This document shows positions 1-64,000 of a DNA stretch of 64,000 bases, piece by piece. Location: NCBI RefSeq assembly GCF_030316765.1, contig NZ_JASZYT010000001.1, positions 558,001 through 622,000 of the forward strand, given 5' to 3'. How positions within the stretch are numbered: position 1 is the stretch's first letter; each line of letters opens with the position of its first letter. Source of the stretch: Variovorax saccharolyticus (lineage in GTDB: Bacteria > Pseudomonadota > Gammaproteobacteria > Burkholderiales > Burkholderiaceae_C). The translations under genes were made by a program, and so were the position numbers. Under the pieces are notes generated by a model. It saw only the letters and a program-made list of their open reading frames with translations, made no database searches and was not told the DNA's origin.

Positions 1-1
1 G

Positions 2-343
2 GCGGAACGCAAGGGCAACCTCGGCACGCAGCTGTCGGGCGGCGAGCAGCAGATGCTGGCGGTGGGACGAGCGCTGGTGCTCAACCCCACGCTGCTGCTG
101 CTCGACGAACCGCTGGAAGGCCTGGCGCCGATCATCGTCGAGGAGCTGCTGCGTGCGATCCGCCGCATCACGCGCGAAGAGGGGCTGGCGGCGATCATCG
201 TCGAGCAGCATCCGCAGGCGATCCTCGCGATCTCCGACGAGGCCGTGGTGCTCGATCACGGCACCGTGGTGCATGCCGACCGCGCGGCCGCCCTGCGTGC
301 GCAGCCCGAGGTGCTGGAGCGCCTGCTCGGGGTTGGCCGCTAG
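2..343 (+). CDS. livF: Branched-chain amino acid ABC transporter ATPase, LivF type (5' end missing)
   Basis: C-terminal part of an ABC ATPase; the 5' end lies outside the window. Visible are the signature motif LSGGEQQM near the start, the Walker B segment LLLLDEPLEGLAP and the switch-histidine segment IIVEQH. The wording EPLEGLAPIIVEEL is typical of LivF, the smaller ATPase of branched-chain amino acid or amide importers, which powers uptake at the inner membrane with LivG/LivH/LivM/LivK. The Walker A and the rest of the operon are not visible, so the substrate cannot be judged. LivF is favoured over LivG because of the short C-terminus ending soon after the H-loop. Confidence 0.85.
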   Translation, partial: AERKGNLGTQLSGGEQQMLAVGRALVLNPTLLLLDEPLEGLAPIIVEELLRAIRRITREEGLAAIIVEQHPQAILAISDEAVVLDHGTVVHADRAAALRAQPEVLERLLGVGR

Positions 344-389
344 CGGGCATCGGCCTACACTCGCGGGCCATGAGCTTCGGAGGCGAACC

Positions 390-782
390 ATGGCATCGAT
401 TCGACAGGAAATCCAGGTGGCGGCGAGCGCCGAAAAGATCTGGGATGCGGTCCGGGATGTCGGCGAGATCCACCATCGGCTGGTGCCCGGCTTCGTGACC
501 GACTGCCGGCTCGAAGGCGACACGCGGGTCGTCACCTTCGGCAACGGCATGGTGGTGCGCGAGCTGATCGTCGACTGCGACGATGCGGCGCGGCGGCTCG
601 CCTGGTCCGCGAGCGGCGGCCGCCTCACGCATCACAACGCCTCGCTGCAGGTGATCGCCGAAGACCCGACGCACAGCCGCCTGGTCTGGATCGCCGACCT
701 GATGCCGCACGAGATGGCGGAGCCGATCGCCGGCATGATCGCAGCCGGCATGCAGGCGATGAAGCAGAAGCTGGAAGCTTGA
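390..782 (+). CDS. SRPBCC family protein (polyketide cyclase/START-like fold)
   Basis: 130-residue soluble protein without signal peptide. The N-terminus (ASIRQEIQVAASAEKIWDAVRDVG) has the usual SRPBCC opening, a beta strand followed by the helix in which a residue like K/Q precedes V/I-W. The fold makes a hydrophobic cavity that binds lipids or aromatic ligands; the ligand here is unknown. The start was chosen because GGAGGCG lies just upstream at 379-385; the same frame is open further upstream but overlaps the preceding ABC gene. It follows the transporter by about 45 bp on the same strand and could be cotranscribed. Confidence 0.8.
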   Translation: MASIRQEIQVAASAEKIWDAVRDVGEIHHRLVPGFVTDCRLEGDTRVVTFGNGMVVRELIVDCDDAARRLAWSASGGRLTHHNASLQVIAEDPTHSRLVWIADLMPHEMAEPIAGMIAAGMQAMKQKLEA

Positions 783-792
783 TCGCCTCGCT

Positions 793-1410
793 TCAGTAGC
801 CGACCGTGAAGCGCTGGCGCGAGTGCTTCGGGTTTTCGATTTCGTCGACCAGCGCGATCGCATAGTCCTCCATCGAGATCCAGCTCTTGCCGTTCGCATC
901 GCTCAGCAGGCTGTTGCCGCCGACGCGGAACTTGGCCGTTCGCTGGCCCGGCTCGAAGATCGCCGATGGCGACAGGAAGGTCCAGTCGAGTTCCTGCTCC
1001 TGGCGCAGCGCGGCCAGCATCACGCCGCCGGCCGCCGCCTCGGGCTTGTAGGCATCCGGGAAGCCCGGCGCGTCGATCAGCGCCGCACCGGGCGCGACCT
1101 CGAGGCTGCCGGCGCCGCCGACCACCAGCAGGCGCGGCACACCGGCCTGCCTGGCCGCGGCGATGAGGGTCGCCGCATCGGTGCCGTCCGCGAAGCGGGT
1201 CGAACTGACGACGGCATCGTGGCCGCGCAACAGCGGCACCAGCGCATCGACCGACTTGGCGTCCGCGGCCTGGACGCTCAGGCCGGGACGGGCTTCGACG
1301 CCGTCGACCTTGCGCGCGATGCCGGTCACGCTGTGGCCGCGCGCCAGCAGTTCGTTGGCGATGCGTGAACCGGCGCGGCCGGTGATTCCGAGAAGGGCGA
1401 TCTTGCTCAT
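793..1410 (-). CDS. NAD(P)-dependent epimerase/NmrA-like Rossmann protein
   Basis: 205-residue atypical short-chain dehydrogenase. The N-terminus MSKIALLGITGRAGSRIA holds the dinucleotide-binding GxxGxxG motif (GITGRAG). No Tyr-x-x-x-Lys catalytic pair is evident, so it is of the NmrA/YwnB kind (redox sensing or quinone/flavin reduction) rather than a classical SDR. Its ATG overlaps the stop of the upstream FrnE-like gene in an ATGA arrangement at 1407-1410, which indicates translational coupling. Exact substrate unknown. Confidence 0.8.
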   Translation of the reverse strand: MSKIALLGITGRAGSRIANELLARGHSVTGIARKVDGVEARPGLSVQAADAKSVDALVPLLRGHDAVVSSTRFADGTDAATLIAAARQAGVPRLLVVGGAGSLEVAPGAALIDAPGFPDAYKPEAAAGGVMLAALRQEQELDWTFLSPSAIFEPGQRTAKFRVGGNSLLSDANGKSWISMEDYAIALVDEIENPKHSRQRFTVGY

Positions 1411-2126
1411 GGGCGTTCCTTGGGTGAGGTGGAAGAGGTGGGTGAAAGGGCTTGGGTCAGAAGGGCGTCGATCTGCGCGACCCAGGCATCGGGTCGACCG
1501 AGGTGGCGCCCGGCATCCAGCGGCGTCAGGCGGCCGTCGGCGGTGGCCAGCGCGAGGGTCGGAAAACCCTGGCCGCCGATCCGCGCCAGCCATCGGCGGC
1601 TGTCGTCGATGTGCCGCCGGGTCGGCTCGCCGGCCATGAAGTCGAAGGCTTTCGAAAAGGCGGCGCCGTCGAGGCCGAGTTCGGTCGCCAGTGCGCGCAG
1701 CACGGCCGGCTCGGCGATGCGCCGCCCTTCGACATAGTGCGCGTGCTGGACGCGGCGGATCATGTCCAGCCCGCGGCTGGCCTCGGCCTCGGCTGCCAGC
1801 ACCGCGGTCAGCGGCGGTGCGGAGTCCAGCACGGCGCCGCTGTCGTTCAGCAGGCCGTCGAAGTAGGCGGCGCCGAAAGGCTGGCCGCTGAGCTCCGCGA
1901 TGCGGCGGTCGTGCGGCATCACGTAGTCGCGCCACTGAGGCGTGACCGGCCGGCGGTTGCTGCCGGTCAGCATGCCGCCGCCGTGGAATTCGATCGCCAG
2001 CGCCGGCAGGCGGCGCGCGGCTTCGATCAGCGGCGCCGCGGCATAGCACCAGCCGCACAGCGGATCGAAGACGTAGTGCAGCGTGGTGCGCGGGGGGAGG
2101 GGATTCGTCTCGGGCATGGCTTGCAT
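1407..2126 (-). CDS. DsbA family oxidoreductase, FrnE-like
   Basis: 239-residue thioredoxin-fold protein. The active-site dithiol is CGWC at residues 24-27 within FDPLCGWCY, and the rest matches the FrnE/2-hydroxychromene-2-carboxylate isomerase subgroup with a helical insertion. There is no signal peptide, so it probably acts in the cytoplasm on disulfides or glutathione adducts, unlike periplasmic DsbA. The start at 2126 was preferred to an upstream ATG at 2168, which would collide with the divergent LysR gene. It forms a two-gene unit with the NAD(P)-binding protein downstream; the divergent LysR regulator is the likely controller. Confidence 0.8.
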   Translation of the reverse strand: MQAMPETNPLPPRTTLHYVFDPLCGWCYAAAPLIEAARRLPALAIEFHGGGMLTGSNRRPVTPQWRDYVMPHDRRIAELSGQPFGAAYFDGLLNDSGAVLDSAPPLTAVLAAEAEASRGLDMIRRVQHAHYVEGRRIAEPAVLRALATELGLDGAAFSKAFDFMAGEPTRRHIDDSRRWLARIGGQGFPTLALATADGRLTPLDAGRHLGRPDAWVAQIDALLTQALSPTSSTSPKERP

Positions 2127-2194
2127 CGTACGTTTCCGGATTCGATCGAAAAACCGCTTAGCATGCAATGGTTTGTTGCTTGGATCGATCGAAT

Positions 2195-3154
2195 ATGGAC
2201 CGCATCACCGCCGCAGAAGTCTTCGTGCGCATTGCCGAGCGCGGCAGCATGAGCGCCGCCGCCGACGCGCTCGACATGTCGCGCGCGATGGTGACGCGCT
2301 ATCTCGCGCAGATGGAGCAATGGGCCGGCGCGCGGCTCCTGCATCGCACGACCCGCCGGCTCAGCCTCACCGAGGCCGGCGAGGAAACACTGGTGCGCTG
2401 CCGCCGCATGCTCGAGGTCGCGGCCGAGATGGCGACCGCCGCCAGTGCCTGCGCCGACGAACCGCGCGGCCTGCTGCGCGTCGCCTGCGCGCAATCGCTG
2501 GCCCAGGACGTGCTCGCTCCGGCGGTGGCCGACTACCTGCGCCTCCACCGCCAGGCCGCGATCGACCTGCACATCGACTCCCGGCCGGTGAACCTGATCG
2601 AGGAGCGCATCGACCTCGCGATCCGCATCACCAACGAACTCGACCCGAACCTGATCGCCCGGCCGCTCGGGCATTGCGACTCGGTGGTCTGCGCCTCGCC
2701 GGCCTATCTCGCGGCGCACGGCGTGCCGGTCGGCGTCGAGGACCTGGCCACCCACAATTGCCTGACCTACTCCTACTTCGGCAAGAGCCTGTGGCAATTC
2801 GAGCGCGGCAGCGAGCGCATCGCGGTGCCGGTCAGCGGCAACCTGAGCGCCAACGAGTCGCAGGTGCTGCTGGCGGCGGCGATCGAGGGCGCCGGCATCG
2901 CGATGCAGCCGGCCTATTCGGCCAACGCGCCGATCGCCCAAGGCCGTCTGGTGGCGCTGCTGCCCGGCTTCGTGCCGCAGGGACTGGGCGTCTACGGCGT
3001 CTACGCGTCGCGGCGCCAGATGCCGGTGTCGCTGCGGGCGCTGCTGGATTTCCTGGCGGCGCGTTTCGCCGACCCCGCGCACTGGCCGCCGCGCGAATCT
3101 AGTTCTCCGGCCCGACCGCCCGGTAGAGCGCGCGCACAAAATCCGACTGCGTGA
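2195..3154 (+). CDS. LysR family transcriptional regulator
   Basis: 319-residue regulator. The first 60 residues are the winged helix (MDRITAAEVFVRIAERGSMSAAADALDMSRAMVTRYLAQME), followed by a periplasmic-binding-like effector domain (about residues 90-300). The ATG at 2195 begins the canonical LysR N-terminus; an in-frame ATG at 2168 would add nine non-homologous residues. It is transcribed divergently from the FrnE-like/NAD(P)-binding pair, with about 70 bp between starts, the standard layout for a LysR protein controlling its neighbours. Its 3' end overlaps the convergent HPP/CBS gene by 56 bp. Effector not predictable. Confidence 0.88.
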   Translation: MDRITAAEVFVRIAERGSMSAAADALDMSRAMVTRYLAQMEQWAGARLLHRTTRRLSLTEAGEETLVRCRRMLEVAAEMATAASACADEPRGLLRVACAQSLAQDVLAPAVADYLRLHRQAAIDLHIDSRPVNLIEERIDLAIRITNELDPNLIARPLGHCDSVVCASPAYLAAHGVPVGVEDLATHNCLTYSYFGKSLWQFERGSERIAVPVSGNLSANESQVLLAAAIEGAGIAMQPAYSANAPIAQGRLVALLPGFVPQGLGVYGVYASRRQMPVSLRALLDFLAARFADPAHWPPRESSSPARPPGRARAQNPTA

Positions 3155-4226
3155 TGATCCCGGTCAGCCGGCGTTCGCCGTCGATGATCGGAATGTGGTG
3201 GTGCCCACCCTCGGAGAACAACGGCACCAGTTCGGCCAGCGGCCGATCCTCGCTGGCCACGCGCACCTGGCGCGTCATGATCTGCCCGACCACCTCGGGC
3301 TTGTTCGACACCACGCTGCGGGTGGCGCGGATGAAGTCGCGCAGTCGCCCGCCGATGCCTTCGTGGTGCTGCAGGTCGATCTGGCGGAAGAAGTCGGCCT
3401 GGGTGACGATGCCCACCACGCGGCGGGTGCGATCGGTCACCGGTAGCGCCTTGATGCGGTGGTCGTGCATCAGCTTCCAGGCCTCTTGCAGGGGCATGCC
3501 GAATTCGGCCACGACCAGCTCGCGCGACATGATGTCGGCGCAGCGCACGGTGCCCAGCCGCCGGCGCCAGGATTCCATCTCGGTCTGCCGGATCAGCGAT
3601 TCGAGGTCGTCGCGGCTGATGTCCAGCACCTGGTTGTAGCGCGCCAGCACGGCGTCGATGTCGGCCGAGCTGAAGCGCGAATCGGTCCCGGGCTGGCGCG
3701 GCGCCAGCTGCACGTGCGGATAGCGGCGGCCTGTGAGGCTGTTGTAGGCCACGCCGGCCAGCACCAGCAGCAGCGAGTCCGCCAGCACCGGCAGGAAGGC
3801 GAAGGGAAGCTCGGCGGTGTGCGTGAGCACCACCAGCAGCGCCACCGCGCCGCCCGGCGGGTGCAGGCAGCGCATCGTGAACATCAGGCCGATGGCCAGC
3901 GCGGTCGCCAGTGCGCCGACCCACACCGTGTCCGGCGGCAGCCAGCGCGCGCAGGCGATGCCGACCAGCGCGGACAGGGTGTTGCCGCCGATCACCGGCC
4001 AGGGTTGCGCCAGCGGGCTGGCCGGCAGCGCGAACACCAGCACCGCGCTGGCGCCGAGCGGCGCGATCAGCCAGCCGCTGCCGCCGGCCAGCCACTCGCA
4101 GACCAGCCCGGTGAACAGCAGCCCCACGGCGGCGCCGACGACCGCGCGCAGGCGTTCGCGCCCATCGACGACCGTCGGGCCGGGCAGCCAGGCGCGCGCG
4201 AAGGCGAGCAGATCGATGTTGCGCAT
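3099..4226 (-). CDS. HPP family membrane protein with two CBS domains
   Basis: 375 residues. The N-terminal half has four to five hydrophobic helices containing the family motif LHPPGGA (around residue 120). The C-terminal third holds two CBS domains, the first opening CADIMSRELVV and the second VGQIMTRQVRV, each ending in a G-I-V/I-T-Q-x-D-F segment. HPP proteins are inner-membrane proteins, some implicated in nitrite transport in plastids and cyanobacteria; CBS pairs bind adenosyl nucleotides and may gate activity. The start at 4226 (MRNIDLL) lies 4 bp from the stop of the upstream MFS gene, so the two are probably one transcript. The 3' end overlaps the convergent LysR gene. Confidence 0.85.
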   Translation of the reverse strand: MRNIDLLAFARAWLPGPTVVDGRERLRAVVGAAVGLLFTGLVCEWLAGGSGWLIAPLGASAVLVFALPASPLAQPWPVIGGNTLSALVGIACARWLPPDTVWVGALATALAIGLMFTMRCLHPPGGAVALLVVLTHTAELPFAFLPVLADSLLLVLAGVAYNSLTGRRYPHVQLAPRQPGTDSRFSSADIDAVLARYNQVLDISRDDLESLIRQTEMESWRRRLGTVRCADIMSRELVVAEFGMPLQEAWKLMHDHRIKALPVTDRTRRVVGIVTQADFFRQIDLQHHEGIGGRLRDFIRATRSVVSNKPEVVGQIMTRQVRVASEDRPLAELVPLFSEGGHHHIPIIDGERRLTGIITQSDFVRALYRAVGPEN

Positions 4227-4230
4227 CGCT

Positions 4231-5469
4231 TCAGGCCGCCTCGCCGGCGACGCGCCGGCCGATTTCGGGCCAGCGCCCATGCAGCCAGACCCAGGCCACC
4301 AGGCCGACGCCCAGCATCAGCAGCGAGGTGGCGGCCAGTGCCAGCGTGGAATGCATCACCAGCGGCGCGACCACGCCGGCCACGATGCCGTTGGCGGTCG
4401 AGCCGATGACGGCCTGCAGCGACGAAGCCATGCCGCGGCGTTCCGGGTGCAGGTCGAGCACCAGCAGGGTGACGACCGGCACCATCAGCGCCCAGCCGAA
4501 GGCGAACACCGCCAGCGGCCACAGCGCCCAGGCCGCATGCGGCGCGAACAGCGCATTGGCGGCCACGTTGACCACCGAGGTCGCCAGCATGATCACGAAG
4601 CCGTCGCGGATCTGCCGCTTGGGCGCGACCTTGCCGGCCATCCGGCCGCTGGCCCAGGCGCCGGCCATGATGCCGCCGATGGTGAGGATGAAGAACCAGA
4701 AGAACTGGGTCGGTGCCAGCGACAAGTGCTCGCCGAGGAAGGCGGGCGCGGCCAGCACGTAGAGGAACATGCCGTTGAAGGGCACGCCGCTGGCCAGCGC
4801 CAGCAGCAGGAAGCGCGGGTCGGAGCACAGGTCCCAGTAGCCGCGCATCAGGTGGCGCACTTCGAAGGGCTGGCGCTGGCTCCGGTGCAGCGTCTCCGGC
4901 AGCAGCTTGAAGTTGGCGACGAACAGCACGATGCCGACCGCCACCAGGAACCAGAAGATGCTGTGCCAGCCCAGGTGGACGAACAGGAAGCCCCCGACGA
5001 TCGGCGCGATCGCCGGCGCGATGCCGAAGTAGATCGTCACCTGCGCCATGACCTTCTGCGCTTCGGCCGGCGGGAACATGTCGCGGATGACGGCGCGCGA
5101 GACCACGATGCCGGCGCCCGTCGAGAGGCCCTGCAGGGCACGGAACAGAACCAGCTGCCCGATGGTCTGCGACAGCGCGCAGCCCAGCGATGCGACCGTG
5201 AACACCGCCAACCCCCACAGCACCACAGGCCGGCGGCCGAAGCTGTCCGACAGGGCGCCGTGGAACAGGTTCATGAAGGCGAAGCCGAACAGGTAGGCCG
5301 AGAGCGTCTGCTGCATCTCGGCGGGGGTGGCGCCGATCGATCGCGCGATGCCCGAGAAGGCCGGGATGTAGGTGTCGATCGAGAACGGGCCCAGCATGCC
5401 CAGCACCGCCAGCAGCACGGCCAGCGCCCAGCGCGGCGCGCGCCAGAGTTTGTCGGCTTCGGGGTTCAT
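4231..5469 (-). CDS. Bcr/CflA-type MFS drug exporter
   Basis: 412 residues with about 12 hydrophobic helices, typical for drug:H+ antiporters of the DHA1 12-TM group. The opening GMLGPFSIDTYIPAF and the loop 2-3 motif A variant DSFGRRPVVLWG are characteristic of Bcr/CflA. It should export toxic compounds across the inner membrane using the proton gradient. It starts 32 bp beyond the rpoD terminator and is followed after 4 bp by the HPP/CBS gene. Substrate unknown. Confidence 0.85.
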   Translation of the reverse strand: MNPEADKLWRAPRWALAVLLAVLGMLGPFSIDTYIPAFSGIARSIGATPAEMQQTLSAYLFGFAFMNLFHGALSDSFGRRPVVLWGLAVFTVASLGCALSQTIGQLVLFRALQGLSTGAGIVVSRAVIRDMFPPAEAQKVMAQVTIYFGIAPAIAPIVGGFLFVHLGWHSIFWFLVAVGIVLFVANFKLLPETLHRSQRQPFEVRHLMRGYWDLCSDPRFLLLALASGVPFNGMFLYVLAAPAFLGEHLSLAPTQFFWFFILTIGGIMAGAWASGRMAGKVAPKRQIRDGFVIMLATSVVNVAANALFAPHAAWALWPLAVFAFGWALMVPVVTLLVLDLHPERRGMASSLQAVIGSTANGIVAGVVAPLVMHSTLALAATSLLMLGVGLVAWVWLHGRWPEIGRRVAGEAA

Positions 5470-5500
5470 GGGCAGTCTCCGGTCGATTCTTGGTGTTCTG

Positions 5501-5532
5501 AAAAAAGAAGGGCGCCCGAGGGCGCCTTCTTG
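5501..5532 (-). terminator. Rho-independent terminator of rpoD
   Basis: Read on the minus strand, a GC-rich hairpin (arms AAGAAGGCGCC and GGCGC-CTTCTT with one bulged base) is followed directly by a run of six T. It lies just after the rpoD stop and before the MFS start, separating the two genes. Confidence 0.85.
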
Positions 5533-5554
5533 TCCTGTCGCTGCGAGTGCAAGC

Positions 5555-7876
<2,322 letters not shown>

Positions 7877-8184
7877 ACGACCTCGTACAACAAGATGGAC
7901 CAAGCGGAATCACACGCGCCTCGAAACCCGGCGCAGGCAGGAGCACAAACACTGAGGCTGGGGGAACGCAAGCCCCCCGGCAGCCGTCAAAAGGCAAGAT
8001 GTCGGGCGAACATTTGGTGTGCAGTCCTTGCGGTGTATTGACCCTTTTCCCGTTGGGAAGTGCATTGCGCTTGGGGTCGGCCCGGAGGTGCTGCTGTCGC
8101 TCTTGCCAGTTTTTTGCTTCAACCAGACGCTGGCGGGCGTCTAGCTAAGCCTTACATTATAGCGCGCTGCCAGTTTTTCAAGCA
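7877..8184 (-). promoter_or_regulatory. rpoD leader with a candidate promoter
   Basis: About 300 bp between dnaG and rpoD hold no convincing gene. On the minus strand a perfect -10 hexamer TATAAT lies at 8156-8161 with a poor -35 (TTGAAA at 8176-8181 gives a short 14-bp spacer; TGCTTG at 8179-8184 gives 17). Transcription from here would give a leader of roughly 270 nt that includes a G6...C5 hairpin about 100 nt before the rpoD start. The promoter sits at the very end of dnaG, allowing rpoD expression apart from dnaG. Confidence 0.5.
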
Positions 8185-10139
8185 CTGTTTGCGCTTGGCC
8201 TGAGGCGATTTCGCAACTCCAGCCGACGCGCCTCGAGCGCCTTGTAGCGCTCCAGCGCCCGCGGATCGCTGCCCACCGCCGCGATGGCCTCGCTTTGCTG
8301 GGCCTTGAGCAGGTCGTCCAGCATGTAGTCGAGCACGTTGCGCAGCTCCCGGGCCGAATCGGCCGCCTGTTCGCCCTCGGCGTCGCCGATCGGTCCGCCG
8401 TCGGGGCCGGTCATGACCCGCACCGCCAGCGCCTCGAAATCCAGGCCGCGCAGGCCCTCGCGCAGCGCCGCCCAGGGCTGGGTGCCGTGCTCGTGCGACT
8501 GGCTGTCGAGCCAGGCGAACAGCTGCCCGTGCTCGCCGGGCAGGTCACAGAGCAGGGCGTGAAGCTCGTGCGACAGGGCCTCCCACTCGGCCGGGTTCGA
8601 CAGCACCAGGCGCGCCGCGACGTCGGCCCGGCTGGTCGGCAGGCGCCGTCCGCCCGGGGGCGGGCGGGGCGGCGCCGGTTGCCGAAATGACGACTTGAAG
8701 CGCTTCTTGTCCGGACTGCCGCGCGACTGTTCGTCGAACCATTGGTCGCGGCTGGCCCAGTCCTCCTCGGTCATTTCGGAGGCGACCGGCGCGCTGGCCC
8801 GGAACGGCGCCGGGGCGGGCGGACGCGCCGCCGCCGGCGCCCAGAGCTCGCCCAGCTCCTGCGTGCCGAGCTGCGCCAGGGCGGCGATTTCGGCCAGCAG
8901 CTGGCGCTTGAGCGCGCCTTCGGGCAGCGCGCTCCAGAGCGGGCGCGCGTTGCTCGCCATGTGGGCGCGGCCCTCGGCGGTCGACAGCTCGCAGCCTTCG
9001 CGGGCCGACTCGATCAGGAAGCGGCTCAGCGGCGTGGCCTCGGTCACGAAGCGGGCGAAGGCGTCGGCGCCGAATTCGCGGATGAAGCTGTCGGGGTCGT
9101 GCTCGGCCGGCAGGAACAGGAACTTGATGCTGCGCACGTCGGTGGCGTAGCTCAGGGCGCCGTCGAGCGCTTTGCGCGCGGCGCGCCGGCCGGCGGCATC
9201 GCCGTCGAAGCTGAAGACCACGGACTCGGTGAACCGGAACAGCTTCTGCACGTGCTCGGGCGTGCAGGCCGTGCCCAGGGTCGCGACCGCGTTCGGGAAG
9301 CCCAGCTGCGCCAGCGCCACCACGTCCATGTAGCCCTCGGTCACCAGCGCGTAGCCGCGATCGCGGAACGCGGCCCGGGCTTCGTAGAGCCCGTACAGCT
9401 CGCGCCCCTTGCTGAACACCGGGGTCTCGGGCGAGTTCAGGTACTTGGGCTTCTCGTCGCCCAGCACCCGGCCGCCGAAGCCGATGCATTCGCCCTTGAC
9501 GTTGCGGATCGGGAACATCACGCGGTCGCGGAAGCGGTCGTAGCGCTTGGCCTCGCCGCCTTCCTCGGCCTCGCCGACGATCACCAGGCCGCTTTCGGCC
9601 AGCAGGGGATCGTCGTATTCCGGGAAGACGCTGGCCAGCGAGCGCCAGCCGGCCGGGGCGTAGCCGATGCCGAACTGCTTCGCCACCTCGCCCGAGACAC
9701 CGCGGCCCTTGAGGTAGTCGATCGCGCCGGGCGACTGCCGCAGCTGCTTGCGGTAGGCCTCGCCGGCCTTTTCGAGCACCTCGGTCAGCGTGGCCTGCTT
9801 CTGGCGCTGGCCGGCGGCGCGGGCCCGCTCCTCGGGCGAGGCGTCGTCCTCGGGCACCTGCAGGCCGTATTGGCCGGCCAGGTCGTGCACCGCCTCGACG
9901 AAGCCCATGCCGGCGTGCTCCATCAGGAAGCCGATCGCGTTGCCGTGCACGCCGCAGCCGAAGCAGTGATAGAACTGCTTGGTCGGGCTGACCGAGAAGG
10001 AAGGGGATTTCTCGCCATGGAAGGGGCACAGGCCCATGAAATTGGCGCCGGCCTTCTTGAGCTGCACATAACGCCCGACGATTTCCACCACGTCCGCGCG
10101 TGCGATCAGTTCCTGGATGAAAGAAGCGGGGATGGTCAT
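8178..10139 (-). CDS. dnaG: DNA primase
   Basis: 653 residues. The N-terminal zinc-binding domain has the CHC2 ligands C38, H41, C59 and C62 (CPFHGEKSPSF and HCFGCG). The catalytic core carries the TOPRIM acidic motifs VTEGYMDVVAL and FSFDGDAAGRRAA. The C-terminal region binds DnaB helicase. The enzyme makes RNA primers for the lagging strand. The ATG at 10139 (MTIPASFIQ) gives the conserved N-terminus; an upstream in-frame codon would add six residues. A Pro/Arg-rich linker around residues 430-500 is longer than in E. coli. No rpsU is seen upstream; the divergent neighbour is the YihY/BrkB gene. Confidence 0.97.
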   Translation of the reverse strand: MTIPASFIQELIARADVVEIVGRYVQLKKAGANFMGLCPFHGEKSPSFSVSPTKQFYHCFGCGVHGNAIGFLMEHAGMGFVEAVHDLAGQYGLQVPEDDASPEERARAAGQRQKQATLTEVLEKAGEAYRKQLRQSPGAIDYLKGRGVSGEVAKQFGIGYAPAGWRSLASVFPEYDDPLLAESGLVIVGEAEEGGEAKRYDRFRDRVMFPIRNVKGECIGFGGRVLGDEKPKYLNSPETPVFSKGRELYGLYEARAAFRDRGYALVTEGYMDVVALAQLGFPNAVATLGTACTPEHVQKLFRFTESVVFSFDGDAAGRRAARKALDGALSYATDVRSIKFLFLPAEHDPDSFIREFGADAFARFVTEATPLSRFLIESAREGCELSTAEGRAHMASNARPLWSALPEGALKRQLLAEIAALAQLGTQELGELWAPAAARPPAPAPFRASAPVASEMTEEDWASRDQWFDEQSRGSPDKKRFKSSFRQPAPPRPPPGGRRLPTSRADVAARLVLSNPAEWEALSHELHALLCDLPGEHGQLFAWLDSQSHEHGTQPWAALREGLRGLDFEALAVRVMTGPDGGPIGDAEGEQAADSARELRNVLDYMLDDLLKAQQSEAIAAVGSDPRALERYKALEARRLELRNRLRPSANSA

Positions 10140-10202
10140 GTAGGCTCGGAACTCCAAATGATACGCAAGCCGTCAGGCCCGCATCGGCCGCCCGACCCAC
10201 CG

Positions 10203-11228
10203 ATGGCCCGAAAGCACCGCATGATCCGCCATTCCGTCACCCACCAGGTCGGCCCCGTGCTGCGCCACCCGCTGCGCTTCGGCTGGCAGGCGCTCAAGAG
10301 CTTCAAGGCCAACCAGGGCCTGCTGCTCGCGGGCGCGGTGGCCTATTACGCGCTGCTGTCGATCGTCCCGCTGCTGATCGTCAGCGTCATCGCGCTGTCG
10401 CATTTCATCGATCAGGCGGCGCTGCTGCGCGCGGTCGGGCGCTACCTGGCCTGGCTGCTGCCCGGCCAGTCGCAGGCGATCGTCGCCGAACTGTCGAATT
10501 TCCTGACCCATGCGGAGGTGCTCGGCCCGGTGCTGCTGGTGACGATGATCTTCTTCAGTTCGCTGGCCTTCACGGTGCTCGAGAGCGCGATGGCGGTGAT
10601 CTTCCACCACCGCAAGGCCGAGCATTCGCGGCACTTCCTGATCTCGGTGGTGATGCCCTACATCTACATCCTGTGCCTTTGCATCGGCTTGCTGCTGGTG
10701 ACCTTGGTGTCGGGTGCGCTGCAGGTGATCGGCGAGGAGAGCGTCGAACTGCTCGGCTACAGCTGGTCGCTGTCGGGCGTGTCGGGCGTGCTGCTCTACC
10801 TGCTCGGGCTGGGCGGCGAGATCTTCATGCTGACCTCGCTCTATCTCGTGATGCCGGTCGGCCGGCTGCGCCTGCGGCATGCCCTGATCGGCGGCATTAC
10901 CGCCGCCTTGCTGTGGGAGGTCACGCGCCGGGTGCTGGTGCTCTATTTCGCCACCCTGTCGCAGGTCAACGTGGTCTACGGCTCGCTCACCACCGCGATC
11001 GTGGTGCTGCTGAGCCTGGAGATCGCCGCCACGCTGGTGCTTTTCGGCGCCCAGGTGATCGCGCAGTTCGAGCGCCTGGAGCGCACCGGCAGCATGAAGC
11101 CGGACGAGGAGGCCGCTGATGGCGCCCTTGGCGGCCAGCCACCCGACGCGAGGGGTCACCCAGGCCGGCGCCGGGCCGCCCCAAGGCGGCCTGCGGCCCC
11201 CTCGGGGGGCAGCGACTACACGAAGTGA
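10203..11228 (+). CDS. YihY/BrkB family inner-membrane protein
   Basis: 341 residues with six hydrophobic segments. The opening of the family is visible as FKANQGLLLAGAVAYYALLS, and the later segment LRLRHALIGGITAALLWEV is also characteristic. YihY/BrkB proteins are inner-membrane proteins with no settled biochemical role (the name ribonuclease BN was misassigned). ATG 10203 was chosen; ATG 10158 and 10221 are in frame too. The last roughly 25 codons (from GHPGRRRAAP to the stop) are encoded by the first copy of an 86-bp intergenic repeat, so the C-terminal tail looks acquired by read-through into the repeat. Confidence 0.85.
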   Translation: MARKHRMIRHSVTHQVGPVLRHPLRFGWQALKSFKANQGLLLAGAVAYYALLSIVPLLIVSVIALSHFIDQAALLRAVGRYLAWLLPGQSQAIVAELSNFLTHAEVLGPVLLVTMIFFSSLAFTVLESAMAVIFHHRKAEHSRHFLISVVMPYIYILCLCIGLLLVTLVSGALQVIGEESVELLGYSWSLSGVSGVLLYLLGLGGEIFMLTSLYLVMPVGRLRLRHALIGGITAALLWEVTRRVLVLYFATLSQVNVVYGSLTTAIVVLLSLEIAATLVLFGAQVIAQFERLERTGSMKPDEEAADGALGGQPPDARGHPGRRRAAPRRPAAPSGGSDYTK

Positions 11229-11330
11229 GGGAGCGTGGGGGTCACCCAGGCCGGCGCCGGGCCGCCCCAAGGCGGCCTGCGGCCCCCTCGGGGGGCAGCG
11301 ACTACACGAAGTGAGGGAGCGTGGGGGTCA
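11152..11330. repeat. 86-bp tandem repeat (two copies plus seven bases) at a convergent gene junction
   Basis: Copy 1 spans 11152-11237 and copy 2 11238-11323, identical by eye, followed by GGGGTCA of a third. Each copy has the hairpin-forming CCCCCTCGGGGGG and the string CTACACGAAGTGAG. It fills the junction between the converging YihY/BrkB and SDR genes and ends three bases from the SDR stop codon. Related sequences are at about 13456-13560 and 33725-33850. Confidence 0.9.
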
Positions 11331-11332
11331 GT

Positions 11333-12091
11333 TCAGCGGGGGGCGAGGCGGATCGCGCCGTCGAGGCGGATCACCTCGCCGTTGAGCATGTCGTTCTCGA
11401 TGATGTGCTTCGCCAGCTTGGCGTAGTCCTCGGGCGTGCCCAGGCGCGAGGGGAAGGGCACGCTGGCGGCCAGCGCGTCCTGCACCTCCTGCGGCATGCC
11501 GAACAGCATCGGCGTGCCGAAGATGCCGGGGGCGATCGTCATGTTGCGGATGCCGCTGCGCGCCAGGTCGCGCGCGATCGGCAGGGTCATGCCGACCACG
11601 CCGCCCTTCGAGGCGCTGTAGGCGGCCTGGCCGATCTGGCCGTCGTAGGCCGCCACCGAGGCGGTCGAGATCAGGACGCCGCGCTCGCCGGTGGCCTCGG
11701 GTTCGTTCTTGCCCATCGCATCGGCCGCGAGACGGATCATGTTGAAGCTGCCGATCAGGTTGACCGTGACGGTCTTGCTGAACACCGCCAGCGCGTGCGG
11801 GCCGTTCTTGCCCACGGTCTTCTCGGCCGGCGCGATGCCGGCGCAGTTGACCAGGCCGACCAGCTTGCCGAGCTGCAGCGCCGCCGCCACCGCGGCCTGG
11901 CCGTCGGCTTCCTGGCTGACGTCGCACTTGACGAAGACGCCGCCGATCTCCTTGGCGACCGCTTCACCCTTGTCCGCCTGCATGTCGGCGATGACCACCT
12001 TGCCGCCGTTGGCGGCCAGCATGCGCGCCGTGCCTTCGCCGAGGCCCGAAGCGCCGCCGGTCACGATAAAAACCTTGCCGTTGATTTCCAT
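11333..12091 (-). CDS. SDR family dehydrogenase, 3-hydroxyacyl-CoA dehydrogenase type 2-like
   Basis: 252-residue classical short-chain dehydrogenase. It has the NAD-binding motif TGGASGLG, the [10 protein letters not shown] segment, the catalytic Ser ([10 protein letters not shown]) and the YSASKGG Tyr/Lys pair. The wording, with a long acceptor loop ([20 protein letters not shown]) and APGIFGTPM, matches the HSD10/3-hydroxyacyl-CoA dehydrogenase type 2 group that works in fatty acid or branched-chain amino acid breakdown. The ATG at 12091 has GGAGA eight bases upstream and was preferred to a TTG four codons earlier. A terminator separates it from the phasin gene. Confidence 0.88.
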
Positions 12092-12142
12092 GCCAATCTC
12101 CAAATGGTGTGGCGGCCATTATCGAAGACCTGTCGCGGCCAT

Positions 12143-12171
12143 AAAAAAAGGCCTCGTCCGAAGACGAGGCC
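12143..12171 (-). terminator. Rho-independent terminator of the phasin gene
   Basis: Perfect 9-bp stem GGCCTCGTC/GACGAGGCC with a CGAA/TTCG tetraloop, followed on the minus strand by seven T. It lies between the phasin stop and the SDR start, so the SDR gene needs its own promoter or read-through. A second, 6-bp dyad lies at 12210-12226. Confidence 0.85.
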
Positions 12172-12235
12172 CTGAATTGGATCCCGAAGGACCCAAGGAG
12201 ACAATCAGCGCCCGCTCGAGGCGGGCTTTTGAAAA

Positions 12236-12793
12236 TCAGCGCTTGCGGGTCGCGGTCTGAGCGGTGCTCTTGGCTGCGTTCACGGCGGTGGTCTGCACGG
12301 CCTGGAAGTTGGCTTCGGCAACGTCGGAAGCTTGCTTGACGGCCTTTTGCACCGATTCGAAAGCGTTGTTGGCAGCAGCCACGGCGCTCTTCATCACGGC
12401 GACGGCGGTTTCCGAACCGGCCGGGGCGTTCTTGGCGGCGCTGTCGACCAGGCCGACGAAGGCTTGCTGGGCTTCAGCGGCCTTGGCTTCGAAAGCCTTG
12501 GTGAACTCGGCGCCGGTGCCTTGGGCGATGTCGTACAGGTGACGGCTGTAGGCAGCGGTCTTCTCGGCCAGGGGCTGGAACAGGCTGGCTTGCAGCGACA
12601 GCAGTTCTTGCGCGTCCTTGACGCTCAGCAGGGCCTGGCTGGTGCCGGCGGCTTCGGTCAGGGCTGCCTTCGAGGCGGTCACATTCAGTTCGACCAGCTT
12701 TTCGACGCCTTCGAAAGCCTTGGTGGTCAGGCCGAACAGCGTTTCGAGGCCGGCTTTTTGCGAAGAGATGATTTGGTCGGCGGTGAGGGCCAT
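12236..12793 (-). CDS. phaP: Phasin family protein (PHA granule-associated)
   Basis: 185 residues, rich in Ala, Lys and Glu and almost wholly helical by composition. The N-terminus [38 protein letters not shown] is the hallmark of the betaproteobacterial phasin family. Phasins coat polyhydroxyalkanoate granules and control their number and size. The C-terminus has an Ala/Val/Lys-rich coiled segment ending ATRKR. The ATG at 12793 has GGAG about nine bases upstream. A good sigma-70 promoter and two copies of a 13-bp operator-like sequence lie upstream, consistent with control by the PHA-responsive repressor PhaR. No PHA synthase gene is in the window. Confidence 0.92.
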
Positions 12794-12852
12794 GGTGGTG
12801 CTCCAGTTGAATTGAAAAGGTTGATTCACTCTTGAGCTGCCCCTCGACTGAT

Positions 12853-12924
12853 GTTGCGGTGCAGCATGGGCTCAAGTATAGGCAGCCACGGTTTTGGGAC
12901 AAGGGGTTTTTGTTGCGTTGCAGC
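12853..12924 (-). promoter_or_regulatory. Phasin promoter flanked by duplicated operator-like sites
   Basis: On the minus strand, -35 TTGTCC (12897-12902), a 16-bp spacer and -10 TATACT (12875-12880). Two copies of GTTGCGKTGCAGC (plus-strand reading; 12853-12865 and 12912-12924, start-to-start 59 bp) sit one just downstream of the -10 and one upstream of the -35. The motif contains the imperfect dyad TTGC...GCAA. Such TGC/GCA-rich dyads are the kind of site bound by PhaR; that assignment is inferred. Confidence 0.55.
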
Positions 12925-13020
12925 AATTTAGAACGTGTTTTCTAAAAGCGGTCAATGAGAATGTTCCGCAGGCGTGCGTTGAATTGCGGCCGCTTCGTCC
13001 GGCCGGCAAAATGCCGCGCC

Positions 13021-13455
13021 ATGAGCGCTAGACCCACCCCCCATTCCCGCAGCGGCTACCGAAGCTTTCGCAACATCCAGACGCGCTGGGCCGACAACGA
13101 CATGTACGGCCACGTCAACAACGTCGTCTACTACGCCTGGTTCGACACAGCCGTCAATTCGCTGCTCATCGAGCGCGGCGCGCTCGATATCCATGAAGGC
13201 ACGACGATCGGCTTCGTGGTGGAAACCCAGTGCAATTACTTCGCGCCGCTGGCCTTTCCGCAGACGATCGAGGCCGGCATCCGCGTGGCGCATGCCGGCA
13301 GCTCCAGCGTGCGCTACGAGATCGCGCTTTTCGCGCAAGGCGCCGAGACCGCTGCGGCGCAGGGCCACTTCGTGCACGTGTACGTCAACCGCGAGACGCA
13401 GCGCCCGGTGAAGCTGCCGCCGGCCCTCCAGGCGGTGATCGACAGCCTCAAATAG
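13021..13455 (+). CDS. Acyl-CoA thioesterase, 4HBT hotdog fold
   Basis: 144 residues. The segment TRWADNDMYGHVNNVVYYAWFD contains the catalytic Asp and the HVNN motif of the 4-hydroxybenzoyl-CoA thioesterase/YbgC family, followed by the central hotdog helix. It hydrolyses acyl-CoA thioesters in the cytoplasm; the acyl specificity cannot be read from sequence. ATG 13021 was chosen because the family N-terminus begins shortly after; an in-frame ATG at 12955 would add 22 basic residues. It is divergent from the phasin gene, and its 3' end abuts a dispersed repeat. Confidence 0.88.
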   Translation: MSARPTPHSRSGYRSFRNIQTRWADNDMYGHVNNVVYYAWFDTAVNSLLIERGALDIHEGTTIGFVVETQCNYFAPLAFPQTIEAGIRVAHAGSSSVRYEIALFAQGAETAAAQGHFVHVYVNRETQRPVKLPPALQAVIDSLK

Positions 13456-13560
13456 AAAAACCCCCACCAGGGCGCCCGCGGACCCGGCTTCGCCGGGCGG
13501 CAGGGAGCGCCACCGGTGGGGGTGGGCCGGCTACACGAAGTGAGCCAACCTGGGGGCGAG
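13456..13560. repeat. Dispersed intergenic repeat between convergent genes
   Basis: About 105 bp filling the space between the thioesterase stop and the stop of the converging small secreted protein. It contains GGCTTCGCCGGGC, a CCACCGGTGG dyad, GGGGGTGGGC, CTACACGAAGTG and CCAACCTGGGGGCGAG, all shared closely with the copy at 33725-33850 and partly with 11152-11330. Confidence 0.75.
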
Positions 13561-13962
13561 CTACATCTTCATCGCCTTGATGTCGGCCTTGCCCTTGGCT
13601 TCGTCGGCCTTGGCCTGCTTCTCGCAAGCGTTCTTGGCGTCGCCCTTCTGGTCGTCGCACATTTCCTTGGCGACTTCGTACTTGGCCTTCACCTTCTCTT
13701 CGGCCACGTTGCGTGCATGGCTGGGGCTGGGCTTGTATTGCTGTTCGAGTTCAGCCTTGGCGACGTTCTCGGTGCCCTTGGCCTGCTTCTCGCAGACATC
13801 CTTGGCGTTGTCCTTCATCGTGTCGCATTGCGCCTTGGCGACCTTGTAGTCGGCCTCGATCTTTTCCTTCGCGACCTTGTATTCGTCCTGGGTCAGGGCG
13901 CTGGCCTGGCCGGCCACCAGGCAGGTCGAGGCGATCGCGAGCATGAGCAGATGTTTCTTCAT
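13561..13962 (-). CDS. Small secreted Cys/Lys-rich protein, function unknown
   Basis: 133 residues with a Sec signal peptide (MKKHLLMLAIASTCLVAGQASA, predicted cleavage after ASA). The mature part is hydrophilic, helical in composition and built of two similar halves, each with the pattern VAK-x(2)-C-D-x(2)-K-x(2)-AK-x(2)-CEKQAK. The four Cys, two per half, could form disulfides in the periplasm. I do not recognise a named family. It is followed downstream by the dispersed repeat. The upstream neighbour is a CsbD-like stress protein on the same strand 43 bp away, so a stress-linked role is possible but unproven. Confidence 0.75.
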   Translation of the reverse strand: MKKHLLMLAIASTCLVAGQASALTQDEYKVAKEKIEADYKVAKAQCDTMKDNAKDVCEKQAKGTENVAKAELEQQYKPSPSHARNVAEEKVKAKYEVAKEMCDDQKGDAKNACEKQAKADEAKGKADIKAMKM

Positions 13963-14005
13963 TTGGATTCTCCAGAGTTATGAAATTAGGTGGTTGCGAG
14001 CGGGT

Positions 14006-14239
14006 TCAGACCCGTTCCATCCAGATCGCGGCGGGCGTGCGGCCATCGCGGCTTTCCCAGTCGGCGACCTGCTTTTCGGCCTCGTCCCGGCTGATGCCAT
14101 GACGCTCCTGGATGCGGCCGAGCAGCTGGTCGCGCTTGCCGGCGATGACGTCGAAATCGTCGTCGGTGAGCTTGCCCCACTGCTCCTTGACCTTGCCCTT
14201 GAACTGCTTCCAGTTGCCTTCGATGGTGTCCTTGTTCAT
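14006..14239 (-). CDS. CsbD family stress protein
   Basis: 77 residues. The opening MNKDTIEGNWKQFKGKVKEQWGKLTDDD is the CsbD-like signature (N-W-K-Q-x-K-G-x(2)-K-x(2)-W-G-K-L-T-D-D). The family is small, hydrophilic and induced by general stress in many bacteria; no enzymatic role is known. A strong ribosome binding site (AAGGAG) precedes the ATG by about seven bases. The C-terminus (ADWESRDGRTPAAIWMERV) is a short extension beyond the core. It probably shares a transcript with the secreted protein downstream. Confidence 0.88.
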   Translation of the reverse strand: MNKDTIEGNWKQFKGKVKEQWGKLTDDDFDVIAGKRDQLLGRIQERHGISRDEAEKQVADWESRDGRTPAAIWMERV

Positions 14240-14427
14240 GACCTATCTCCTTGAGAGTCTGAGGGTTTGCTCGCCGGTCAGAACGCTTGCTGGCCGGCGT
14301 GAACAGACTGTCGCTTCAGGCTGCCGGCGCCACGGTAGGACGCCCGGGGAAGGGGTCGTAGGCACTCGCCGACGGCGCCCGTGATAATCGAACGCACACC
14401 GAAATCCGGAGACCAGCGCGCCGCACC

Positions 14428-15645
14428 ATGATCATTCACAGCCTGCTCGACACCGACCTCTACAAGTTCACGATGATGCAGGTGGTCCTGCATCACTTTC
14501 CGGGCGCGCGAGTGGAGTACCGCTTCAAGTGCCGCAACCCCGGAATCGACCTCGCGCGCTTCGCCGTGCAGATCCGCGAAGAGGTGCGGCATCTCTGCTC
14601 GCTGCAGTTCCGTGAACCCGAGCTGAGCTACCTGCGCTCGATGCGCTTCATCAAGAGCGACTTCGTCGATTTCCTCGGGCTGTTCCGCCTCAACGAGAAG
14701 TACATCGACATCCTGCCGCTGCCCTCGGGCGAACTCGAGATCAGCATCAAGGGGCCGTGGCTGCACACCATCCTGTTCGAGATCCCGGTGCTGGCGATCG
14801 TCAACGAGGTGTACTTCCGCAACACCCAGCCGCAGCCCGACCTGGCCGAGGGCCGGCGCCGGCTCGAGACCAAGATCGCCCAGCTCCAGGACGCCCGCCT
14901 GGCCGACCTCAAGATCGCCGACTACGGCACGCGCCGGCGCTTCTCCAAGGACTGGCACGAGGAAGTGCTGCGCACGCTGTGCAGCCGGCTCGGCCCGGTC
15001 ACCACGCCGGCACCGCTGCACTCGGCCTCGAAGCTGCCGCAGCTCGCCGGCACCAGCAACGTGCTGTACGCGATGAAGCTCGGCCTGATCCCGCTGGGCA
15101 CCATGGCGCACGAATACCTGCAGGCCTGCCAGGCGCTGGGCCCGCGGCTGCGCGACAGCCAGGTCTTCGGCTTCGAGTCGTGGGCCCGCGAGTACCGCGG
15201 CGACCTCGGCATCGCGCTGTCCGATGTCTACGGCATGAGCGCCTTCCTGCGCGACTTCGATCTCTATTTCTGCAAGCTGTTCGACGGCGCGCGCCACGAC
15301 AGCGGCGACCCGTTCCAGTGGGGCGAGCGCATGCTGGCGCACTACATCGCCAACCGCGTCGACCCGCTGACCAAGACGCTGATCTTCAGCGATGGCCTCA
15401 CCGTGCCCAAGACCATCGAGCTCTACCAGCAGTTCCGCGGCCGTTGCCAGCTGGCTTTCGGCATCGGCACCAACCTCACCAACGACCTCGGCTACGAGCC
15501 CCTGCAGATCGTCATCAAGATGATTCGCTGCAACGACCAGCCGGTGGCCAAGCTGTCCGATACGCCGTCCAAGAACATGTGCGAGGACGAGCGCTACCTC
15601 GCCTACCTGCGCCAGGTGTTCGAGATCGCGCAGCCGGGCGCATGA
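14428..15645 (+). CDS. pncB: Nicotinate phosphoribosyltransferase
   Basis: 405 residues, the length of E. coli PncB. It converts nicotinate, PRPP and ATP to nicotinate mononucleotide in NAD salvage. The N-terminus [21 protein letters not shown] is diagnostic. [12 protein letters not shown] contains the histidine that is autophosphorylated in the family, and [15 protein letters not shown] and GIGTNLTND form the phosphoribosyl site. It begins a colinear run of genes; its stop overlaps the ATG of the antiporter (ATGA at 15642-15645), so the two are translationally coupled. Confidence 0.96.
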
Positions 15646-17072
15646 GGGGAGCGCATCTGTCGAGCCGATGGCTGCGCACGCTGGCCGCCGGTGCCTCCGC
15701 GATGGCCTTCCCGGCGCTTGCCGCCGCCGCCGATCTCGACGGCGGCAGCCTGTCGCCGCTGTGGGGCGTGCCCTTCGCCGGCATCCTGCTGTCGATCGCG
15801 CTGCTGCCGCTGCTGGCGCCGTCTTTCTGGCACCACCACTACGGCAAGGTGGCGGCCGCCTGGTCGCTGGCCTTCCTGCTGCCCTTCGCGGCGATCCATG
15901 GCGTCTCGCTGGCAGGTGCGCAACTGGTCCACGCCCTGCTGGCCGAGTACATCCCCTTCATCATCCTGCTGGCGGCGCTGTTCACGGTGGCGGGCGGGAT
16001 CCACATCCGCGGCAACCTGCGCGGCTCGGCAGGACTCAACACCGCGATCCTCGCGATCGGCGCGCTGCTGGCGAGCCTGATGGGCACCACGGGCGCCTCG
16101 ATGCTGCTGATCCGGCCGCTGATCCGGGCCAACGACAACCGCAGGCACAAGGTCCATGTGGTCGTGTTCTTCATCTTCATCGTCTCGAACGTCGGCGGCT
16201 CGCTGACGCCGCTCGGGGACCCGCCGCTGTTCCTCGGCTTCCTGAAGGGCATCGAGTTCTTCTGGACCGCGAAGCACATCCTCTTCGAAACCCTGTTCCT
16301 GGTCGGCGCGCTGCTGGCGCTGTTCTATGCGCTCGACCGCTGGTACTTCCGCAACGAAGGCGTCACGCCCTTCGACCCGACGCCCGACACCCGCAGCCTG
16401 GGCTTCGATGGGGCGATCAACTTCTGGCTGCTGGGCGGCGTGCTCTTTCTCGTGCTGCTCAGCGGCATCTGGAAGTCGCCCGTCAGCTTCGACATCTACG
16501 GCACGCCGGTCGGCCTGCCCGGCATCGTGCGCGATGTCGGGCTGGTGGCGATCACGCTGCTGTCGCTCAGGATCACCGCGCCGAAGGTGCACGCCGACAA
16601 CCAGTTCGGCTGGGAGCCGATGATCGAGGTGGCCAAGCTCTTCGCGGGCATCTTCCTCACCATCGTGCCGGTGATCGCGATGCTCAAGGCCGGGCTGGGC
16701 GGCCCCTTCGGCGCCGTCGTCGCGGCCGTGACCCGGCTCGACGGCCAGCCCGATCCGGCGATGTACTTCTGGGCCACCGGCATCCTGAGCTCTTTCCTCG
16801 ACAATGCGCCGACCTACCTGGTGTTCTTCAACACCGCCGGCGGCGATCCGCAGGCGCTGATGACCACCTACGCGACGACGCTGGCGGCGATTTCGGCCGG
16901 CGCCGTGTTCATGGGCGCCAACACCTACATCGGCAACGCGCCCAACCTGATGGTCAAGGCCATCGCTGAAAGCCGCGGCGTGCGCATGCCGAGCTTCTTC
17001 GGCTACATGCTGTGGTCGGGCGCGATCCTGATCCCGCTGTTCATCCTCACCACCTTCATCTTCTTCCGTTGA
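15642..17072 (+). CDS. Sodium:proton antiporter, NhaD/ion-transporter superfamily
   Basis: 476 residues with a cleavable-looking N-terminus ([17 protein letters not shown]) and about 11-12 further hydrophobic helices. The segments [15 protein letters not shown] and [21 protein letters not shown] are the paired signature of the NhaD/CitM/ArsB ion-transporter fold, and [13 protein letters not shown] is the second half-site. It should exchange Na+ (or Li+) for H+ at the inner membrane. ATG 15642 overlaps the pncB stop. The next gene starts two bases after its stop. Confidence 0.87.
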
Positions 17073-17074
17073 CC

Positions 17075-18061
17075 ATGACCAAAGCCAAAGTCCTCGTCGC
17101 CCGTTCGATCTTTCCCGAGACCATCGCCCGGCTCCAGGCCCACTTCGAGGTCGAGTCCAACCAGGCCGACGACAACTGGAGTTCGGCCCAGCTGATCGAG
17201 AAGCTGCAGGGCAAGCAGGGCGTGTTCACCACCGGCAGCGAGCGCATCGACGGCGCGCTGCTCGCGGCCTGCCCCGAGCTGAAGATCTGCGCCAACATGG
17301 CGGTCGGCTACAACAACTTCGACCTCGACGCCATGACCGCCCGCGGCGTGCTGGGCACCAACGCACCCGACGTGCTGACCGAGACCACGGCCGACTTCGG
17401 CTTCGCGCTCCTGATGGCGACGGCGCGGCGGATTGCCGAAAGCGAGCATTTCCTGCGCGCGGGCAAGTGGAAGAAGTGGAGCTACGACATGTTCTCGGGC
17501 TCCGACATCCATGGGTCGACGCTCGGCATCATCGGCATGGGACGCATCGGGCAGGGCATCGCCAGGCGCGGCGCGCTCGGCTTCGGCATGAAAGTGATCT
17601 ATCACAACCGTTCGCGCCTCGATGCCGCGCTCGAGGCCGAATGCAAGGCCAGCTACGTCGGCAAGGAAGAGCTCCTGAAGACCGCGGACCACGTGGTGCT
17701 GGTGGTGCCCTACACGCCGGCCTCGCACCACACCATCGGCGCCGCCGAACTGGCACTGATGAAGCCGACCGCGACCCTGGTCAACATCGCGCGCGGCGGC
17801 ATCGTCGACGACGCGGCGCTCGCGGCCGCGCTGCGCGAACGGCGCATCGCCGCGGCCGGCCTCGACGTCTTCGAAGGCGAGCCCCAGGTGCATCCGGAGC
17901 TGCTCACCGTGCCCAATGTCGTGCTGACACCGCATATCGCCAGCGCGACGGTGCCGACGCGGCGCGCGATGGCCGACCTCGCGGTCGACAACCTGATCGG
18001 CTTCCTGGTCGATGGCAAGCCCGTCACGCCGCTGAATCCCGCCGTGCTGGCCGGGCGCTGA
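17075..18061 (+). CDS. D-2-hydroxyacid dehydrogenase (glyoxylate/hydroxypyruvate reductase type)
   Basis: 328 residues of the D-isomer-specific 2-hydroxyacid dehydrogenase family. The coenzyme domain has LGIIGMGRIGQGIARR (GxGxxG). The catalytic Arg lies in NIARGGIVDD, the Glu in LDVFEGEP and the His in LTPHIASAT. The absence of a clear phosphate-excluding acidic residue (VIYHNRSR after strand beta-B, with Arg) favours NADPH, as in GhrB. It would reduce glyoxylate, hydroxypyruvate or a 2-ketoacid such as 2-ketogluconate. The ATG is two bases beyond the antiporter stop, within the same run of genes. Confidence 0.9.
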   Translation: MTKAKVLVARSIFPETIARLQAHFEVESNQADDNWSSAQLIEKLQGKQGVFTTGSERIDGALLAACPELKICANMAVGYNNFDLDAMTARGVLGTNAPDVLTETTADFGFALLMATARRIAESEHFLRAGKWKKWSYDMFSGSDIHGSTLGIIGMGRIGQGIARRGALGFGMKVIYHNRSRLDAALEAECKASYVGKEELLKTADHVVLVVPYTPASHHTIGAAELALMKPTATLVNIARGGIVDDAALAAALRERRIAAAGLDVFEGEPQVHPELLTVPNVVLTPHIASATVPTRRAMADLAVDNLIGFLVDGKPVTPLNPAVLAGR

Positions 18062-18067
18062 AGCGCC

Positions 18068-19414
18068 GTGCTCGAACTCTGGATCCTGCTGGCCCTCGCG
18101 GCCTTGAATGTCGCGCTGGTGCTGTGGCTGCTCCTGCGCCCTGCGCCGGCGCCCGACCAGGCAGCGCTGATCGCCGCGCTGGCTGCCGGCAACGAGCGCG
18201 TCGAGCGCGGGCTGCGGCGCGAAATCGGTGAAAGCGCCCGCGGCGCCAGGCAGGAGACCGCACAGGCCTTCGCCACCTTCCAGCAGGCCCTGCTGCACCA
18301 GGGGGCCGAATCCACGCGGACCCAGAACGCGCAGATCGACGCCTTCGCGCAGCAGCTCACGCTGCTGCAGAAGACGCTGGCCGACACGCTGAACACGCAG
18401 CTGCAGGGCTTGAGCGAAGCCAACGCGCGCCGGCTCGCCGAGGTGCGCGCGACGATGGAAACCCAGCTCGCCCAACTGCAGCAGAGCAACACGGCGAAGC
18501 TCGACGAGATGCGCAAGACGGTCGACGAGAAGCTGCAGAGCACGCTCGAGGCCCGGCTCGGCGAGAGCTTCAAGCAGGTCGCCGACCGGCTCGAGCAGGT
18601 GCACAAGGGCCTGGGCGAGATGCAGTCGCTGGCCGTCGGCGTCGGCAGCCTGCAGCGCGTGCTGACCAACGTGAAGACCCGCGGCGTGTTCGGCGAGGTG
18701 CAGCTCGAGGCGCTGCTGGAGCAGGTGCTGACCGCCGAGCAGTTCGCCCGCCAGGTCGAGACCAAGCCGCGCAGCGGCCAGCGGGTCGATTTCGCGGTCC
18801 GCTTCCCGGGCCGCGGCGGCGACGGCGCACCGGTGTGGCTGCCGATCGATGCCAAGTTCCCACGCGACGACTACGAGCGCCTGATCGACGCCCACGAGCG
18901 CGCCGATGCCCCCGCCGCCGAACTGGCGGCCAAGGCGCTCGAGGCGCGCATCCGCAGCGAGGCGCGGTCGATTGCCGACAACTATCTGGCGGCGCCGCAC
19001 ACCACCGACTTCGCGATCCTGTTCCTGCCGGTCGAAAGCCTCTACGCCGAGGTGCTGCGCCGGCCCGGCCTGATGGACGCCATCCAGCGCCAGCACCGCG
19101 TGACGCTGGCCGGCCCGACCACGCTGCTGGCCATGCTCAACAGCCTGCACATGGGCTTTCGCACGCTGGCGCTCGAGCATCAGGCCTCCGAGGTCTGGAA
19201 GGTTCTGGGCGCGGTCAAGACCGAGTTCGAGCGCTACGGCGAATGGGTGGCGCGGATCAAAGAGCAGGTGGCCAAGGCCTCCGACACGCTCGACAAGGCC
19301 GACACCCGCGCCAAGCAGATGCGGCTGGCCTTGCGCAAGGTCGAGGCGCTGCCCGAGGCGCAGACGCAGGCCTTGCTGCCGTCTGCCGACGACGAGGGCG
19401 ACGCAACGCCGTGA
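18068..19414 (+). CDS. rmuC: DNA recombination protein RmuC
   Basis: 448 residues beginning with GTG. One N-terminal hydrophobic helix (LWILLALAALNVALVLWLLL) anchors it, followed by a coiled coil (about residues 50-180, rich in Gln, Glu and Lys) and the RmuC domain (TNVKTRGVFGEVQLEALLEQVL, then VWLPIDAKFPRDDYERL and FLPVESLYAEVL). RmuC proteins limit inversions at inverted repeats and have a nuclease-like fold. It lies six bases after the dehydrogenase stop in the same direction. Confidence 0.94.
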   Translation: MLELWILLALAALNVALVLWLLLRPAPAPDQAALIAALAAGNERVERGLRREIGESARGARQETAQAFATFQQALLHQGAESTRTQNAQIDAFAQQLTLLQKTLADTLNTQLQGLSEANARRLAEVRATMETQLAQLQQSNTAKLDEMRKTVDEKLQSTLEARLGESFKQVADRLEQVHKGLGEMQSLAVGVGSLQRVLTNVKTRGVFGEVQLEALLEQVLTAEQFARQVETKPRSGQRVDFAVRFPGRGGDGAPVWLPIDAKFPRDDYERLIDAHERADAPAAELAAKALEARIRSEARSIADNYLAAPHTTDFAILFLPVESLYAEVLRRPGLMDAIQRQHRVTLAGPTTLLAMLNSLHMGFRTLALEHQASEVWKVLGAVKTEFERYGEWVARIKEQVAKASDTLDKADTRAKQMRLALRKVEALPEAQTQALLPSADDEGDATP

Positions 19415-19430
19415 ACGTCGTCCCGTCGCC

Positions 19431-19465
19431 CGAAGGCGTTGGCAGCGCAGTGCGAAGCGCGGATC
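19431..19465 (+). repeat. Short dispersed motif before the MFS gene
   Basis: The stretch contains CGAAGGCG followed by GCGCAGTGCGAAGCGCGGA. A near copy (GAAGGGGG, then CGCAGTGCGCAGCACGGA) lies at 59499-59535 before hmuU. Both sit in the gap just ahead of a downstream gene on the same strand. Confidence 0.5.
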
Positions 19466-19472
19466 CCGGCCC

Positions 19473-20654
19473 ATGAACCCAGGACTGCTTCGCCTCATCC
19501 TCGCCCAGGTCTGCCTGCATGCGGCGATGACCGGCACCCGGCTGGCGGCGCCGCTGCTGGCCTTGCGTGATGGCTACAGTCCGGCGGCGGTCGGGATGCT
19601 GCTGGCCTTGTTCGCGCTGACGCAGGTCTTCCTGGCGCTGCCGGCCGGGCGTTTCGCCGACCGCCACGGCCTGCGGCGGCCGCTGGGCATCGCGGTGGCC
19701 GCCGCGACCAGCGGTGCCGCCCTGGCGGCCGCCTGGCCGGTGTTCCCGGTGCTTTGCCTGGCGGCCCTGCTGACCGGCGGCGCCACCGGCATCGCCGTGA
19801 TCGCGCTGCAGCGCCATGTCGGCCGCGCGGCCACCAACCCGACCGAACTCAAGCAGGTGTTCAGCTGGCTGGCGATCGCGCCGGCCGCGGCCAATTTCGT
19901 CGGGCCTTTCGCCACCGGCCTGCTAATCGACCATGCCGGGCCGGTGCCCGGCGACCTGGTCGGCTTTCGGGTGGCCTTCGGGCTGCTGGCCCTGTTGCCG
20001 ATCGCCTGCTGGCTGCTGGCGCGCGGAACCGCCGAGCTGCCCCTGTCGCGTCCGGCCGCCGGCGCGCCCAAGCCGCGGGCCTGGGACCTGCTCGGCCAGC
20101 CGATGTTCCGGCGCCTGCTGTTCGTGAACTGGCTTCAGTCCGCATCCTGGGACGTCCACACCTTCGTGCTGCCGCTGCTGGGGCACGAGCGCGGACTCAG
20201 CGCCTCGATGATCGGAACCATCCTCGGCGCCTTCGCGGTGGCGGCAGCCGGCATCCGCCTGGTGCTGCCGCTGGTGGCCTCGCGCTTCAGCGAGCGCGGC
20301 GTGATCGCGGCGGCCAACGTGGTCACGGCGCTGGTGTTCGCGGTCTATCCGCTGATGGGTTCGGCGCTCGGCATGGGCGCCTGCTCGGTGGTGCTCGGCA
20401 TCGCGCTCGGCGCCGTGCAGCCGATGGTGATGAGCATGCTGCACCAGATCACGCCGCATGCGCGGCACGGCGAGGCGCTGGGCCTCCGCGTGATGACGCT
20501 CAACGCATCGAGCGTCGCCATGCCGATGCTGTTCGGCGCCGCCGGTGCCTTCATCGGCGTCGCCGGCGTGTTCTGGGTCGTCGGTGGCGTGGTGGCGCTG
20601 GGCACCCGCTCGGTGTTCGGCCTGCGGGTGCCGCGCAGCGAAGCCACGCACTGA
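19473..20654 (+). CDS. MFS transporter
   Basis: 393 residues with about 12 hydrophobic helices. The loop between helices 2 and 3 has the MFS motif A form GRFADRHGLRRPLG. The helix 7-8 loop has the weaker equivalent SRFSERG. The substrate is unknown; the compact size is usual for small-molecule exporters. It follows rmuC by 58 bp and ends 40 bp before the convergent LOG-family gene; a TGCCCC/GGGGCA dyad without a T run lies in that gap. Confidence 0.85.
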   Translation: MNPGLLRLILAQVCLHAAMTGTRLAAPLLALRDGYSPAAVGMLLALFALTQVFLALPAGRFADRHGLRRPLGIAVAAATSGAALAAAWPVFPVLCLAALLTGGATGIAVIALQRHVGRAATNPTELKQVFSWLAIAPAAANFVGPFATGLLIDHAGPVPGDLVGFRVAFGLLALLPIACWLLARGTAELPLSRPAAGAPKPRAWDLLGQPMFRRLLFVNWLQSASWDVHTFVLPLLGHERGLSASMIGTILGAFAVAAAGIRLVLPLVASRFSERGVIAAANVVTALVFAVYPLMGSALGMGACSVVLGIALGAVQPMVMSMLHQITPHARHGEALGLRVMTLNASSVAMPMLFGAAGAFIGVAGVFWVVGGVVALGTRSVFGLRVPRSEATH

Positions 20655-20694
20655 CGCCTTTTTGCTGCCCCTGCCGGGGCAAGCCGGAGGCGGG

Positions 20695-21570
20695 CTACAA
20701 CTTGTAGAAGGTCTTGATGTAATCCCAGGCGTCCTGGGGCGCGTCGACGTACTCGATCAGCTTGACGTCGTTCGGCGAGATCACGCCTTCTTCCGCCAGG
20801 AAATCGAAATTGATCAGCTGCTTCCAGTAGTCCGAGCCGAACAGCACGATCGGCACCGGCTTGGCCTTCTTGGTCTGCACCAGCGTGATGACCTCGAACA
20901 GCTCGTCGAGCGTGCCGAAGCCGCCCGGGAAGGCCACCAGCGCCTTCGCCCGCATCATGAAATGCATCTTGCGGATCGCGAAGTAGTGGAACTTGAAGCT
21001 CAGCGCCGGCGTCACGTACGGGTTGGCTTCCTCTTCCATTGGCAGCGCGATCGCGAGCCCGACCGAGAGGCCGCCGCCTTCGTAGGCGCCGCGGTTGGCG
21101 GCCTGCATGATGCCGGGCCCGCCGCCGGTGCAGACGAAGAGCTTGTCCTGGGGCTCACGGTCGTTGCTGTACTGCGCCACCAGCTTGCCGAAGGCGCGCG
21201 CCTTTTCGTAGTAGTGCGAGCTGCGCGCCAGCTTGCGCCAGCGGTCGGCCGCCACGCTGTCGCCGGCGGCATCGGCCTGCGCGATCAGCGCGCCCGATTC
21301 CTCCTCGCTGCGAAAGCGCGCGCTGCCGAACACGACCACCGTGTTCTCGATGCCGTGGGCGCGCATCTCGAGGTCGGGTTTCATGAGTTCGAGCTGCATG
21401 CGCAGACCGCGGGTTTCGCGCCGCAGCAGGAACTCGGGATCGGCGAAGGCCAGTCGCGAGGGGTCGGTGTGCAGCGGCAGCCCCTTGTCCGAATGGGCCT
21501 GCAGGGTGGCCCAGGCGTCGGCCAGCCGCTTGTCGTGAAGGTCGTGGGTGCGGTTGTTGTCCATGGTCAT
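20695..21570 (-). CDS. LOG family protein (putative cytokinin riboside 5'-monophosphate phosphoribohydrolase)
   Basis: 291 residues, longer than the roughly 190-residue core LOG enzymes because of an N-terminal extension of about 90 residues. The family motifs GGGPGIMQAANRGA and PGGFGTLDELFEVITL are both present, and these bind the nucleotide phosphate. LOG enzymes cleave nucleoside 5'-monophosphates into base and ribose phosphate; many bacterial members act on AMP. The long form is common in proteobacteria. Two in-frame ATGs lie at 21570 and 21564. No link to the neighbouring efp gene is implied. Confidence 0.88.
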   Translation of the reverse strand: MTMDNNRTHDLHDKRLADAWATLQAHSDKGLPLHTDPSRLAFADPEFLLRRETRGLRMQLELMKPDLEMRAHGIENTVVVFGSARFRSEEESGALIAQADAAGDSVAADRWRKLARSSHYYEKARAFGKLVAQYSNDREPQDKLFVCTGGGPGIMQAANRGAYEGGGLSVGLAIALPMEEEANPYVTPALSFKFHYFAIRKMHFMMRAKALVAFPGGFGTLDELFEVITLVQTKKAKPVPIVLFGSDYWKQLINFDFLAEEGVISPNDVKLIEYVDAPQDAWDYIKTFYKL

Positions 21571-21647
21571 GCAGGAATAACGGTAATGGATTGTGCGCGT
21601 TGCAGGATCCGGGCCCGGCTGTTAAGAATATTCGGGAACAAATACGC

Positions 21648-21673
21648 AAAAAGGCTCCCGCAGGAGCCTTTTT
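21648..21673 (-). terminator. Rho-independent terminator of efp
   Basis: Perfect 11-bp stem AAAAAGGCTCC/GGAGCCTTTTT around a CGCA loop, with a T run on the minus strand. It lies 19 bp beyond the efp stop and is symmetrical enough to work in both directions. Confidence 0.88.
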
Positions 21674-21692
21674 CGTGTCGAAGACCGGTCGA

Positions 21693-22247
21693 TCAGACGC
21701 GCTTGCGGTATTCGCCGGTGCGGGTGTCGATTTCGATCTTGTCGCCCTGGGCGACGAACAGCGGCACGCCGATCTCGAAGCCGGTCGAGATCTTGGCCGG
21801 CTTCATGACCTTGCCCGAGGTGTCGCCCTTGACGGCCGGCTCGGTCCAGGTGATTTCGCGCTCGACGCTGGTCGGCAGTTCGACCGAGATCGCCTTGCCG
21901 TCGTAGAACACCACTTCGACCGGCATGCCGTCTTCGAGGTAGTTGAGCGAGTCGCCCATGTTCTCGGCTTCGACTTCGTACTGGTTGTACTCGGTGTCCA
22001 TGCAGACGTACATCGGGTCGGCGAAGTAGGAATAGGTGCACTCCTTCTTGTCGAGCACGATCTGGTCGATCTTGTCGTCGGCCTTGAAGACGACTTCGGT
22101 GTTGAAGTTGGCGATCAGGCTCTTGAGCTTCATGCGCACGGTGGCGGAATTGCGGCCGCCGCGGCTGTATTCGGTCTTCAGCACGACCATCGGGTCCTTG
22201 CCATGCATGATCACGTTGCCAGCGCGGATTTCTTGAGCGATTTTCAT
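21693..22247 (-). CDS. efp: Translation elongation factor P (Arg32, rhamnosylation type)
   Basis: 184 residues with the three beta-barrel domains of EF-P. It rescues ribosomes stalled at proline stretches. The tip of domain I reads [13 protein letters not shown], which puts Arg at position 32 instead of the Lys34 modified by EpmA in E. coli. Arg32 is the residue rhamnosylated by EarP, and an EarP gene lies directly upstream on the same strand. The ATG at 22247 ([11 protein letters not shown]) is the conserved start; an in-frame ATG at 22310 would add 21 residues. The proline-rich TonB in this window is the kind of protein that needs EF-P. Confidence 0.97.
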
Positions 22248-22389
22248 AAACAGGGTCTCTGGATGTTGGCCGCTCGTGCACTGTAGGGCTCGGCCCTCTG
22301 GCGCATTCACCGCGGCGGGTTCAGCGGAAGCTTCGACGGCACGGCCAGCGGGGCTGGCGCGGCGTCGGAATTCCGCAAAGCCCGCAATT

Positions 22390-23460
22390 TTAGCTTTTTT
22401 GGGCGATGAATCTTCGCAATCGGGTCAAAAGGTCGTCTTGGGCGAGCAGCCGGGTGCGCGCCGCCAGGGTGACGCCGCCCCAGGACGCGAGCATCGCCGG
22501 GTCCAGCGCCGGCAGTTCGCCGCTGCCGATGCCGCTCCACGCGTGGTGGAAGCCGCGCAGCGAAGGCGGCGCCTCCAGCCAGTCCAGGAAGGCGTTGAGC
22601 TTCTCGTGGTGGGCGTCGTCGTCCTGCGGATAGATCTGCCAGACGAAGGGCGCTCCGGCCCACAGCGCGCGCACCAGCGAATCCTCGCCGCGCACGAAGT
22701 TCAGGTCGCAGGCCCAGAGCAGGTGGTCGAATTCCGGTTGTGGCAGGGCGGGCAGCCAGTGGATGGCGAGCGCGCCGCGCTGCGCCGGGCCCGGCGGCAG
22801 CGCGGCGCTGGCGCGCCCGGCCGTGACCAGCAGCCGGGTCGGTTCGGCCGCGCGCTCGAACTGCGCCAGCAGCGCCGCCAGGGCTTTGGGTTCGTAGCAG
22901 AAAAGCGAGACCAGACGCTCGCCTCGCCAGGCGATGCCATGTCGCTGCAGCCAGGCGGCGCGATCGAAACGCTCGCGCCGTGCCAGCAGATCGGGTTCGC
23001 GCAGCAGGCCCCCGGTGCGCTCGGTGAAGCCCGGGTAAAAGAAGTGCTTCGTCAGGCCGGCGCCGGGCTCCCGGAAGACGGGGGAGGGCAGGCCATGCAG
23101 GCGTTCGACGTAGGGCTCCGCCGAGAGGTATTCGAGGTTGATCCAGCGGCGGCTGGCACCGTCCCGTTGCCTTTCCTCGGCGAAGCGGGCCACGGCCTCG
23201 GGCGCGGGGTCGCAGCCGAAGGCCTCGACCAGCACGTCCGGCGCCGGGGCGTCGGCGGCGGCCCGCGCCGCGTCGGCCGGGTTCCAGCGCACCACCGAGA
23301 CACCCTCGCAGCCGCCGGGCGCCATCCAGGCCAGCGCCGCCGGGTCGTCGATCCAGAGCCGCACCGCGTCGCCTTCCCCGGCCAGCGCGCACGCCAGCCG
23401 CCAGCAGACGCCGACGTCGCCATGGTTGTCGATCACCTTGCAGAAAATGTCCCAGTGCAT
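22390..23460 (-). CDS. earP: EF-P arginine rhamnosyltransferase
   Basis: 356 residues. EarP transfers rhamnose from dTDP-rhamnose to Arg32 of EF-P. The N-terminus [23 protein letters not shown] holds the two conserved aspartates (D11 and D15 here), and the C-terminal half has [20 protein letters not shown] with the catalytic Glu followed by [13 protein letters not shown]. The ATG at 23460 gives this conserved N-terminus; longer in-frame starts are not homologous. It sits 142 bp upstream of efp on the same strand, the usual earP-efp order. The frame is free of the Lys-modifying EpmA system. Confidence 0.95.
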
Positions 23461-23509
23461 CGCGGGATACTCTACAGCCCTCCACATGAAGACACCGGAG
23501 ACAGCCCCC

Positions 23510-23992
23510 ATGTCACAACATTCGGCCGATATCCTCTGGCAGCGCGGCGACCAGGATTTCCTCGGCAACCGCTACAGCCGCCGCCACACCATCCGATTCG
23601 ACGGCGGCGCCGAATGGCTGGGCTCGTCCTCGCCGCACGTGGTGCCGCTGCCGCTGTCGGACGCCGCCGCGGTCGATCCCGAAGAGGCCTTCGTCGCTTC
23701 GCTGTCGAGCTGCCACATGCTGTGGTTCCTGTCGATCGCGGCCTCGCGCGGCTTCTGCGTCGAGCGCTATGCCGATCACGCCAGCGGCAAGATGGGCAGC
23801 AATGCCGAAGGGAAGATCGCGATGACGGTCGTCACGCTGCGTCCCGAGGTGCAGTTCTCGGGCGAGAGCCTGCCGACGCCGGAGCAGCACGAGGCCATGC
23901 ACCATTCGGCGCACGACCAGTGCTTCATCGCCAACTCCGTCAAGACCGATGTGCGCTGCGAGCCGGTGCTGGCCGCCGCCACGCCACAATAA
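23510..23992 (+). CDS. OsmC family peroxide/osmotic-stress protein
   Basis: 160 residues of the OsmC/Ohr fold. [23 protein letters not shown] carries the first conserved Cys in the SSCHM motif typical of the YhfA/OsmC-like branch; the second redox Cys lies in the C-terminal part ([14 protein letters not shown]). The family reduces organic hydroperoxides with a Cys pair. ATG 23510 was chosen with GGAG nine bases upstream; an in-frame ATG at 23486 adds eight residues. It is divergent from earP and lies five bases before uvrC. Confidence 0.87.
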
Positions 23993-23997
23993 AGACG

Positions 23998-25962
23998 ATG
24001 TCAGAGACCCGACCCGCGCATTCCGACCAACTGCTCAGCGAAGTCGCGGCCTTGCCGCAGCTGCCCGGCGTCTACCGCTATTTCGATGCGGCGGGGGCGG
24101 TGCTCTACGTCGGCAAGGCGCGCAACCTGAAGAAGCGCGTCGCGAACTACTTCCAGAAGAGCCACGGCGGCACGCGCATCGGCCACATGATCTCGAAGAT
24201 CGTCCGCATGGAGACCACGGTGGTGCGCTCCGAGGCCGAGGCGCTGCTGCTCGAGAACAACCTGATCAAGTCGCTCAAGCCGCGCTACAACATTCTTTTT
24301 CGCGACGACAAGAGCTACCCCTATCTCAAGATCGCGTCGCACCAGTTCCCCAGGCTGGCCTACTACCGGGGCTCGGTCGATCGCAAGCACCGCTACTTCG
24401 GCCCGTACCCCAGCGCCTGGGCGGTGAAGGAATCGATCCAGCTGCTGCAGAAAGTCTTCAAGCTGCGCACCTGCGAAGACACGGTCTACGCCAACCGCGC
24501 CCGGCCCTGCCTGCTCTACCAGATCAAGCGTTGCACCGCGCCCTGCGTCGGCCACATCACGCCCGAGGCCTATGCCCAGGAAGTGGCCAACGCCGAGGCC
24601 TTCCTGATGGGTGACACGCAGGCCGTGCTGACCCAGCTCGAGGCCCGGATGATGGCGCACGCCGAGAAGCTGCAGTTCGAGCAGGCGGCCGAGCTCCGCA
24701 ACCAGATGTCGGCACTGTCGCGCGTGCTGCACCAGCAGTCGATCGAGATCGCCTCCGACAAGGACGTCGACATCCTGGCGGTCAAGGTGCAGGGCGGCAA
24801 GGCTTGCGTGAACCTCGCCATGGTGCGCGGCGGCCGGCATTTGGGCGACCGCGCCTACTTCCCGGTGCACGTCGAGGATGCGACGCAGATGCAGCACGCG
24901 GAGGTGGAGGGCGACGAGACGCCGCCGCCGGCCGATGCGGTCGAGGTGCAGGTGCTGGAGGCCTTCATTGCGCAGCACTACATCGACGTCCCGGTGCCGG
25001 CCACGCTGGTGCTCAGCGAACTCGTGAGCCGCGAGCTCATCGAGGCCGTGTCGCAGCAATCGGGCGCGCGCATCACGGCCGTGTTCCAGCCGCGCGAGCA
25101 GCGCCGCCATTGGCTCGAGATGGCCAGCAAGAACGCCGGGCTGCAATTGGCCCGCCTGCTGGCCGAGGAAGGCTCGCAGCAGGCCCGTACGCGGGCGCTG
25201 GTCGATGCGCTGGAGCTGGCGCCCGACGACCTCGACAATTTCCGCGTCGAGTGCTTCGACATCTCGCACACCGCGGGCGAGGCGACGCAGGCCTCGTGCG
25301 TGGTGTTCGAACACCATGCGATGCAGAACCGCGAGTATCGGCGCTACAACATCGAGGGCATCACGCCGGGCGACGACTACGCGGCGATGCGCCAGGTGCT
25401 GCACCGCCGCTACGGCAAACTGGCCGAGGCGATGGCCGCCGAGACCGATGCGCCGCCGGCGGGCGATGCCGGCGGCGTCGGCAGCGACGCGAAGCCCGGC
25501 ACGCGCTCGGCGCGCATGCCCGAGCTGGTGCTGGTCGACGGCGGCAAGGGCCAGGTGTCGATGGCGCGCGAGGTCTTCACCGAGCTGGGCCTGCCGCTGT
25601 CGCTGATCGTCGGCGTCGAGAAGGGGGAGGGCCGCAAGGTCGGCCTCGAAGAGCTGGTGTTCGCCGACGGCCGCGACAAGGTGTATCTCGGCCGCGATTC
25701 GGCGGCGCTGATGCTGGTGGCGCAGATCCGCGACGAGGCGCACCGCTTCGCCATCACCGGCATGCGCGCCAAGCGCGCCAAGGTGCGGGTCGGCGGCAGC
25801 CAGCTCGAGGACATCCCGGGCATCGGACCCAAGCGGCGCGCGAGGCTGCTGCAGCGATTCGGGGGCATCCGCGGCGTGGCGGCGGCAAGCGTCGAGGACA
25901 TCGCGTCGGTCGACGGCATCGCATTCGACCTGGCCGAAGAGATCTACCGCGCGCTGCATTGA
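23998..25962 (+). CDS. uvrC: Excinuclease ABC subunit C
   Basis: 654 residues. UvrC makes both incisions around DNA damage marked by UvrAB. In order: the GIY-YIG nuclease domain (LPGVYRYF then [18 protein letters not shown], about residues 25-100), the UVR/UvrB-binding motif ([25 protein letters not shown], about 210-245), the RNase H-like C-terminal nuclease ([19 protein letters not shown] and [11 protein letters not shown]) and the helix-hairpin-helix pair ([20 protein letters not shown]). It is longer than E. coli UvrC because of an insert after [11 protein letters not shown]. The uvrC-pgsA order is widely conserved. Confidence 0.97.
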
Positions 25963-26010
25963 ATGGACGCGCAGGCCGCTCTTCGTCGCTGGCCCCTATA
26001 CTCCAGCGCA

Positions 26011-26577
26011 ATGTTCTGGACCTTGCCGACGATCATGACCTGGACGCGCATCGTCGCGATTCCCTTGATCGTGGGCGTGTTCTACCTGCCGATGGCCGAG
26101 CCGATGCGCAACCTGATCGCGACGGTCATGTTCATCGTCTTCGCGGCCACCGACTGGCTCGACGGCTTCCTGGCGCGCCGCCTCAAGCAGACCTCGGCCT
26201 TCGGCGCCTTCCTCGATCCGGTGGCCGACAAGTTCCTGGTCTGCGCCTCGCTGCTGGTGCTGGTCCACCTGAATCGCGCCGATGTCTTCGTCGCACTGAT
26301 CATCATCGGCCGCGAGATCGCGATCTCCGCGCTGCGCGAATGGATGGCGCAGATCGGCGCCAGCAAGAGCGTCGCGGTGCACATGGTCGGCAAGGTCAAG
26401 ACCGTGGTCCAGATGGTCGCGATTCCCTTCCTGCTGTTCGACGGCGTCCTGTTCGGCGTGATCGACACCGGCACCTGGGGCCAGTGGCTGATCTGGATCT
26501 CGGCCGTGCTCACGGTCTGGTCGATGGTCTATTACCTGCAGAAGGCGATCCCCGAAATCCGGGCCCGCGCGAAATGA
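26011..26577 (+). CDS. pgsA: CDP-diacylglycerol-glycerol-3-phosphate 3-phosphatidyltransferase
   Basis: 188 residues with about four to five membrane helices. The CDP-alcohol phosphotransferase motif D-G-x2-A-R-x8-G-x3-D-x3-D is complete in TDWLDGFLARRLKQTSAFGAFLDPVADK. The enzyme makes phosphatidylglycerol phosphate from CDP-diacylglycerol at the inner membrane, the committed step to phosphatidylglycerol and cardiolipin. The ATG at 26011 (MFWTLPTIMTWTR) gives the family N-terminus; in-frame ATGs at 25963 and 26035 are also possible. Its stop overlaps the EamA start (ATGA). Confidence 0.95.
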   Translation: MFWTLPTIMTWTRIVAIPLIVGVFYLPMAEPMRNLIATVMFIVFAATDWLDGFLARRLKQTSAFGAFLDPVADKFLVCASLLVLVHLNRADVFVALIIIGREIAISALREWMAQIGASKSVAVHMVGKVKTVVQMVAIPFLLFDGVLFGVIDTGTWGQWLIWISAVLTVWSMVYYLQKAIPEIRARAK

Positions 26578-27449
26578 GCGCAACGGCCCGCTCGGCGGGC
26601 TGGCTGCGGGCGATGCCGGCGGTCTTCGTGCTGATCTGGAGCACCGGCTTCATCGTGGCGCGCTACGCCATGCCCTATGCGCCGCCGCTCAAGTTCCTCG
26701 CGGTGCGCTATGCGCTCTCCGTGGTCTGCTTCCTGGTCTGGGTGCGCTGGGCCCGGGTCGGCTGGCCGCGCGATCGCGTGCAGTGGGCGCACCTGGCCGT
26801 CACGGGCGTGCTGATGCAGGCCGGCTATCTCGGCGGCGTCTGGGCGGCCGTGCGCGCCGGCATGGGCTCGGGGCTGGTCGCACTGCTGGTCGGCATCCAG
26901 CCGGTGCTGACCGCGATCTGGCTGTCGATGCGGGGCGGCACCATCACACGCGTGCAATGGGCCGGGCTCTTCCTGGGCTTCGCGGGGCTGGTGATGGTGG
27001 TCTCGCGCAAGCTCGGGCAGGGCGGGGAGGTGAGCCTGCTCACCATGTCGCTGGCGCTCACCGCCTTGTTCTCGATCACGGCCGGCACGCTCTACCAGAA
27101 GCGCTTCCTCGCGCCCTGCGACGTCCGCAGCGCGAGCGCGATCCAGCTCGGGGCGGCGCTGCTCGTGACCTTGCCCTTTGCCGCCATAGAACCCGACGCC
27201 ATCGATTGGAACCTGGCCTCCGGCGGGGCCATGGCCTGGTCGGTGCTGGCGCTGTCCCTGGGCGGCAGTTCGCTGCTCTACATGCTGATCCAGCGCGGCA
27301 CCGCCACCGCGGTGACCAGCCTGCTCTACCTGGTTCCACCGTGCACCGCCGTGATGGCCTGGCTGCTGTTCTCGGAGCCGATCACCGTCGTGACCCTGGC
27401 GGGCATCGCGATCACCGCCGTGGGTGTCAGCCTGGTCGTCAGGAGCTGA
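26574..27449 (+). CDS. EamA/DMT superfamily transporter
   Basis: 291 residues with ten hydrophobic helices forming two EamA repeats (about residues 15-140 and 155-290). PAVFVLIWSTGFIVARYAMPYAPPL is the typical first helix of RhaT/YdcZ-like drug/metabolite exporters. Its substrate is unknown. The ATG overlaps the pgsA stop by four bases. The 3' end overlaps the convergent LysR gene by 11 bp. Confidence 0.88.
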   Translation: MSATARSAGWLRAMPAVFVLIWSTGFIVARYAMPYAPPLKFLAVRYALSVVCFLVWVRWARVGWPRDRVQWAHLAVTGVLMQAGYLGGVWAAVRAGMGSGLVALLVGIQPVLTAIWLSMRGGTITRVQWAGLFLGFAGLVMVVSRKLGQGGEVSLLTMSLALTALFSITAGTLYQKRFLAPCDVRSASAIQLGAALLVTLPFAAIEPDAIDWNLASGGAMAWSVLALSLGGSSLLYMLIQRGTATAVTSLLYLVPPCTAVMAWLLFSEPITVVTLAGIAITAVGVSLVVRS

Positions 27450-28383
27450 GCTGCTTCCAGGGTTCGCCGCGGAAGCGCTCGACCAGGAAATCGATCAGCA
27501 GCCGGACGCGGCGTGGCGTCTTCGGCCGCCAGGGCGCCACCCACTGGATGTCCGCATCGGGCATCGCGAACTGGGGCAGCACGCGCACCAGCTCTCCCGA
27601 GGCCAGCCGTGGAGCGATGTCCCACAGGCTGCGCAGCATGATGCCGCGGCCGGCCAGGCACCAGTCGCGCGCCATCTCGCCCGAATTGCTCGACAGCGGT
27701 CCGCGCACGCGCACCCGTGCGGTCGTGCCGTCCCGCGCGTGGCGCAAGGTCCAGAGCGCGAACTCGCGCTCGTTGCCGTCGCTGTTCTCGCGCACCACCA
27801 GGCAGTCGTGGGAGGCCAGTGCGGCGACGTCCGCCGGTGTGCCGCGTCGGGCGAGATAGTCGGGGCTCGCGGCCAGTACCCGCTGGTTGCGCGCGATCCG
27901 GCGGGTGACCCAGTCCCCCGCGCGCCGGTGCTGCGGCGCCCACAGCCAGATCCCGCCGTCGAATCCCTCGGCACCGAGATCGGGCAAGGTCTCGGCCAGC
28001 ATCAGCTGGATCTCCAGCCCGGGGTGCCGCTGGTTGAAGTCCGCCAGCGCCGGGCCGAGCCAGCGACGGCCGAAGCCGAAGGTGCCGACCAGCCGCACCG
28101 TTCCGCCGAGTTCGCTCTGCCGTTCGCCGAGCTCGTTCTCGAGCGCGGCGAAGCCATCGAGCAGGGCCTTGGCATGCTGGCACACCGCTTCGCCTTCGGC
28201 GGTGGCGCTGAGGCGGCGCGTCGTGCGCTCGAACAGCCGCTGGCCGAGCCGAAGCTCGAGCGCGGCCAGCCGCTTGGTCACGACCGATGGCACCACGTCG
28301 AGCGCAGCCGCGGCGCCGGCCAGGCTGCCGCGGCCGCGGATCGCCATCACGAGCTCCAGGTCACTGCGGTCCATTGCTGCCAT
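27439..28383 (-). CDS. LysR family transcriptional regulator
   Basis: 314 residues. N-terminal winged helix (MDRSDLELVMAIRGRGSLAGAAAALDVVPSVVTKRLAALE) and a LysR substrate-binding domain (about 95-300). In-frame ATGs at 28383 and 28374; the second begins the usual N-terminus. It is transcribed away from the dehalogenase-like hydrolase with 66 bp between starts, so it probably regulates that gene and the tartrate-dehydrogenase-like gene behind it. The substrate-binding domain starts with LGGTVRLVGTFGFGRRWLGPAL, typical of regulators of catabolic genes. Confidence 0.88.
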   Translation of the reverse strand: MAAMDRSDLELVMAIRGRGSLAGAAAALDVVPSVVTKRLAALELRLGQRLFERTTRRLSATAEGEAVCQHAKALLDGFAALENELGERQSELGGTVRLVGTFGFGRRWLGPALADFNQRHPGLEIQLMLAETLPDLGAEGFDGGIWLWAPQHRRAGDWVTRRIARNQRVLAASPDYLARRGTPADVAALASHDCLVVRENSDGNEREFALWTLRHARDGTTARVRVRGPLSSNSGEMARDWCLAGRGIMLRSLWDIAPRLASGELVRVLPQFAMPDADIQWVAPWRPKTPRRVRLLIDFLVERFRGEPWKQLSS

Positions 28384-28449
28384 TCAGGAAATTATCAATT
28401 GGCTCATTGTTGCTTGATGCTGCCGGGGCCGCAACGCACAATTCAGTCC

Positions 28450-29340
28450 ATGTTCGATGCCTTCACTTCTTTCGACCTGTCGCGCGACGGCGTTCGCGTG
28501 CATGGCCGCATCGGTGGCAGCGGGGCGCCCCTGCTGCTGCTGCACGGCCATCCGCAGACCCTCGCCAACTGGCATCGCGTGGCGCCTCGGCTGGCGGAGC
28601 AGTTCACGGTGGTGCTGCTCGACCTGCGCGGCTACGGCGATTCGGGCCGGCCGCCGGCCGACGAGGAACATTCGAACTACAGCAAGCGCGAGATGGCGCT
28701 CGACGTGCTGCACGCGATGCGCCAGCTCGGCTTCGCACGCTTCGGCGTGCTGGCGCACGACCGTGGCGCGCGAGTCGCCCACCGGCTGGCCGCCGACCAT
28801 CCCGAGGCGGTCGAGCGCATGATGCTGCTCGACATCGCACCGACCCTGGCGATGTACCGCAACACCTCCGAGGCCTTCGCCCGGGCCTACTGGCACTGGT
28901 TCTTCCTGATCCAGCCGCCGCCGCTGCCCGAGGCGCTGATCGAAGGCGACCCGGTGCGCTACATCCGCAGCGTGATGGGCGGCCGCCATGCGGGCCTTGC
29001 GCCCTTCACGCCCGAAGCGCTGGCCGAGTACGAGCGCTGCGCCGCCATCCCCGGCACCGCGCAGGCCATCTGCGAGGACTACCGCGCCTCGGCCGGCATC
29101 GACCTCGAGCACGATCGGTCCGACATCGCCGCCGGCCGCAAGCTGGCCCAGCCGCTGCGGGTGCTGTGGGGCGAGCACGGCGCGGTCGGGCGGTCCTTCG
29201 ACGTGCTCTCGCTGTGGCGTGATCGCGCCGACGACCTGAGCGGCCTCGCCCTGCCGTGCGGGCACTACATTCCCGAGGAAGCACCGGTCGAATTGCTGGC
29301 CGAGGCGCTTTCCTTCTTCAACGCGAAACCCAAGGATTGA
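28450..29340 (+). CDS. Alpha/beta hydrolase, haloacetate dehalogenase-like
   Basis: 296 residues. The nucleophile elbow reads LAHDRGARVAHRL, with Asp in place of the esterase Ser, and the trailing Arg pair (D-R-x-x-R) is the carboxylate clamp of fluoroacetate dehalogenase. YWHWFF supplies the His-Trp halide-binding pair, CEDYRA the Tyr, and CGHYIPEE the catalytic His. All known determinants of haloacetate dehalogenase are therefore visible, though the natural substrate may be another 2-haloacid or ester. RGYGDSGRP is the usual strand-4 turn. It lies three bases before the tartrate-dehydrogenase-like gene and opposite a LysR regulator. Confidence 0.85.
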   Translation: MFDAFTSFDLSRDGVRVHGRIGGSGAPLLLLHGHPQTLANWHRVAPRLAEQFTVVLLDLRGYGDSGRPPADEEHSNYSKREMALDVLHAMRQLGFARFGVLAHDRGARVAHRLAADHPEAVERMMLLDIAPTLAMYRNTSEAFARAYWHWFFLIQPPPLPEALIEGDPVRYIRSVMGGRHAGLAPFTPEALAEYERCAAIPGTAQAICEDYRASAGIDLEHDRSDIAAGRKLAQPLRVLWGEHGAVGRSFDVLSLWRDRADDLSGLALPCGHYIPEEAPVELLAEALSFFNAKPKD

Positions 29341-29343
29341 GAC

Positions 29344-30429
29344 ATGAGCACCCAACGCATCGCAGTCATCGCCGGCGACGGCATCGGCAAGGAAACCATG
29401 CCCGAGGGCTTGCGCGTGCTCGACGCCGCGAGCCGCAAATTCGGTATCGACCTGAAGTTCGACCACTTCGATTTCTCGAGCTGGGACTACTTCGAGAAGC
29501 ACGGCAAGATGCTGCCCGACGACTGGAAGGATCGGATCGGCGGCCATGACGCGATCTACTTCGGCGCCGTCGGCTGGCCCGAGAAGATCGCCGACCACGT
29601 CTCGCTGTGGGGTTCGCTGCTGCTGTTCAGGCGCGAGTTCGACCAATACATCAACCTCAGGCCGGCGCGCCTGATGCCCGGCATCGTGGCGCCGGTGGTG
29701 CGGCGCGACGGCAAGCCGCGCGAACCCGGCGAGATCGACATGTACATCGTGCGCGAGAACACCGAGGGCGAGTATTCGAGCATCGGCGGGCGCATGTACG
29801 AAGGCACGCCGCGCGAGATCGTGATCCAGGAAACCGTGATGTCGCGCATCGGCGTCGACCGGGTGCTCAAGTTCGCCTTCGAACTCGCCCAGTCGCGGCC
29901 CAAGAAGCATCTCACGAGCGCCACCAAGTCGAACGGCATCTCGATCACCATGCCCTACTGGGACGAGCGCGTGGCGGCGATGGCCAAGAGCTATCCGGGC
30001 GTCACGCTGGACAAGTTCCACATCGACATCCTGACCGCGCACTTCGTGCAGCGGCCCGACTTCTTCGACGTCGTCGTGGCGAGCAACCTGTTCGGCGACA
30101 TCCTCTCCGACCTCGGGCCGGCCTGCACCGGCACCATCGGCATCGCGCCGAGCGCCAACCTGAACCCCGAGCGCACGACGCCGTCGCTGTTCGAGCCGGT
30201 GCACGGTTCGGCGCCGGACATCGCCGGCAAGGGCATCGCGAACCCGATCGGCCAGATCTGGTGCGGCGCGATGATGCTCGAATTCCTCGGCCACAAGGCG
30301 GCGCACGACGCCATCCTGGCGGCGATCGAGAAGGTGCTGGCGCCCGGCAGCGGCGCGCCGCGCACGCCGGACATCGGCGGAACCGCGGGGACGGCGGATC
30401 TGGGCAAAGCCATTGCCCAGGTGCTTTGA
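29344..30429 (+). CDS. Tartrate dehydrogenase-like beta-decarboxylating dehydrogenase
   Basis: 361 residues of the isocitrate/isopropylmalate dehydrogenase family. IAVIAGDGIGKE is the nucleotide-proximal N-terminus; FDQYINLRPARL supplies substrate-binding Arg, YIVRENTEGEYSSIGG the family loop, and VVASNLFGDILSDLGPACTGTIGIAPSANL the metal-binding aspartates. The FGAVGWP and Y-S-S-I-G-G wording matches tartrate dehydrogenase/D-malate decarboxylase rather than LeuB. It oxidises tartrate or D-malate with NAD+ and Mn2+/Mg2+. It follows the hydrolase by three bases and is likely cotranscribed. Which of the substrates it uses is not decidable here. Confidence 0.87.
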   Translation: MSTQRIAVIAGDGIGKETMPEGLRVLDAASRKFGIDLKFDHFDFSSWDYFEKHGKMLPDDWKDRIGGHDAIYFGAVGWPEKIADHVSLWGSLLLFRREFDQYINLRPARLMPGIVAPVVRRDGKPREPGEIDMYIVRENTEGEYSSIGGRMYEGTPREIVIQETVMSRIGVDRVLKFAFELAQSRPKKHLTSATKSNGISITMPYWDERVAAMAKSYPGVTLDKFHIDILTAHFVQRPDFFDVVVASNLFGDILSDLGPACTGTIGIAPSANLNPERTTPSLFEPVHGSAPDIAGKGIANPIGQIWCGAMMLEFLGHKAAHDAILAAIEKVLAPGSGAPRTPDIGGTAGTADLGKAIAQVL

Positions 30430-30654
30430 AAAGCAGTTCGTCAAAACGCCACTAAAATCGCGCTCCTCGCTGTGTTTCAGGGGGCAGCGTCGTATTGACA
30501 CCCCCGGGACCAGTGGTTGTAATCCTTGTCGGCAGCGCGCTGCCGGCGCGTCAGAGCTGCCACCCTTCTTCGGTACACCCACCCCCGTGGCGTCGTCACG
30601 GGGCTGGTGCCGCTTCTGACGACCCTGATCAACAATTTTCTGCAAGGGGCCCTT
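30430..30654 (+). promoter_or_regulatory. Leader region of the HU gene
   Basis: 225 bp without a gene. TAAAAT at 30453-30458 is a plausible -10; no well-spaced -35 is evident (TTGAAA at 30426-30431 is 21 bp away). AAGGGG seven bases before the GTG is the ribosome binding site. A promoter must lie here because HU is expressed highly and a separate transcription unit precedes it. Confidence 0.35.
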
Positions 30655-30927
30655 GTGAACAAAACCGAACTGATTGAGCACATCGCAAAGAACGCCGACA
30701 TCTCCAAAGCCGCAGCCACGCGGGCACTCGAATCCACCATCGGCGCCATTCGTACCACGCTCAAGAAGGGCGGCTCCGTGTCGCTCGTCGGTTTCGGCAC
30801 TTTCGCAGTCGGCAAGCGCGCTGCCCGGACCGGCCGCAATCCCCGGACCGGCGACGCGATTAAAATCAAGGCCGCCAAGATTCCCAAGTTCCGTCCCGGC
30901 AAGGCGCTCAAAGACGCGCTGAACTGA
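30655..30927 (+). CDS. hupB: HU family DNA-binding protein
   Basis: 90 residues with GTG start. [25 protein letters not shown] is the HU N-terminal helix pair, and [36 protein letters not shown] contains the beta-arm with the intercalating proline (RNPRTG). HU is a nucleoid protein that bends DNA. Followed at once by tRNA-Val and ppiD; the hupB-ppiD order matches that in E. coli. The GTG is preferred because it starts the invariant N-terminus and is preceded by AAGGGG. Confidence 0.96.
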
Positions 30928-30943
30928 GACATTGTTCAAGGTG

Positions 30944-31019
30944 GGGTGCTTAGCTCAGTTGGTAGAGCGGCGCTCTTACACGGCGTAGGTCGGGGGTTCG
31001 AGCCCCTCAGCACCCACCA
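30944..31019 (+). tRNA. tRNA-Val (anticodon TAC)
   Basis: 76 nt including encoded CCA. Acceptor GGGTGCT pairs with AGCACCC; D-arm GCTC/GAGC, anticodon stem GCGCT/GGCGT (with G-T pairs at the ends), loop CTTACAC giving anticodon TAC, T-arm GGGGG/CCCTC with TTCGAGC. It reads GTA and, by wobble, other valine codons. It sits 16 bp after the HU stop. Confidence 0.96.
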
Positions 31020-31027
31020 CCCGATGC

Positions 31028-31055
31028 AAAGGCGAACGGATCGTTCGCCTTTTTT
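31028..31055 (+). terminator. Rho-independent terminator after tRNA-Val
   Basis: Stem AAGGCGAAC/GTTCGCCTT followed by further T. It ends the hupB-tRNA-Val transcript 38 bp before ppiD. Confidence 0.85.
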
Positions 31056-31093
31056 CTTGCTGCGTCAATATTCGTCCTGGAAAGTGCTCAAGC

Positions 31094-33007
31094 ATGTTTG
31101 ATTCCTTCCGCAAGTACAACAAGATCATCATGGTGTTCTTGTTCTTGCTGATCATTCCCTCGTTCGTGCTGTTCGGCGTCGATCGGTACCAAGGCGGCGG
31201 CCAGGGCGAGAAGGTCGCGCGCGTCGACGGCGTCGACATCACGCGGCCCGACTGGGATGCTCAGCATCGCAACGAGGTCGACCGGATCCGCCAGCAGGCA
31301 CCCAACATCGATGCCTCGCTGCTCGACTCGGATGCGGCACGCTATGCGACGCTCGAGCGCATGGTGCGCGAGCGCGTGCTCGCAGCGGCAGCTTCCAAGT
31401 CGAACATGTCGGTGTCCGAGGAGCGGCTGGCGCGGCTGTTCGCGGCCGATCCAGGCCTGGCCAGCTTCCGCACCGCCGATGGCAAGTTCGACCGCGAGGC
31501 CTTCATGCGCGCAACCGGCCGCACGCCGGAGCAGTACGAAGCCGGCGTGCGCGCCGATCTCGCGACGCAGCAGGTGTCGCTCGGCGTGTCGGGCACCGCC
31601 TTCGCGACGCCGGCGCAGGCCGCGGCGACGCTCAATGCCTTCTACGACCGTCGCGAGATCCAGGTCGCGCTTTTCAAGCCCGCCGATTTCGCATCCAAGG
31701 TCACGGTCTCTGATGCCGACCTCGAGGCCTTCTACAAGGCGCACACGGCGCAGTTCCAGCAGCCCGAGCAGGCCAAGGTCGAATACCTGGTGCTGGATCT
31801 CGAGGCCGCGAAGAAGAACATCGCGGTCAGCGAGGCCGACCTGCGCAGCTACTACGACCAGAACGCAGCCCGCTTCGGCACCAAGGAAGAGCGGCGCGCG
31901 AGCCATATCCTGATCGCGGCGCCGCAATCTGCGCCGGCCGCCGAGCGCGAGCAGGCGCGCAAGAAGATCGATCAATTGCTGGCCGAGGTCCGCAAGAATC
32001 CCGGCAGCTTCGCCGATCTGGCGCGCAAGAATTCGCAGGACCCCGGCTCGGCAGAAAAGGGCGGCGACCTCGACTTCGTCACGCGCGGCGCGATGGTCAA
32101 GCCCTTCGAGGATGCGATGTTCGCGCTCAAGAAGGGCGAGATCAGCGGCGTGGTCGAGACCGAGTTCGGCTATCACATCATTCTGGTCAGCGACATCAAG
32201 CCGGCCGTCGTGCCGCCGTTCGACAAGGTGCGCGCCACGATCGAGAGCGAAGTCCGCAACCAGCAGGCGACGCAGGAGTTCGCCAAGGCGGCCGAGGCCT
32301 TCACCGACATCGTCTACCAGCAGCCCGACAGCCTGCAGCCGGCGGCCGACAAGCTCAAGCTGACGATCCAGACCGCGGGCAATGTCGCCCGCACGCCCGT
32401 GCCCGGTGCAACGGGTGCGCTGGCCAGCCGCAACTTCCTCAACGCGCTGTTCGCGCCCGACACGCTCGAGCGCAAGCACAACACCGAGGCGATCGAGATC
32501 GGTCCCAACCAGCTGGCCTCGGGCCGCGTGGTGCAGTACGCGCCGGCGCGCGCCCTGCCTTTCGACGAGGTCAAGGACAAGGTCCGCACGCAATTGGTCG
32601 CCGAACGCGCCGCGGCGCTGGCGCGCGCCGAAGGCGAGGCGAAGCTGGCGGCCTGGAAGACCGATCCGGCCGGCGCCAGCTTCGGTGCTCCCGTCACCGT
32701 GTCGCGGCTCGAGACCCAATCGCAGCCGCAGGCGGTGATCGAGGGCGCGCTGCGCGCAGATGCCGGCAAGCTGCCGACCTTGGTCGGCGCCGACCTCGGC
32801 GCCCAGGGCTACGCCGTCGTGCGCGTGTTGAAGAGCGTGCCGCGTACGCCGCCGGCGCCCGAGATGGCCAAGCAGGAGAACGAACAACTCGCGCAGGCCG
32901 TCGGCGCAGCCGAGACGGCCGCTTACTACAACCTGCTGAAGAACCGCTTCAAGGCCGAAATTCTGGTTCCGAGGCCCGCAGAATCGATTCTGGGCGCCGG
33001 ACGCTAG
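31094..33007 (+). CDS. ppiD: Periplasmic peptidyl-prolyl isomerase/chaperone PpiD
   Basis: 637 residues, close to E. coli PpiD (623). One N-terminal transmembrane helix (IIMVFLFLLIIPSFVLFGV, about residues 11-29) anchors a large periplasmic part. A SurA-like N-terminal chaperone domain (about 35-240) is followed by a parvulin PPIC domain (about 265-360: RRASHILIAAP, EKGGDLDFVTRGAMVKPFEDAMF, VETEFGYHIILV) and a C-terminal chaperone domain. It helps fold outer membrane and secreted proteins near SecYEG. Confidence 0.95.
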   Translation: MFDSFRKYNKIIMVFLFLLIIPSFVLFGVDRYQGGGQGEKVARVDGVDITRPDWDAQHRNEVDRIRQQAPNIDASLLDSDAARYATLERMVRERVLAAAASKSNMSVSEERLARLFAADPGLASFRTADGKFDREAFMRATGRTPEQYEAGVRADLATQQVSLGVSGTAFATPAQAAATLNAFYDRREIQVALFKPADFASKVTVSDADLEAFYKAHTAQFQQPEQAKVEYLVLDLEAAKKNIAVSEADLRSYYDQNAARFGTKEERRASHILIAAPQSAPAAEREQARKKIDQLLAEVRKNPGSFADLARKNSQDPGSAEKGGDLDFVTRGAMVKPFEDAMFALKKGEISGVVETEFGYHIILVSDIKPAVVPPFDKVRATIESEVRNQQATQEFAKAAEAFTDIVYQQPDSLQPAADKLKLTIQTAGNVARTPVPGATGALASRNFLNALFAPDTLERKHNTEAIEIGPNQLASGRVVQYAPARALPFDEVKDKVRTQLVAERAAALARAEGEAKLAAWKTDPAGASFGAPVTVSRLETQSQPQAVIEGALRADAGKLPTLVGADLGAQGYAVVRVLKSVPRTPPAPEMAKQENEQLAQAVGAAETAAYYNLLKNRFKAEILVPRPAESILGAGR

Positions 33008-33036
33008 TTTTTTCACGCTACAATCGATGGCTTGAC

Positions 33037-33113
33037 GGTGGCTGTAGCTCAGCTGGTAGAGTCCCAGATTGTGATTCTGGTCGTCGTGGGTTCGAGTCCC
33101 ATCAGCCACCCCA
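33037..33113 (+). tRNA. tRNA-His (anticodon GTG)
   Basis: 77 nt counting the extra 5' G(-1) and encoded CCA. Acceptor GTGGCTG/CAGCCAC, with G(-1) opposite C73, the identity pair of tRNA-His. D-arm GCTC...GAGT, anticodon loop ATTGTGATT giving GTG, T-arm GTGGG/CCCAT with TTCGAGT. It begins 30 bp after the ppiD stop. Confidence 0.96.
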
Positions 33114-33130
33114 AACATTGAACGTCAGCA

Positions 33131-33160
33131 AACAGGCACCTCGGTGCCTGTTTTGCTTTT
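33131..33160 (+). terminator. Rho-independent terminator after tRNA-His
   Basis: Perfect 10-bp stem AACAGGCACC/GGTGCCTGTT with a two-base apex, then TTGCTTTTT. It closes the ppiD-tRNA-His unit. Confidence 0.88.
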
Positions 33161-33271
33161 TGGGGCCGCGGTGCAGCGCCGCAATCAGGCGTTCGCCCAC
33201 TTCCTCCTTCTAGCGAGTCCTTTGAAGCGGCGCCACCGGGAGAATGCCGGGTGCTTTTTGTGGATGCTGGC

Positions 33272-33320
33272 TTGCGGCAATTGTGATTTGAATTAGAATT
33301 TCGGCTTTCCAATAAGAGGA
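33272..33320 (+). promoter_or_regulatory. Promoter and ribosome binding site of the H-NS gene
   Basis: -35 TTGCGG (33272-33277), 16-bp spacer, -10 TAGAAT (33294-33299), then AAGAGGA (33314-33320) nine bases before the ATG. The leader is short, about 25 nt. The surrounding bases are AT-rich against the high-GC background, which suits autoregulation by H-NS. Confidence 0.65.
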
Positions 33321-33329
33321 TAAGCACAG

Positions 33330-33668
33330 ATGGCTTCAACCCTTGCCGACATCAATTCGCAGATCAAGAAACACGACGAGCAGATCGCGCAATTGCGAAA
33401 GCAAGCCGAGGACCTGCGGAATCAGGAACGGGCGGGCATCATCGAAGAGGTGCGCAAAAAGATCGCCGAATATGGCCTGACCGCCACCGATCTGAAGCTC
33501 AGCGTGCGTGGTGCCAAGCGCAGCGTGGCTGTCGCGGCGCCCAAGAGTGCAGCCAAATACCGCAGCCCCACCGGCGAAACCTGGTCCGGCGGCCGTGGCC
33601 GCAAGCCGCGCTGGATCACCGAAGCACTGGCCGCCGGCAAGGCCCTGTCCGATTTCGAGATCAAGTAA
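33330..33668 (+). CDS. H-NS family histone-like nucleoid protein
   Basis: 112 residues. N-terminal coiled-coil oligomerisation part (about residues 5-50, LADINSQIKKHDEQIAQLRKQAEDLR), a linker of Ala/Lys/Val, and the C-terminal DNA-binding domain KYRSPTGETWSGGRGRKPRWI. This is the BpH3/Bv3F-type H-NS of betaproteobacteria, which silences AT-rich genes. The core loop is GRGRKP. It is followed by a strong terminator and one of the dispersed repeats. The only nearby AT-rich stretches are its own promoter and the Fur sites. Confidence 0.94.
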   Translation: MASTLADINSQIKKHDEQIAQLRKQAEDLRNQERAGIIEEVRKKIAEYGLTATDLKLSVRGAKRSVAVAAPKSAAKYRSPTGETWSGGRGRKPRWITEALAAGKALSDFEIK

Positions 33669-33692
33669 TCCGGTCAGTCCCGCCAAGCCAGC

Positions 33693-33719
33693 AAAAAGCC
33701 CCGCAATGCGGGGCTTTTG
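33693..33719 (+). terminator. Rho-independent terminator of the H-NS gene
   Basis: Perfect 11-bp stem AAAAGCCCCGC/GCGGGGCTTTT around AAT. Confidence 0.88.
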
Positions 33720-33724
33720 TCTTC

Positions 33725-33850
33725 CCGAGGCCGGCGCAAGCCCGGCCCGTTGGTGAAACACCGCGGAACCGGCTCCGCCGGGCCGCTGGTGTTGCCCCCG
33801 GCAGGGGGTGGGCGCCCGGACACGAAGTGCCGGGCAACCTGGGGGCGAGC
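33725..33850. repeat. Dispersed intergenic repeat between convergent genes
   Basis: Contains GGCTCCGCCGGGC, CCCCCGGCAGGGGGTGGGC, GACACGAAGTG and GCAACCTGGGGGCGAGC, and abuts the stop codon of the converging quinone oxidoreductase. It shares order and wording with 13456-13560 and, less closely, with 11152-11330. Confidence 0.75.
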
Positions 33851-34837
33851 CTAGTTCACCAGAACCAGCTTCCCCTTGACGCCCCGGGACCCCATGTGGG
33901 CATAGGCGGCGCGCAGTTCCGACATCGGAAGGGTCTGGTCGATCACCGGCTTGATCTTGCCCTGGCCGTACCACTTGGCCAATTCGGCCATCATTTGTGC
34001 ATTGGCCTTGGGTTCGCGCCTGGCGAAATCGCCCCAGAACACACCGACCAGCGAGGCGCCCTTGAGCAGCGTCAAATTCAGCGGCAGCGACGGAATCGGG
34101 CCGGCGGCGAAACCGACGACCAGATAGCGGCCGCGCCAACCGATGGAGCGAAATGCCGGTTCGGCGAAATCCCCGCCCACCGGGTCGTAAATGACATCCG
34201 GGCCCTTGCCGTCGGTCGCTGCCTTGACCGCATCGCGAAAACCATTGGGCAGTGCATGGGTGGTGTAGTTGATCGTCGCATCGGCGCCAATGGACTTGCA
34301 GAGTTCGCATTTCTCGTCGGTCGATGCCGCAGCAATGACCCGGGCCCCGGCGGCTTTCGCGATCTGGATGGCCGCGGTGCCGACGCCGCCGGCCGCGCCC
34401 AGCACGAGGACCGTTTCACCGGCCTTCAATTGAGCGCGGTCCATCAATGCGTGCCACGAGGTCGCATAGATCATGATGAAAGCCGCCGCATCGACAAACC
34501 CGAAGCCCTCCGGCAATGGCATGCACAATGCCGCCGGCGCCAGCGTGTGGGTGCCGAAGCCGCCGGTGCCCGAAAGGCAGGCGACGTTCTGCCCGACCTT
34601 CAGGTGCGTGACGCCTTCGCCCACGGCGGCGACCACGCCGGCATATTCGGATCCGGGGACAAAGGGCAGCGGTGGCTTGATCTGGTATTTGTTCTGCACG
34701 ATCAGCAGGTCCGGGAAATTCAGGCTCGCGGCCTTGATCTCGATCAGCACCTGACCGGGGCCCGGGGTGGGGGTCGGCAGTTCTTTCCAGGTCAGCGCCT
34801 CGACGCCGACGGGGTTCTCGCAGAGCCATGCGTGCAT
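33851..34837 (-). CDS. NADPH:quinone oxidoreductase family protein
   Basis: 328 residues of the zinc-free medium-chain dehydrogenase family. N-terminal GroES-like domain (PGPGQVLIEIKAASLNFPDLL, PFVPGSEYAGVV) and a Rossmann domain with VLVLGAAGGVGTAAIQIAKA. The zinc ligands of alcohol dehydrogenases are absent, as in quinone oxidoreductases. It would reduce quinones or enones with NADPH. The ATG at 34837 has GGAG ten bases upstream (CAGGAGACACGAGC). Confidence 0.9.
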   Translation of the reverse strand: MHAWLCENPVGVEALTWKELPTPTPGPGQVLIEIKAASLNFPDLLIVQNKYQIKPPLPFVPGSEYAGVVAAVGEGVTHLKVGQNVACLSGTGGFGTHTLAPAALCMPLPEGFGFVDAAAFIMIYATSWHALMDRAQLKAGETVLVLGAAGGVGTAAIQIAKAAGARVIAAASTDEKCELCKSIGADATINYTTHALPNGFRDAVKAATDGKGPDVIYDPVGGDFAEPAFRSIGWRGRYLVVGFAAGPIPSLPLNLTLLKGASLVGVFWGDFARREPKANAQMMAELAKWYGQGKIKPVIDQTLPMSELRAAYAHMGSRGVKGKLVLVN

Positions 34838-34967
34838 GCTCGTGTCTCCTGTGAATGAGTCTTGGGGCAATGAAAAATCCGGGCCATGATAGGCGGGCGG
34901 CACGAGGGGTGCATGTCCCAGCCGTGACGCACGCCCCGCCTACAATCGTCGCCACTGAACTGACGCC

Positions 34968-35741
34968 ATGAAGATACTCATTTCGAACGACGACGGTTTC
35001 CAGGCGCCCGGCCTCGTCGCCCTGCACGACGCGCTGAAGGACATCGCCGAGGTCGAGGTCGTCGCCCCCGAGCACAACAACAGCGCGAAATCCAACGCCC
35101 TGACACTGGCCGCGCCGCTCTACGTGCACAAGGCGCACAACGGCTTTCGCTACGTCACGGGGACGCCGGCCGACTGCGTGCACATCGCCCTCAAGGGACT
35201 GCTCGACTATCGGCCCGATCTGGTGGTGTCGGGCATCAACAATGGCGCCAACATGGGCGACGACACGATCTATTCGGGCACTGTCGGCGCGGCCATGGAA
35301 GCCTACCTGTTCGGCATTCCCGCCATCGCCTTCTCCCAGATAGAGAAGGGCTGGGCCCATGTCGATGCGGCGGCGCAAGTCGCGCGGCGGCTGGTCCAGC
35401 AGATCGAGCGTGAACGCCTGATCGGCGGCAATGCCTTCCTGCTGAACGTCAACGTGCCGAACCTTCCCTTCGATGAGCTCAAGCCGGTCAAGGTCTGCCG
35501 CCTGGGGCGGCGCCACGCGGCCGAGAAGGTCATCACCCAGGACAGTCCGCGCGGCGAGACCATGTACTGGATCGCCGGCGCCGGAGGGGCGAAGGACAGC
35601 GGCGAAGGAACCGATTTCCATGCGACCGCCGAGGGCCATGTGGCCTTGACTCCGCTGCAGATCGACCTCACCGACCACGCGAACCTCGGCCACTGGCGCG
35701 ACACCATGGTGCGTGTCGCGAGCAGCGCGTCCGGGAGCTGA
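34968..35741 (+). CDS. surE: 5'/3'-nucleotidase SurE
   Basis: 257 residues. MKILISNDDGFQAPGL holds the two metal-binding Asp (8 and 9); NNSAKSNALTL contains the conserved Ser/Asn, and VVSGINNGANMGDDTIYSGTVGAAMEA the phosphate site. SurE dephosphorylates nucleoside monophosphates and exopolyphosphate and aids stationary-phase survival. It opens the surE-pcm-nlpD-rpoS stress block; pcm begins one or two bases after its stop. Confidence 0.96.
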   Translation: MKILISNDDGFQAPGLVALHDALKDIAEVEVVAPEHNNSAKSNALTLAAPLYVHKAHNGFRYVTGTPADCVHIALKGLLDYRPDLVVSGINNGANMGDDTIYSGTVGAAMEAYLFGIPAIAFSQIEKGWAHVDAAAQVARRLVQQIERERLIGGNAFLLNVNVPNLPFDELKPVKVCRLGRRHAAEKVITQDSPRGETMYWIAGAGGAKDSGEGTDFHATAEGHVALTPLQIDLTDHANLGHWRDTMVRVASSASGS

Positions 35742-35742
35742 C

Positions 35743-36516
35743 TTGGCCAGCCAACGGCCCGGATTTCCGGTGCGCCTGACCCCCACGGCTTCGGCGGCAA
35801 CGCGCGGCCGCCTGCCGGCCGTGCCGGTCAAGCCGCTGGTTCCGGCAACCCCCTCGATGGCGTCCGACGCGGTGCGGGCGCGCATGGTGCAGCGCCTGGC
35901 AGCCCAGGGCATCGCGGACAGCCGAGTGCTGCGTGCCATGGGCACCGTGGAGCGTCATCTGTTCGTCGACAGTGCGCTGGTCAACCAGGCCTACGAGGAC
36001 ACCAGCCTGCCGATCGGACTGGGCCAGACGATCTCGAAGCCGAATGTGGTCGCGCGAATGATCGAGCTGCTGCTCGGCGCTCCCGCGCTGGCCGGCAAGC
36101 CTGGCGATCGCCTCGGACGCGTGCTCGAGATCGGCACCGGATGCGGCTACCAGGCGGCCGTGCTGAGCCATGTCGCGAGCGAGGTCTACAGCATCGAGAG
36201 GCTGCGCGGCCTGCACGAGAGGGCGCGCGTCAATTTGCGTTCCTTCCGCCTGGCCACGGTGCACCTGATGCTGGGCGACGGCATGGTCGGCTATCCGAAG
36301 GGCGCGCCCTATGCGGGCATCATCGCCGCGGCCGGCGGCGAGGCGGTGCCCGAAGCCTGGGTCACGCAGTTGGCAGTCGGCGGCCGGATCGTCGCGCCGA
36401 CCCAGTCGGCGAGCGGCGGACAGGCGCTGGTCGTCATCGACAAGACAGCGCGGGGGATCGAGCGCCGCATTCTTGAGGCGGTCCACTTTGTCCCCCTAAA
36501 ATCGGGAATTGCTTGA
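35743..36516 (+). CDS. pcm: Protein-L-isoaspartate O-methyltransferase
   Basis: 257 residues from a TTG start at 35743, with GGGAG five bases before. It repairs isoaspartyl damage in proteins using S-adenosylmethionine. The SAM-binding motif is RVLEIGTGCGYQAAVLS, followed by VYSIERLRGLHERAR. An N-terminal extension of about 40 residues with R/P-rich sequence precedes the core that begins ASDAVRARMVQRLAAQGI. Alternative starts are a GTG at 35713 within surE and an ATG at 35857; the extension's start is therefore uncertain. Confidence 0.92.
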   Translation: MASQRPGFPVRLTPTASAATRGRLPAVPVKPLVPATPSMASDAVRARMVQRLAAQGIADSRVLRAMGTVERHLFVDSALVNQAYEDTSLPIGLGQTISKPNVVARMIELLLGAPALAGKPGDRLGRVLEIGTGCGYQAAVLSHVASEVYSIERLRGLHERARVNLRSFRLATVHLMLGDGMVGYPKGAPYAGIIAAAGGEAVPEAWVTQLAVGGRIVAPTQSASGGQALVVIDKTARGIERRILEAVHFVPLKSGIA

Positions 36517-36527
36517 AGGGAAGAACA

Positions 36528-37472
36528 ATGCAGGGTATTGGCAATCGGAGCTGGCTAGCCGGCATGACGCTGGTGGGTGCGCTCGTGATTGCGGGGTGTG
36601 GCGCACCGCGCGGTCCGGTACCGGTCGAAGACCGCGGCACCATGACGCAGGCTCCGGGCGCGACCACTGGCGCCCCGGGCGGTCCGATGATCACCACCGA
36701 TGCATCGGGCAAGCCGCTGCCCGGCATCGAGAACTACGGCAAGCCCGGCTACTACGCCGTGCGCCCCGGTGACACCATCCGCCGCATCGCGCTCGAGACG
36801 GGCCAGACCTGGCAGAACATCGCCCGCTGGAACAACCTCGACAATCCCGACCTGATCGAGGTCGGCCAGGTGCTGCGGGTCGTCCCTCCGACCGGCGCCA
36901 GTGCATCGGCGCCGGCTGGCGATGCCTCCGCCGCGACCACCAAGCCCGTGACCCAGCCGATCGTCGCGCCCGCGACCGCCGCTTCCGCAGCAGCGGCGGC
37001 AGCCGCGGCGACCGCAGCCGCGCCGGCCGCAAGCACCGCCACCGCCAAGCCGCCGGCGCCGGTCACCGCCTCGCCGACCCCGCCCGCGGCCGCGTCGGGC
37101 GACGAGGACGTGGGCTGGATCTGGCCGGCACAAGGCACCTTGATCGCGGGCTTCGACGAGTCCAAGAACAAGGGCCTCGACATCGGCGGCAAGGCCGGCG
37201 ATTCGGTGCTGGCCGCGGCGGACGGCCGTGTGGTCTACGCCGGAGCAGGCTTGCGCGGCTACGGCAACCTGATCATCCTGAAGCACAACAACACCTACCT
37301 CACGGCCTATGCGCACAACCGCACCCTGCTCGTGAAGGAAGACCAGTCGGTGCAGAAGGGCCAGAAGATCGCCGAGATGGGCAACAGCGACGCCGACCGC
37401 GTCAAGCTGCACTTCGAAATCCGCCGCCAGGGCAAGCCGGTCGATCCGGCCCGCTACCTGCCGGTGCGCTAG
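36528..37472 (+). CDS. nlpD: Lipoprotein with LysM and M23 domains (NlpD-like)
   Basis: 314 residues. Lipoprotein signal with lipobox VIAGC (Cys24 or so), LysM domain (YYAVRPGDTIRRIALETGQTWQNIARWNNL, about 75-120), a long Ala/Pro/Thr linker, and a peptidase M23 domain (GWIWPAQGTLIAGFDESKNKGLDIGG, about 200-310). The M23 part has lost some catalytic residues: HxxxD is represented by KGLDIGG, and the end has LHFEIRRQGKPVDPA. NlpD activates cell-wall amidase AmiC during division rather than cleaving peptidoglycan itself. The ATG has AAGGGAAG upstream. Part of the surE-pcm-nlpD-rpoS block. Confidence 0.92.
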   Translation: MQGIGNRSWLAGMTLVGALVIAGCGAPRGPVPVEDRGTMTQAPGATTGAPGGPMITTDASGKPLPGIENYGKPGYYAVRPGDTIRRIALETGQTWQNIARWNNLDNPDLIEVGQVLRVVPPTGASASAPAGDASAATTKPVTQPIVAPATAASAAAAAAAATAAAPAASTATAKPPAPVTASPTPPAAASGDEDVGWIWPAQGTLIAGFDESKNKGLDIGGKAGDSVLAAADGRVVYAGAGLRGYGNLIILKHNNTYLTAYAHNRTLLVKEDQSVQKGQKIAEMGNSDADRVKLHFEIRRQGKPVDPARYLPVR

Positions 37473-37476
37473 TGCC

Positions 37477-38469
37477 ATGGCCGCTCCTCGCCCTCATCGC
37501 ATCGCGGACGTGCGGCGAGCGGCGGGCAACGGCGGCATCCCGATTCCATCGCTGGCGCGCAGCGCCGAGCCGGACGCCGACGACAGGGCCGGCGAGGCGC
37601 TGCCGGCCGAACTGGGCGGCGGCGACTCGCTGACCCTCTACCTGCGCGAAATCCGCCGCACGGAGCTGTTCACGCCCGACGAGGAGTACCGCACCGCCTG
37701 CGCTGCGCGCAGCGGCGATTTCGCGGCCCGGCAGTCGATGATCGAGCACAACCTCCGGCTGGTCGTGAACATCGCCAAGAGCTACCTGGGCCGCGGCGTG
37801 CCGATGGCCGACCTGATCGAGGAGGGCAATCTCGGACTGATGCACGCGATCAACAAGTTCGAGCCCGAGCGGGGCTTCCGCTTCTCCACTTATGCGACCT
37901 GGTGGATCCGGCAATCGATCGAGCGCGCGGCGATGATGCAGGCGCGGGCCATCCGCCTGCCGGTGCACGTGGTGCGCGAACTGCATCAGGTGATGCGCGC
38001 CCGCCGCACGCTCGAGGGCGATGCCGAGTTCCTGGCCCGGCGGCCCGATGGCGTGCGGGTCGAGGATGTGGCGGGGCTGCTCGGCCGCGAGGTGCAGGAA
38101 GTCGCCGAACTGCTGGCACTCGCCGAGGCCCCCCGTTCGCTCGATGCTGGCGGCGAGCGCGGTGACGACAGCTTCACGCTGGCCGATACCGTCGCATCGG
38201 ACGATGAGGGCGCCGACCCCACCGGCGTCACGCAGACGCATGAAGTCGAGAAGCTTCTCGATCGCTGGATACTGGCGCTCAGCGAGCGCGAGCGCGAGGT
38301 GCTCGAAGGGCGCTTCGGGCTGCACGACCGCGATCCGGAGACGCTCGAGGTGCTGAGCGTGCGCCTCGGCCTGACGCGCGAGCGCGTGCGCCAGATCCAG
38401 AACGAGGCACTGGCCAAGATGCGCCGGCAGCTGGCGCGGGCCGGCGTGCAGCGCGACGCGTTGCTGTAG
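37477..38469 (+). CDS. rpoS: RNA polymerase sigma factor RpoS
   Basis: 330 residues, the length of E. coli RpoS. It lacks region 1.1 and has region 1.2 (DSLTLYLREIRRTELFTPDEE), region 2 (EHNLRLVVNIAKSYLGRG, then [20 protein letters not shown]), region 3 and region 4.2 (LTRERVRQIQNEALAKMRRQL). RpoS directs general stress and stationary-phase transcription. It starts four bases after the nlpD stop, so the known internal promoters inside nlpD would drive it in part. Initiator ATG 37477. Confidence 0.96.
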   Translation: MAAPRPHRIADVRRAAGNGGIPIPSLARSAEPDADDRAGEALPAELGGGDSLTLYLREIRRTELFTPDEEYRTACAARSGDFAARQSMIEHNLRLVVNIAKSYLGRGVPMADLIEEGNLGLMHAINKFEPERGFRFSTYATWWIRQSIERAAMMQARAIRLPVHVVRELHQVMRARRTLEGDAEFLARRPDGVRVEDVAGLLGREVQEVAELLALAEAPRSLDAGGERGDDSFTLADTVASDDEGADPTGVTQTHEVEKLLDRWILALSEREREVLEGRFGLHDRDPETLEVLSVRLGLTRERVRQIQNEALAKMRRQLARAGVQRDALL

Positions 38470-38515
38470 TGGGCGCATCGTCGGACCGCCCCCGCCACCC
38501 TGAGACAATCCGGGG

Positions 38516-39949
38516 ATGACGGAATCGACAGACAAGAAGATGGCGCCCCCCGCGCACGATGAATGGCTGCAGGTCGAATCGCTCGATCTCGACGCCCAGG
38601 GCGTGGCGCACAAGGCCGACGGCATGGTGGTGTTCATCGAGGGCGCCTTGCCCTTCGAGGAAGTGCGCTTCAACGTGCATCGCAAGAAGAACAACTGGGA
38701 GCAGGGCACGGTGACCGCGATCAACCGCGAGTCTTCGCAGCGCGTGCGCCCGGGCTGCCCTCATTTCGGCCTGCATGCGGGCGCCTGCGGCGGCTGCAAG
38801 ATGCAGCACCTCGATGCGGCGGCGCAGGTCGCGGTCAAGCAGCGTTCCCTCGAGGACAACCTGTGGCATCTCGGCAAGGTGCGGCCCGAGAACGTGCTGC
38901 GGCCGCTCGAAGGCCCGGCCTGGCACTACCGCTACCGGGCCCGCCTGTCGGTGCGCCACGTGGTCAAGAAGGGCACCGTGCTGATCGGCTTCCACGAGCG
39001 CAAGAGTCGCTACCTGGCCGACATGAAGGTCTGCCCCGTGCTGCCGGCGCAGGTCAGTGCGATGCTGATGCCGCTGCGCGAGCTGATCGGCTCGATGGAT
39101 GCGCGCGAGACCTGCCCGCAGATCGAGCTGGCCTGCGGCGACGCGCCGGGCACCACCGGGCTCGGTGTCATCGCGCTGGTGCTGCGTCATCTCGAGCCGC
39201 TGTCCGATGCCGACGTGGCGCGCCTGAAGGCCTTCGCCGCGCGCAACGAGGGCGTCCAGTGGTGGTTGCAGGCCAAGGGCCCCGAGACCGTCAAGCTGCT
39301 CGAGGAGGGCGGGCCGGCGCTGGCCTACGGCCTGCCCGAGTTCGGCGTCACGATGCCGTTCAAGCCGACCGATTTCACGCAGGTCAACCCGCACATCAAT
39401 CGCGTGCTGGTCGGGCGCGCACTGCGGCTGCTGGACGTCCGCGAGGACGAGCGCGTGATCGACTGGTTCTGCGGCCTCGGCAATTTCACGCTGCCGCTGG
39501 CGAGCCGTGCCCGCGAGGTGCTGGGCATCGAGGGCAGCGACACCCTGGTGGGGCGCGCCACCGCCAACTTCGAGCGCAACCGTGCCGCGGTGCCGGGCCG
39601 TCGCGCGCTCGCGCCGACGACCTTCGTGGCCCGCAACCTGTTCGAGATGACGCCGGCGATGCTGGTGGCCGACGGTGCTGCCGACAAATGGCTGGTGGAC
39701 CCGCCGCGCGAGGGCGCCTTCGCGCTCGCCAAGGCGCTGGCCGACCTGCACCAGCAGGTCGAGCTGCACGACGGTGGCTGGGCACCGCCGCGGCGCATCG
39801 TCTACGTCAGCTGCAACCCCTCGACGCTGGCGCGCGACGCCGGGCTGCTGGTGCACCAGGCCGGCTACCGGTGCACCCATGCGGGCGTGGTCAACATGTT
39901 CCCGCACACGGCGCACGTCGAGTCGATCGCGGTCTTCGAGCGCGCATGA
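38516..39949 (+). CDS. rlmD: 23S rRNA (uracil(1939)-C(5))-methyltransferase
   Basis: 477 residues. TRAM domain N-terminal ([33 protein letters not shown]), then iron-sulfur ligands in [19 protein letters not shown] (the [4Fe-4S] cluster of RlmD), and the SAM-binding domain ([17 protein letters not shown]). [17 protein letters not shown] contains the catalytic Cys. The enzyme methylates U1939 of 23S rRNA. Some family motifs differ slightly from E. coli RlmD, but the Fe-S Cys pattern separates it from TrmA. Confidence 0.93.
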
Positions 39950-39951
39950 AG

Positions 39952-39973
39952 AAAGGGCCCCTCGGGGCCCTTT
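39952..39973. terminator. Bidirectional terminator between rlmD and the BI-1/YccA gene
   Basis: Perfect 10-bp stem AAAGGGCCCC/GGGGCCCTTT with a two-base apex, three bases after the rlmD stop and 22 bp before the stop of the converging gene. The T run is short in both directions. Confidence 0.7.
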
Positions 39974-39994
39974 GCGATTGGAATGGCGAGCCGC

Positions 39995-40696
39995 TCAGTC
40001 GCGTTCGCCGCCGAAGATGCCCAACAGCGCCAGCAGGCTCTGGAACACGTTGAACAGGTCCAGGTACAGGGCCAGAGTGGCGCTGATGTAGTTGGTCTCG
40101 CCGCCGTCCATGATCTGCTTCAGGTCGTACAGCATGAAGGCCGAGAAGATGCCGATGGCGGCCACCGAGATGGCCATCATGCCGGCGCTCGAGCCGACGA
40201 AGACATTGATGATGGCGCCGACCATCAACACCATCGCGCCGACGAACAGCCATTTGCCCATGCCCGACAGGTCGCGCTTGATCACGGTGGCAAGCGAGGC
40301 CATCACGAAGAACACGCCGGCGGTGCCGCCGAAGGCCGTCATGATGAGTTCGGAGCCGTTCTTTAAGCCCAGCACCATCGCGATGAGGCGCGACAGCATC
40401 AGGCCCATGAAGAAAGTGAAGCCCAGCAGCACCGGCACGCCGGCGGCGGAGTTCTTGGTCTTCTCGATGGCGAACATGAAGCCGAAGGCGCCGCCGAGGA
40501 AGACGATCAGGCCGAGGCCGCCGGTCAGCGAGCGGGTGATGCCGGTGGCCACGCCCAGCCAGGCGCCCAGCACGGTGGGAAGCAGGCTCAGGGCCAGCAG
40601 CCAGTAGGTGTTGCGCAGCACGCGCTGGCGCTCGGCCTGCGGCAACGTCTGGCCGTAGCCGACGGATGTGTCGAGGGTGTTGACGCGGTCGTTCAT
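39995..40696 (-). CDS. Bax inhibitor-1/YccA family membrane protein
   Basis: 233 residues with seven hydrophobic helices. The C-terminal helix pair AFMLYDLKQIMDGGETNYISATLALYLDLFN is the BI-1/YccA signature. E. coli YccA modulates FtsH proteolysis, and BI-1 relatives are pH-sensitive calcium leak channels. The role here is inferred from the family. An N-terminal soluble segment of about 30 residues (NDRVNTLDTSVGYGQTLPQAER) precedes the first helix. AGGAG precedes the ATG by about seven bases. Confidence 0.92.
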   Translation of the reverse strand: MNDRVNTLDTSVGYGQTLPQAERQRVLRNTYWLLALSLLPTVLGAWLGVATGITRSLTGGLGLIVFLGGAFGFMFAIEKTKNSAAGVPVLLGFTFFMGLMLSRLIAMVLGLKNGSELIMTAFGGTAGVFFVMASLATVIKRDLSGMGKWLFVGAMVLMVGAIINVFVGSSAGMMAISVAAIGIFSAFMLYDLKQIMDGGETNYISATLALYLDLFNVFQSLLALLGIFGGERD

Positions 40697-40877
40697 TGCT
40701 GAAGCTCCTGGGTTGCCTGCAACGCTGCAGGTGGGCGCATTCTAGGGGGCTGCAAGGCCGGCCCCGCACAAAAACCCCGTCATGGAACGTTCCTAATGCG
40801 CGGCTGCGATGGCGGGTGCGCGGCCATCGCCATCCTGAACGCTATGCTTCAGGGTTGCTCAACTTTCCTGGAAGACC

Positions 40878-41285
40878 ATGAAGACCAAATCCTTTCTCGA
40901 ACTCGCGGACGTCAAGGCCGTCGCCGCTGCAGCCGAAGCCGAGGCTCTCAAGAACAACTGGGCGGTGACGATCGCCATCGCCGACGACGGCGGCAACCTG
41001 CTGTGGCTGCAGCGCCTGGACGGCGCCGCTGCGTTGTCGGCCCACATCGCGCCTGCCAAGGCCCACACGGCCGCCATGGGCCGCCGCGAAAGCAAGACCT
41101 ACGAGGACATGATCAACGGCGGCCGGACCTCGTTCCTGACCGCGCCTGGCGTCCAGGGCCTGCTCGAAGGCGGCGTGCCGATCGTCAAGGATGGCCAGGT
41201 GATCGGCGCCGTTGGCGTCAGTGGCGTGAAGTCGAACGAAGATGCCCAGATCGCCAAGGCCGGCATCGCCGCGCTGGGACTCTGA
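40878..41285 (+). CDS. GlcG/HbpS family heme-binding-like protein
   Basis: 135 residues, single GlcG/HbpS domain (COG3193). Diagnostic segments are WAVTIAIADDGGNLLWLQRLDGAAALSAHIAPAKAHTAA, with the conserved AxxKAxTA, and GGVPIVKDGQVIGAVGVSGV. HbpS of Streptomyces binds heme; the function of most members is unknown. No signal peptide. The neighbouring hemP on the opposite strand makes a link to heme tempting but unproven. A strong terminator follows. Confidence 0.87.
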   Translation: MKTKSFLELADVKAVAAAAEAEALKNNWAVTIAIADDGGNLLWLQRLDGAAALSAHIAPAKAHTAAMGRRESKTYEDMINGGRTSFLTAPGVQGLLEGGVPIVKDGQVIGAVGVSGVKSNEDAQIAKAGIAALGL

Positions 41286-41305
41286 GGCGCAGCCGCACAA
41301 AGCAA

Positions 41306-41336
41306 AACGCCGTCCTTCGGGACGGCGTTCTTGTTT
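41306..41336 (+). terminator. Rho-independent terminator of the GlcG/HbpS gene
   Basis: Perfect 10-bp stem AACGCCGTCC/GGACGGCGTT with a TTCG tetraloop, followed by CTTGTTT. Confidence 0.85.
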
Positions 41337-41460
41337 GTAGCTCAGCGTGAAAAAAAGCTTGGCTAGTCGGCGAACCGTTGGCTAGCAAAAAACGACCCTT
41401 TGGAGATGAATCTCCTCGAGTCGCCCCACGATGAAACTTGCGCGAGGGGCGAAGCGATCC

Positions 41461-41673
41461 CTATTTGGTCAGGATCAGCTTGCCGAGTTTGGTGGCTTGC
41501 AGGCGATACAGCGAGCCGTTGTGCAGGATGCCGACGGTCTTGCCGCCCTGGAGAAGCTCCGCGCTTTCGACCAGCGGAGCAGGGCGGGCCGATTCGGCCG
41601 CAGCGCGGCCCCCGCCTGAATGATCCAGCGAGGGGTGGTTCAGCACGGTGAAGGCGTTGGGCGTTGCGGACAT
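41461..41673 (-). CDS. hemP: Hemin uptake protein HemP
   Basis: 70 residues. The C-terminal part (SAELLQGGKTVGILHNGSLYRLQATKLGKLILTK) is the HemP/HmuP signature, in which H-N-G-x-x-Y-R-L and the ending K-L-I-L-T-K are invariant. HemP/HmuP proteins are small cytoplasmic DNA-binding regulators or aids of heme uptake in beta- and alphaproteobacteria. The ATG at 41673 has AGGAG eight bases upstream, and a Fur box lies within 50 bp. It is 13 kb away from the heme transport operon, which begins at 55.3 kb. Confidence 0.93.
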   Translation of the reverse strand: MSATPNAFTVLNHPSLDHSGGGRAAAESARPAPLVESAELLQGGKTVGILHNGSLYRLQATKLGKLILTK

Positions 41674-41700
41674 TCGATGACTCCTGTGTCGAAGCGGTAG

Positions 41701-41719
41701 GTTAATGATAACCATTCTC
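41701..41719 (-). promoter_or_regulatory. Fur box upstream of hemP
   Basis: GTTAATGATAACCATTCTC matches 16 of 19 bases of the consensus GATAATGATAATCATTATC. It lies 28 bp before the hemP start and so probably represses it when iron is plentiful. Confidence 0.8.
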
Positions 41720-41768
41720 AATTGAAAGTCAATCGCCGCGATCGATTTTTTTGACTTGCGTGCGCTGC

Positions 41769-42182
41769 CTACTTCGCGTCGGGTTCGGTCACGAAGCCGA
41801 TCTTGCGCACGCCGGCTTCCCGCGCCGCCGACATCGCCTTGGCCACGCGCTCGTAGCGCACCGCCTTGTCGCCGCGGATGTGCAGCTCGGGCTGCGGTTC
41901 CTTGGCTGCCTCGGCGGCCAGCCGCCCGACCAGTTCGGTGTCCTCGATCTTCTGCTCGTTCCAGTAGTAGCTGCCGTCGGCCGCCACCGTGAACAGGATG
42001 TTTTGCGGCTTGGTCTGTTCCGGCTCGCTGCTGGCGCGGGGCAGGTCGATGTTGACCGCGTGCTTCATCACCGGCACGGTGATGATGAAGATGATCAGGA
42101 GCACCAGCATGACGTCGACCAGCGGCGTCATGTTGATCTCGTTCATGACCTCGTCGGGTTCGTCCTGAGTACCGAATGCCAT
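41769..42182 (-). CDS. exbD: Biopolymer transport protein ExbD
   Basis: 137 residues. One N-terminal helix (MTPLVDVMLVLLIIFIITVPV, with the essential Asp in PLVDVML), then a periplasmic domain. ExbD couples proton flow to TonB action. It is read after exbB with five bases between, and the order tonB-exbB-exbD on this strand is typical of Burkholderiales. It ends 60-100 bp before the hemP promoter. Confidence 0.96.
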   Translation of the reverse strand: MAFGTQDEPDEVMNEINMTPLVDVMLVLLIIFIITVPVMKHAVNIDLPRASSEPEQTKPQNILFTVAADGSYYWNEQKIEDTELVGRLAAEAAKEPQPELHIRGDKAVRYERVAKAMSAAREAGVRKIGFVTEPDAK

Positions 42183-42187
42183 GACGG

Positions 42188-42901
<714 letters not shown>

Positions 42902-42921
42902 ACGAAACTACTCCAGAAAAA

Positions 42922-43620
42922 TTAATTGAGAACCCAGTTGATCGGCACGTTGAACTCCATCGGTTCAACGACCCCATTTCGTTTGCCCGGCACGTAGCGC
43001 CAGCCCATCACGGCGGTGCGGGCGGCCTCGTCGAGCCGCTCGTAGCCGCTCGACTGGCGGATGGAGGCCTGCTTGGGCAGTCCGTCGACGCCGATCAGCA
43101 CCCTCACGATCGTCTTGCCCTGCTCGCCGAGCCGCTTGCTCATGGCTGGATAGACTGGCTTCGGGTTCTGCAGGTAGTCGGCGTTGCTCGACGGCAGCTG
43201 GACCGAGGGCGGCGCCGGCGGCGCGGGCGGTGGCGCGGGCGGCTCCGGCGGTGCGGGGGGCGCGGGCGGTGCCGGCGGCGGGGGCGGCTCGATGCTGCCG
43301 GTCGGCGCGTTGGGTGCCGGCGTCGGCTTGAGCTCGCGGATCGCCTGGGGCCGCGGCGGCGGCGGTGTCTTGGTCACCACGCGCTTGGGCTCCGGCGGTG
43401 GCGGGGGAGGCGGCGGCGGCAGTTCCTTGGGCTTCGGCGGCTCGATGAACTCGCTGAGGATCTGGACCGGGATCACCACCTCGGCGGCGCGGCGCAGCAG
43501 CCCGCTTTGCAGCGCCCAGAGAGCCGCGACGTGAAACAGCACCACGCCGCCTGCGATGACGGCGTTGCGCGACAGGCCAAGGGCCGATGGGGGCGGGGAA
43601 AAGCGGTCAGACACGATCAA
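42922..43620 (-). CDS. tonB: Energy transducer TonB
   Basis: 232 residues. One N-terminal anchor helix (VIAGGVVLFHVAALWALQSG), a long proline-rich linker (about residues 60-140) with several uninterrupted Pro runs, and the C-terminal TonB domain (NPKPVYPAMSKRLGEQGKTIVRVLIGVDGLPKQASIRQSSGYERLDEAA) ending in GVVEPMEFNVPINWVLN. It carries energy from ExbBD to the outer-membrane receptors, including the two in this window. The Pro runs make it a likely client of EF-P. Confidence 0.96.
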   Translation of the reverse strand: MIVSDRFSPPPSALGLSRNAVIAGGVVLFHVAALWALQSGLLRRAAEVVIPVQILSEFIEPPKPKELPPPPPPPPPEPKRVVTKTPPPPRPQAIRELKPTPAPNAPTGSIEPPPPPAPPAPPAPPEPPAPPPAPPAPPSVQLPSSNADYLQNPKPVYPAMSKRLGEQGKTIVRVLIGVDGLPKQASIRQSSGYERLDEAARTAVMGWRYVPGKRNGVVEPMEFNVPINWVLN

Positions 43621-43681
43621 CCATTCGAATGCGGGCGCCCAGAAAGGTGCCCCGGTGCAGCAAAACCGCTACGCTAAAGGA

Positions 43682-43756
43682 TTACTTGCGAAGAATCCAC
43701 CAGACCGAGCTGGCGACCAGGATCAAGCTGCCGACGAGTGCCGAGACGAGTTCCAT
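43682..43756 (-). CDS. Possible 24-residue single-helix membrane peptide
   Basis: A short frame, [20 protein letters not shown] then ILRK, forms one hydrophobic helix with a Trp pair near its end and a positive C-terminus, ending in TAA. AGGAAA lies seven bases before the ATG. It overlaps the last 34 bases of bfd in another frame and lies 61 bp ahead of tonB on the same strand. No family is recognised; the frame could be chance, but its ribosome site and membrane-like composition argue otherwise. Confidence 0.4.
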
Positions 43757-43995
43757 GCGTTGCTTTCCTTGATGGAATTGGCAAGCTGGATCGCCTGTGG
43801 GCCGGTATCGCGGTGAAGCGCCGCGACCGGATGCGAGGCGCTGCATTGAGCGACCACATCGCGCGCGCAGCCTTCGCACTGGCCGCATTGGGTGGCGACG
43901 CCGAGTTCGAACTGCACTTCGTCGAAGGTCATGCCGGCGCGCGCATGGCGCGCGATTTCGCGGTCGGAGATTCGGCGACAGACGCAGACGATCAT
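43723..43995 (-). CDS. bfd: Bacterioferritin-associated ferredoxin
   Basis: 90 residues; the family core is about 60. [22 protein letters not shown] and [15 protein letters not shown] supply the four [2Fe-2S] ligands C4, C6, C37 and C40 (C4, C6, C38, C41 in E. coli). Bfd reduces ferric iron in bacterioferritin for release under iron shortage. The last 35 residues are a non-conserved tail ([19 protein letters not shown]). A matching bfr gene is at 52.1-52.6 kb. Its promoter is described separately. Confidence 0.9.
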
Positions 43996-44039
43996 GGCGG
44001 TGAAGGCGGCTTGTAGCTGGCTTGTTTGTAGGAGGCTTG

Positions 44040-44069
44040 ATTATAAATACGAATTCTTCGCATTTGCAA
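44040..44069 (-). promoter_or_regulatory. Promoter of bfd
   Basis: On the minus strand, TTGCAA (44064-44069), an 18-bp spacer and a perfect TATAAT (44040-44045). The spacer holds the imperfect dyad CGAAGAATTCG. No convincing Fur consensus is present. Confidence 0.65.
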
Positions 44070-44111
44070 TAACTATCGCATCCGCAGGGTCGGGCCCCTG
44101 CAAATCTCCGC

Positions 44112-44792
44112 CTAGACTTCAGACCACATGCGAAGCAGGTTGTGGTAGTGGCCGGTGAGGGCGATCGATTCCTCGGACTCGCCGAGCCGGCCACGCAGTT
44201 TCTGGATCACCTGGTCGAGTTCGAACAGCATCGCGCGCTGGCGATCGTCGCGCACCATGCTTTGCAGCCAGAAGAAGGAGCACACGCGGGCGCCTTGCGT
44301 CACCGGGTGGACCCGGTGCAGGCTGCTCGACGGGTAAAGGATCAGGTCCCCCGCCGGCAGCTTGACTTCATGGGCCCCGTAGGTGTCGACCACCTCGAGT
44401 TCGCCGCCTTCGTATTCTTCGGGATCGCAGAGGAACAGGGTGCACGACAGGTCGGTGCGCAGTTGCTCGCCGGTGCCCGGCACCGAACGCACCGAGCCGT
44501 CGACATGCAGCCCGTAGTGCTCGCCGCCCTCGTAGCGGTTGAACAGCGGCGGCACGAAGCGCAGCGGCAGGGCGGCCGAGAAGAACAGCGGATTCCGGGC
44601 CAGTGCCGCCAGGATGGTGCGGCCCAGCTCGTGTCCCACCGGGGACTGCTCCGGCAACTGCCGGTTGCGCTTGACCCGGGCGCCCTGGTCGCCCACGGTC
44701 GCGCGGCCGTCGACCCAGTCGGTGGCTTCCAGCCTGGCACGCATTTCACGCACCTGCTCGGCGCTCAGTACATCGGGCACATGCAGCATCAT
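44112..44792 (-). CDS. PKHD-type Fe(II)/2-oxoglutarate hydroxylase (PiuC/YbiX family)
   Basis: 226 residues. The metal ligands are in YGLHVDGSV (H-x-D) and [15 protein letters not shown] (second His, then Arg binding 2-oxoglutarate). [13 protein letters not shown] is the family core. PiuC/YbiX proteins sit next to catecholate siderophore receptors in many proteobacteria, as here next to a Fiu-type receptor; substrate unknown. The two ATGs (44792 and 44789) are adjacent. A terminator lies between the receptor and this gene, so full-length cotranscription would need read-through. Confidence 0.92.
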
Positions 44793-44810
44793 CTTGCGGA
44801 TTCCTCAATG

Positions 44811-44838
44811 AAAAAGCCCCGGCCGTGGGGCCGGGGCT
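44811..44838 (-). terminator. Rho-independent terminator of the siderophore receptor gene
   Basis: Perfect 10-bp stem AGCCCCGGCC/GGCCGGGGCT followed on the minus strand by five T. It lies between the receptor stop and the PiuC-like gene. Confidence 0.85.
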
Positions 44839-44878
44839 CGAGTGTCGCACCGCCTCGATGCGACGGGGTTGACCAGGG

Positions 44879-47272
44879 TCAGAAGGCGAAGTTGGCCGTG
44901 ACGCGGGCCGAACGCGGAATGCCCGGCGTGTAGCGGTAGCCGCTCTTGTTGATCGCCGCCACGTACTGCTCGTCGAAGATGTTGTAGACGTTCAGCTGGA
45001 GTTCGACGTTCTTGTTGATGCGGTACGAGGCCATGGCGTCGAACACCCAGTAGGCGTCGGTGTAGGCCGGGGTGCCGATGGCGCCGTCGGTGCCGCGATG
45101 CAGCTTGCCGTTGTAGCGTGCGCCGCCGCCGATGGTCAGGCCGAAGGGCAGCTGGTAGCTGGTCCACAGCGTGAAGGCGTTCTTGGGCGTGTAGGCCAGC
45201 ACGTCGCTGCCGTCGGCGGTGACGGCCGGGCCGCTCTGCACCGAGGTGTCCATGGTCGTGAAGCCGGCGCTGACGCCCCAGTTGGCGGTGATCGCGCCGG
45301 CGGCGCCGAGCTCGATACCCTGCACGCGCTTCTTGCCGGTCTGGTAGTACAGCAGCGTGGTCGGGTCCTGCACCACTTCGTTCTTGACCTCGGTGCGGTA
45401 GAGCGCGGCGGTCAGCGACAGGTTCTTGTTCAGCACGTCCCACTTGGTGCCGACCTCATAGGTGGTGGCTTCCTGCGGGTCGAAGTCGGTGCGAGAGGCG
45501 CTGCTGCCAGTGCCGGCGGCGGCCAGGGCGAAGTTGGCGCCGCCCGGCGGTTGGGACGAGGTGCCCCAGGCCGCGTAGATGCTGCCGTTCTCGGCCGGCT
45601 TGTAGACCACGCCGAGCTTGCCGCTCCAGAGGTCGCCCGAGGTCGACAGATCGGTCGGGGTGATGGCGCGCGAAGGCAGGGTCAGCGCGGTGGCCGAGTA
45701 GCTGGTGTCGTAGTGGTCGTAGCGGACGCCGCCGGTGAGCTGCCACTGCTCGTTGATCTTCATCGTGTCGAAGGCGTACAGGCTGACCGTGTCGGTCTTC
45801 CCGAACGAGCCCGTGCCATTGGAGATCCGGTTGTAGCCGGTCACGTTCGGATTCGGGTTGTACAGGTTGGCGACCGGCCAGGAACCGGCCGGCGCGAAGG
45901 TCGTGTTGATCGACGCAAAGCCCGGCGAGTAGAAGTTGCCGAGCGACTGTTCCTCGCGCAGCAGCTCGAGGCCGAAGTTCGCGGTGTGGCTGAAGGCGCC
46001 GGTGTTGAACTTGGACGACAGGCTGGTCTGGTTCAGGATGATGGTGTTTTCCTGATCCTTGTTGGTCGGTCCGTTGCGCGTGACGGTCCAGGTCAGCGGG
46101 TTGTTCGGGTTCGGCGTGTTGATGAAGCCGGCCGTGAGCGCGGGCACCGTGCCGCGGTAGGTACTGGTCTGGCCCACGCGCGTGGCCGTGAGGCCGCCGA
46201 GCATGAACGAGGTCAGCATGTAGTCCTGCTGGGTCTTGCCGTAGCGCGTGACGTTGCGCAGCGTCATGTCGGGCGTGATGTCGTGCTCGACGCGCGCGGT
46301 GAACATGTCGGCCGTCACGTCGTTGAAGTCGGACGTGGTGCCGTAGAAGTTCTTCGAATCGACGGGCTGCGCGAAGTTGAGGAAGGTCCGGCGCAGGATC
46401 GGCGAGTTGATCAGCAGCGCGTCCGGGGTCGAGTAGCCGGGCAGGCCGATGGTCGGCACGCCGCCGTCGGGCACGTTGTCCTGCTTCACGTGCAGGTAGT
46501 CGAGGAACACGCGCGTCGGCGTGTTGAGGCCGAAGGCGATCGAGGGCGCGAAGCCCCAGCGCTTGTTCTTCACTTCGTCGCGGCCGGCGACACCACCGTC
46601 TTCGGCGACTGCATTGATGCGGAAGGCGGTGGACGAGCCGTCGGCGGCGCCGATGACGCGGTTCCAGTCGAGCGTGCCGCGGCCGAAGTCTGCGCTGCCG
46701 TAGGTGAGCGAACCCGAGAAGCTGTTCTCGAGCTTCGGCTTCTTGCTGATCAGGTTGATGTAGCCGGTCGGCGAGGTGCGGCCGACATCGGTGCCCGACG
46801 GGCCCTTGACCACTTCGACCTGCTCGATGTTGAACATGTCGCGCGAAATGGAACCGAGGTCGCGCACGCCGTCGACGAAGATGCTGCCCGACGCATCGAA
46901 GCCGCGCATGAAGATCGAGTCGCCGGTGTTGGTGTTGCCGTTCTCGCCGAGGAAGAAGGCGCCCGCGCCCGGGGTGTTGCGCAGCGCCTCGGTCAGCGTG
47001 GTGGCGCCTTGCTCGCGCATCAGGGCTTCGGGAATCACCTGGATGACCTGCGGAATGTCCACCAGCGGTGCGGTGAACTTCGGGTTGGCCGAGTTCTCGA
47101 CCCTGAAGTCGTTCGCCGTGGTGTCCTCGACGCGGACTTCCTTGAGGGTGTTCGAGGTGGTCTGCGCGGAGGCGGGCAGGGACAGTGCAATCAGCGTGGC
47201 GGCAGCGGCCGCGCTGCCGAACGGAGGCAGCGCGCGCGCGACAGCGTGCTTGCGGCTCTTGATGTAGGCCAT
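44879..47272 (-). CDS. TonB-dependent catecholate siderophore receptor, Fiu type
   Basis: 797 residues. Signal peptide (LIALSLPASA), then a TonB box region (NTLKEVRVEDT), plug domain (about 70-180; LVDIPQVIQVIPEALMREQGATTLTEALRNTPG and DSIFMRGFDASGSIFVDGVRD) and a 22-strand barrel ending in Phe (RSARVTANFAF). The plug wording matches the Fiu/CirA-like TonB-siderophore family. It imports ferric siderophores across the outer membrane using the tonB-exbBD system 2 kb away. A Fur box lies in the upstream region. Neighbour PiuC supports this. The exact siderophore is not predictable. Confidence 0.9.
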   Translation of the reverse strand: MAYIKSRKHAVARALPPFGSAAAAATLIALSLPASAQTTSNTLKEVRVEDTTANDFRVENSANPKFTAPLVDIPQVIQVIPEALMREQGATTLTEALRNTPGAGAFFLGENGNTNTGDSIFMRGFDASGSIFVDGVRDLGSISRDMFNIEQVEVVKGPSGTDVGRTSPTGYINLISKKPKLENSFSGSLTYGSADFGRGTLDWNRVIGAADGSSTAFRINAVAEDGGVAGRDEVKNKRWGFAPSIAFGLNTPTRVFLDYLHVKQDNVPDGGVPTIGLPGYSTPDALLINSPILRRTFLNFAQPVDSKNFYGTTSDFNDVTADMFTARVEHDITPDMTLRNVTRYGKTQQDYMLTSFMLGGLTATRVGQTSTYRGTVPALTAGFINTPNPNNPLTWTVTRNGPTNKDQENTIILNQTSLSSKFNTGAFSHTANFGLELLREEQSLGNFYSPGFASINTTFAPAGSWPVANLYNPNPNVTGYNRISNGTGSFGKTDTVSLYAFDTMKINEQWQLTGGVRYDHYDTSYSATALTLPSRAITPTDLSTSGDLWSGKLGVVYKPAENGSIYAAWGTSSQPPGGANFALAAAGTGSSASRTDFDPQEATTYEVGTKWDVLNKNLSLTAALYRTEVKNEVVQDPTTLLYYQTGKKRVQGIELGAAGAITANWGVSAGFTTMDTSVQSGPAVTADGSDVLAYTPKNAFTLWTSYQLPFGLTIGGGARYNGKLHRGTDGAIGTPAYTDAYWVFDAMASYRINKNVELQLNVYNIFDEQYVAAINKSGYRYTPGIPRSARVTANFAF

Positions 47273-47386
47273 GAGGGATTCCCAGGTGAAAACGAAACTG
47301 AGAGCTCGACTGGCGGGTCCCGGCGCGGCTCGGCGAGGCGAGGGCGGGATTGGCTGGGTGAGCTGATTCGCGGAGGCGCGAAGTCA

Positions 47387-47405
47387 GGTAATGATAATAA
47401 ATCTC
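47387..47405 (-). promoter_or_regulatory. Fur box upstream of the siderophore receptor
   Basis: GGTAATGATAATAAATCTC matches 14 of 19 consensus bases and contains a perfect half site TAATGATAAT. It lies 115 bp before the receptor start within 219 bp that hold no gene. Confidence 0.7.
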
Positions 47406-47491
47406 AATACGCTTGTTAACACAGCATTCATATTGAGAGACATTTCGTAGACATTGGGGGGCTTGTCGTTGTTTGAGCGCAACTTTTGCAC

Positions 47492-48856
47492 TCAATAAAC
47501 GTCGCGGCGGTATCTGCCGCTTGCCAAAAGCTCCCCCATGCCCGCTTCACCGACGATCTGCCGGAGCGCCGCATCGACGCCGCCTGCCATGCCCTGCAGG
47601 CTGCCGCAGACATAGATCGCCGCATCCCGCGCGATCCAGTCCCGGACCTCTTCGTGAAGCTGCAGCAGCCGGTGCTGGACATAGCGCCGTTCCGCCTGGT
47701 CGCGCGAAAAGACCATGTCCAGACGCTGCAGGACGCCCGTGCGCTGCCAGGCTTCGAGCTCGCCGCGGCACAGGTAGTCGTGGGCTTCGTTGCGCTCGCC
47801 GAAGACCAGCCAGTTGTCGTGCCGGCCCAGCGCGGCGCGGGCGCGCAGGTGGCCGCGCAGGCCGGCCAGCCCGGTGCCGTTGCCGATCAGGAGCAGCGGC
47901 CGCTGCGCGTTCTCGCCGAGGCGGAAATTGCGGTGCGGGCGCAGGCGCAGTTGCAGCGTGTCGCCGAGCCCGAGGGACGAGGTCAGCAGGCCCGAACCGG
48001 CGCCGAGGCTGCCGTCCGGATGCCGCTCCTGCCGCACCAGCAGGTGCAGCTCGCCGTCGGTCGGAATGGAGGCGATCGAATAGTCGCGCGGCCGGCCCGG
48101 ATCGCTCGCGAGGCTCAGCTGGGCGATGTCGCCGGACTCCCAGTGCGGCGCCGGGCCGGACGCGGGCGCGAAGGCCAGCAGGTAGACCGGCGCACCCGCG
48201 CTGCCGCCGTTCAGCAGGCTGCGCCGGGCCAGGCGCCACGGCGCGGCGGCGGCTTCGGCCGTGTCGGCTGCGTCGTCGGCCGGCGCGCCGCCCCACTGCG
48301 ACTGCCAGGCGGCGAGCGCGGCGGGCTCGGCGTTGTCGACTTCGATGCGTTCGAAACTGCGCGTCGCGCCGGCCGCGTGCAGCCAGTCGTCGAGCAGCCG
48401 CCCGAAGCGGCAGAAATTGGCGTACTGGCGGTCGCCCAGCGCGAGCACCGCATAGCGCAGCGAACTCAGGTCCGCCTTGGCGCCCATGATGTGCTCGGCG
48501 AACACGCTGGCGCCGTCGGGCGCATCGCCTTCGCCGTAGGTGCTGGCGATGAACAGCGCCTGCGGCGCCTGGCGCAGGAGTTCCGCGTTCGCCTCGTTGA
48601 GCGACATCACGCGCGCGGGCGTGCCGGCATCGTGCAGCCAGCGACCGGTTTGCCAGGCCAGCGCCTCCGCCTGGCCGGTCTGGCTGGCGAACAGCACCAG
48701 CGTCGCCGCGCGGGGGTCGTTGCCGGCCAGGGCCGCGCCCCGTTGCGTCAAGGCTTCGCGCCGACGGCGCTGCCGCATCCAGATGGCTGCGCACAACGCG
48801 GCATAGGCGAGCAGCGTCAGGCCCGCAGCCAGCGCCCGCAGCGCGGTCTCGTTCAT
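47492..48856 (-). CDS. Membrane-anchored flavodoxin/NADPH reductase (sulfite reductase flavoprotein-like)
   Basis: 454 residues. One N-terminal membrane helix (LAAGLTLLAYAALCAAIWM) is followed by a basic stretch (RQRRRREA), which puts the rest in the cytoplasm. The flavodoxin domain (about 50-190) has FASQTGQAEALA and STYGEGDAPDGASVF; the FAD domain has RDYSIASIP; the NADPH domain has LIGNGTGLAGLRGHL and YVCGSLQGMAGGVDAAL, ending in RYRRDVY. The C-terminal Tyr stacks on FAD in this family. It should carry electrons from NADPH through FAD and FMN to a membrane partner. It is the last gene of a five-gene operon; its ATG overlaps the apbE stop. Confidence 0.88.
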   Translation of the reverse strand: MNETALRALAAGLTLLAYAALCAAIWMRQRRRREALTQRGAALAGNDPRAATLVLFASQTGQAEALAWQTGRWLHDAGTPARVMSLNEANAELLRQAPQALFIASTYGEGDAPDGASVFAEHIMGAKADLSSLRYAVLALGDRQYANFCRFGRLLDDWLHAAGATRSFERIEVDNAEPAALAAWQSQWGGAPADDAADTAEAAAAPWRLARRSLLNGGSAGAPVYLLAFAPASGPAPHWESGDIAQLSLASDPGRPRDYSIASIPTDGELHLLVRQERHPDGSLGAGSGLLTSSLGLGDTLQLRLRPHRNFRLGENAQRPLLLIGNGTGLAGLRGHLRARAALGRHDNWLVFGERNEAHDYLCRGELEAWQRTGVLQRLDMVFSRDQAERRYVQHRLLQLHEEVRDWIARDAAIYVCGSLQGMAGGVDAALRQIVGEAGMGELLASGRYRRDVY

Positions 48857-49893
48857 GGGGCGAGGGAAGCGTCCGGCCAGCCGGCGCTCGTGACGATGCG
48901 CGGGCCCCGGTCGTCACGACAAACGAAGAGCGCGGGCACCGCGTGCCGCTCGGCGAAAGCCAGGCCGTCCTCGGGCCCGAGCACGGTCAGCACCGTGGCG
49001 AGCGCATCGGCCTGCATGCACTCGCGGTGCAGCACCGTCACCGATGCGAGCGCGTGGCGCACGGGCTCGCCGGTGCGCGGATCGAGGGTGTGCGACCAGC
49101 GTCGGCCCTGATGCTCGCGCACGTGCCATCGGTCGCCGGAGGTCGCGATCGCGAGTTCGGCGAGTGCCACATGGCTGGCCGCGCCGGCCGGCGCGGCCAC
49201 CTGCACTCGCCAGGGATCGCCGCCGGGGCGGCGGCCGGCCGCGCGCAGTTCGCCGCCGACCTCGACCAGGAAATCCGACAGTCCGAGCGCGCGCAAGGCA
49301 GCGCTGGCCTGGTCGACCGCGAAGCCCTTGGCGATGCCGGAGAGATCGAGTTCGACCGCGCCCGGCTGGACGGCCGTGCGGGTCTCGGGGTTGAGCGCCA
49401 GGCGCTGCCAGCCGACCCTTGCGCGTGCCTGGGCCAGCGCCGCGGAAGAGGGCGGCCCTGCGTTCGATGCATCCGCGTGGGCACCGAAGCCCCACAGGCC
49501 GACCAGCGGCCCGATGCTCGGGTCGATCGCTCCGCCGCTGGCGGCTGCCCATTGCAGCGCGCAGGCCAGCACCTCGGCGAAGCCGGGCTCGAGCAGGTGC
49601 CGGCTGCCGGCTTCCGAGCGGTTGAAGCGGCTGATGTCCGAGTCCGGTTCCCAGGTGCTCATCTGCGCGACCACGCGGTCGAGCGCGGCCTGGACGCCCG
49701 CGCGCACGTCATCGAGGGCGAGCATGCGCGGGTTGTCGAAGCGCAGCGACCAGCTCGTGCCCATGCTGCGGCCCGCCACGGACTGCAGCGTCGGCGGATC
49801 GGCGCGACGCGGCCGCGGCGTGTTGGCGTAGCCGCCCGCGCGCCAGGTCGCGAACGAAGGGCGAGGCGCGGACGTTTCGGGCGTGGAACTCAG
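48853..49893 (-). CDS. apbE: FAD:protein FMN transferase
   Basis: About 346 residues. ApbE covalently attaches FMN from FAD to Thr or Ser of exported proteins. Canonical motifs appear in order: MSTWEPDSDISRFNRS, LDLSGIAKGFAVDQA, VEVGGELRAAG, HTLDPRTGEPV, and DALATVLTVLG with the metal-binding Asp. No clear signal peptide or lipobox, so its side of the membrane is uncertain. The start is uncertain too: CTG at 49893 forms a CTGA overlap with the DUF4198 stop; other in-frame options are TTG 49986, GTG 49779 and ATG 49764. The core begins at MGTSWSLRF (49764). Neighbours suggest its target is the DUF2271 protein. Confidence 0.9.
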   Translation of the reverse strand: MSSTPETSAPRPSFATWRAGGYANTPRPRRADPPTLQSVAGRSMGTSWSLRFDNPRMLALDDVRAGVQAALDRVVAQMSTWEPDSDISRFNRSEAGSRHLLEPGFAEVLACALQWAAASGGAIDPSIGPLVGLWGFGAHADASNAGPPSSAALAQARARVGWQRLALNPETRTAVQPGAVELDLSGIAKGFAVDQASAALRALGLSDFLVEVGGELRAAGRRPGGDPWRVQVAAPAGAASHVALAELAIATSGDRWHVREHQGRRWSHTLDPRTGEPVRHALASVTVLHRECMQADALATVLTVLGPEDGLAFAERHAVPALFVCRDDRGPRIVTSAGWPDASLAP

Positions 49894-50693
49894 GGCATCA
49901 CTTCCAGGGTTGCGGCATAGCTCAGGCGGCGTTCCTTGGCCTTCGGCACCGAGGTCTTCTGGTCGGTCGTGCTGACGTCGAGCCAATACATGCCGGCCAC
50001 CGGCCAGGTCACGCTGAACTGGCCCTTGGCGTCGGTCTTGAGCTTGAGTTCGTCGAGTTTGTCGCGGTAGCGCGTGTTGCCCAGCGTGACCGTGACCTCG
50101 AGATCCTTGGCGGGCTGGCCGTCGAGTTGCAGCGTGAAGCTGGTCTTCTCGCCCTTCACCAGGTCGGTCGGGTTGGCCGTGACCAGTTCGAGGCCCTTGC
50201 CGGTAGCCCGCAGCGTGCTGGGCTTGCCGACGGTGATGAAGGTCTCGTTGCGGCCGGCCGACTGCGTGATCTCGACTTCCAGCGCATCGGCCGGGATCTG
50301 GGCGGCCAGGCTCTCAGCGGTGCCGCGGGCGCGCTTGGTCTGGCCCGTGGCCTTGTCCTTCCAGCGCGCGAAGATGCCGTCGTTGACCAGCGCGACGCGG
50401 TAGGTGCCGGGCTGCGTGAGGTTCAGGTCGAACACGCTGCGCAGCTTGCCCTTGAACATGTTCTCCGGCTTGATCGCGCTGCCGTCGGGTGCGGTGACGG
50501 CCAGGCTGTCCAGGTTCAGCGGGTTGTGATTGAAGAAGAACAGGTCGTTCGAGACCGCGGCATCGACCGTGACCCAGTCGGCCTTGGAGAGGACCGTGCT
50601 CGAGGGCATCAGCCACGCGTTGTGGGCCTGGACGGCGGCGGCGCCGGCGCTGAGGGCGAGACCGAGTGCGAGGGTGCGAAGAGAGAGCTTCAT
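49890..50693 (-). CDS. DUF4198 domain periplasmic protein
   Basis: 267 residues with a Sec signal peptide (MKLSLRTLALGLALSAGAAAVQA). Predicted cleavage after AQA would leave His24 as the new N-terminus (HNAWLMPSSTVL). The rest is beta-rich: an Ig-like DUF4198 body, SFTLQLDGQPAKDLEVTVTL and GQFSVTWPVAGMYWLDVS. DUF4198 proteins are linked to transition-metal handling in several loci; an N-terminal His could bind a metal ion. It is third of the five genes in the operon, 36 bp after DUF2271. Confidence 0.88.
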   Translation of the reverse strand: MKLSLRTLALGLALSAGAAAVQAHNAWLMPSSTVLSKADWVTVDAAVSNDLFFFNHNPLNLDSLAVTAPDGSAIKPENMFKGKLRSVFDLNLTQPGTYRVALVNDGIFARWKDKATGQTKRARGTAESLAAQIPADALEVEITQSAGRNETFITVGKPSTLRATGKGLELVTANPTDLVKGEKTSFTLQLDGQPAKDLEVTVTLGNTRYRDKLDELKLKTDAKGQFSVTWPVAGMYWLDVSTTDQKTSVPKAKERRLSYAATLEVMP

Positions 50694-50728
50694 GATGGAT
50701 TTCCGGTAGAGGGGAAAGGAAGAAAGGC

Positions 50729-51253
50729 TCAGGGCTTGAGTTCGAGCGAGACCTCGCCGAGCTCGCTGCTGCCCGCGACCTTCGACTGATCGGCCTTCGC
50801 CGGCGGCCACTGGAACGGGATGCTCACGATCTCGCGGCCGCCGACCTCGCGCGCCGCTTCGACGTACAGCTTGTAGGCGCCGGGGGCCAGCTTGGGCAGC
50901 GCCACCGAACCTTCGGAGAGCGCGATCTGATGCTTGCCGGCCGGCCGCGTGGCGCTGCTCACGCCGTCGACCGGCATCTCCAGCTCGCGGCCGGTGCGCC
51001 GCCACCACTGGCGCATGTCCTTCAGCCACTTGGTGCCTTCGCCTTCGGCGTTGCCGCCCTTGTTCTTGACGTCGTACCAGACTGCCAGCGTGCTGGCGAC
51101 CGACTGATCGGGCCGCTCGATCCAGGCCGCCACGTAGGGGCGGTGGTACTCGGACACGTTGAGTCGCGGCACTTCGATGTTGACCGTGAGCCCCGCGGCG
51201 AAAGCCGGTGCGCCGAACAGCGCGGCGAGTGCGAGGGAGTAGCGAACTTGCAC
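50729..51253 (-). CDS. DUF2271 domain periplasmic protein, possible flavinylated electron carrier
   Basis: 174 residues from a GTG start with AAAGAGG six bases upstream. Signal peptide VQVRYSLALAALFGAPAFAAG. The body is a DUF2271 beta-sandwich (YVAAWIERPDQSVASTLAVWYD, then KWLKDMRQWWR). Residues 96-102 are DGVSSAT, close to the D-G-x-S-G-A-T flavin acceptor of FMN-bind proteins, with Thr102 as the candidate attachment site. This gene is second in the operon, two genes before apbE. The flavinylation idea is inferred from motif and context; no FMN-bind domain is present. Confidence 0.87.
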   Translation of the reverse strand: MQVRYSLALAALFGAPAFAAGLTVNIEVPRLNVSEYHRPYVAAWIERPDQSVASTLAVWYDVKNKGGNAEGEGTKWLKDMRQWWRRTGRELEMPVDGVSSATRPAGKHQIALSEGSVALPKLAPGAYKLYVEAAREVGGREIVSIPFQWPPAKADQSKVAGSSELGEVSLELKP

Positions 51254-51272
51254 GAAAAACCTCTTTCCTGGA

Positions 51273-51917
51273 TCAGTGGATGAACAGCAGCGCGAGCAGC
51301 ACCGGAATGACCAGGCCCATGCCGACCATCGGCCAGGTGAAGGGCCGGTTGCCGGCGTGCATCTTGAGAATGAAAAGCCCGGTGATCGAGAACACCAGCG
51401 TGGCGGCCGCGAAGATGTCGATGAACCAGCTCCAGGCGGCACCGCTGTTGCGGCCCTTGTGCAGGTCATTGAAATAGGAGAGCCAGCCGCGGTCGGTACG
51501 CTCGTACTCGGCCTCGCCGTCGATCAGGCTGAGGCGCAGCCAGGCATCGCCGCCGGGGCGGGGGAGGGAGAGGTAGATCTCGTCGTCCGTCCACTCGGCT
51601 TCACGCCCGCCGGTGTCGATGTCCCACTGATTGCGGATCCACTGCTGGAGCTCGGCGGGCAGTTCGGCCTTGCCCTTCTGCGCCTTGGCGGCCGCGACCT
51701 GCTTCTGCAGCGCGGCGCGCAGCGCATCGTCGACGCTGGCGGTGCGGCTCGTCACCTTCGGCTTGGCCTCGATGCTGGCCGCGTGATTGAGCGTGAAGCC
51801 CGTGACGCCGAACAGCAGCAGTCCGATCAGGCAGAGCGCCGAACTGACCCAGTGCCATTCGTGCAGGGTCTTGAGCCAGTAGGCGCGGCGGCGGTTGTCG
51901 GTGGTGGCGGCGGTCAT
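51273..51917 (-). CDS. PepSY-associated transmembrane protein
   Basis: 214 residues. Helices at about 22-45 (VSSALCLIGLLLFGVTGFTLNHAA), 165-185 (FIDIFAAATLVFSITGLFIL) and 195-213 frame a periplasmic part with EWTDDEIYLSLPRPGGDAWLRL. Histidines at LHEWHW, LNHAA, NDLHKGR and KMHAG lie at membrane edges, as in PepSY_TM relatives of FoxB/PiuB that carry heme or electrons. It is first in the operon; the DUF2271 GTG is 20 bp downstream. A Fur-like site lies upstream. A role in ferric-siderophore reduction is inferred from context. Confidence 0.85.
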   Translation of the reverse strand: MTAATTDNRRRAYWLKTLHEWHWVSSALCLIGLLLFGVTGFTLNHAASIEAKPKVTSRTASVDDALRAALQKQVAAAKAQKGKAELPAELQQWIRNQWDIDTGGREAEWTDDEIYLSLPRPGGDAWLRLSLIDGEAEYERTDRGWLSYFNDLHKGRNSGAAWSWFIDIFAAATLVFSITGLFILKMHAGNRPFTWPMVGMGLVIPVLLALLFIH

Positions 51918-51942
51918 CGGAGCGGAGGATTCTAGCCGCTCA

Positions 51943-51961
51943 GATGAGAATGAATTCTATT
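51943..51961 (-). promoter_or_regulatory. Possible Fur box upstream of the redox operon
   Basis: GATGAGAATGAATTCTATT has the GAGAAT half and an ATTCTAT half; about 10 of 19 consensus bases match. It is 26 bp before the PepSY gene start. It is weaker than the other three Fur sites in this window. Confidence 0.4.
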
Positions 51962-52068
51962 TGCAGGGCCTCCGCCCAAACTGTCCGCGCCGCGGTGATG
52001 CCGCTCCAGCCCTTGTCGAGGCTGGAGGGATTGCTCTCATTTCGATAGCGATGAAGTTTCGTAAAGTC

Positions 52069-52094
52069 AAAAAAAAGCGGGGCAATGCCCCGCT
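52069..52094 (-). terminator. Rho-independent terminator of bfr
   Basis: 8-bp stem AGCGGGGC/GCCCCGCT around ATT with a run of eight T on the minus strand, 20 bp after the bfr stop. Confidence 0.88.
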
Positions 52095-52114
52095 GGCATG
52101 GCGACGCGACGCGC

Positions 52115-52591
52115 CTATTCGGCTTCACCCATCTGCGACTGCAGGTAGTTCTGCAGCCCGACCTTGCCGACCAGTTCGATCTGGGTCTCGAGGAAATCGA
52201 TGTGCTCCTCGGTGTCGTCCAGGATCTCCTGCAGCAGGTCGCGCGAGACATAGTCGCGCACGCTTTCGCAGTGGGCGATGCCGGCCTTGATCGTGGCTTG
52301 GGCGCCGGTCTCGGCGCGCAGGTCGCATTCGAGGATCTCGGGCACGTCCTCGCCGACCTGGAGCTTCGCGAGGTCCTGCAGGTTCGGCAGGCCGTCGAGC
52401 ATGAAGATGCGGTCCATGATCTTGTCGGCGTGCTTCATCTCGCCGATCGATTCGTCGTATTCCTTCTTGGCCAGCTTGTCGAGGCCCCAGTGCTTGAGCA
52501 TCCGGTAGTGGAGGAAGTACTGGTTGATCGCGGTCAGCTCGTTCTTGAGCTGCGCCTGCAGATGGTCGATGACTTGTGGGTCGCCCTTCAT
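52115..52591 (-). CDS. bfr: Bacterioferritin
   Basis: 158 residues, the usual length. Ferroxidase ligands: Glu18 (LKNELTAINQY), Glu51 and His54 (IGEMKHADKIM), Glu94 or nearby (DLRAETGAQ) and Glu127/His130 (DDTEEHIDF). Met52 of GEMKHA is the heme ligand that separates bacterioferritin from ferritin. It stores iron as a mineral in 24-subunit shells. Its partner bfd is 8 kb away. Divergent from ahpC with 215 bp between starts. Confidence 0.97.
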   Translation of the reverse strand: MKGDPQVIDHLQAQLKNELTAINQYFLHYRMLKHWGLDKLAKKEYDESIGEMKHADKIMDRIFMLDGLPNLQDLAKLQVGEDVPEILECDLRAETGAQATIKAGIAHCESVRDYVSRDLLQEILDDTEEHIDFLETQIELVGKVGLQNYLQSQMGEAE

Positions 52592-52725
52592 GATTTTTCC
52601 TTGTTCTTAAAAGGTCGATTGTGAGAGCCCGCCACCGGGCGGCGCAAGTAAACCCATGAGCAAGCGGTCTGCATGCGTGTGAGGTTGATAGGTGTTCGCA
52701 TTCATAGGGGTGCCCAATACATTCC

Positions 52726-52767
52726 ATAGTCGATTGCTATCAAAAGTGAGCAATTGGTAGTTATACT
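52726..52767 (+). promoter_or_regulatory. OxyR-like site and ahpC promoter
   Basis: ATAG-N7-CTAT (52726-52740) is the OxyR half-element layout ATAG-N7-CTAT; a -10 candidate TATACT lies at 52762-52767 without a good -35, as expected for an activator-dependent promoter. The second half-element expected 7 bp downstream is degenerate. The rest of the 215-bp bfr/ahpC gap shows no gene. Confidence 0.55.
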
Positions 52768-52806
52768 AATACCTCGCACTTTTCATCAACCACCCCGGAA
52801 ACCTAC

Positions 52807-53379
52807 ATGTCCCTGATCAATACCGAAATCATCCCGTTCAAGGCCACGGCTTATCACAATGGCAAGTTCGTGCCTGTCAGCAACGAGAACTTCAAGGGCA
52901 AGTGGTCCGTCGTCGTGTTCTACCCGGCCGATTTCACCTTCGTGTGCCCGACCGAACTGGGCGACCTGGCCGACCACTATGCTGAATTCCAGAAGCTCGG
53001 CGTCGAGGTGTACGGCGTTTCGACCGACACCCACTTCACCCACAAGGCCTGGCACGACACCTCGGACACCATCGGCAAGGTGCAGTACCCGCTGATCGGC
53101 GACCCGAGCCAGCAACTGGCGCGCGCCTTCCAGGTCCTGATCGAGGAAGGCGAAGACGCCGGTCTCGCCTACCGCGGCACCTTCGTGATCGACCCCGAAG
53201 GCAAGATCAAGACCATCGAAGTGCACGACAACGGCATCGGCCGTGACGCCGCCGAACTGCTGCGCCGCGTGAAGGCTGCCCAGTACGTCGCTGCGCACCC
53301 GGGCGAAGTCTGCCCCGCCAAGTGGACCGAAGGCGCGGAAACGCTCAAGCCTTCGTTCGACCTGGTCGGCAAGATCTAA
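52807..53379 (+). CDS. ahpC: Alkyl hydroperoxide reductase subunit C (typical 2-Cys peroxiredoxin)
   Basis: 190 residues. Peroxidatic Cys in [17 protein letters not shown] (about residue 47) and resolving Cys in [13 protein letters not shown] (about 166). It reduces organic and hydrogen peroxides and is recycled by AhpF. AHPF follows after a hairpin that may lower its expression. Its placement beside bfr ties iron storage to peroxide defence. Confidence 0.97.
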
Positions 53380-53398
53380 GTCGCTTCGTTCGCCCCAG

Positions 53399-53429
53399 AG
53401 CCCGGGCTGCGTTCGCTCCCGGGCTTTTT
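53399..53429 (+). terminator. Terminator-like hairpin between ahpC and ahpF
   Basis: Perfect 8-bp stem AGCCCGGG/CCCGGGCT with an 11-base loop, followed by TTTTT. It would stop part of the ahpC transcripts before ahpF, giving more AhpC than AhpF. Confidence 0.75.
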
Positions 53430-53462
53430 CGTTCCCATTGCATTGAAGAAGAAGGTTTAACC

Positions 53463-55040
53463 ATGCTCGACGCCGGCACCAAATCGCAACTCAAAAGCTA
53501 CCTCGATCGCATCACGCAGCCGGTCGAGATCGTCGCATCGCTCGATGACAGCAAGGCGTCGGGCGATCTGCAGGCGTTGCTGAAGGACGTGGCCGAATCG
53601 TCGCCGCTGGTGAAAGTCACCGAGAGCCGCGACGACCAGCATCGCAAGCCCTCCTTCTCGATCAACCGGCCCAGCGAAAACCACGGTCCGCGCTTCGCGG
53701 GCATCCCGATGGGCCATGAATTCACCTCGCTGGTGCTCGCGCTGCTGCAGGTCGGCGGCTACCCGCCCAAGGTCGACGAGGCCGTGCTGCAGCAGATCCG
53801 CTCGCTCGACGGCGACTTCGAGTTCGAGATCTACATCTCGCTGACCTGCCACAACTGCCCGGACGTGGTGCAGGCGCTGAACCTGATGGCGGTGCAGAAC
53901 CCGCGCATCAAGGCCACGATGATCGACGGCTCGCTGTTCCAGGACGAAGTCAAGGAGCGTCAGATCATGGCCGTGCCGACCGTCTTCCTGAACGGCACCG
54001 AGTTCGGCCAGGGCCGCATGAGCCTGGAGGAAATCCTCGCCAAGATCGACACCAGCGGCGTCGAGCGCGAGGCCCGGAAGATCGCCGCCAAGGAGCCCTT
54101 CGACGTGCTGATCGTCGGTGGCGGCCCGGCCGGCGCCGCCGCCGCGGTGTATGCCGCGCGCAAGGGCATCCGCACCGGCGTGGCCTCGGAGCGCTTCGGC
54201 GGCCAGGTGCTCGACACCATGGGTATCGAGAACTTCATCTCGATCCGCGAGACCGAAGGCCCCAAGTTCGCGCTCGCGCTCGAGGAGCATGTGCGCGACT
54301 ACGACGTCGACATCATGAACCTGCAGCGTGCCGCGGCGCTGGTCCCGGGCGAGGACTTCATCGAGATCCAGCTGCAGAGCGGCGCCACGCTGAAGAGCCG
54401 CTCGGTCGTGATCTCGACCGGCGCGCGCTGGCGCAACATCAACGTGCCGGGCGAGCACGAGTACAAGAACAAGGGCGTGGCCTATTGCCCGCACTGCGAC
54501 GGTCCGCTGTTCAAGGGCAAGCGCGTGGCGGTCATCGGCGGCGGCAACTCGGGCGTCGAGGCGGCGATCGACCTGGCCGGCATCGTCGGCCACGTGACCC
54601 TGATCGAGTACGACACGCAACTGCGTGCCGACGCCGTGCTGCAGCGCAAGCTGCACAGCCTGGCCAACGTGAAGGTGATCACCAACGCGCAGACCACCGA
54701 GATCACGGGCGACAAGCAGAAGGTCAACGGCCTGGTCTACAAGGACCGTGCGACGGGCGAGAGCCACACGGTGCCGCTCGAGGGCGTGTTCGTCCAGATC
54801 GGCCTGATTCCGAACACCGATTGGCTCAAGGGCACGGTGGAGTTGTCCAAGCACGGCGAGATCGTGGTCGACAACAAGGGCCAGACCTCGGTGCCGGGCG
54901 TGTTCGCGGCCGGCGATGCGACGACGGTGCCGTTCAAGCAGATCATCATCGCCGCCGGTGATGGCGCGAAGGCGGCGCTGAGCGCCTTCGATCACCTGAT
55001 CCGTACGTCGGCGCCGGCCGAAGAGGCCGTCGCGGCCTGA
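53463..55040 (+). CDS. ahpF: Alkyl hydroperoxide reductase subunit F
   Basis: 525 residues. N-terminal double thioredoxin-fold domain (about 1-200) with the CxxC of [11 protein letters not shown], then a pyridine nucleotide-disulfide oxidoreductase part: FAD motif [18 protein letters not shown], redox CxxC in [15 protein letters not shown] motif [17 protein letters not shown] and [11 protein letters not shown]. It passes electrons from NADH to AhpC. ATG 53463 was chosen; longer in-frame starts run into ahpC. Confidence 0.97.
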
Positions 55041-55049
55041 CCCGGCATC

Positions 55050-55080
55050 TCTTCATCGCCCTTCCGGGGCGGTGAAGAGC
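55050..55080 (+). terminator. Probable terminator of ahpF
   Basis: 13-bp stem CTCTTCATCGCCC/GGGCGGTGAAGAG with a 5-base loop nine bases after the ahpF stop. The T run that follows is poor (CATTTTCG). Confidence 0.6.
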
Positions 55081-55163
55081 GGGCGCATTTTCGTCGTCAC
55101 ATCGAGAGCTTTCCGGAGGCGGAAGCGCCTCGATCGCCCCCAAAAAAAGAGTGACATTTAATT

Positions 55164-55184
55164 ACTAATGAGAATTATTCTCAT
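55164..55184 (+). promoter_or_regulatory. Fur box upstream of the heme receptor operon
   Basis: Perfect palindrome ATGAGAAT-T-ATTCTCAT (55168-55184), with 14 of 19 bases matching the Fur consensus in the window starting at 55164. It lies about 110-130 bp before the receptor start in an AT-rich island. The region between ahpF and the receptor otherwise holds only the terminator. Confidence 0.85.
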
Positions 55185-55294
55185 ATAGTACGGGTCGGGC
55201 ACTTAGCCCGTTCACCCGCCAGCCAGATCGAGGTGCGCCGACCCGGCGCGTGGTCCAGCAAGCAGCTTCTCCAAACGCTGTCCCTGGACTCCAC

Positions 55295-57514
55295 GTGTCA
55301 CGCTCCAACGCCTTCTCGCATCGACTTCGACTTCTTCCCTGGCTGATCGCTTCTGCCTTCAGCACCCATTCGCTCGCTCAGGAAGCCGGCCCGGCCCGCA
55401 TCGCGGCACTCGGCGAAATCGTGGTGAGCGGCACGCGCTCCGAGCAGAGCAGGGACGACATCCCGGCGACGGTCGAGGTGATCGATCGGCAGCAGATCGA
55501 GTTCGAGCAGATCCACGACATCCGCGATGCGGTGCGCGACATTCCCAACGTGTCGGTGCGCCGCGCGCCCGCGCGCTTCGGACTGGCCACCGGCAACACC
55601 GGCCGCGACGCCAACGCGGGCTTCAACATCCGCGGCCTCGACGGCAACCGCGTGCTGCTGATGACCGACGGCATCCGCATGCCGCGCAGCTATGTCTTCA
55701 GCGCCAATGCCTTCGGCCGCGACTACTTCGACCTCGGGCTGATCGAGCGGATCGAGATCATCAAGGGCCCGGTGTCGGCACTTTACGGATCGGACGGCCT
55801 GGCCGGCCTGGTGAACTTCATCACGCGGCAGCCCGAGAGCTTCCTGGCCGACGGCAAGACCTTCGGCGGCAGCGCGAACGTCGGCTACAGCGGCGACAAC
55901 AACGGCTGGCAGGGCGGCGTCACGATGGCAGGCAAGGCGAGCGACACGGTCAGCTGGCTGATCTCCGCTAACGGCAGCCGTACCCACGAGCTGGAGAACA
56001 TGGGCACCAACTACGCCCGCAACTCGGACCGCACGGCGCCCAATCCCGAGCTCAGCAACACCCAGTCGCTGCTTGCCAAGGTGGTGGTCACGCCGAATGC
56101 AGACCTGACGCACAACCTCACCTTCGAGCATGTGGCCAGGTCGACCGGCTATGACCTGCTCTCGGGCATCTCGAAGCCGCCGCTGACGGCGACCTCGGTG
56201 ATCGGCCTCGGCGCCCTGACCAACCTGCAGCGCGACCGCCTGACCTGGGATGGCCGGCTGCGTGTGAACTCGGTGCTGGCCGACAACGTGCTGGGTTATC
56301 TCAGCTACCAGAAGGCCGATTCGCGCGAGCAGGCCTGGGAGACGCGCTACCGGTCTGCCACCCGGATGCGCGACGTCGACTACAGCGAGAACACCTGGCA
56401 GGCCGGGCTGCAGGCCGACAAGACGCTGCGGATGTCCGGCGACTGGTCGCAGCGCATCACCTACGGCTTCGACTACACGAACACGCAGGTGGAGAACCTG
56501 CAGACCGGCCTGGTGCCGCCCGTCGGCGAGGTCTATCCTCTGAAGCGTTTTCCCGACACCACCGAGAAGACCGCGGCCTTCTACATCCAGGACGAATTCA
56601 TCCATGACCAATGGAGCATCACCCCCGGGGTGCGTTTCGACCATTTCGACATCGATGCCGACCAGGCCGGATTCACCCCTCGCGCGGTCTCGCTGTCCGA
56701 CTCGGCGGTTTCGCCGAAGCTGGGCGTGCTGTTCCGTGCCACGCCGCAATGGACCCTCTACGGCAACTACGCCGCGGGCTTCAAGGCACCCAACGCCTTC
56801 CAGGTCAACAACTTCTTCGAGAACGTGGTGTCGGGCTACCGGACCATCCCGAACCCCAACCTCAAGCCGGAAACGAGCCAGAACTTCGAGCTCGGCACGC
56901 GCGGCCGCGTCGGCATCCTGAACTTCGAGGCGGCGGTCTTCACCGGCACCTACGACGACATGATCGAGAACGATCGCCAGGTCAGCGGCGTCTTCGGCTC
57001 GCGCACCAATCCCGCGACCTTCCAGTCGGTCAACATCGGCCGCGCGCGCATCGACGGCTTCGAGTTCAAGGGCGAGCTCGACTGGACCCGCGAGGGCACC
57101 GGCTTCTCGCTGCCCTTCGCCTATGGGCGCACCAACGGCGAGGACCGCACGGCGAACGTCCCGCTCAACTCGGTCGAGCCGGAGAAGTTCGTCGCCGGCC
57201 TCAAGTACCAGGCCCCGACCTGGACCGTGCGCCTCGACGCGGTCCACTACGCGGCCAAGAAGCGCAGCGATGTCGATCCGGCCGAGGTCACCACCGGCGT
57301 GCAGTTCCTGACTCCCTCGGCCACCACGCTGGACCTGAATGCGCAGTGGCGCATCCGGCGCGACCTGCGCCTGAACGTCGCGTTGATCAACGTGACCGAC
57401 AAGAAGTACTGGATGTGGAGCGACGTGCGCGGTCTCGCCGCGAGTTCGCCCGTCGTCGATGCCTACACCCAGCCCGGCCGGCACTTCAACGTGTCGCTCG
57501 TCGCCGATTTCTGA
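55295..57514 (+). CDS. TonB-dependent heme/hemoglobin receptor
   Basis: About 739 residues from GTG 55295; GTG 55250 is an alternative. Signal peptide (LRLLPWLIASAFSTHSLAQ), plug domain (EIVVSGTRSEQSRDDIPATVEVIDRQQIE, then GFNIRGLDGNRVLLMTDGIRMP), and a barrel. The heme-receptor motif appears as FKAP...NPNL (AAGFKAPNAFQVNNFFENV and TIPNPNLKPETSQNFELG). It carries heme from host or environmental hemoproteins across the outer membrane. It heads a five-gene heme operon with hemS-, hmuT-, hmuU- and hmuV-like genes, and a strong Fur box lies upstream. Confidence 0.92.
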   Translation: MSRSNAFSHRLRLLPWLIASAFSTHSLAQEAGPARIAALGEIVVSGTRSEQSRDDIPATVEVIDRQQIEFEQIHDIRDAVRDIPNVSVRRAPARFGLATGNTGRDANAGFNIRGLDGNRVLLMTDGIRMPRSYVFSANAFGRDYFDLGLIERIEIIKGPVSALYGSDGLAGLVNFITRQPESFLADGKTFGGSANVGYSGDNNGWQGGVTMAGKASDTVSWLISANGSRTHELENMGTNYARNSDRTAPNPELSNTQSLLAKVVVTPNADLTHNLTFEHVARSTGYDLLSGISKPPLTATSVIGLGALTNLQRDRLTWDGRLRVNSVLADNVLGYLSYQKADSREQAWETRYRSATRMRDVDYSENTWQAGLQADKTLRMSGDWSQRITYGFDYTNTQVENLQTGLVPPVGEVYPLKRFPDTTEKTAAFYIQDEFIHDQWSITPGVRFDHFDIDADQAGFTPRAVSLSDSAVSPKLGVLFRATPQWTLYGNYAAGFKAPNAFQVNNFFENVVSGYRTIPNPNLKPETSQNFELGTRGRVGILNFEAAVFTGTYDDMIENDRQVSGVFGSRTNPATFQSVNIGRARIDGFEFKGELDWTREGTGFSLPFAYGRTNGEDRTANVPLNSVEPEKFVAGLKYQAPTWTVRLDAVHYAAKKRSDVDPAEVTTGVQFLTPSATTLDLNAQWRIRRDLRLNVALINVTDKKYWMWSDVRGLAASSPVVDAYTQPGRHFNVSLVADF

Positions 57515-57538
57515 CCCCCTCACGAAAGAAGAGAACTC

Positions 57539-58612
57539 ATGATGTCCCATGACCTGATTCGCCAACGATTCGCCGCCCTGCGCGCCGAGGGCAAACGCCA
57601 CAAGGACGCGGCCGAGGCGCTCGGCATCAGCGAAGGCGAGGCCATCGCCGCCCATGCGGGCGCGCACGAGCAGGCGTTGCGCGCCACGCCGCTGCGCGGC
57701 CCGTGGCTCGAACTGCTGCAGGCACTCGAGCTGTGCGGACCGGTGCTGGCCCTGACGCGCAACACCTCGACGGTGCACGAGAAGACCGGCGTCTACCGGA
57801 ACCTCTCCGGCGGTGCCCAGATGGGACTCGCGCTCGGCGAGGAGATCGACCTGCGGCTCTTCTTCAGCCGCTGGCATGCCGGCTTCTTCGTCAGCGAGGC
57901 GGCCGCCAATGCGCAGCAGCCGGCCTCGCTGAGCCTGCAGTTCTTCGATGCCAGCGGCGTGGCGGTCCACAAGATCTTTGCCCGCGACGCCAGCGATCGC
58001 GACGCCTTCGAGTCGGTCGCGCAAGCCCACTCCGACGCGCAGCAGGCCGTGGCCTTCGCGCCCGCCGAGCCCAAGGCAGCGCCGCGGCCCGACGGCGAGA
58101 TCGATCGCGCCGCATTGGCAGAAGCCTGGGGCGGCATGACCGACACCCACCAGTTCTTCGGCCTGCTCAACAAGTTCGAGGTCGAGCGCCAGCAGAGCTT
58201 CCGACTGACCGAAGGCGGCTTCACGAAGCGCGCAAGCCGCCTCGCGGTGCGCGAACTGCTCAACGAAGCCTCGTTCTCGGGCACGCCGATCATGGTCTTC
58301 GTCGGCAGCCCGGGCTGCATCCAGATCCACACCGGCCCGGTGGTGCGCATCGAGCCGATGGAGATGCGCGGCATGCAGTGGCTCAACGTGCTGGACCCGG
58401 GCTTCAACCTGCACCTGCGCGAAGACCTGATCGACAGCGTCTGGATCGTCGAGAAGCCCACCAGCGACGGCGTCGTGACCTCGGTCGAGGCCTTCGACCA
58501 CGAAGGCGGCCTGATGGCGATGTTCTTCGGTGCCCGCAAGCCGGGGCAGCCCGAGCGTGAAGACTGGCGCGCGCTGGTGCGCACCCTGTCGGGTCTCGAG
58601 GCGACAGCATGA
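57539..58612 (+). CDS. hmuS: Heme-degrading/heme-trafficking protein, HemS/HmuS family
   Basis: 357 residues. Two structural repeats (about 30-170 and 200-340) of the HemS/ChuS fold. The repeat borders include TRNTSTVHEKTGVYRNLS and VFVGSPGCIQIHTGPVVRIEPMEMRGMQWLNVLDPGFNLHLRED. HemS proteins bind heme in the cytoplasm and free its iron or pass it on. Second in the heme operon, 24 bp after the receptor. Its stop overlaps the hmuT ATG. Confidence 0.93.
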   Translation: MMSHDLIRQRFAALRAEGKRHKDAAEALGISEGEAIAAHAGAHEQALRATPLRGPWLELLQALELCGPVLALTRNTSTVHEKTGVYRNLSGGAQMGLALGEEIDLRLFFSRWHAGFFVSEAAANAQQPASLSLQFFDASGVAVHKIFARDASDRDAFESVAQAHSDAQQAVAFAPAEPKAAPRPDGEIDRAALAEAWGGMTDTHQFFGLLNKFEVERQQSFRLTEGGFTKRASRLAVRELLNEASFSGTPIMVFVGSPGCIQIHTGPVVRIEPMEMRGMQWLNVLDPGFNLHLREDLIDSVWIVEKPTSDGVVTSVEAFDHEGGLMAMFFGARKPGQPEREDWRALVRTLSGLEATA

Positions 58613-59481
58613 TGCGCACGATGCAAGGTCGACGCGAGGCGCTGCGCCTGCTGGGCGGGAGCGCACTGGCGGCCGGCGCCTGGCCGGTGCTGGCGCAGGG
58701 CACGCGCGCCCCGCGCCTGGTGACCATCAGCGGCGCCATCACCGAGGTGGTCTACGTGCTGGGGGTGGAATCCCAGCTGGTCGGCACCGACACCACGAGC
58801 CTCTATCCGGAGGCAGCCCGCCAGACCGCCAAGGTCGGCTACATGCGGCAGCTTTCCGCCGAGGGGCTGCTGTCATTGAAGCCGGATGCGGTCATCGCGA
58901 CCACCGAGGCCGGGCCGCCGGTCGTGCTCGACCAGTTGCGCACGGCGGGCATCGTGCTGGAACTGGTCCAGGCCGACCACAGCTGGGGCGAGGTGCAGCG
59001 CAAGGTCGCGGCCGTGGGCCGCGCCGCGGCGCGCGAGTCGCAGGCGCGCGAGCTGACGGCGCGGCTGGATGGCGAATGGGCGCAAGTGCAAAAGCAGGTG
59101 GCAGCCGACACGGGGCGCAAGCCGCGCGTCCTGTTCGTGCTCTCGCACAGTGCCAGCCCGCAGGTGTCGGGCGAGAAGACTGCGGCGCACGCCATGATCG
59201 GCTTCGCCGGCGGCGTCAACTGCCTCTCGGGCTTCCAAGGCTACCGGCCGATGACCGCCGAGGCCATGGCCAGCGCCGCGCCGGACGTGATCCTGACCAC
59301 CACCCAGAGCATCGAAGCCCACGGCGGCGCCGAGAAATTCTGGCAGCGACCCGAGCTGGCGCTGACGCCGGCCTTCAAGCGGCGCGCATTGGTGACCCAG
59401 GACGCCTTGCTGCTGCTGGGCTTCGGCCCGCGCCTGCCGGTCGCGGTCGGCGAGCTGCACAAGAGCCTGCGCGCGGCATGA
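58609..59481 (+). CDS. hmuT: Hemin ABC transporter substrate-binding protein
   Basis: 290 residues. N-terminal signal with a Arg pair (MQGRREALRLLGGSALAAGAWPVLAQG; the R-R-x-x-L-R-L-L-G pattern is partly Tat-like). Cluster A-type periplasmic binding protein of the BtuF/HmuT kind: APRLVTISGAITEVVYVLGVESQLVGTD, KVGYMRQLSAEGLLSLKPDAVIA. It delivers heme to HmuUV. Overlaps hmuS by four bases (ATGA), so translation is coupled. Confidence 0.93.
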   Translation: MMRTMQGRREALRLLGGSALAAGAWPVLAQGTRAPRLVTISGAITEVVYVLGVESQLVGTDTTSLYPEAARQTAKVGYMRQLSAEGLLSLKPDAVIATTEAGPPVVLDQLRTAGIVLELVQADHSWGEVQRKVAAVGRAAARESQARELTARLDGEWAQVQKQVAADTGRKPRVLFVLSHSASPQVSGEKTAAHAMIGFAGGVNCLSGFQGYRPMTAEAMASAAPDVILTTTQSIEAHGGAEKFWQRPELALTPAFKRRALVTQDALLLLGFGPRLPVAVGELHKSLRAA

Positions 59482-59498
59482 GCCCCCGCCCGGCCGTT

Positions 59499-59535
59499 CC
59501 GAAGGGGGCTCGCACCGCAGTGCGCAGCACGGAGG
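59499..59535 (+). repeat. Short dispersed motif before hmuU
   Basis: GAAGGGGG...CGCAGTGCGCAGCACGGAGG resembles the stretch at 19431-19465. Its end, GGAGG, also serves as the ribosome site seven bases before the hmuU ATG at 59543. Confidence 0.5.
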
Positions 59536-59542
59536 TTGACCT

Positions 59543-60646
59543 ATGAGCTCGGTGCCAGTCCGCTCCCGAACAGGCCTGCAAATCGGTGCGAAGCGCGAAG
59601 GCACAGCCGTGAAGGGTCGGCTGACGATGCGCAGCACCCTGGCGGGCGGGTTCGCCCTGCTGCTGCTGAGCCTGGTCGTCGGCGCCGGCTCCGGTGCCTA
59701 TGCCATCAGCGCCTCGCAGCTGATGGGCGTCTTCGGCGCCCTGTGGCATGGCGGGGCCGATCCTTCGCCCGAGTACCTCGTGTTCGTCAACATCCGCTTG
59801 CCGCGGCTGGTGCTCGGCGTCGCGGCCGGCGCCGGCCTGGGCATGGCCGGCACGCTGATGCAGGGCTTGTTCCGCAATCCGCTGGCCGACCCGGGCCTGA
59901 TCGGCATCAGCAGCGGCGCGGCGCTGGCGGCCGGCGTGACGATCGTGCTCGGCGCCTGGCTGCTGCCGGCACTGCCGCGCACGCTGGGCAGCTGGACGCT
60001 GGTCAGCATGGCTTTCGCCGGCGGCTTCCTGGTGACGCTGCTGATCTATGGCCTGTCGCGCAGCGAGGGCAGCACGCGCATGGCACTGATGCTGCTCGCC
60101 GGCATCGCGATCAATGCGCTGGCGGGGGCCGGCCTCGGCTTTCTCAGCGTGATGGCGACCGACGAGCAGTTGCGCAGCCTGCAGTTCTGGCTGCTGGGCA
60201 GCCTGGGCGGCGCACGCTGGAGCGCGGTGCTGCTGGTCGGCGTGGTCGTGTTCATCGCGCTGTGCGTCGGACTGACCCTGGCAGCGCCGCTCAATGCGAT
60301 CGCGCTCGGCGAGGCCCAGGCGACGCTGCTGGGCGTGGACGTCGAGCGGGTCAAGCGCCGCGCCATTCTCGTGACGGCCTTCGCCGTCGGTGCGGTCACG
60401 GCGACCACCGGGATCATCGGCTTCGTCGGCCTGATCGCTCCGCACTGGGTGCGGCTGGTGGCCGGGCCCGACCATCGGGTGGTGCTGCCGGGCTCGGCGT
60501 TGCTGGGGGCGGTGCTGGTGCTGGCGGCCGACACGGTGGCGCGCACCGCCATGGCGCCGACCGAGCTGCCGCTGGGCGTGCTGACCGCCTTCATCGGCGT
60601 GCCGATGTTCCTCTTGATGCTGCGGCATTTCCGGGGGCGGCTGTGA
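59543..60646 (+). CDS. hmuU: Hemin ABC transporter permease
   Basis: 367 residues with about nine to ten membrane helices of the FecCD family. LRLPRLVLGVAAGAGLGMAGTLMQGLFRNPLADPGLIGISSGAAL is the family signature. The first 28 residues (SSVPVRSRTGLQIGAKREG) are hydrophilic and unusual; a GTG at 59609 or ATG at 59627 may be the true start. It forms the heme channel with HmuV. Its stop overlaps the HmuV GTG (GTGA). Confidence 0.92.
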   Translation: MSSVPVRSRTGLQIGAKREGTAVKGRLTMRSTLAGGFALLLLSLVVGAGSGAYAISASQLMGVFGALWHGGADPSPEYLVFVNIRLPRLVLGVAAGAGLGMAGTLMQGLFRNPLADPGLIGISSGAALAAGVTIVLGAWLLPALPRTLGSWTLVSMAFAGGFLVTLLIYGLSRSEGSTRMALMLLAGIAINALAGAGLGFLSVMATDEQLRSLQFWLLGSLGGARWSAVLLVGVVVFIALCVGLTLAAPLNAIALGEAQATLLGVDVERVKRRAILVTAFAVGAVTATTGIIGFVGLIAPHWVRLVAGPDHRVVLPGSALLGAVLVLAADTVARTAMAPTELPLGVLTAFIGVPMFLLMLRHFRGRL

Positions 60647-61422
60647 GCTTGGGATGCATCGATGCCGAGATCCGGCTTGGCGAGAAGACCTTGTTCTCGG
60701 GCGCCCACGTCAGCTTGCAGCCGGGCCGGCTGACCGCGATCCTGGGCCCCAACGGGGCGGGCAAGTCCACGCTGCTGTCGATGCTGGGCGGCCAGCGCCG
60801 GCCGGACCGCGGCCGCGTGCTGCTCGATGGCCTGCCGCTGTCCGACCACAAGATCGAGGCGCTGGCCCTTCGTCGCGCGCTGATGCCGCAGGAAAGCGCA
60901 GTCGCCTTCGATTTCAGCGCCGAGGACATCGTGGCGCTCGGCCGCTTCCCGCATCGGCGCGCGCCGAGCCGGGACGAGGACGCGATCATCGAAGCCGCCA
61001 TGGCGCTGACCGACGTCTCGGCGCTGGCGCCGCGGGTGCTCAACACGCTGTCGGGCGGCGAGAAGGCGCGCGTGCAGATGGCGCGCGCGCTGGCCCAGCT
61101 GTGGGAGCCGCGGCCAGACGGCGCCGCCCGCTGGCTGCTGCTCGACGAGCCGACCGCCGCGCTCGACCTGTCCCACCAGCACGCCGCGATGCGCCTGCTG
61201 CGCGACTGGGCCGGGCAGGGCGTCGGCGTGGTCGCCGTGCTGCACGACCTCAACCTCGCGCGCCGCTATGCCGACGACGTGGTGGTGCTGGTCGGCGGCG
61301 CCGGCCTCCACCAGGGGCCGGCGGCGGAGGTGCTGCAGCCGGCGTTGATCGAGCGCGTGTGGTCCATGCCCTGCCAGCCCGTGACCGCCACCGACGGTAC
61401 CGTTCAGTACCTGTTCGGGTGA
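60643..61422 (+). CDS. hmuV: Hemin ABC transporter ATPase
   Basis: 259 residues starting with GTG, overlapping the hmuU stop by four bases. Walker A GPNGAGKST, signature TLSGGEKARVQMA, Walker B LLLDEPTAALD and the H-loop VLHDLNLARRYA are complete. It powers heme import by HmuTU. It is the final gene of the heme operon and converges with ppsR. Confidence 0.94.
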   Translation: MSLGCIDAEIRLGEKTLFSGAHVSLQPGRLTAILGPNGAGKSTLLSMLGGQRRPDRGRVLLDGLPLSDHKIEALALRRALMPQESAVAFDFSAEDIVALGRFPHRRAPSRDEDAIIEAAMALTDVSALAPRVLNTLSGGEKARVQMARALAQLWEPRPDGAARWLLLDEPTAALDLSHQHAAMRLLRDWAGQGVGVVAVLHDLNLARRYADDVVVLVGGAGLHQGPAAEVLQPALIERVWSMPCQPVTATDGTVQYLFG

Positions 61423-61426
61423 ATGG

Positions 61427-61448
61427 GGCTCGCCCCTGTGGGCGAGCC
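61427..61448. terminator. Hairpin between hmuV and ppsR
   Basis: Perfect 9-bp stem GGCTCGCCC/GGGCGAGCC between the converging hmuV and ppsR genes; its end touches the ppsR stop codon. There is no T run. It shares the GGGCGAGCCTAG border with the repeat at 33725-33850. Confidence 0.5.
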
Positions 61449-62269
61449 TAGTACGTCAATCTCTCTGGCCGGAGTTCCTGGAGGATGGTGGTTGCGATCT
61501 CCTCGATCGACTTGGTGGTGGTCGACAGCCAGCGGATGCCGGCGCGCCGCATCATCGCCTCGGCCTCGCTGACCTCGTGGCGGCAGTTCTCGAGGCTCGC
61601 ATAGCGCGAGTTCGGCCGCCGCTCGTTGCGGATCTCGCTCAGGCGCTCGGGCTGGATCGTCAACCCGAAGATCTTCTTGCGATGCGGCATCAGGGCCGGC
61701 GGCAGCTGGCGGCGCTCGAAATCCTCGGGGATCAGGGGGTAGTTGGCGGCCTTCAGCCCGTGTTGCATGGCCAGGTAGAGCGAGGTCGGGGTCTTGCCGC
61801 TGCGGCTCACGCCGACCAGGATCACGTCGGCGCCCTCGAGGTCGCGGTTGCTCTGGCCGTCGTCGTGCGCCAGGCTGAAATCGATGGCCTGGATGCGGGC
61901 GTCGTATTCCTTGCTCTTGCTGACGTCGCTGAAGCGGCCGATGCGATGGTTCGACTTCATGGCCAGCTCGATCTCCAGCGGCCGGACGAAGGTGCCGAAC
62001 ATGTCGAGCAGCATGCCCTTGCAGCCGGTCTCGATGACCTCGAGCACCTCCATGTTCGCCAGTGTCGTGAAGACGATCGGCCGCACGCCCTCGATTTCGG
62101 CCGTGTGGTTGATCTTGCGCACCGCCTGGTGCGCCTTGTCGACGGTGTCCGTGAAGGGCAGCCGCACGTGGCGGGGCTTCATCTCGAACTGGGCCAGGAC
62201 GGCATTGCCGAAAGTCTCGGCGGTGATGCCGGTGCCGTCGGAAACGAAGAAGACTGTGCGTGTATGCAT
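61448..62269 (-). CDS. ppsR: PEP synthase regulatory protein (DUF299 kinase/pyrophosphorylase)
   Basis: 273 residues. [25 protein letters not shown] is the family start; [17 protein letters not shown] is the P-loop-like ADP-binding motif. The protein inactivates and reactivates PEP synthase by phosphorylating a Thr with ADP and removing it with phosphate. It is divergent from ppsA with 187 bp between starts, the standard layout. Confidence 0.95.
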
Positions 62270-62456
62270 ATGTTCGGGGCCTTGTCCTGCGGCACGCCAA
62301 AGCCGGCCGCGCCTACAATCCGGCCCATTATCGGGAAAGCCGAGCGCCTTCCCGGCCCAAATTCAGCATGCACCCCCCGCCGATGCCCAGAGCAAGAAGA
62401 ACGATCGCGTTGTGCCGCCCGCATGCAGCCACAGTTTCAACTTCTGGAGCTTTCCC

Positions 62457-64000
<1,544 letters not shown>

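Follow-up and report, generated by a model that had tools for sequence, protein, structure and literature searches.

The window, by which we mean the whole 64,000-nucleotide stretch of Variovorax saccharolyticus DNA analysed here, contains five adjacent genes, all on the minus strand. From the high to the low coordinates they encode a PepSY_TM_like_2 membrane protein of 214 amino acids (51273..51917; PF16357, E 2.8e-83; PF03929, E 4e-9), a DUF2271 protein of 174 amino acids with a Sec-type signal peptide (50729..51253; PF10029, E 4.4e-50), a DUF4198 protein of 267 amino acids, also with a signal peptide (49890..50693; PF10670, E 1.4e-51), an ApbE FAD:protein FMN transferase whose start codon is unsure (48853..49893; PF02424, E 8.4e-81) and a membrane-anchored flavodoxin/NADPH reductase of 454 amino acids (47492..48856; Flavodoxin_1, 7.9e-28; NAD_binding_1, 1e-10). 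Profile matches confirm the placement and reality of these genes. An earlier note had described them as following one another without large gaps and this is borne out, with intergenic gaps of 19 and 35 bases and a 4-base overlap between the ApbE and reductase genes. A role in defence was dropped, PADLOC having returned no match for any of the five proteins.

As also proposed in that note, the operon lies between genes for a Fiu-type catecholate siderophore receptor of the PiuA/CciT type (44879..47272, minus strand; NF007349, 1040.8 bits, cut-off 686) and for bacterioferritin (52115..52591, minus strand; TIGR00754, 238 bits, cut-off 125.55). A PiuC/YbiX/CciO-type 2OG-Fe(II) dioxygenase gene is located at 44112..44792 (minus strand; NF003975, 352.1 bits, cut-off 180). 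Scans with a Fur consensus of 19 positions, evaluated against mononucleotide shuffles, gave two Fur-like sites. The stronger, between the operon and the receptor gene (47387..47405, plus strand), matches at 15/19 positions, a score reached in 0/1000 shuffles. The weaker, upstream of the operon (51946..51964, minus strand), had already been noticed from the sequence; it matches at 12/19 positions, a score equalled by 38/1000 shuffles, and its position is recurrent in Variovorax: of the 17 named loci scanned, 14 have their best match at -46 to -48. More generally, of 79 upstream regions scanned, from the window and 78 loci, 34 carry a match reached by at most 2 of 100 shuffles, where about 2 such regions would be expected. 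Bfd, TonB and ExbB are other iron-related neighbours, and a FeoB-like gene is present in the genome.

Conservation was assessed in the best 80 of 589 relatives, a non-random sample picked by DUF2271 similarity, with up to 8 kb fetched per side (less near contig ends) and with HMMs made from the window proteins, for which an absent gene may simply be a diverged one. The co-occurrence of DUF2271, DUF4198, PepSY_TM and ApbE, suggested earlier as a check, is found: the full five-gene set is present in 72 of these 80 loci and ApbE in 77. A first attempt at a class-wide DUF2271 search placed 7 of 276 above the cut-off. Among 100 related, and therefore non-independent, genomes of the genus, ApbE occurs in 71/71 of those with DUF2271 and in 10/29 of those without; 55 of the 71 have a single ApbE, by a hand count from listings. 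A second kind of DUF2271-ApbE cluster has PepSY, flavodoxin and reductase fused into a single protein (two proteins scanned).

The earlier note correctly listed ApbE, an electron input module and secreted proteins in this gene set, but it overlooked the flavin carrier. DUF2271 contains the flavin-acceptor motif DGVSSAT (50948..50968, minus strand), which ends at Thr102 of its 174 residues. Of 81 proteins, 80 have T at this final, acceptor position and one has S, and the D and G of the motif are kept in 81/81. The available part of PMC8238504 gives [S/T]GA[S/T] as the conserved motif and assigns systems by domains rather than by motif; 46 of the 81 proteins fit this strict form and 35, including the window protein with SSAT, do not. 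Flavinylation of a DUF2271 protein by ApbE, that of Amantichitinum, is demonstrated experimentally in the same source. A signal-like N-terminus is found in 78/81 DUF2271 proteins by the hydrophobicity rule described below. The absence of an FMN-bind domain, reported earlier for the operon, holds for the whole genome, in which a family search found one ApbE, one DUF2271 and no FMN_bind, DUF3570 or NqrB/RnfD protein. These last three were dropped as alternative substrates, the search having covered these families and DUF2271; flavodoxin and FMN_red are two further classes of flavinylated substrate (PMC11334425). The idea of an operon devoid of a flavin acceptor was likewise abandoned, since DUF2271 is a known ApbE substrate family and the acceptor residue is kept. 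No acceptor-like motif was found in the other four operon proteins. Judged from its sequence, DUF2271 is likely to be the FMN carrier in the periplasm.

The PepSY protein has three membrane helices by eye, and helices also appear in its AlphaFold2 model, which is of moderate confidence (pLDDT 83.8). Its residues His19, 22, 45, 153, 187 and 214, kept in 73, 78, 78, 79, 76 and 79 of 79 proteins respectively, lie on both membrane faces in positions that would suit heme ligation, and the protein is likely a diheme b-type cytochrome that moves electrons across the inner membrane. A PDB sequence search with the PepSY profile gave a single match (E 1.7), while fold comparison of the model gave a best Z of 7.7 with unrelated chains, FoxB (7ABW) not being among the 50 matches listed. 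The reductase, with CysJ-like stretches and a single N-terminal membrane helix (a hydrophobic N-terminus in 74/77 proteins by the same rule), is the predicted electron input.

Mature DUF4198 is predicted to begin with a histidine (codon at 50622..50624, minus strand): Ala-His stands at the expected cleavage point in 81/81 proteins. His33 of the mature protein is kept in 78/81 and these two are the only histidines listed as conserved. The DUF4198 model (pLDDT 91.6) matches Zcp (Z 19.7) and the nickel-bound DUF4198 structure 9gcb (Z 15.3). Fold searches rank Zcp first and the DUF4198 profile reaches it at E 0.001; a sequence search with mature DUF4198 alone gave no convincing match and a literature search linking Zcp, zinc and periplasm found no paper. 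The solved protein, IsDUF4198 (PDB 9GCB), favours nickel, with a Kd of 18 nM and His18 as second ligand (PMC12537917). It has the DUF4198 domain, the mature N-terminal His and a similar fold in common with the window protein, which differs in having Val at residue 18, a conserved His33 instead, and iron rather than nickel surroundings. We consider DUF4198 a likely periplasmic metal binder. A conserved N-terminal-His metal protein, hitherto reported to bind nickel, would be tied by the operon to an iron-reduction module.

What is new here is that the linked ApbE mostly has no recognisable export signal while DUF2271 has one. The window ApbE comprises a full-length ApbE domain (positions 1-266 of 266 of PF02424; best solved match 5mgy, E 4.7e-63). 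No signal peptide was found from any start examined, rare codons included, from 110 codons before its MGTSW motif onward; an E. coli ApbE control passes with a score of 2.84. The test is our own hydrophobicity rule and not a trained predictor: 10 consecutive residues, none of them charged, His or amide, must follow K/R and reach a mean Kyte-Doolittle value of at least 1.6, starting from any ATG, GTG or TTG at most 75 residues before an anchor motif or, failing this, before the point where the profile match begins. It passes 80/81 DUF4198, 0/19 Bfr and 1/46 PiuC proteins. At most 11 of 78 linked ApbEs have a signal-like N-terminus by this rule. Eight of these 11 score just 1.6 to 2.0, and five of the eight have in common an RV(L/F)IP stretch where relatives carry acidic residues. 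A clear signal peptide is present in four standalone linked ApbEs (L059, L072, L086 and L115), and L102, L103 and L108 pass narrowly; L143 and L154 do so solely through a stretch within the mature domain. The leader is absent from most named Burkholderiales and Lysobacteraceae loci and from one Rhodospirillaceae locus (L053). Conversely, the six ApbE-DUF2271 fusions all score as exported (6/6); they come from four genomes, two of which, from one genus, have two fusions each, and were retained from eight long-frame candidates, L131 having no ApbE match and L132 being no fusion. Within the genus, 9/10 twin-Arg-led ApbEs without DUF2271 in the fetched stretch pass the rule with a looser anchor. 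Since six unlinked ApbEs of the genus (L150-L153, L163, L164) also have no leader, its absence is not special to the operon. In the ApbE tree, three signal-bearing rows require two changes and sit near weakly supported forks, so that the tree is compatible with loss as well as gain of the signal.

Because the ApbE has no export signal, FMN is probably attached in the cytosol, on the DUF2271 precursor. The combination of a leaderless ApbE, a signal-bearing DUF2271 and exported fusions suggests that attachment precedes Sec export. Export of prefolded, flavinylated DUF2271 by the Tat system was dropped, a twin-Arg motif occurring in 2/80 DUF2271 proteins. No member of the EetB-type FAD exporter family was found in the genome. 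That DUF2271 systems in general flavinylate the precursor in the cytosol and then pass the flavinylated chain through Sec is a proposal that we make tentatively, giving it slightly less than an even chance. If correct, ApbE would not need periplasmic FAD and the usual requirement for an FAD exporter would disappear; covalent FMN would have to traverse the Sec channel; and ApbE chemistry would have a second order of events, modification followed by export, conserved across many Pseudomonadota, and the fused and leader-bearing ApbEs would be exceptions acting after export. With one ApbE and, of the four families searched, a single substrate, at opposite predicted locations, the genome and its operon offer a clean case for asking where extracytosolic proteins receive their flavin and from which FAD source.

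Taken as a whole, we have good, though not full, confidence that the operon is a Fur-type iron-reduction module of which the electron route, a metal role for DUF4198 and an ApbE step before export are parts, with iron reduction probably taking place outside the inner membrane. We infer the following path, as well as the binding of heme, the identity of iron as the physiological metal and the place and time of flavinylation: the membrane-anchored reductase would draw electrons from NADPH in the cytosol. These would cross the inner membrane via two bis-His hemes of the PepSY protein, and the covalent FMN of DUF2271, loaded by ApbE probably on the cytosolic precursor ahead of Sec export, would carry them through the periplasm to ferric iron supplied by TonB receptors, among them Fiu. 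With its N-terminal His, DUF4198 would bind metal, and it may retain iron or pass it on; the freed ferrous iron would be taken in by a ferrous transporter.

The earlier note had proposed an electron route that starts at NADPH, crosses the membrane and ends at a flavinylated protein in the periplasm, which reduces ferric siderophore. The route itself, as one for iron reduction, agrees with the available part of PMC8238504 and with the conserved gene set. The siderophore as specific target is no more than a suggestion from the neighbours Fiu and PiuC; among the 80 related loci, the best of 589, 24 lack both a Fiu-like receptor and PiuC within the fetched stretch. A narrower version, in which the route serves only ferric catecholates entering through the adjacent receptor, draws on these two genes directly downstream in the window and on their recurrence (receptor in 54/80, PiuC in 45/80 and both in 43/80 of the same best 80 of 589 loci), as well as on fitness defects in EDTA of both the corresponding operon and the PiuA/PiuC pair of Caulobacter (PMC12004947, in its available part). 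We regard it as somewhat unlikely in view of the 24 loci with neither gene; the Fiu-built profile also matches other TonB receptors, for example at 55250-57514, Fiu has a strong Fur-like site of its own, and EDTA is no siderophore. Reduction or trafficking of copper or nickel in place of iron appears improbable. In its favour, the DUF4198 model matches the nickel-bound 9gcb as well as Zcp structures containing zinc, copper and cobalt, IsDUF4198 binds nickel with the Kd of 18 nM given above, and CrpH, a PepSY_TM protein, has a supporting role for copper enzymes (PMC13038864, available part); against this stand the neighbours Fiu, PiuC, Bfd, bacterioferritin, TonB and ExbB, the Fur-like sites in relatives, the absence of the second nickel ligand and the Fur control of the Caulobacter operon (PMC3751524, available part).

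Two further alternatives concern ApbE. It might reach the periplasm by a route not recognisable in its sequence, piggyback or leaderless, and modify DUF2271 there as in classical systems. In the accessible portion of the review PMC12052999 most studied ApbEs are periplasmic lipoproteins, and a cytosolic form of ApbE is reported there as unable to take the place of its periplasmic counterpart in a thiamine growth test; the DUF2271-linked ApbE used in PMC8238504 had its signal peptide removed, according to the available text, and the four standalone linked ApbEs with a clear signal are as this reading would have it. We nevertheless find it unlikely, given the window ApbE without a signal from any examined start, the leaders missing from most named Burkholderiales and Lysobacteraceae loci and L053, and the retention of the signal in all fused forms. 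That ApbE instead acts on an unrecognised cytosolic protein, leaving DUF2271 without flavin in this organism, is very improbable: Klebsiella and trypanosomatids do have ApbEs that act in the cytosol on cytosolic substrates (PMC12052999, as far as available), and flavodoxin and FMN_red are substrate classes beyond the four families searched, but the three other families searched are absent, the remaining operon proteins have no acceptor-like motif, the DUF2271 acceptor Thr/Ser is kept in 81/81 and ApbE and DUF2271 are fused in six loci. Attachment to the precursor before export remains the reading that we favour.

Among known systems, FoxB and HiuB belong to the same PepSY_TM superfamily as the window protein, which resembles them in its predicted fitness for two hemes and for periplasmic iron reduction; it differs in its 214 residues and three helices by eye, and FoxB was not among the 50 fold matches listed. 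We know of no flavinylated partner of FoxB. The cytosolic ApbE of Klebsiella resembles that of the window in having no signal peptide, whereas it acts on a soluble, non-exported fumarate reductase and DUF2271 is predicted to be exported (PMC12052999, available part). The five genes belong to the class of PepSY-like flavinylation systems reported in eLife in 2021 (PMC8238504), the available part of which reports 3220 such clusters, 2833 with DUF2271 and 1500 with DUF4198, and puts forward a role in iron assimilation. The window cluster has a PepSY-like protein matching both PF16357 and PF03929, with ApbE and a DUF2271 with a signal-like N-terminus (hydrophobicity rule) within five genes; PepSY-like protein, ApbE, DUF2271 substrate and secreted DUF4198 are thus in common. 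The window differs in its separate membrane-anchored flavodoxin/NADPH reductase and in an ApbE without export signal, a point that we did not find in the available part of that paper. The exact five-gene combination, whose novelty the earlier note had left open, is already described in Caulobacter crescentus, where CC_3059-3063 (CCNA_03155-03159), annotated as transporter, DUF2271, DUF4198, ApbE and sulfite reductase flavoprotein, are the identical genes in identical order (PMC3751524, available part). That operon is apart from the PiuA/PiuC pair (CCNA_00028/00027) by locus numbers, whereas the window operon has Fiu and PiuC immediately downstream of it. It is induced by iron limitation and bound and repressed by Fur (same source), and its transposon mutants have lower fitness in EDTA (PMC12004947, available part).

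The five genes at 47492-51917 lie on the minus strand and are transcribed in the order PepSY_TM_like_2, DUF2271, DUF4198, ApbE and flavodoxin/NAD-binding reductase. Spacers between genes measure 19 and 35 bases, with a 4-base overlap of the ApbE and reductase genes; gene families, order and short gaps are as an earlier note had claimed. Bacterioferritin is the upstream neighbour; downstream are the Fiu receptor, PiuC/YbiX dioxygenase, Bfd, TonB (42922-43620) and ExbB (42188-42901), the last two forming part of an iron island. Beside bacterioferritin, an AhpC-type peroxiredoxin and an AhpF-like reductase (52807-55040) place peroxide defence next to the iron genes.

Related loci were sampled as the best 80 of 589 relatives, among which Variovorax are the closest named. 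The co-occurrence which the earlier note proposed to check is found in 72 of the 80, where the fetched stretch shows the complete five-gene set; the other eight, some truncated by contig ends, are without one or two genes. Two loci from Azoarcus and Thauera (L070 and L076) retain PepSY, DUF2271 with its acceptor motif, DUF4198 and the reductase and carry no ApbE in the stretch fetched. A Fiu-built profile, which also matches other TonB receptors, identifies a receptor in 54/80 loci; PiuC is present in 45, both in 43 and neither in 24. In a survey of 100 genomes of the genus, DUF2271 occurs in 71 and ApbE in 81: ApbE is present in 71/71 genomes with DUF2271 vs 10/29 without, these genomes being related and not independent, and a hand count gives a single ApbE match for 55 of these 71. 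At the phylum level, DUF2271 scored above cut-off in 75 of 397 genomes.

By analogy with a DUF2271 protein flavinylated by ApbE at a conserved Thr (eLife 2021, PMC8238504), the predicted flavin acceptor of the operon is DUF2271, with the motif DGVSSAT (50948-50968). Across 81 aligned proteins (80 loci and the window), the motif D and G are invariant (81/81) and the motif ends in T (80 proteins) or S (one). Its inner positions differ between proteins (G 59, S 18, Q 4; A 58, P 23) and 46/81 proteins fit the strict published motif. The source genome (7.4 Mb, estimated complete) includes one DUF2271 and one ApbE. A search of four substrate families found no FMN_bind, DUF3570 or NqrB/RnfD, and DUF2271 is therefore the only one of the four present; two more ApbE substrate classes, flavodoxin and FMN_red, are described (PMC11334425). 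The flavin transferase without an FMN_bind protein, described in the earlier note, is thus borne out at the genome level.

The full-length window ApbE (48853-49893) closely resembles solved ApbEs, and its gene is directly 3′ of that for DUF4198. The start codons examined, which span its frame from 110 codons ahead of the MGTSW motif onward, yielded no signal peptide. The canonical in-frame starts examined fall either within DUF4198 or shortly ahead of the conserved MGT motif; a CTG overlapping the DUF4198 stop is a candidate start, and Variovorax loci share the upstream stretch SFATWRAGGYAN. A single hydrophobicity rule of our own (a 10-residue run free of charged, His and amide residues, after K/R, mean Kyte-Doolittle ≥1.6) was applied alike to all protein sets. 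It is passed by 11/78 ApbEs from loci with DUF2271, clearly only in three (L059, L072, L086), by 78/81 DUF2271 and 80/81 DUF4198 proteins and, as controls, by 0/19 bacterioferritins and 1/46 PiuC. DUF2271 has Sec-type leaders, with a twin-Arg pair in 2/80. In further loci, 5 of 34 standalone ApbE rows pass; the 34 include the gene of the window itself and two rows that duplicate a genome. Of the five, L115 is clearly a lipoprotein, L102, L103 and L108 are narrow passes, and L143 passes only through a stretch within the mature domain.

ApbE-DUF2271 fusions pass in 6/6 cases from four genomes (L126-L130, L133; four of six scanned by Pfam), all showing a signal-like N-terminus, and a PepSY gene comes directly after the fusion in L129, L130 and L133. 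Ten ApbEs of the genus whose fetched stretch shows no DUF2271 (L146-L149, L158-L162, L165) have leaders starting (M/V)KRR or nearly so, which look twin-Arg dependent, and often lie in long open frames. Nine of the ten pass, so the rule can detect exported ApbEs in the same genus. Six other genus ApbEs without DUF2271 in the stretch fetched have no leader, nor do four from a second cluster type, although L154 among these passes through an inner stretch; an absent leader is therefore not limited to this operon.

The simplest reading of these sequences is that ApbE would remain cytosolic and flavinylate the DUF2271 precursor, in which case the FAD source would be cytosolic. The extracytosolic ApbE-like FmnB of Listeria depends on a dedicated FAD exporter (PMC9973259), and the family of the exporter's substrate-binding subunit, the only one covered by our search, was not found in the source genome. 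Alternatively, ApbE may be exported by an unrecognised route or may act on a different, cytosolic substrate. In the parts consulted of a review (PMC12052999), cytosolic ApbEs are paired with cytosolic substrates only. Among the abstracts listed on ApbE modification before export or secretion, cytosolic ApbE and signal peptides, and FAD transport, none was found stating flavinylation before export.

The PepSY protein may bind heme. Six His are conserved among 79 proteins (His19 in 73, His22 78, His45 78, His153 79, His187 76, His214 79) and, in the predicted model, sit at or near membrane-stretch ends, as do the heme ligands of FoxB and relatives (PMC11334425, PMC13001220, PMC13038864); FoxB was not among the matches listed in a fold comparison. 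The reductase has a single hydrophobic stretch, at its N-terminus. In the second cluster type, PepSY, flavodoxin and reductase are fused as one protein (two examined by Pfam), which supports the separate PepSY and reductase of the operon working as one unit.

In DUF4198, His is the first residue after the predicted signal peptide in 81/81 proteins and His33 is kept in 78/81. The N-terminal His was already reported for this family, together with a nickel site of His1 and His18 (Nat Commun 2025, PMC12537917); the main text of that paper mentions neither PepSY nor flavin, ApbE or iron. The window protein shares the N-terminal His but has Val at position 18, and we infer a metal site that uses another residue as its second ligand. 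Its model (pLDDT 91.6) matches Zcp structures with Z 19.7 and 9gcb with Z 15.3 (204 residues, rmsd 4.8). Zcp (PDB 9mhi-9mho), the closest solved fold, is deposited as phosphoribosylglycinamide formyltransferase, a name that seems out of keeping with a metal protein of beta-sandwich fold.

The weak Fur-like site noted earlier in front of the operon is present, and weak (12 of 19 matches, reached by 38/1000 shuffles). The best match is at the same position in 14/17 named Variovorax loci scanned; a match reached by ≤2/100 shuffles occurs in 34 of the 79 upstream regions, and the best match of the other 45 does not exceed chance under the same test. Strong matches precede Fiu (47387), hemP (end near 41461; 41701-41719, 16 of 19, the top 19-mer of the window) and a second TonB-dependent receptor (55250-57514, plus strand; 14 of 19 at 55164). 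The source genome also has a FeoB-like gene. DUF4198/DUF2271 pairs of Alteromonas respond to iron (PMC7190382).

The interpretation in the earlier note is broadly right, but such a system is not new: the operon adds one more example to the PepSY-like flavinylation systems. Two points merit closer attention: the predicted locations of ApbE and its likely substrate, which are opposite, and the altered DUF4198 metal site. In Caulobacter, iron limitation induces an operon that has these genes in matching order, and Fur binds it (PMC3751524); mutants of the operon, like those of cciT/cciO (the PiuA/PiuC pair), are less fit in EDTA (PMC12004947).
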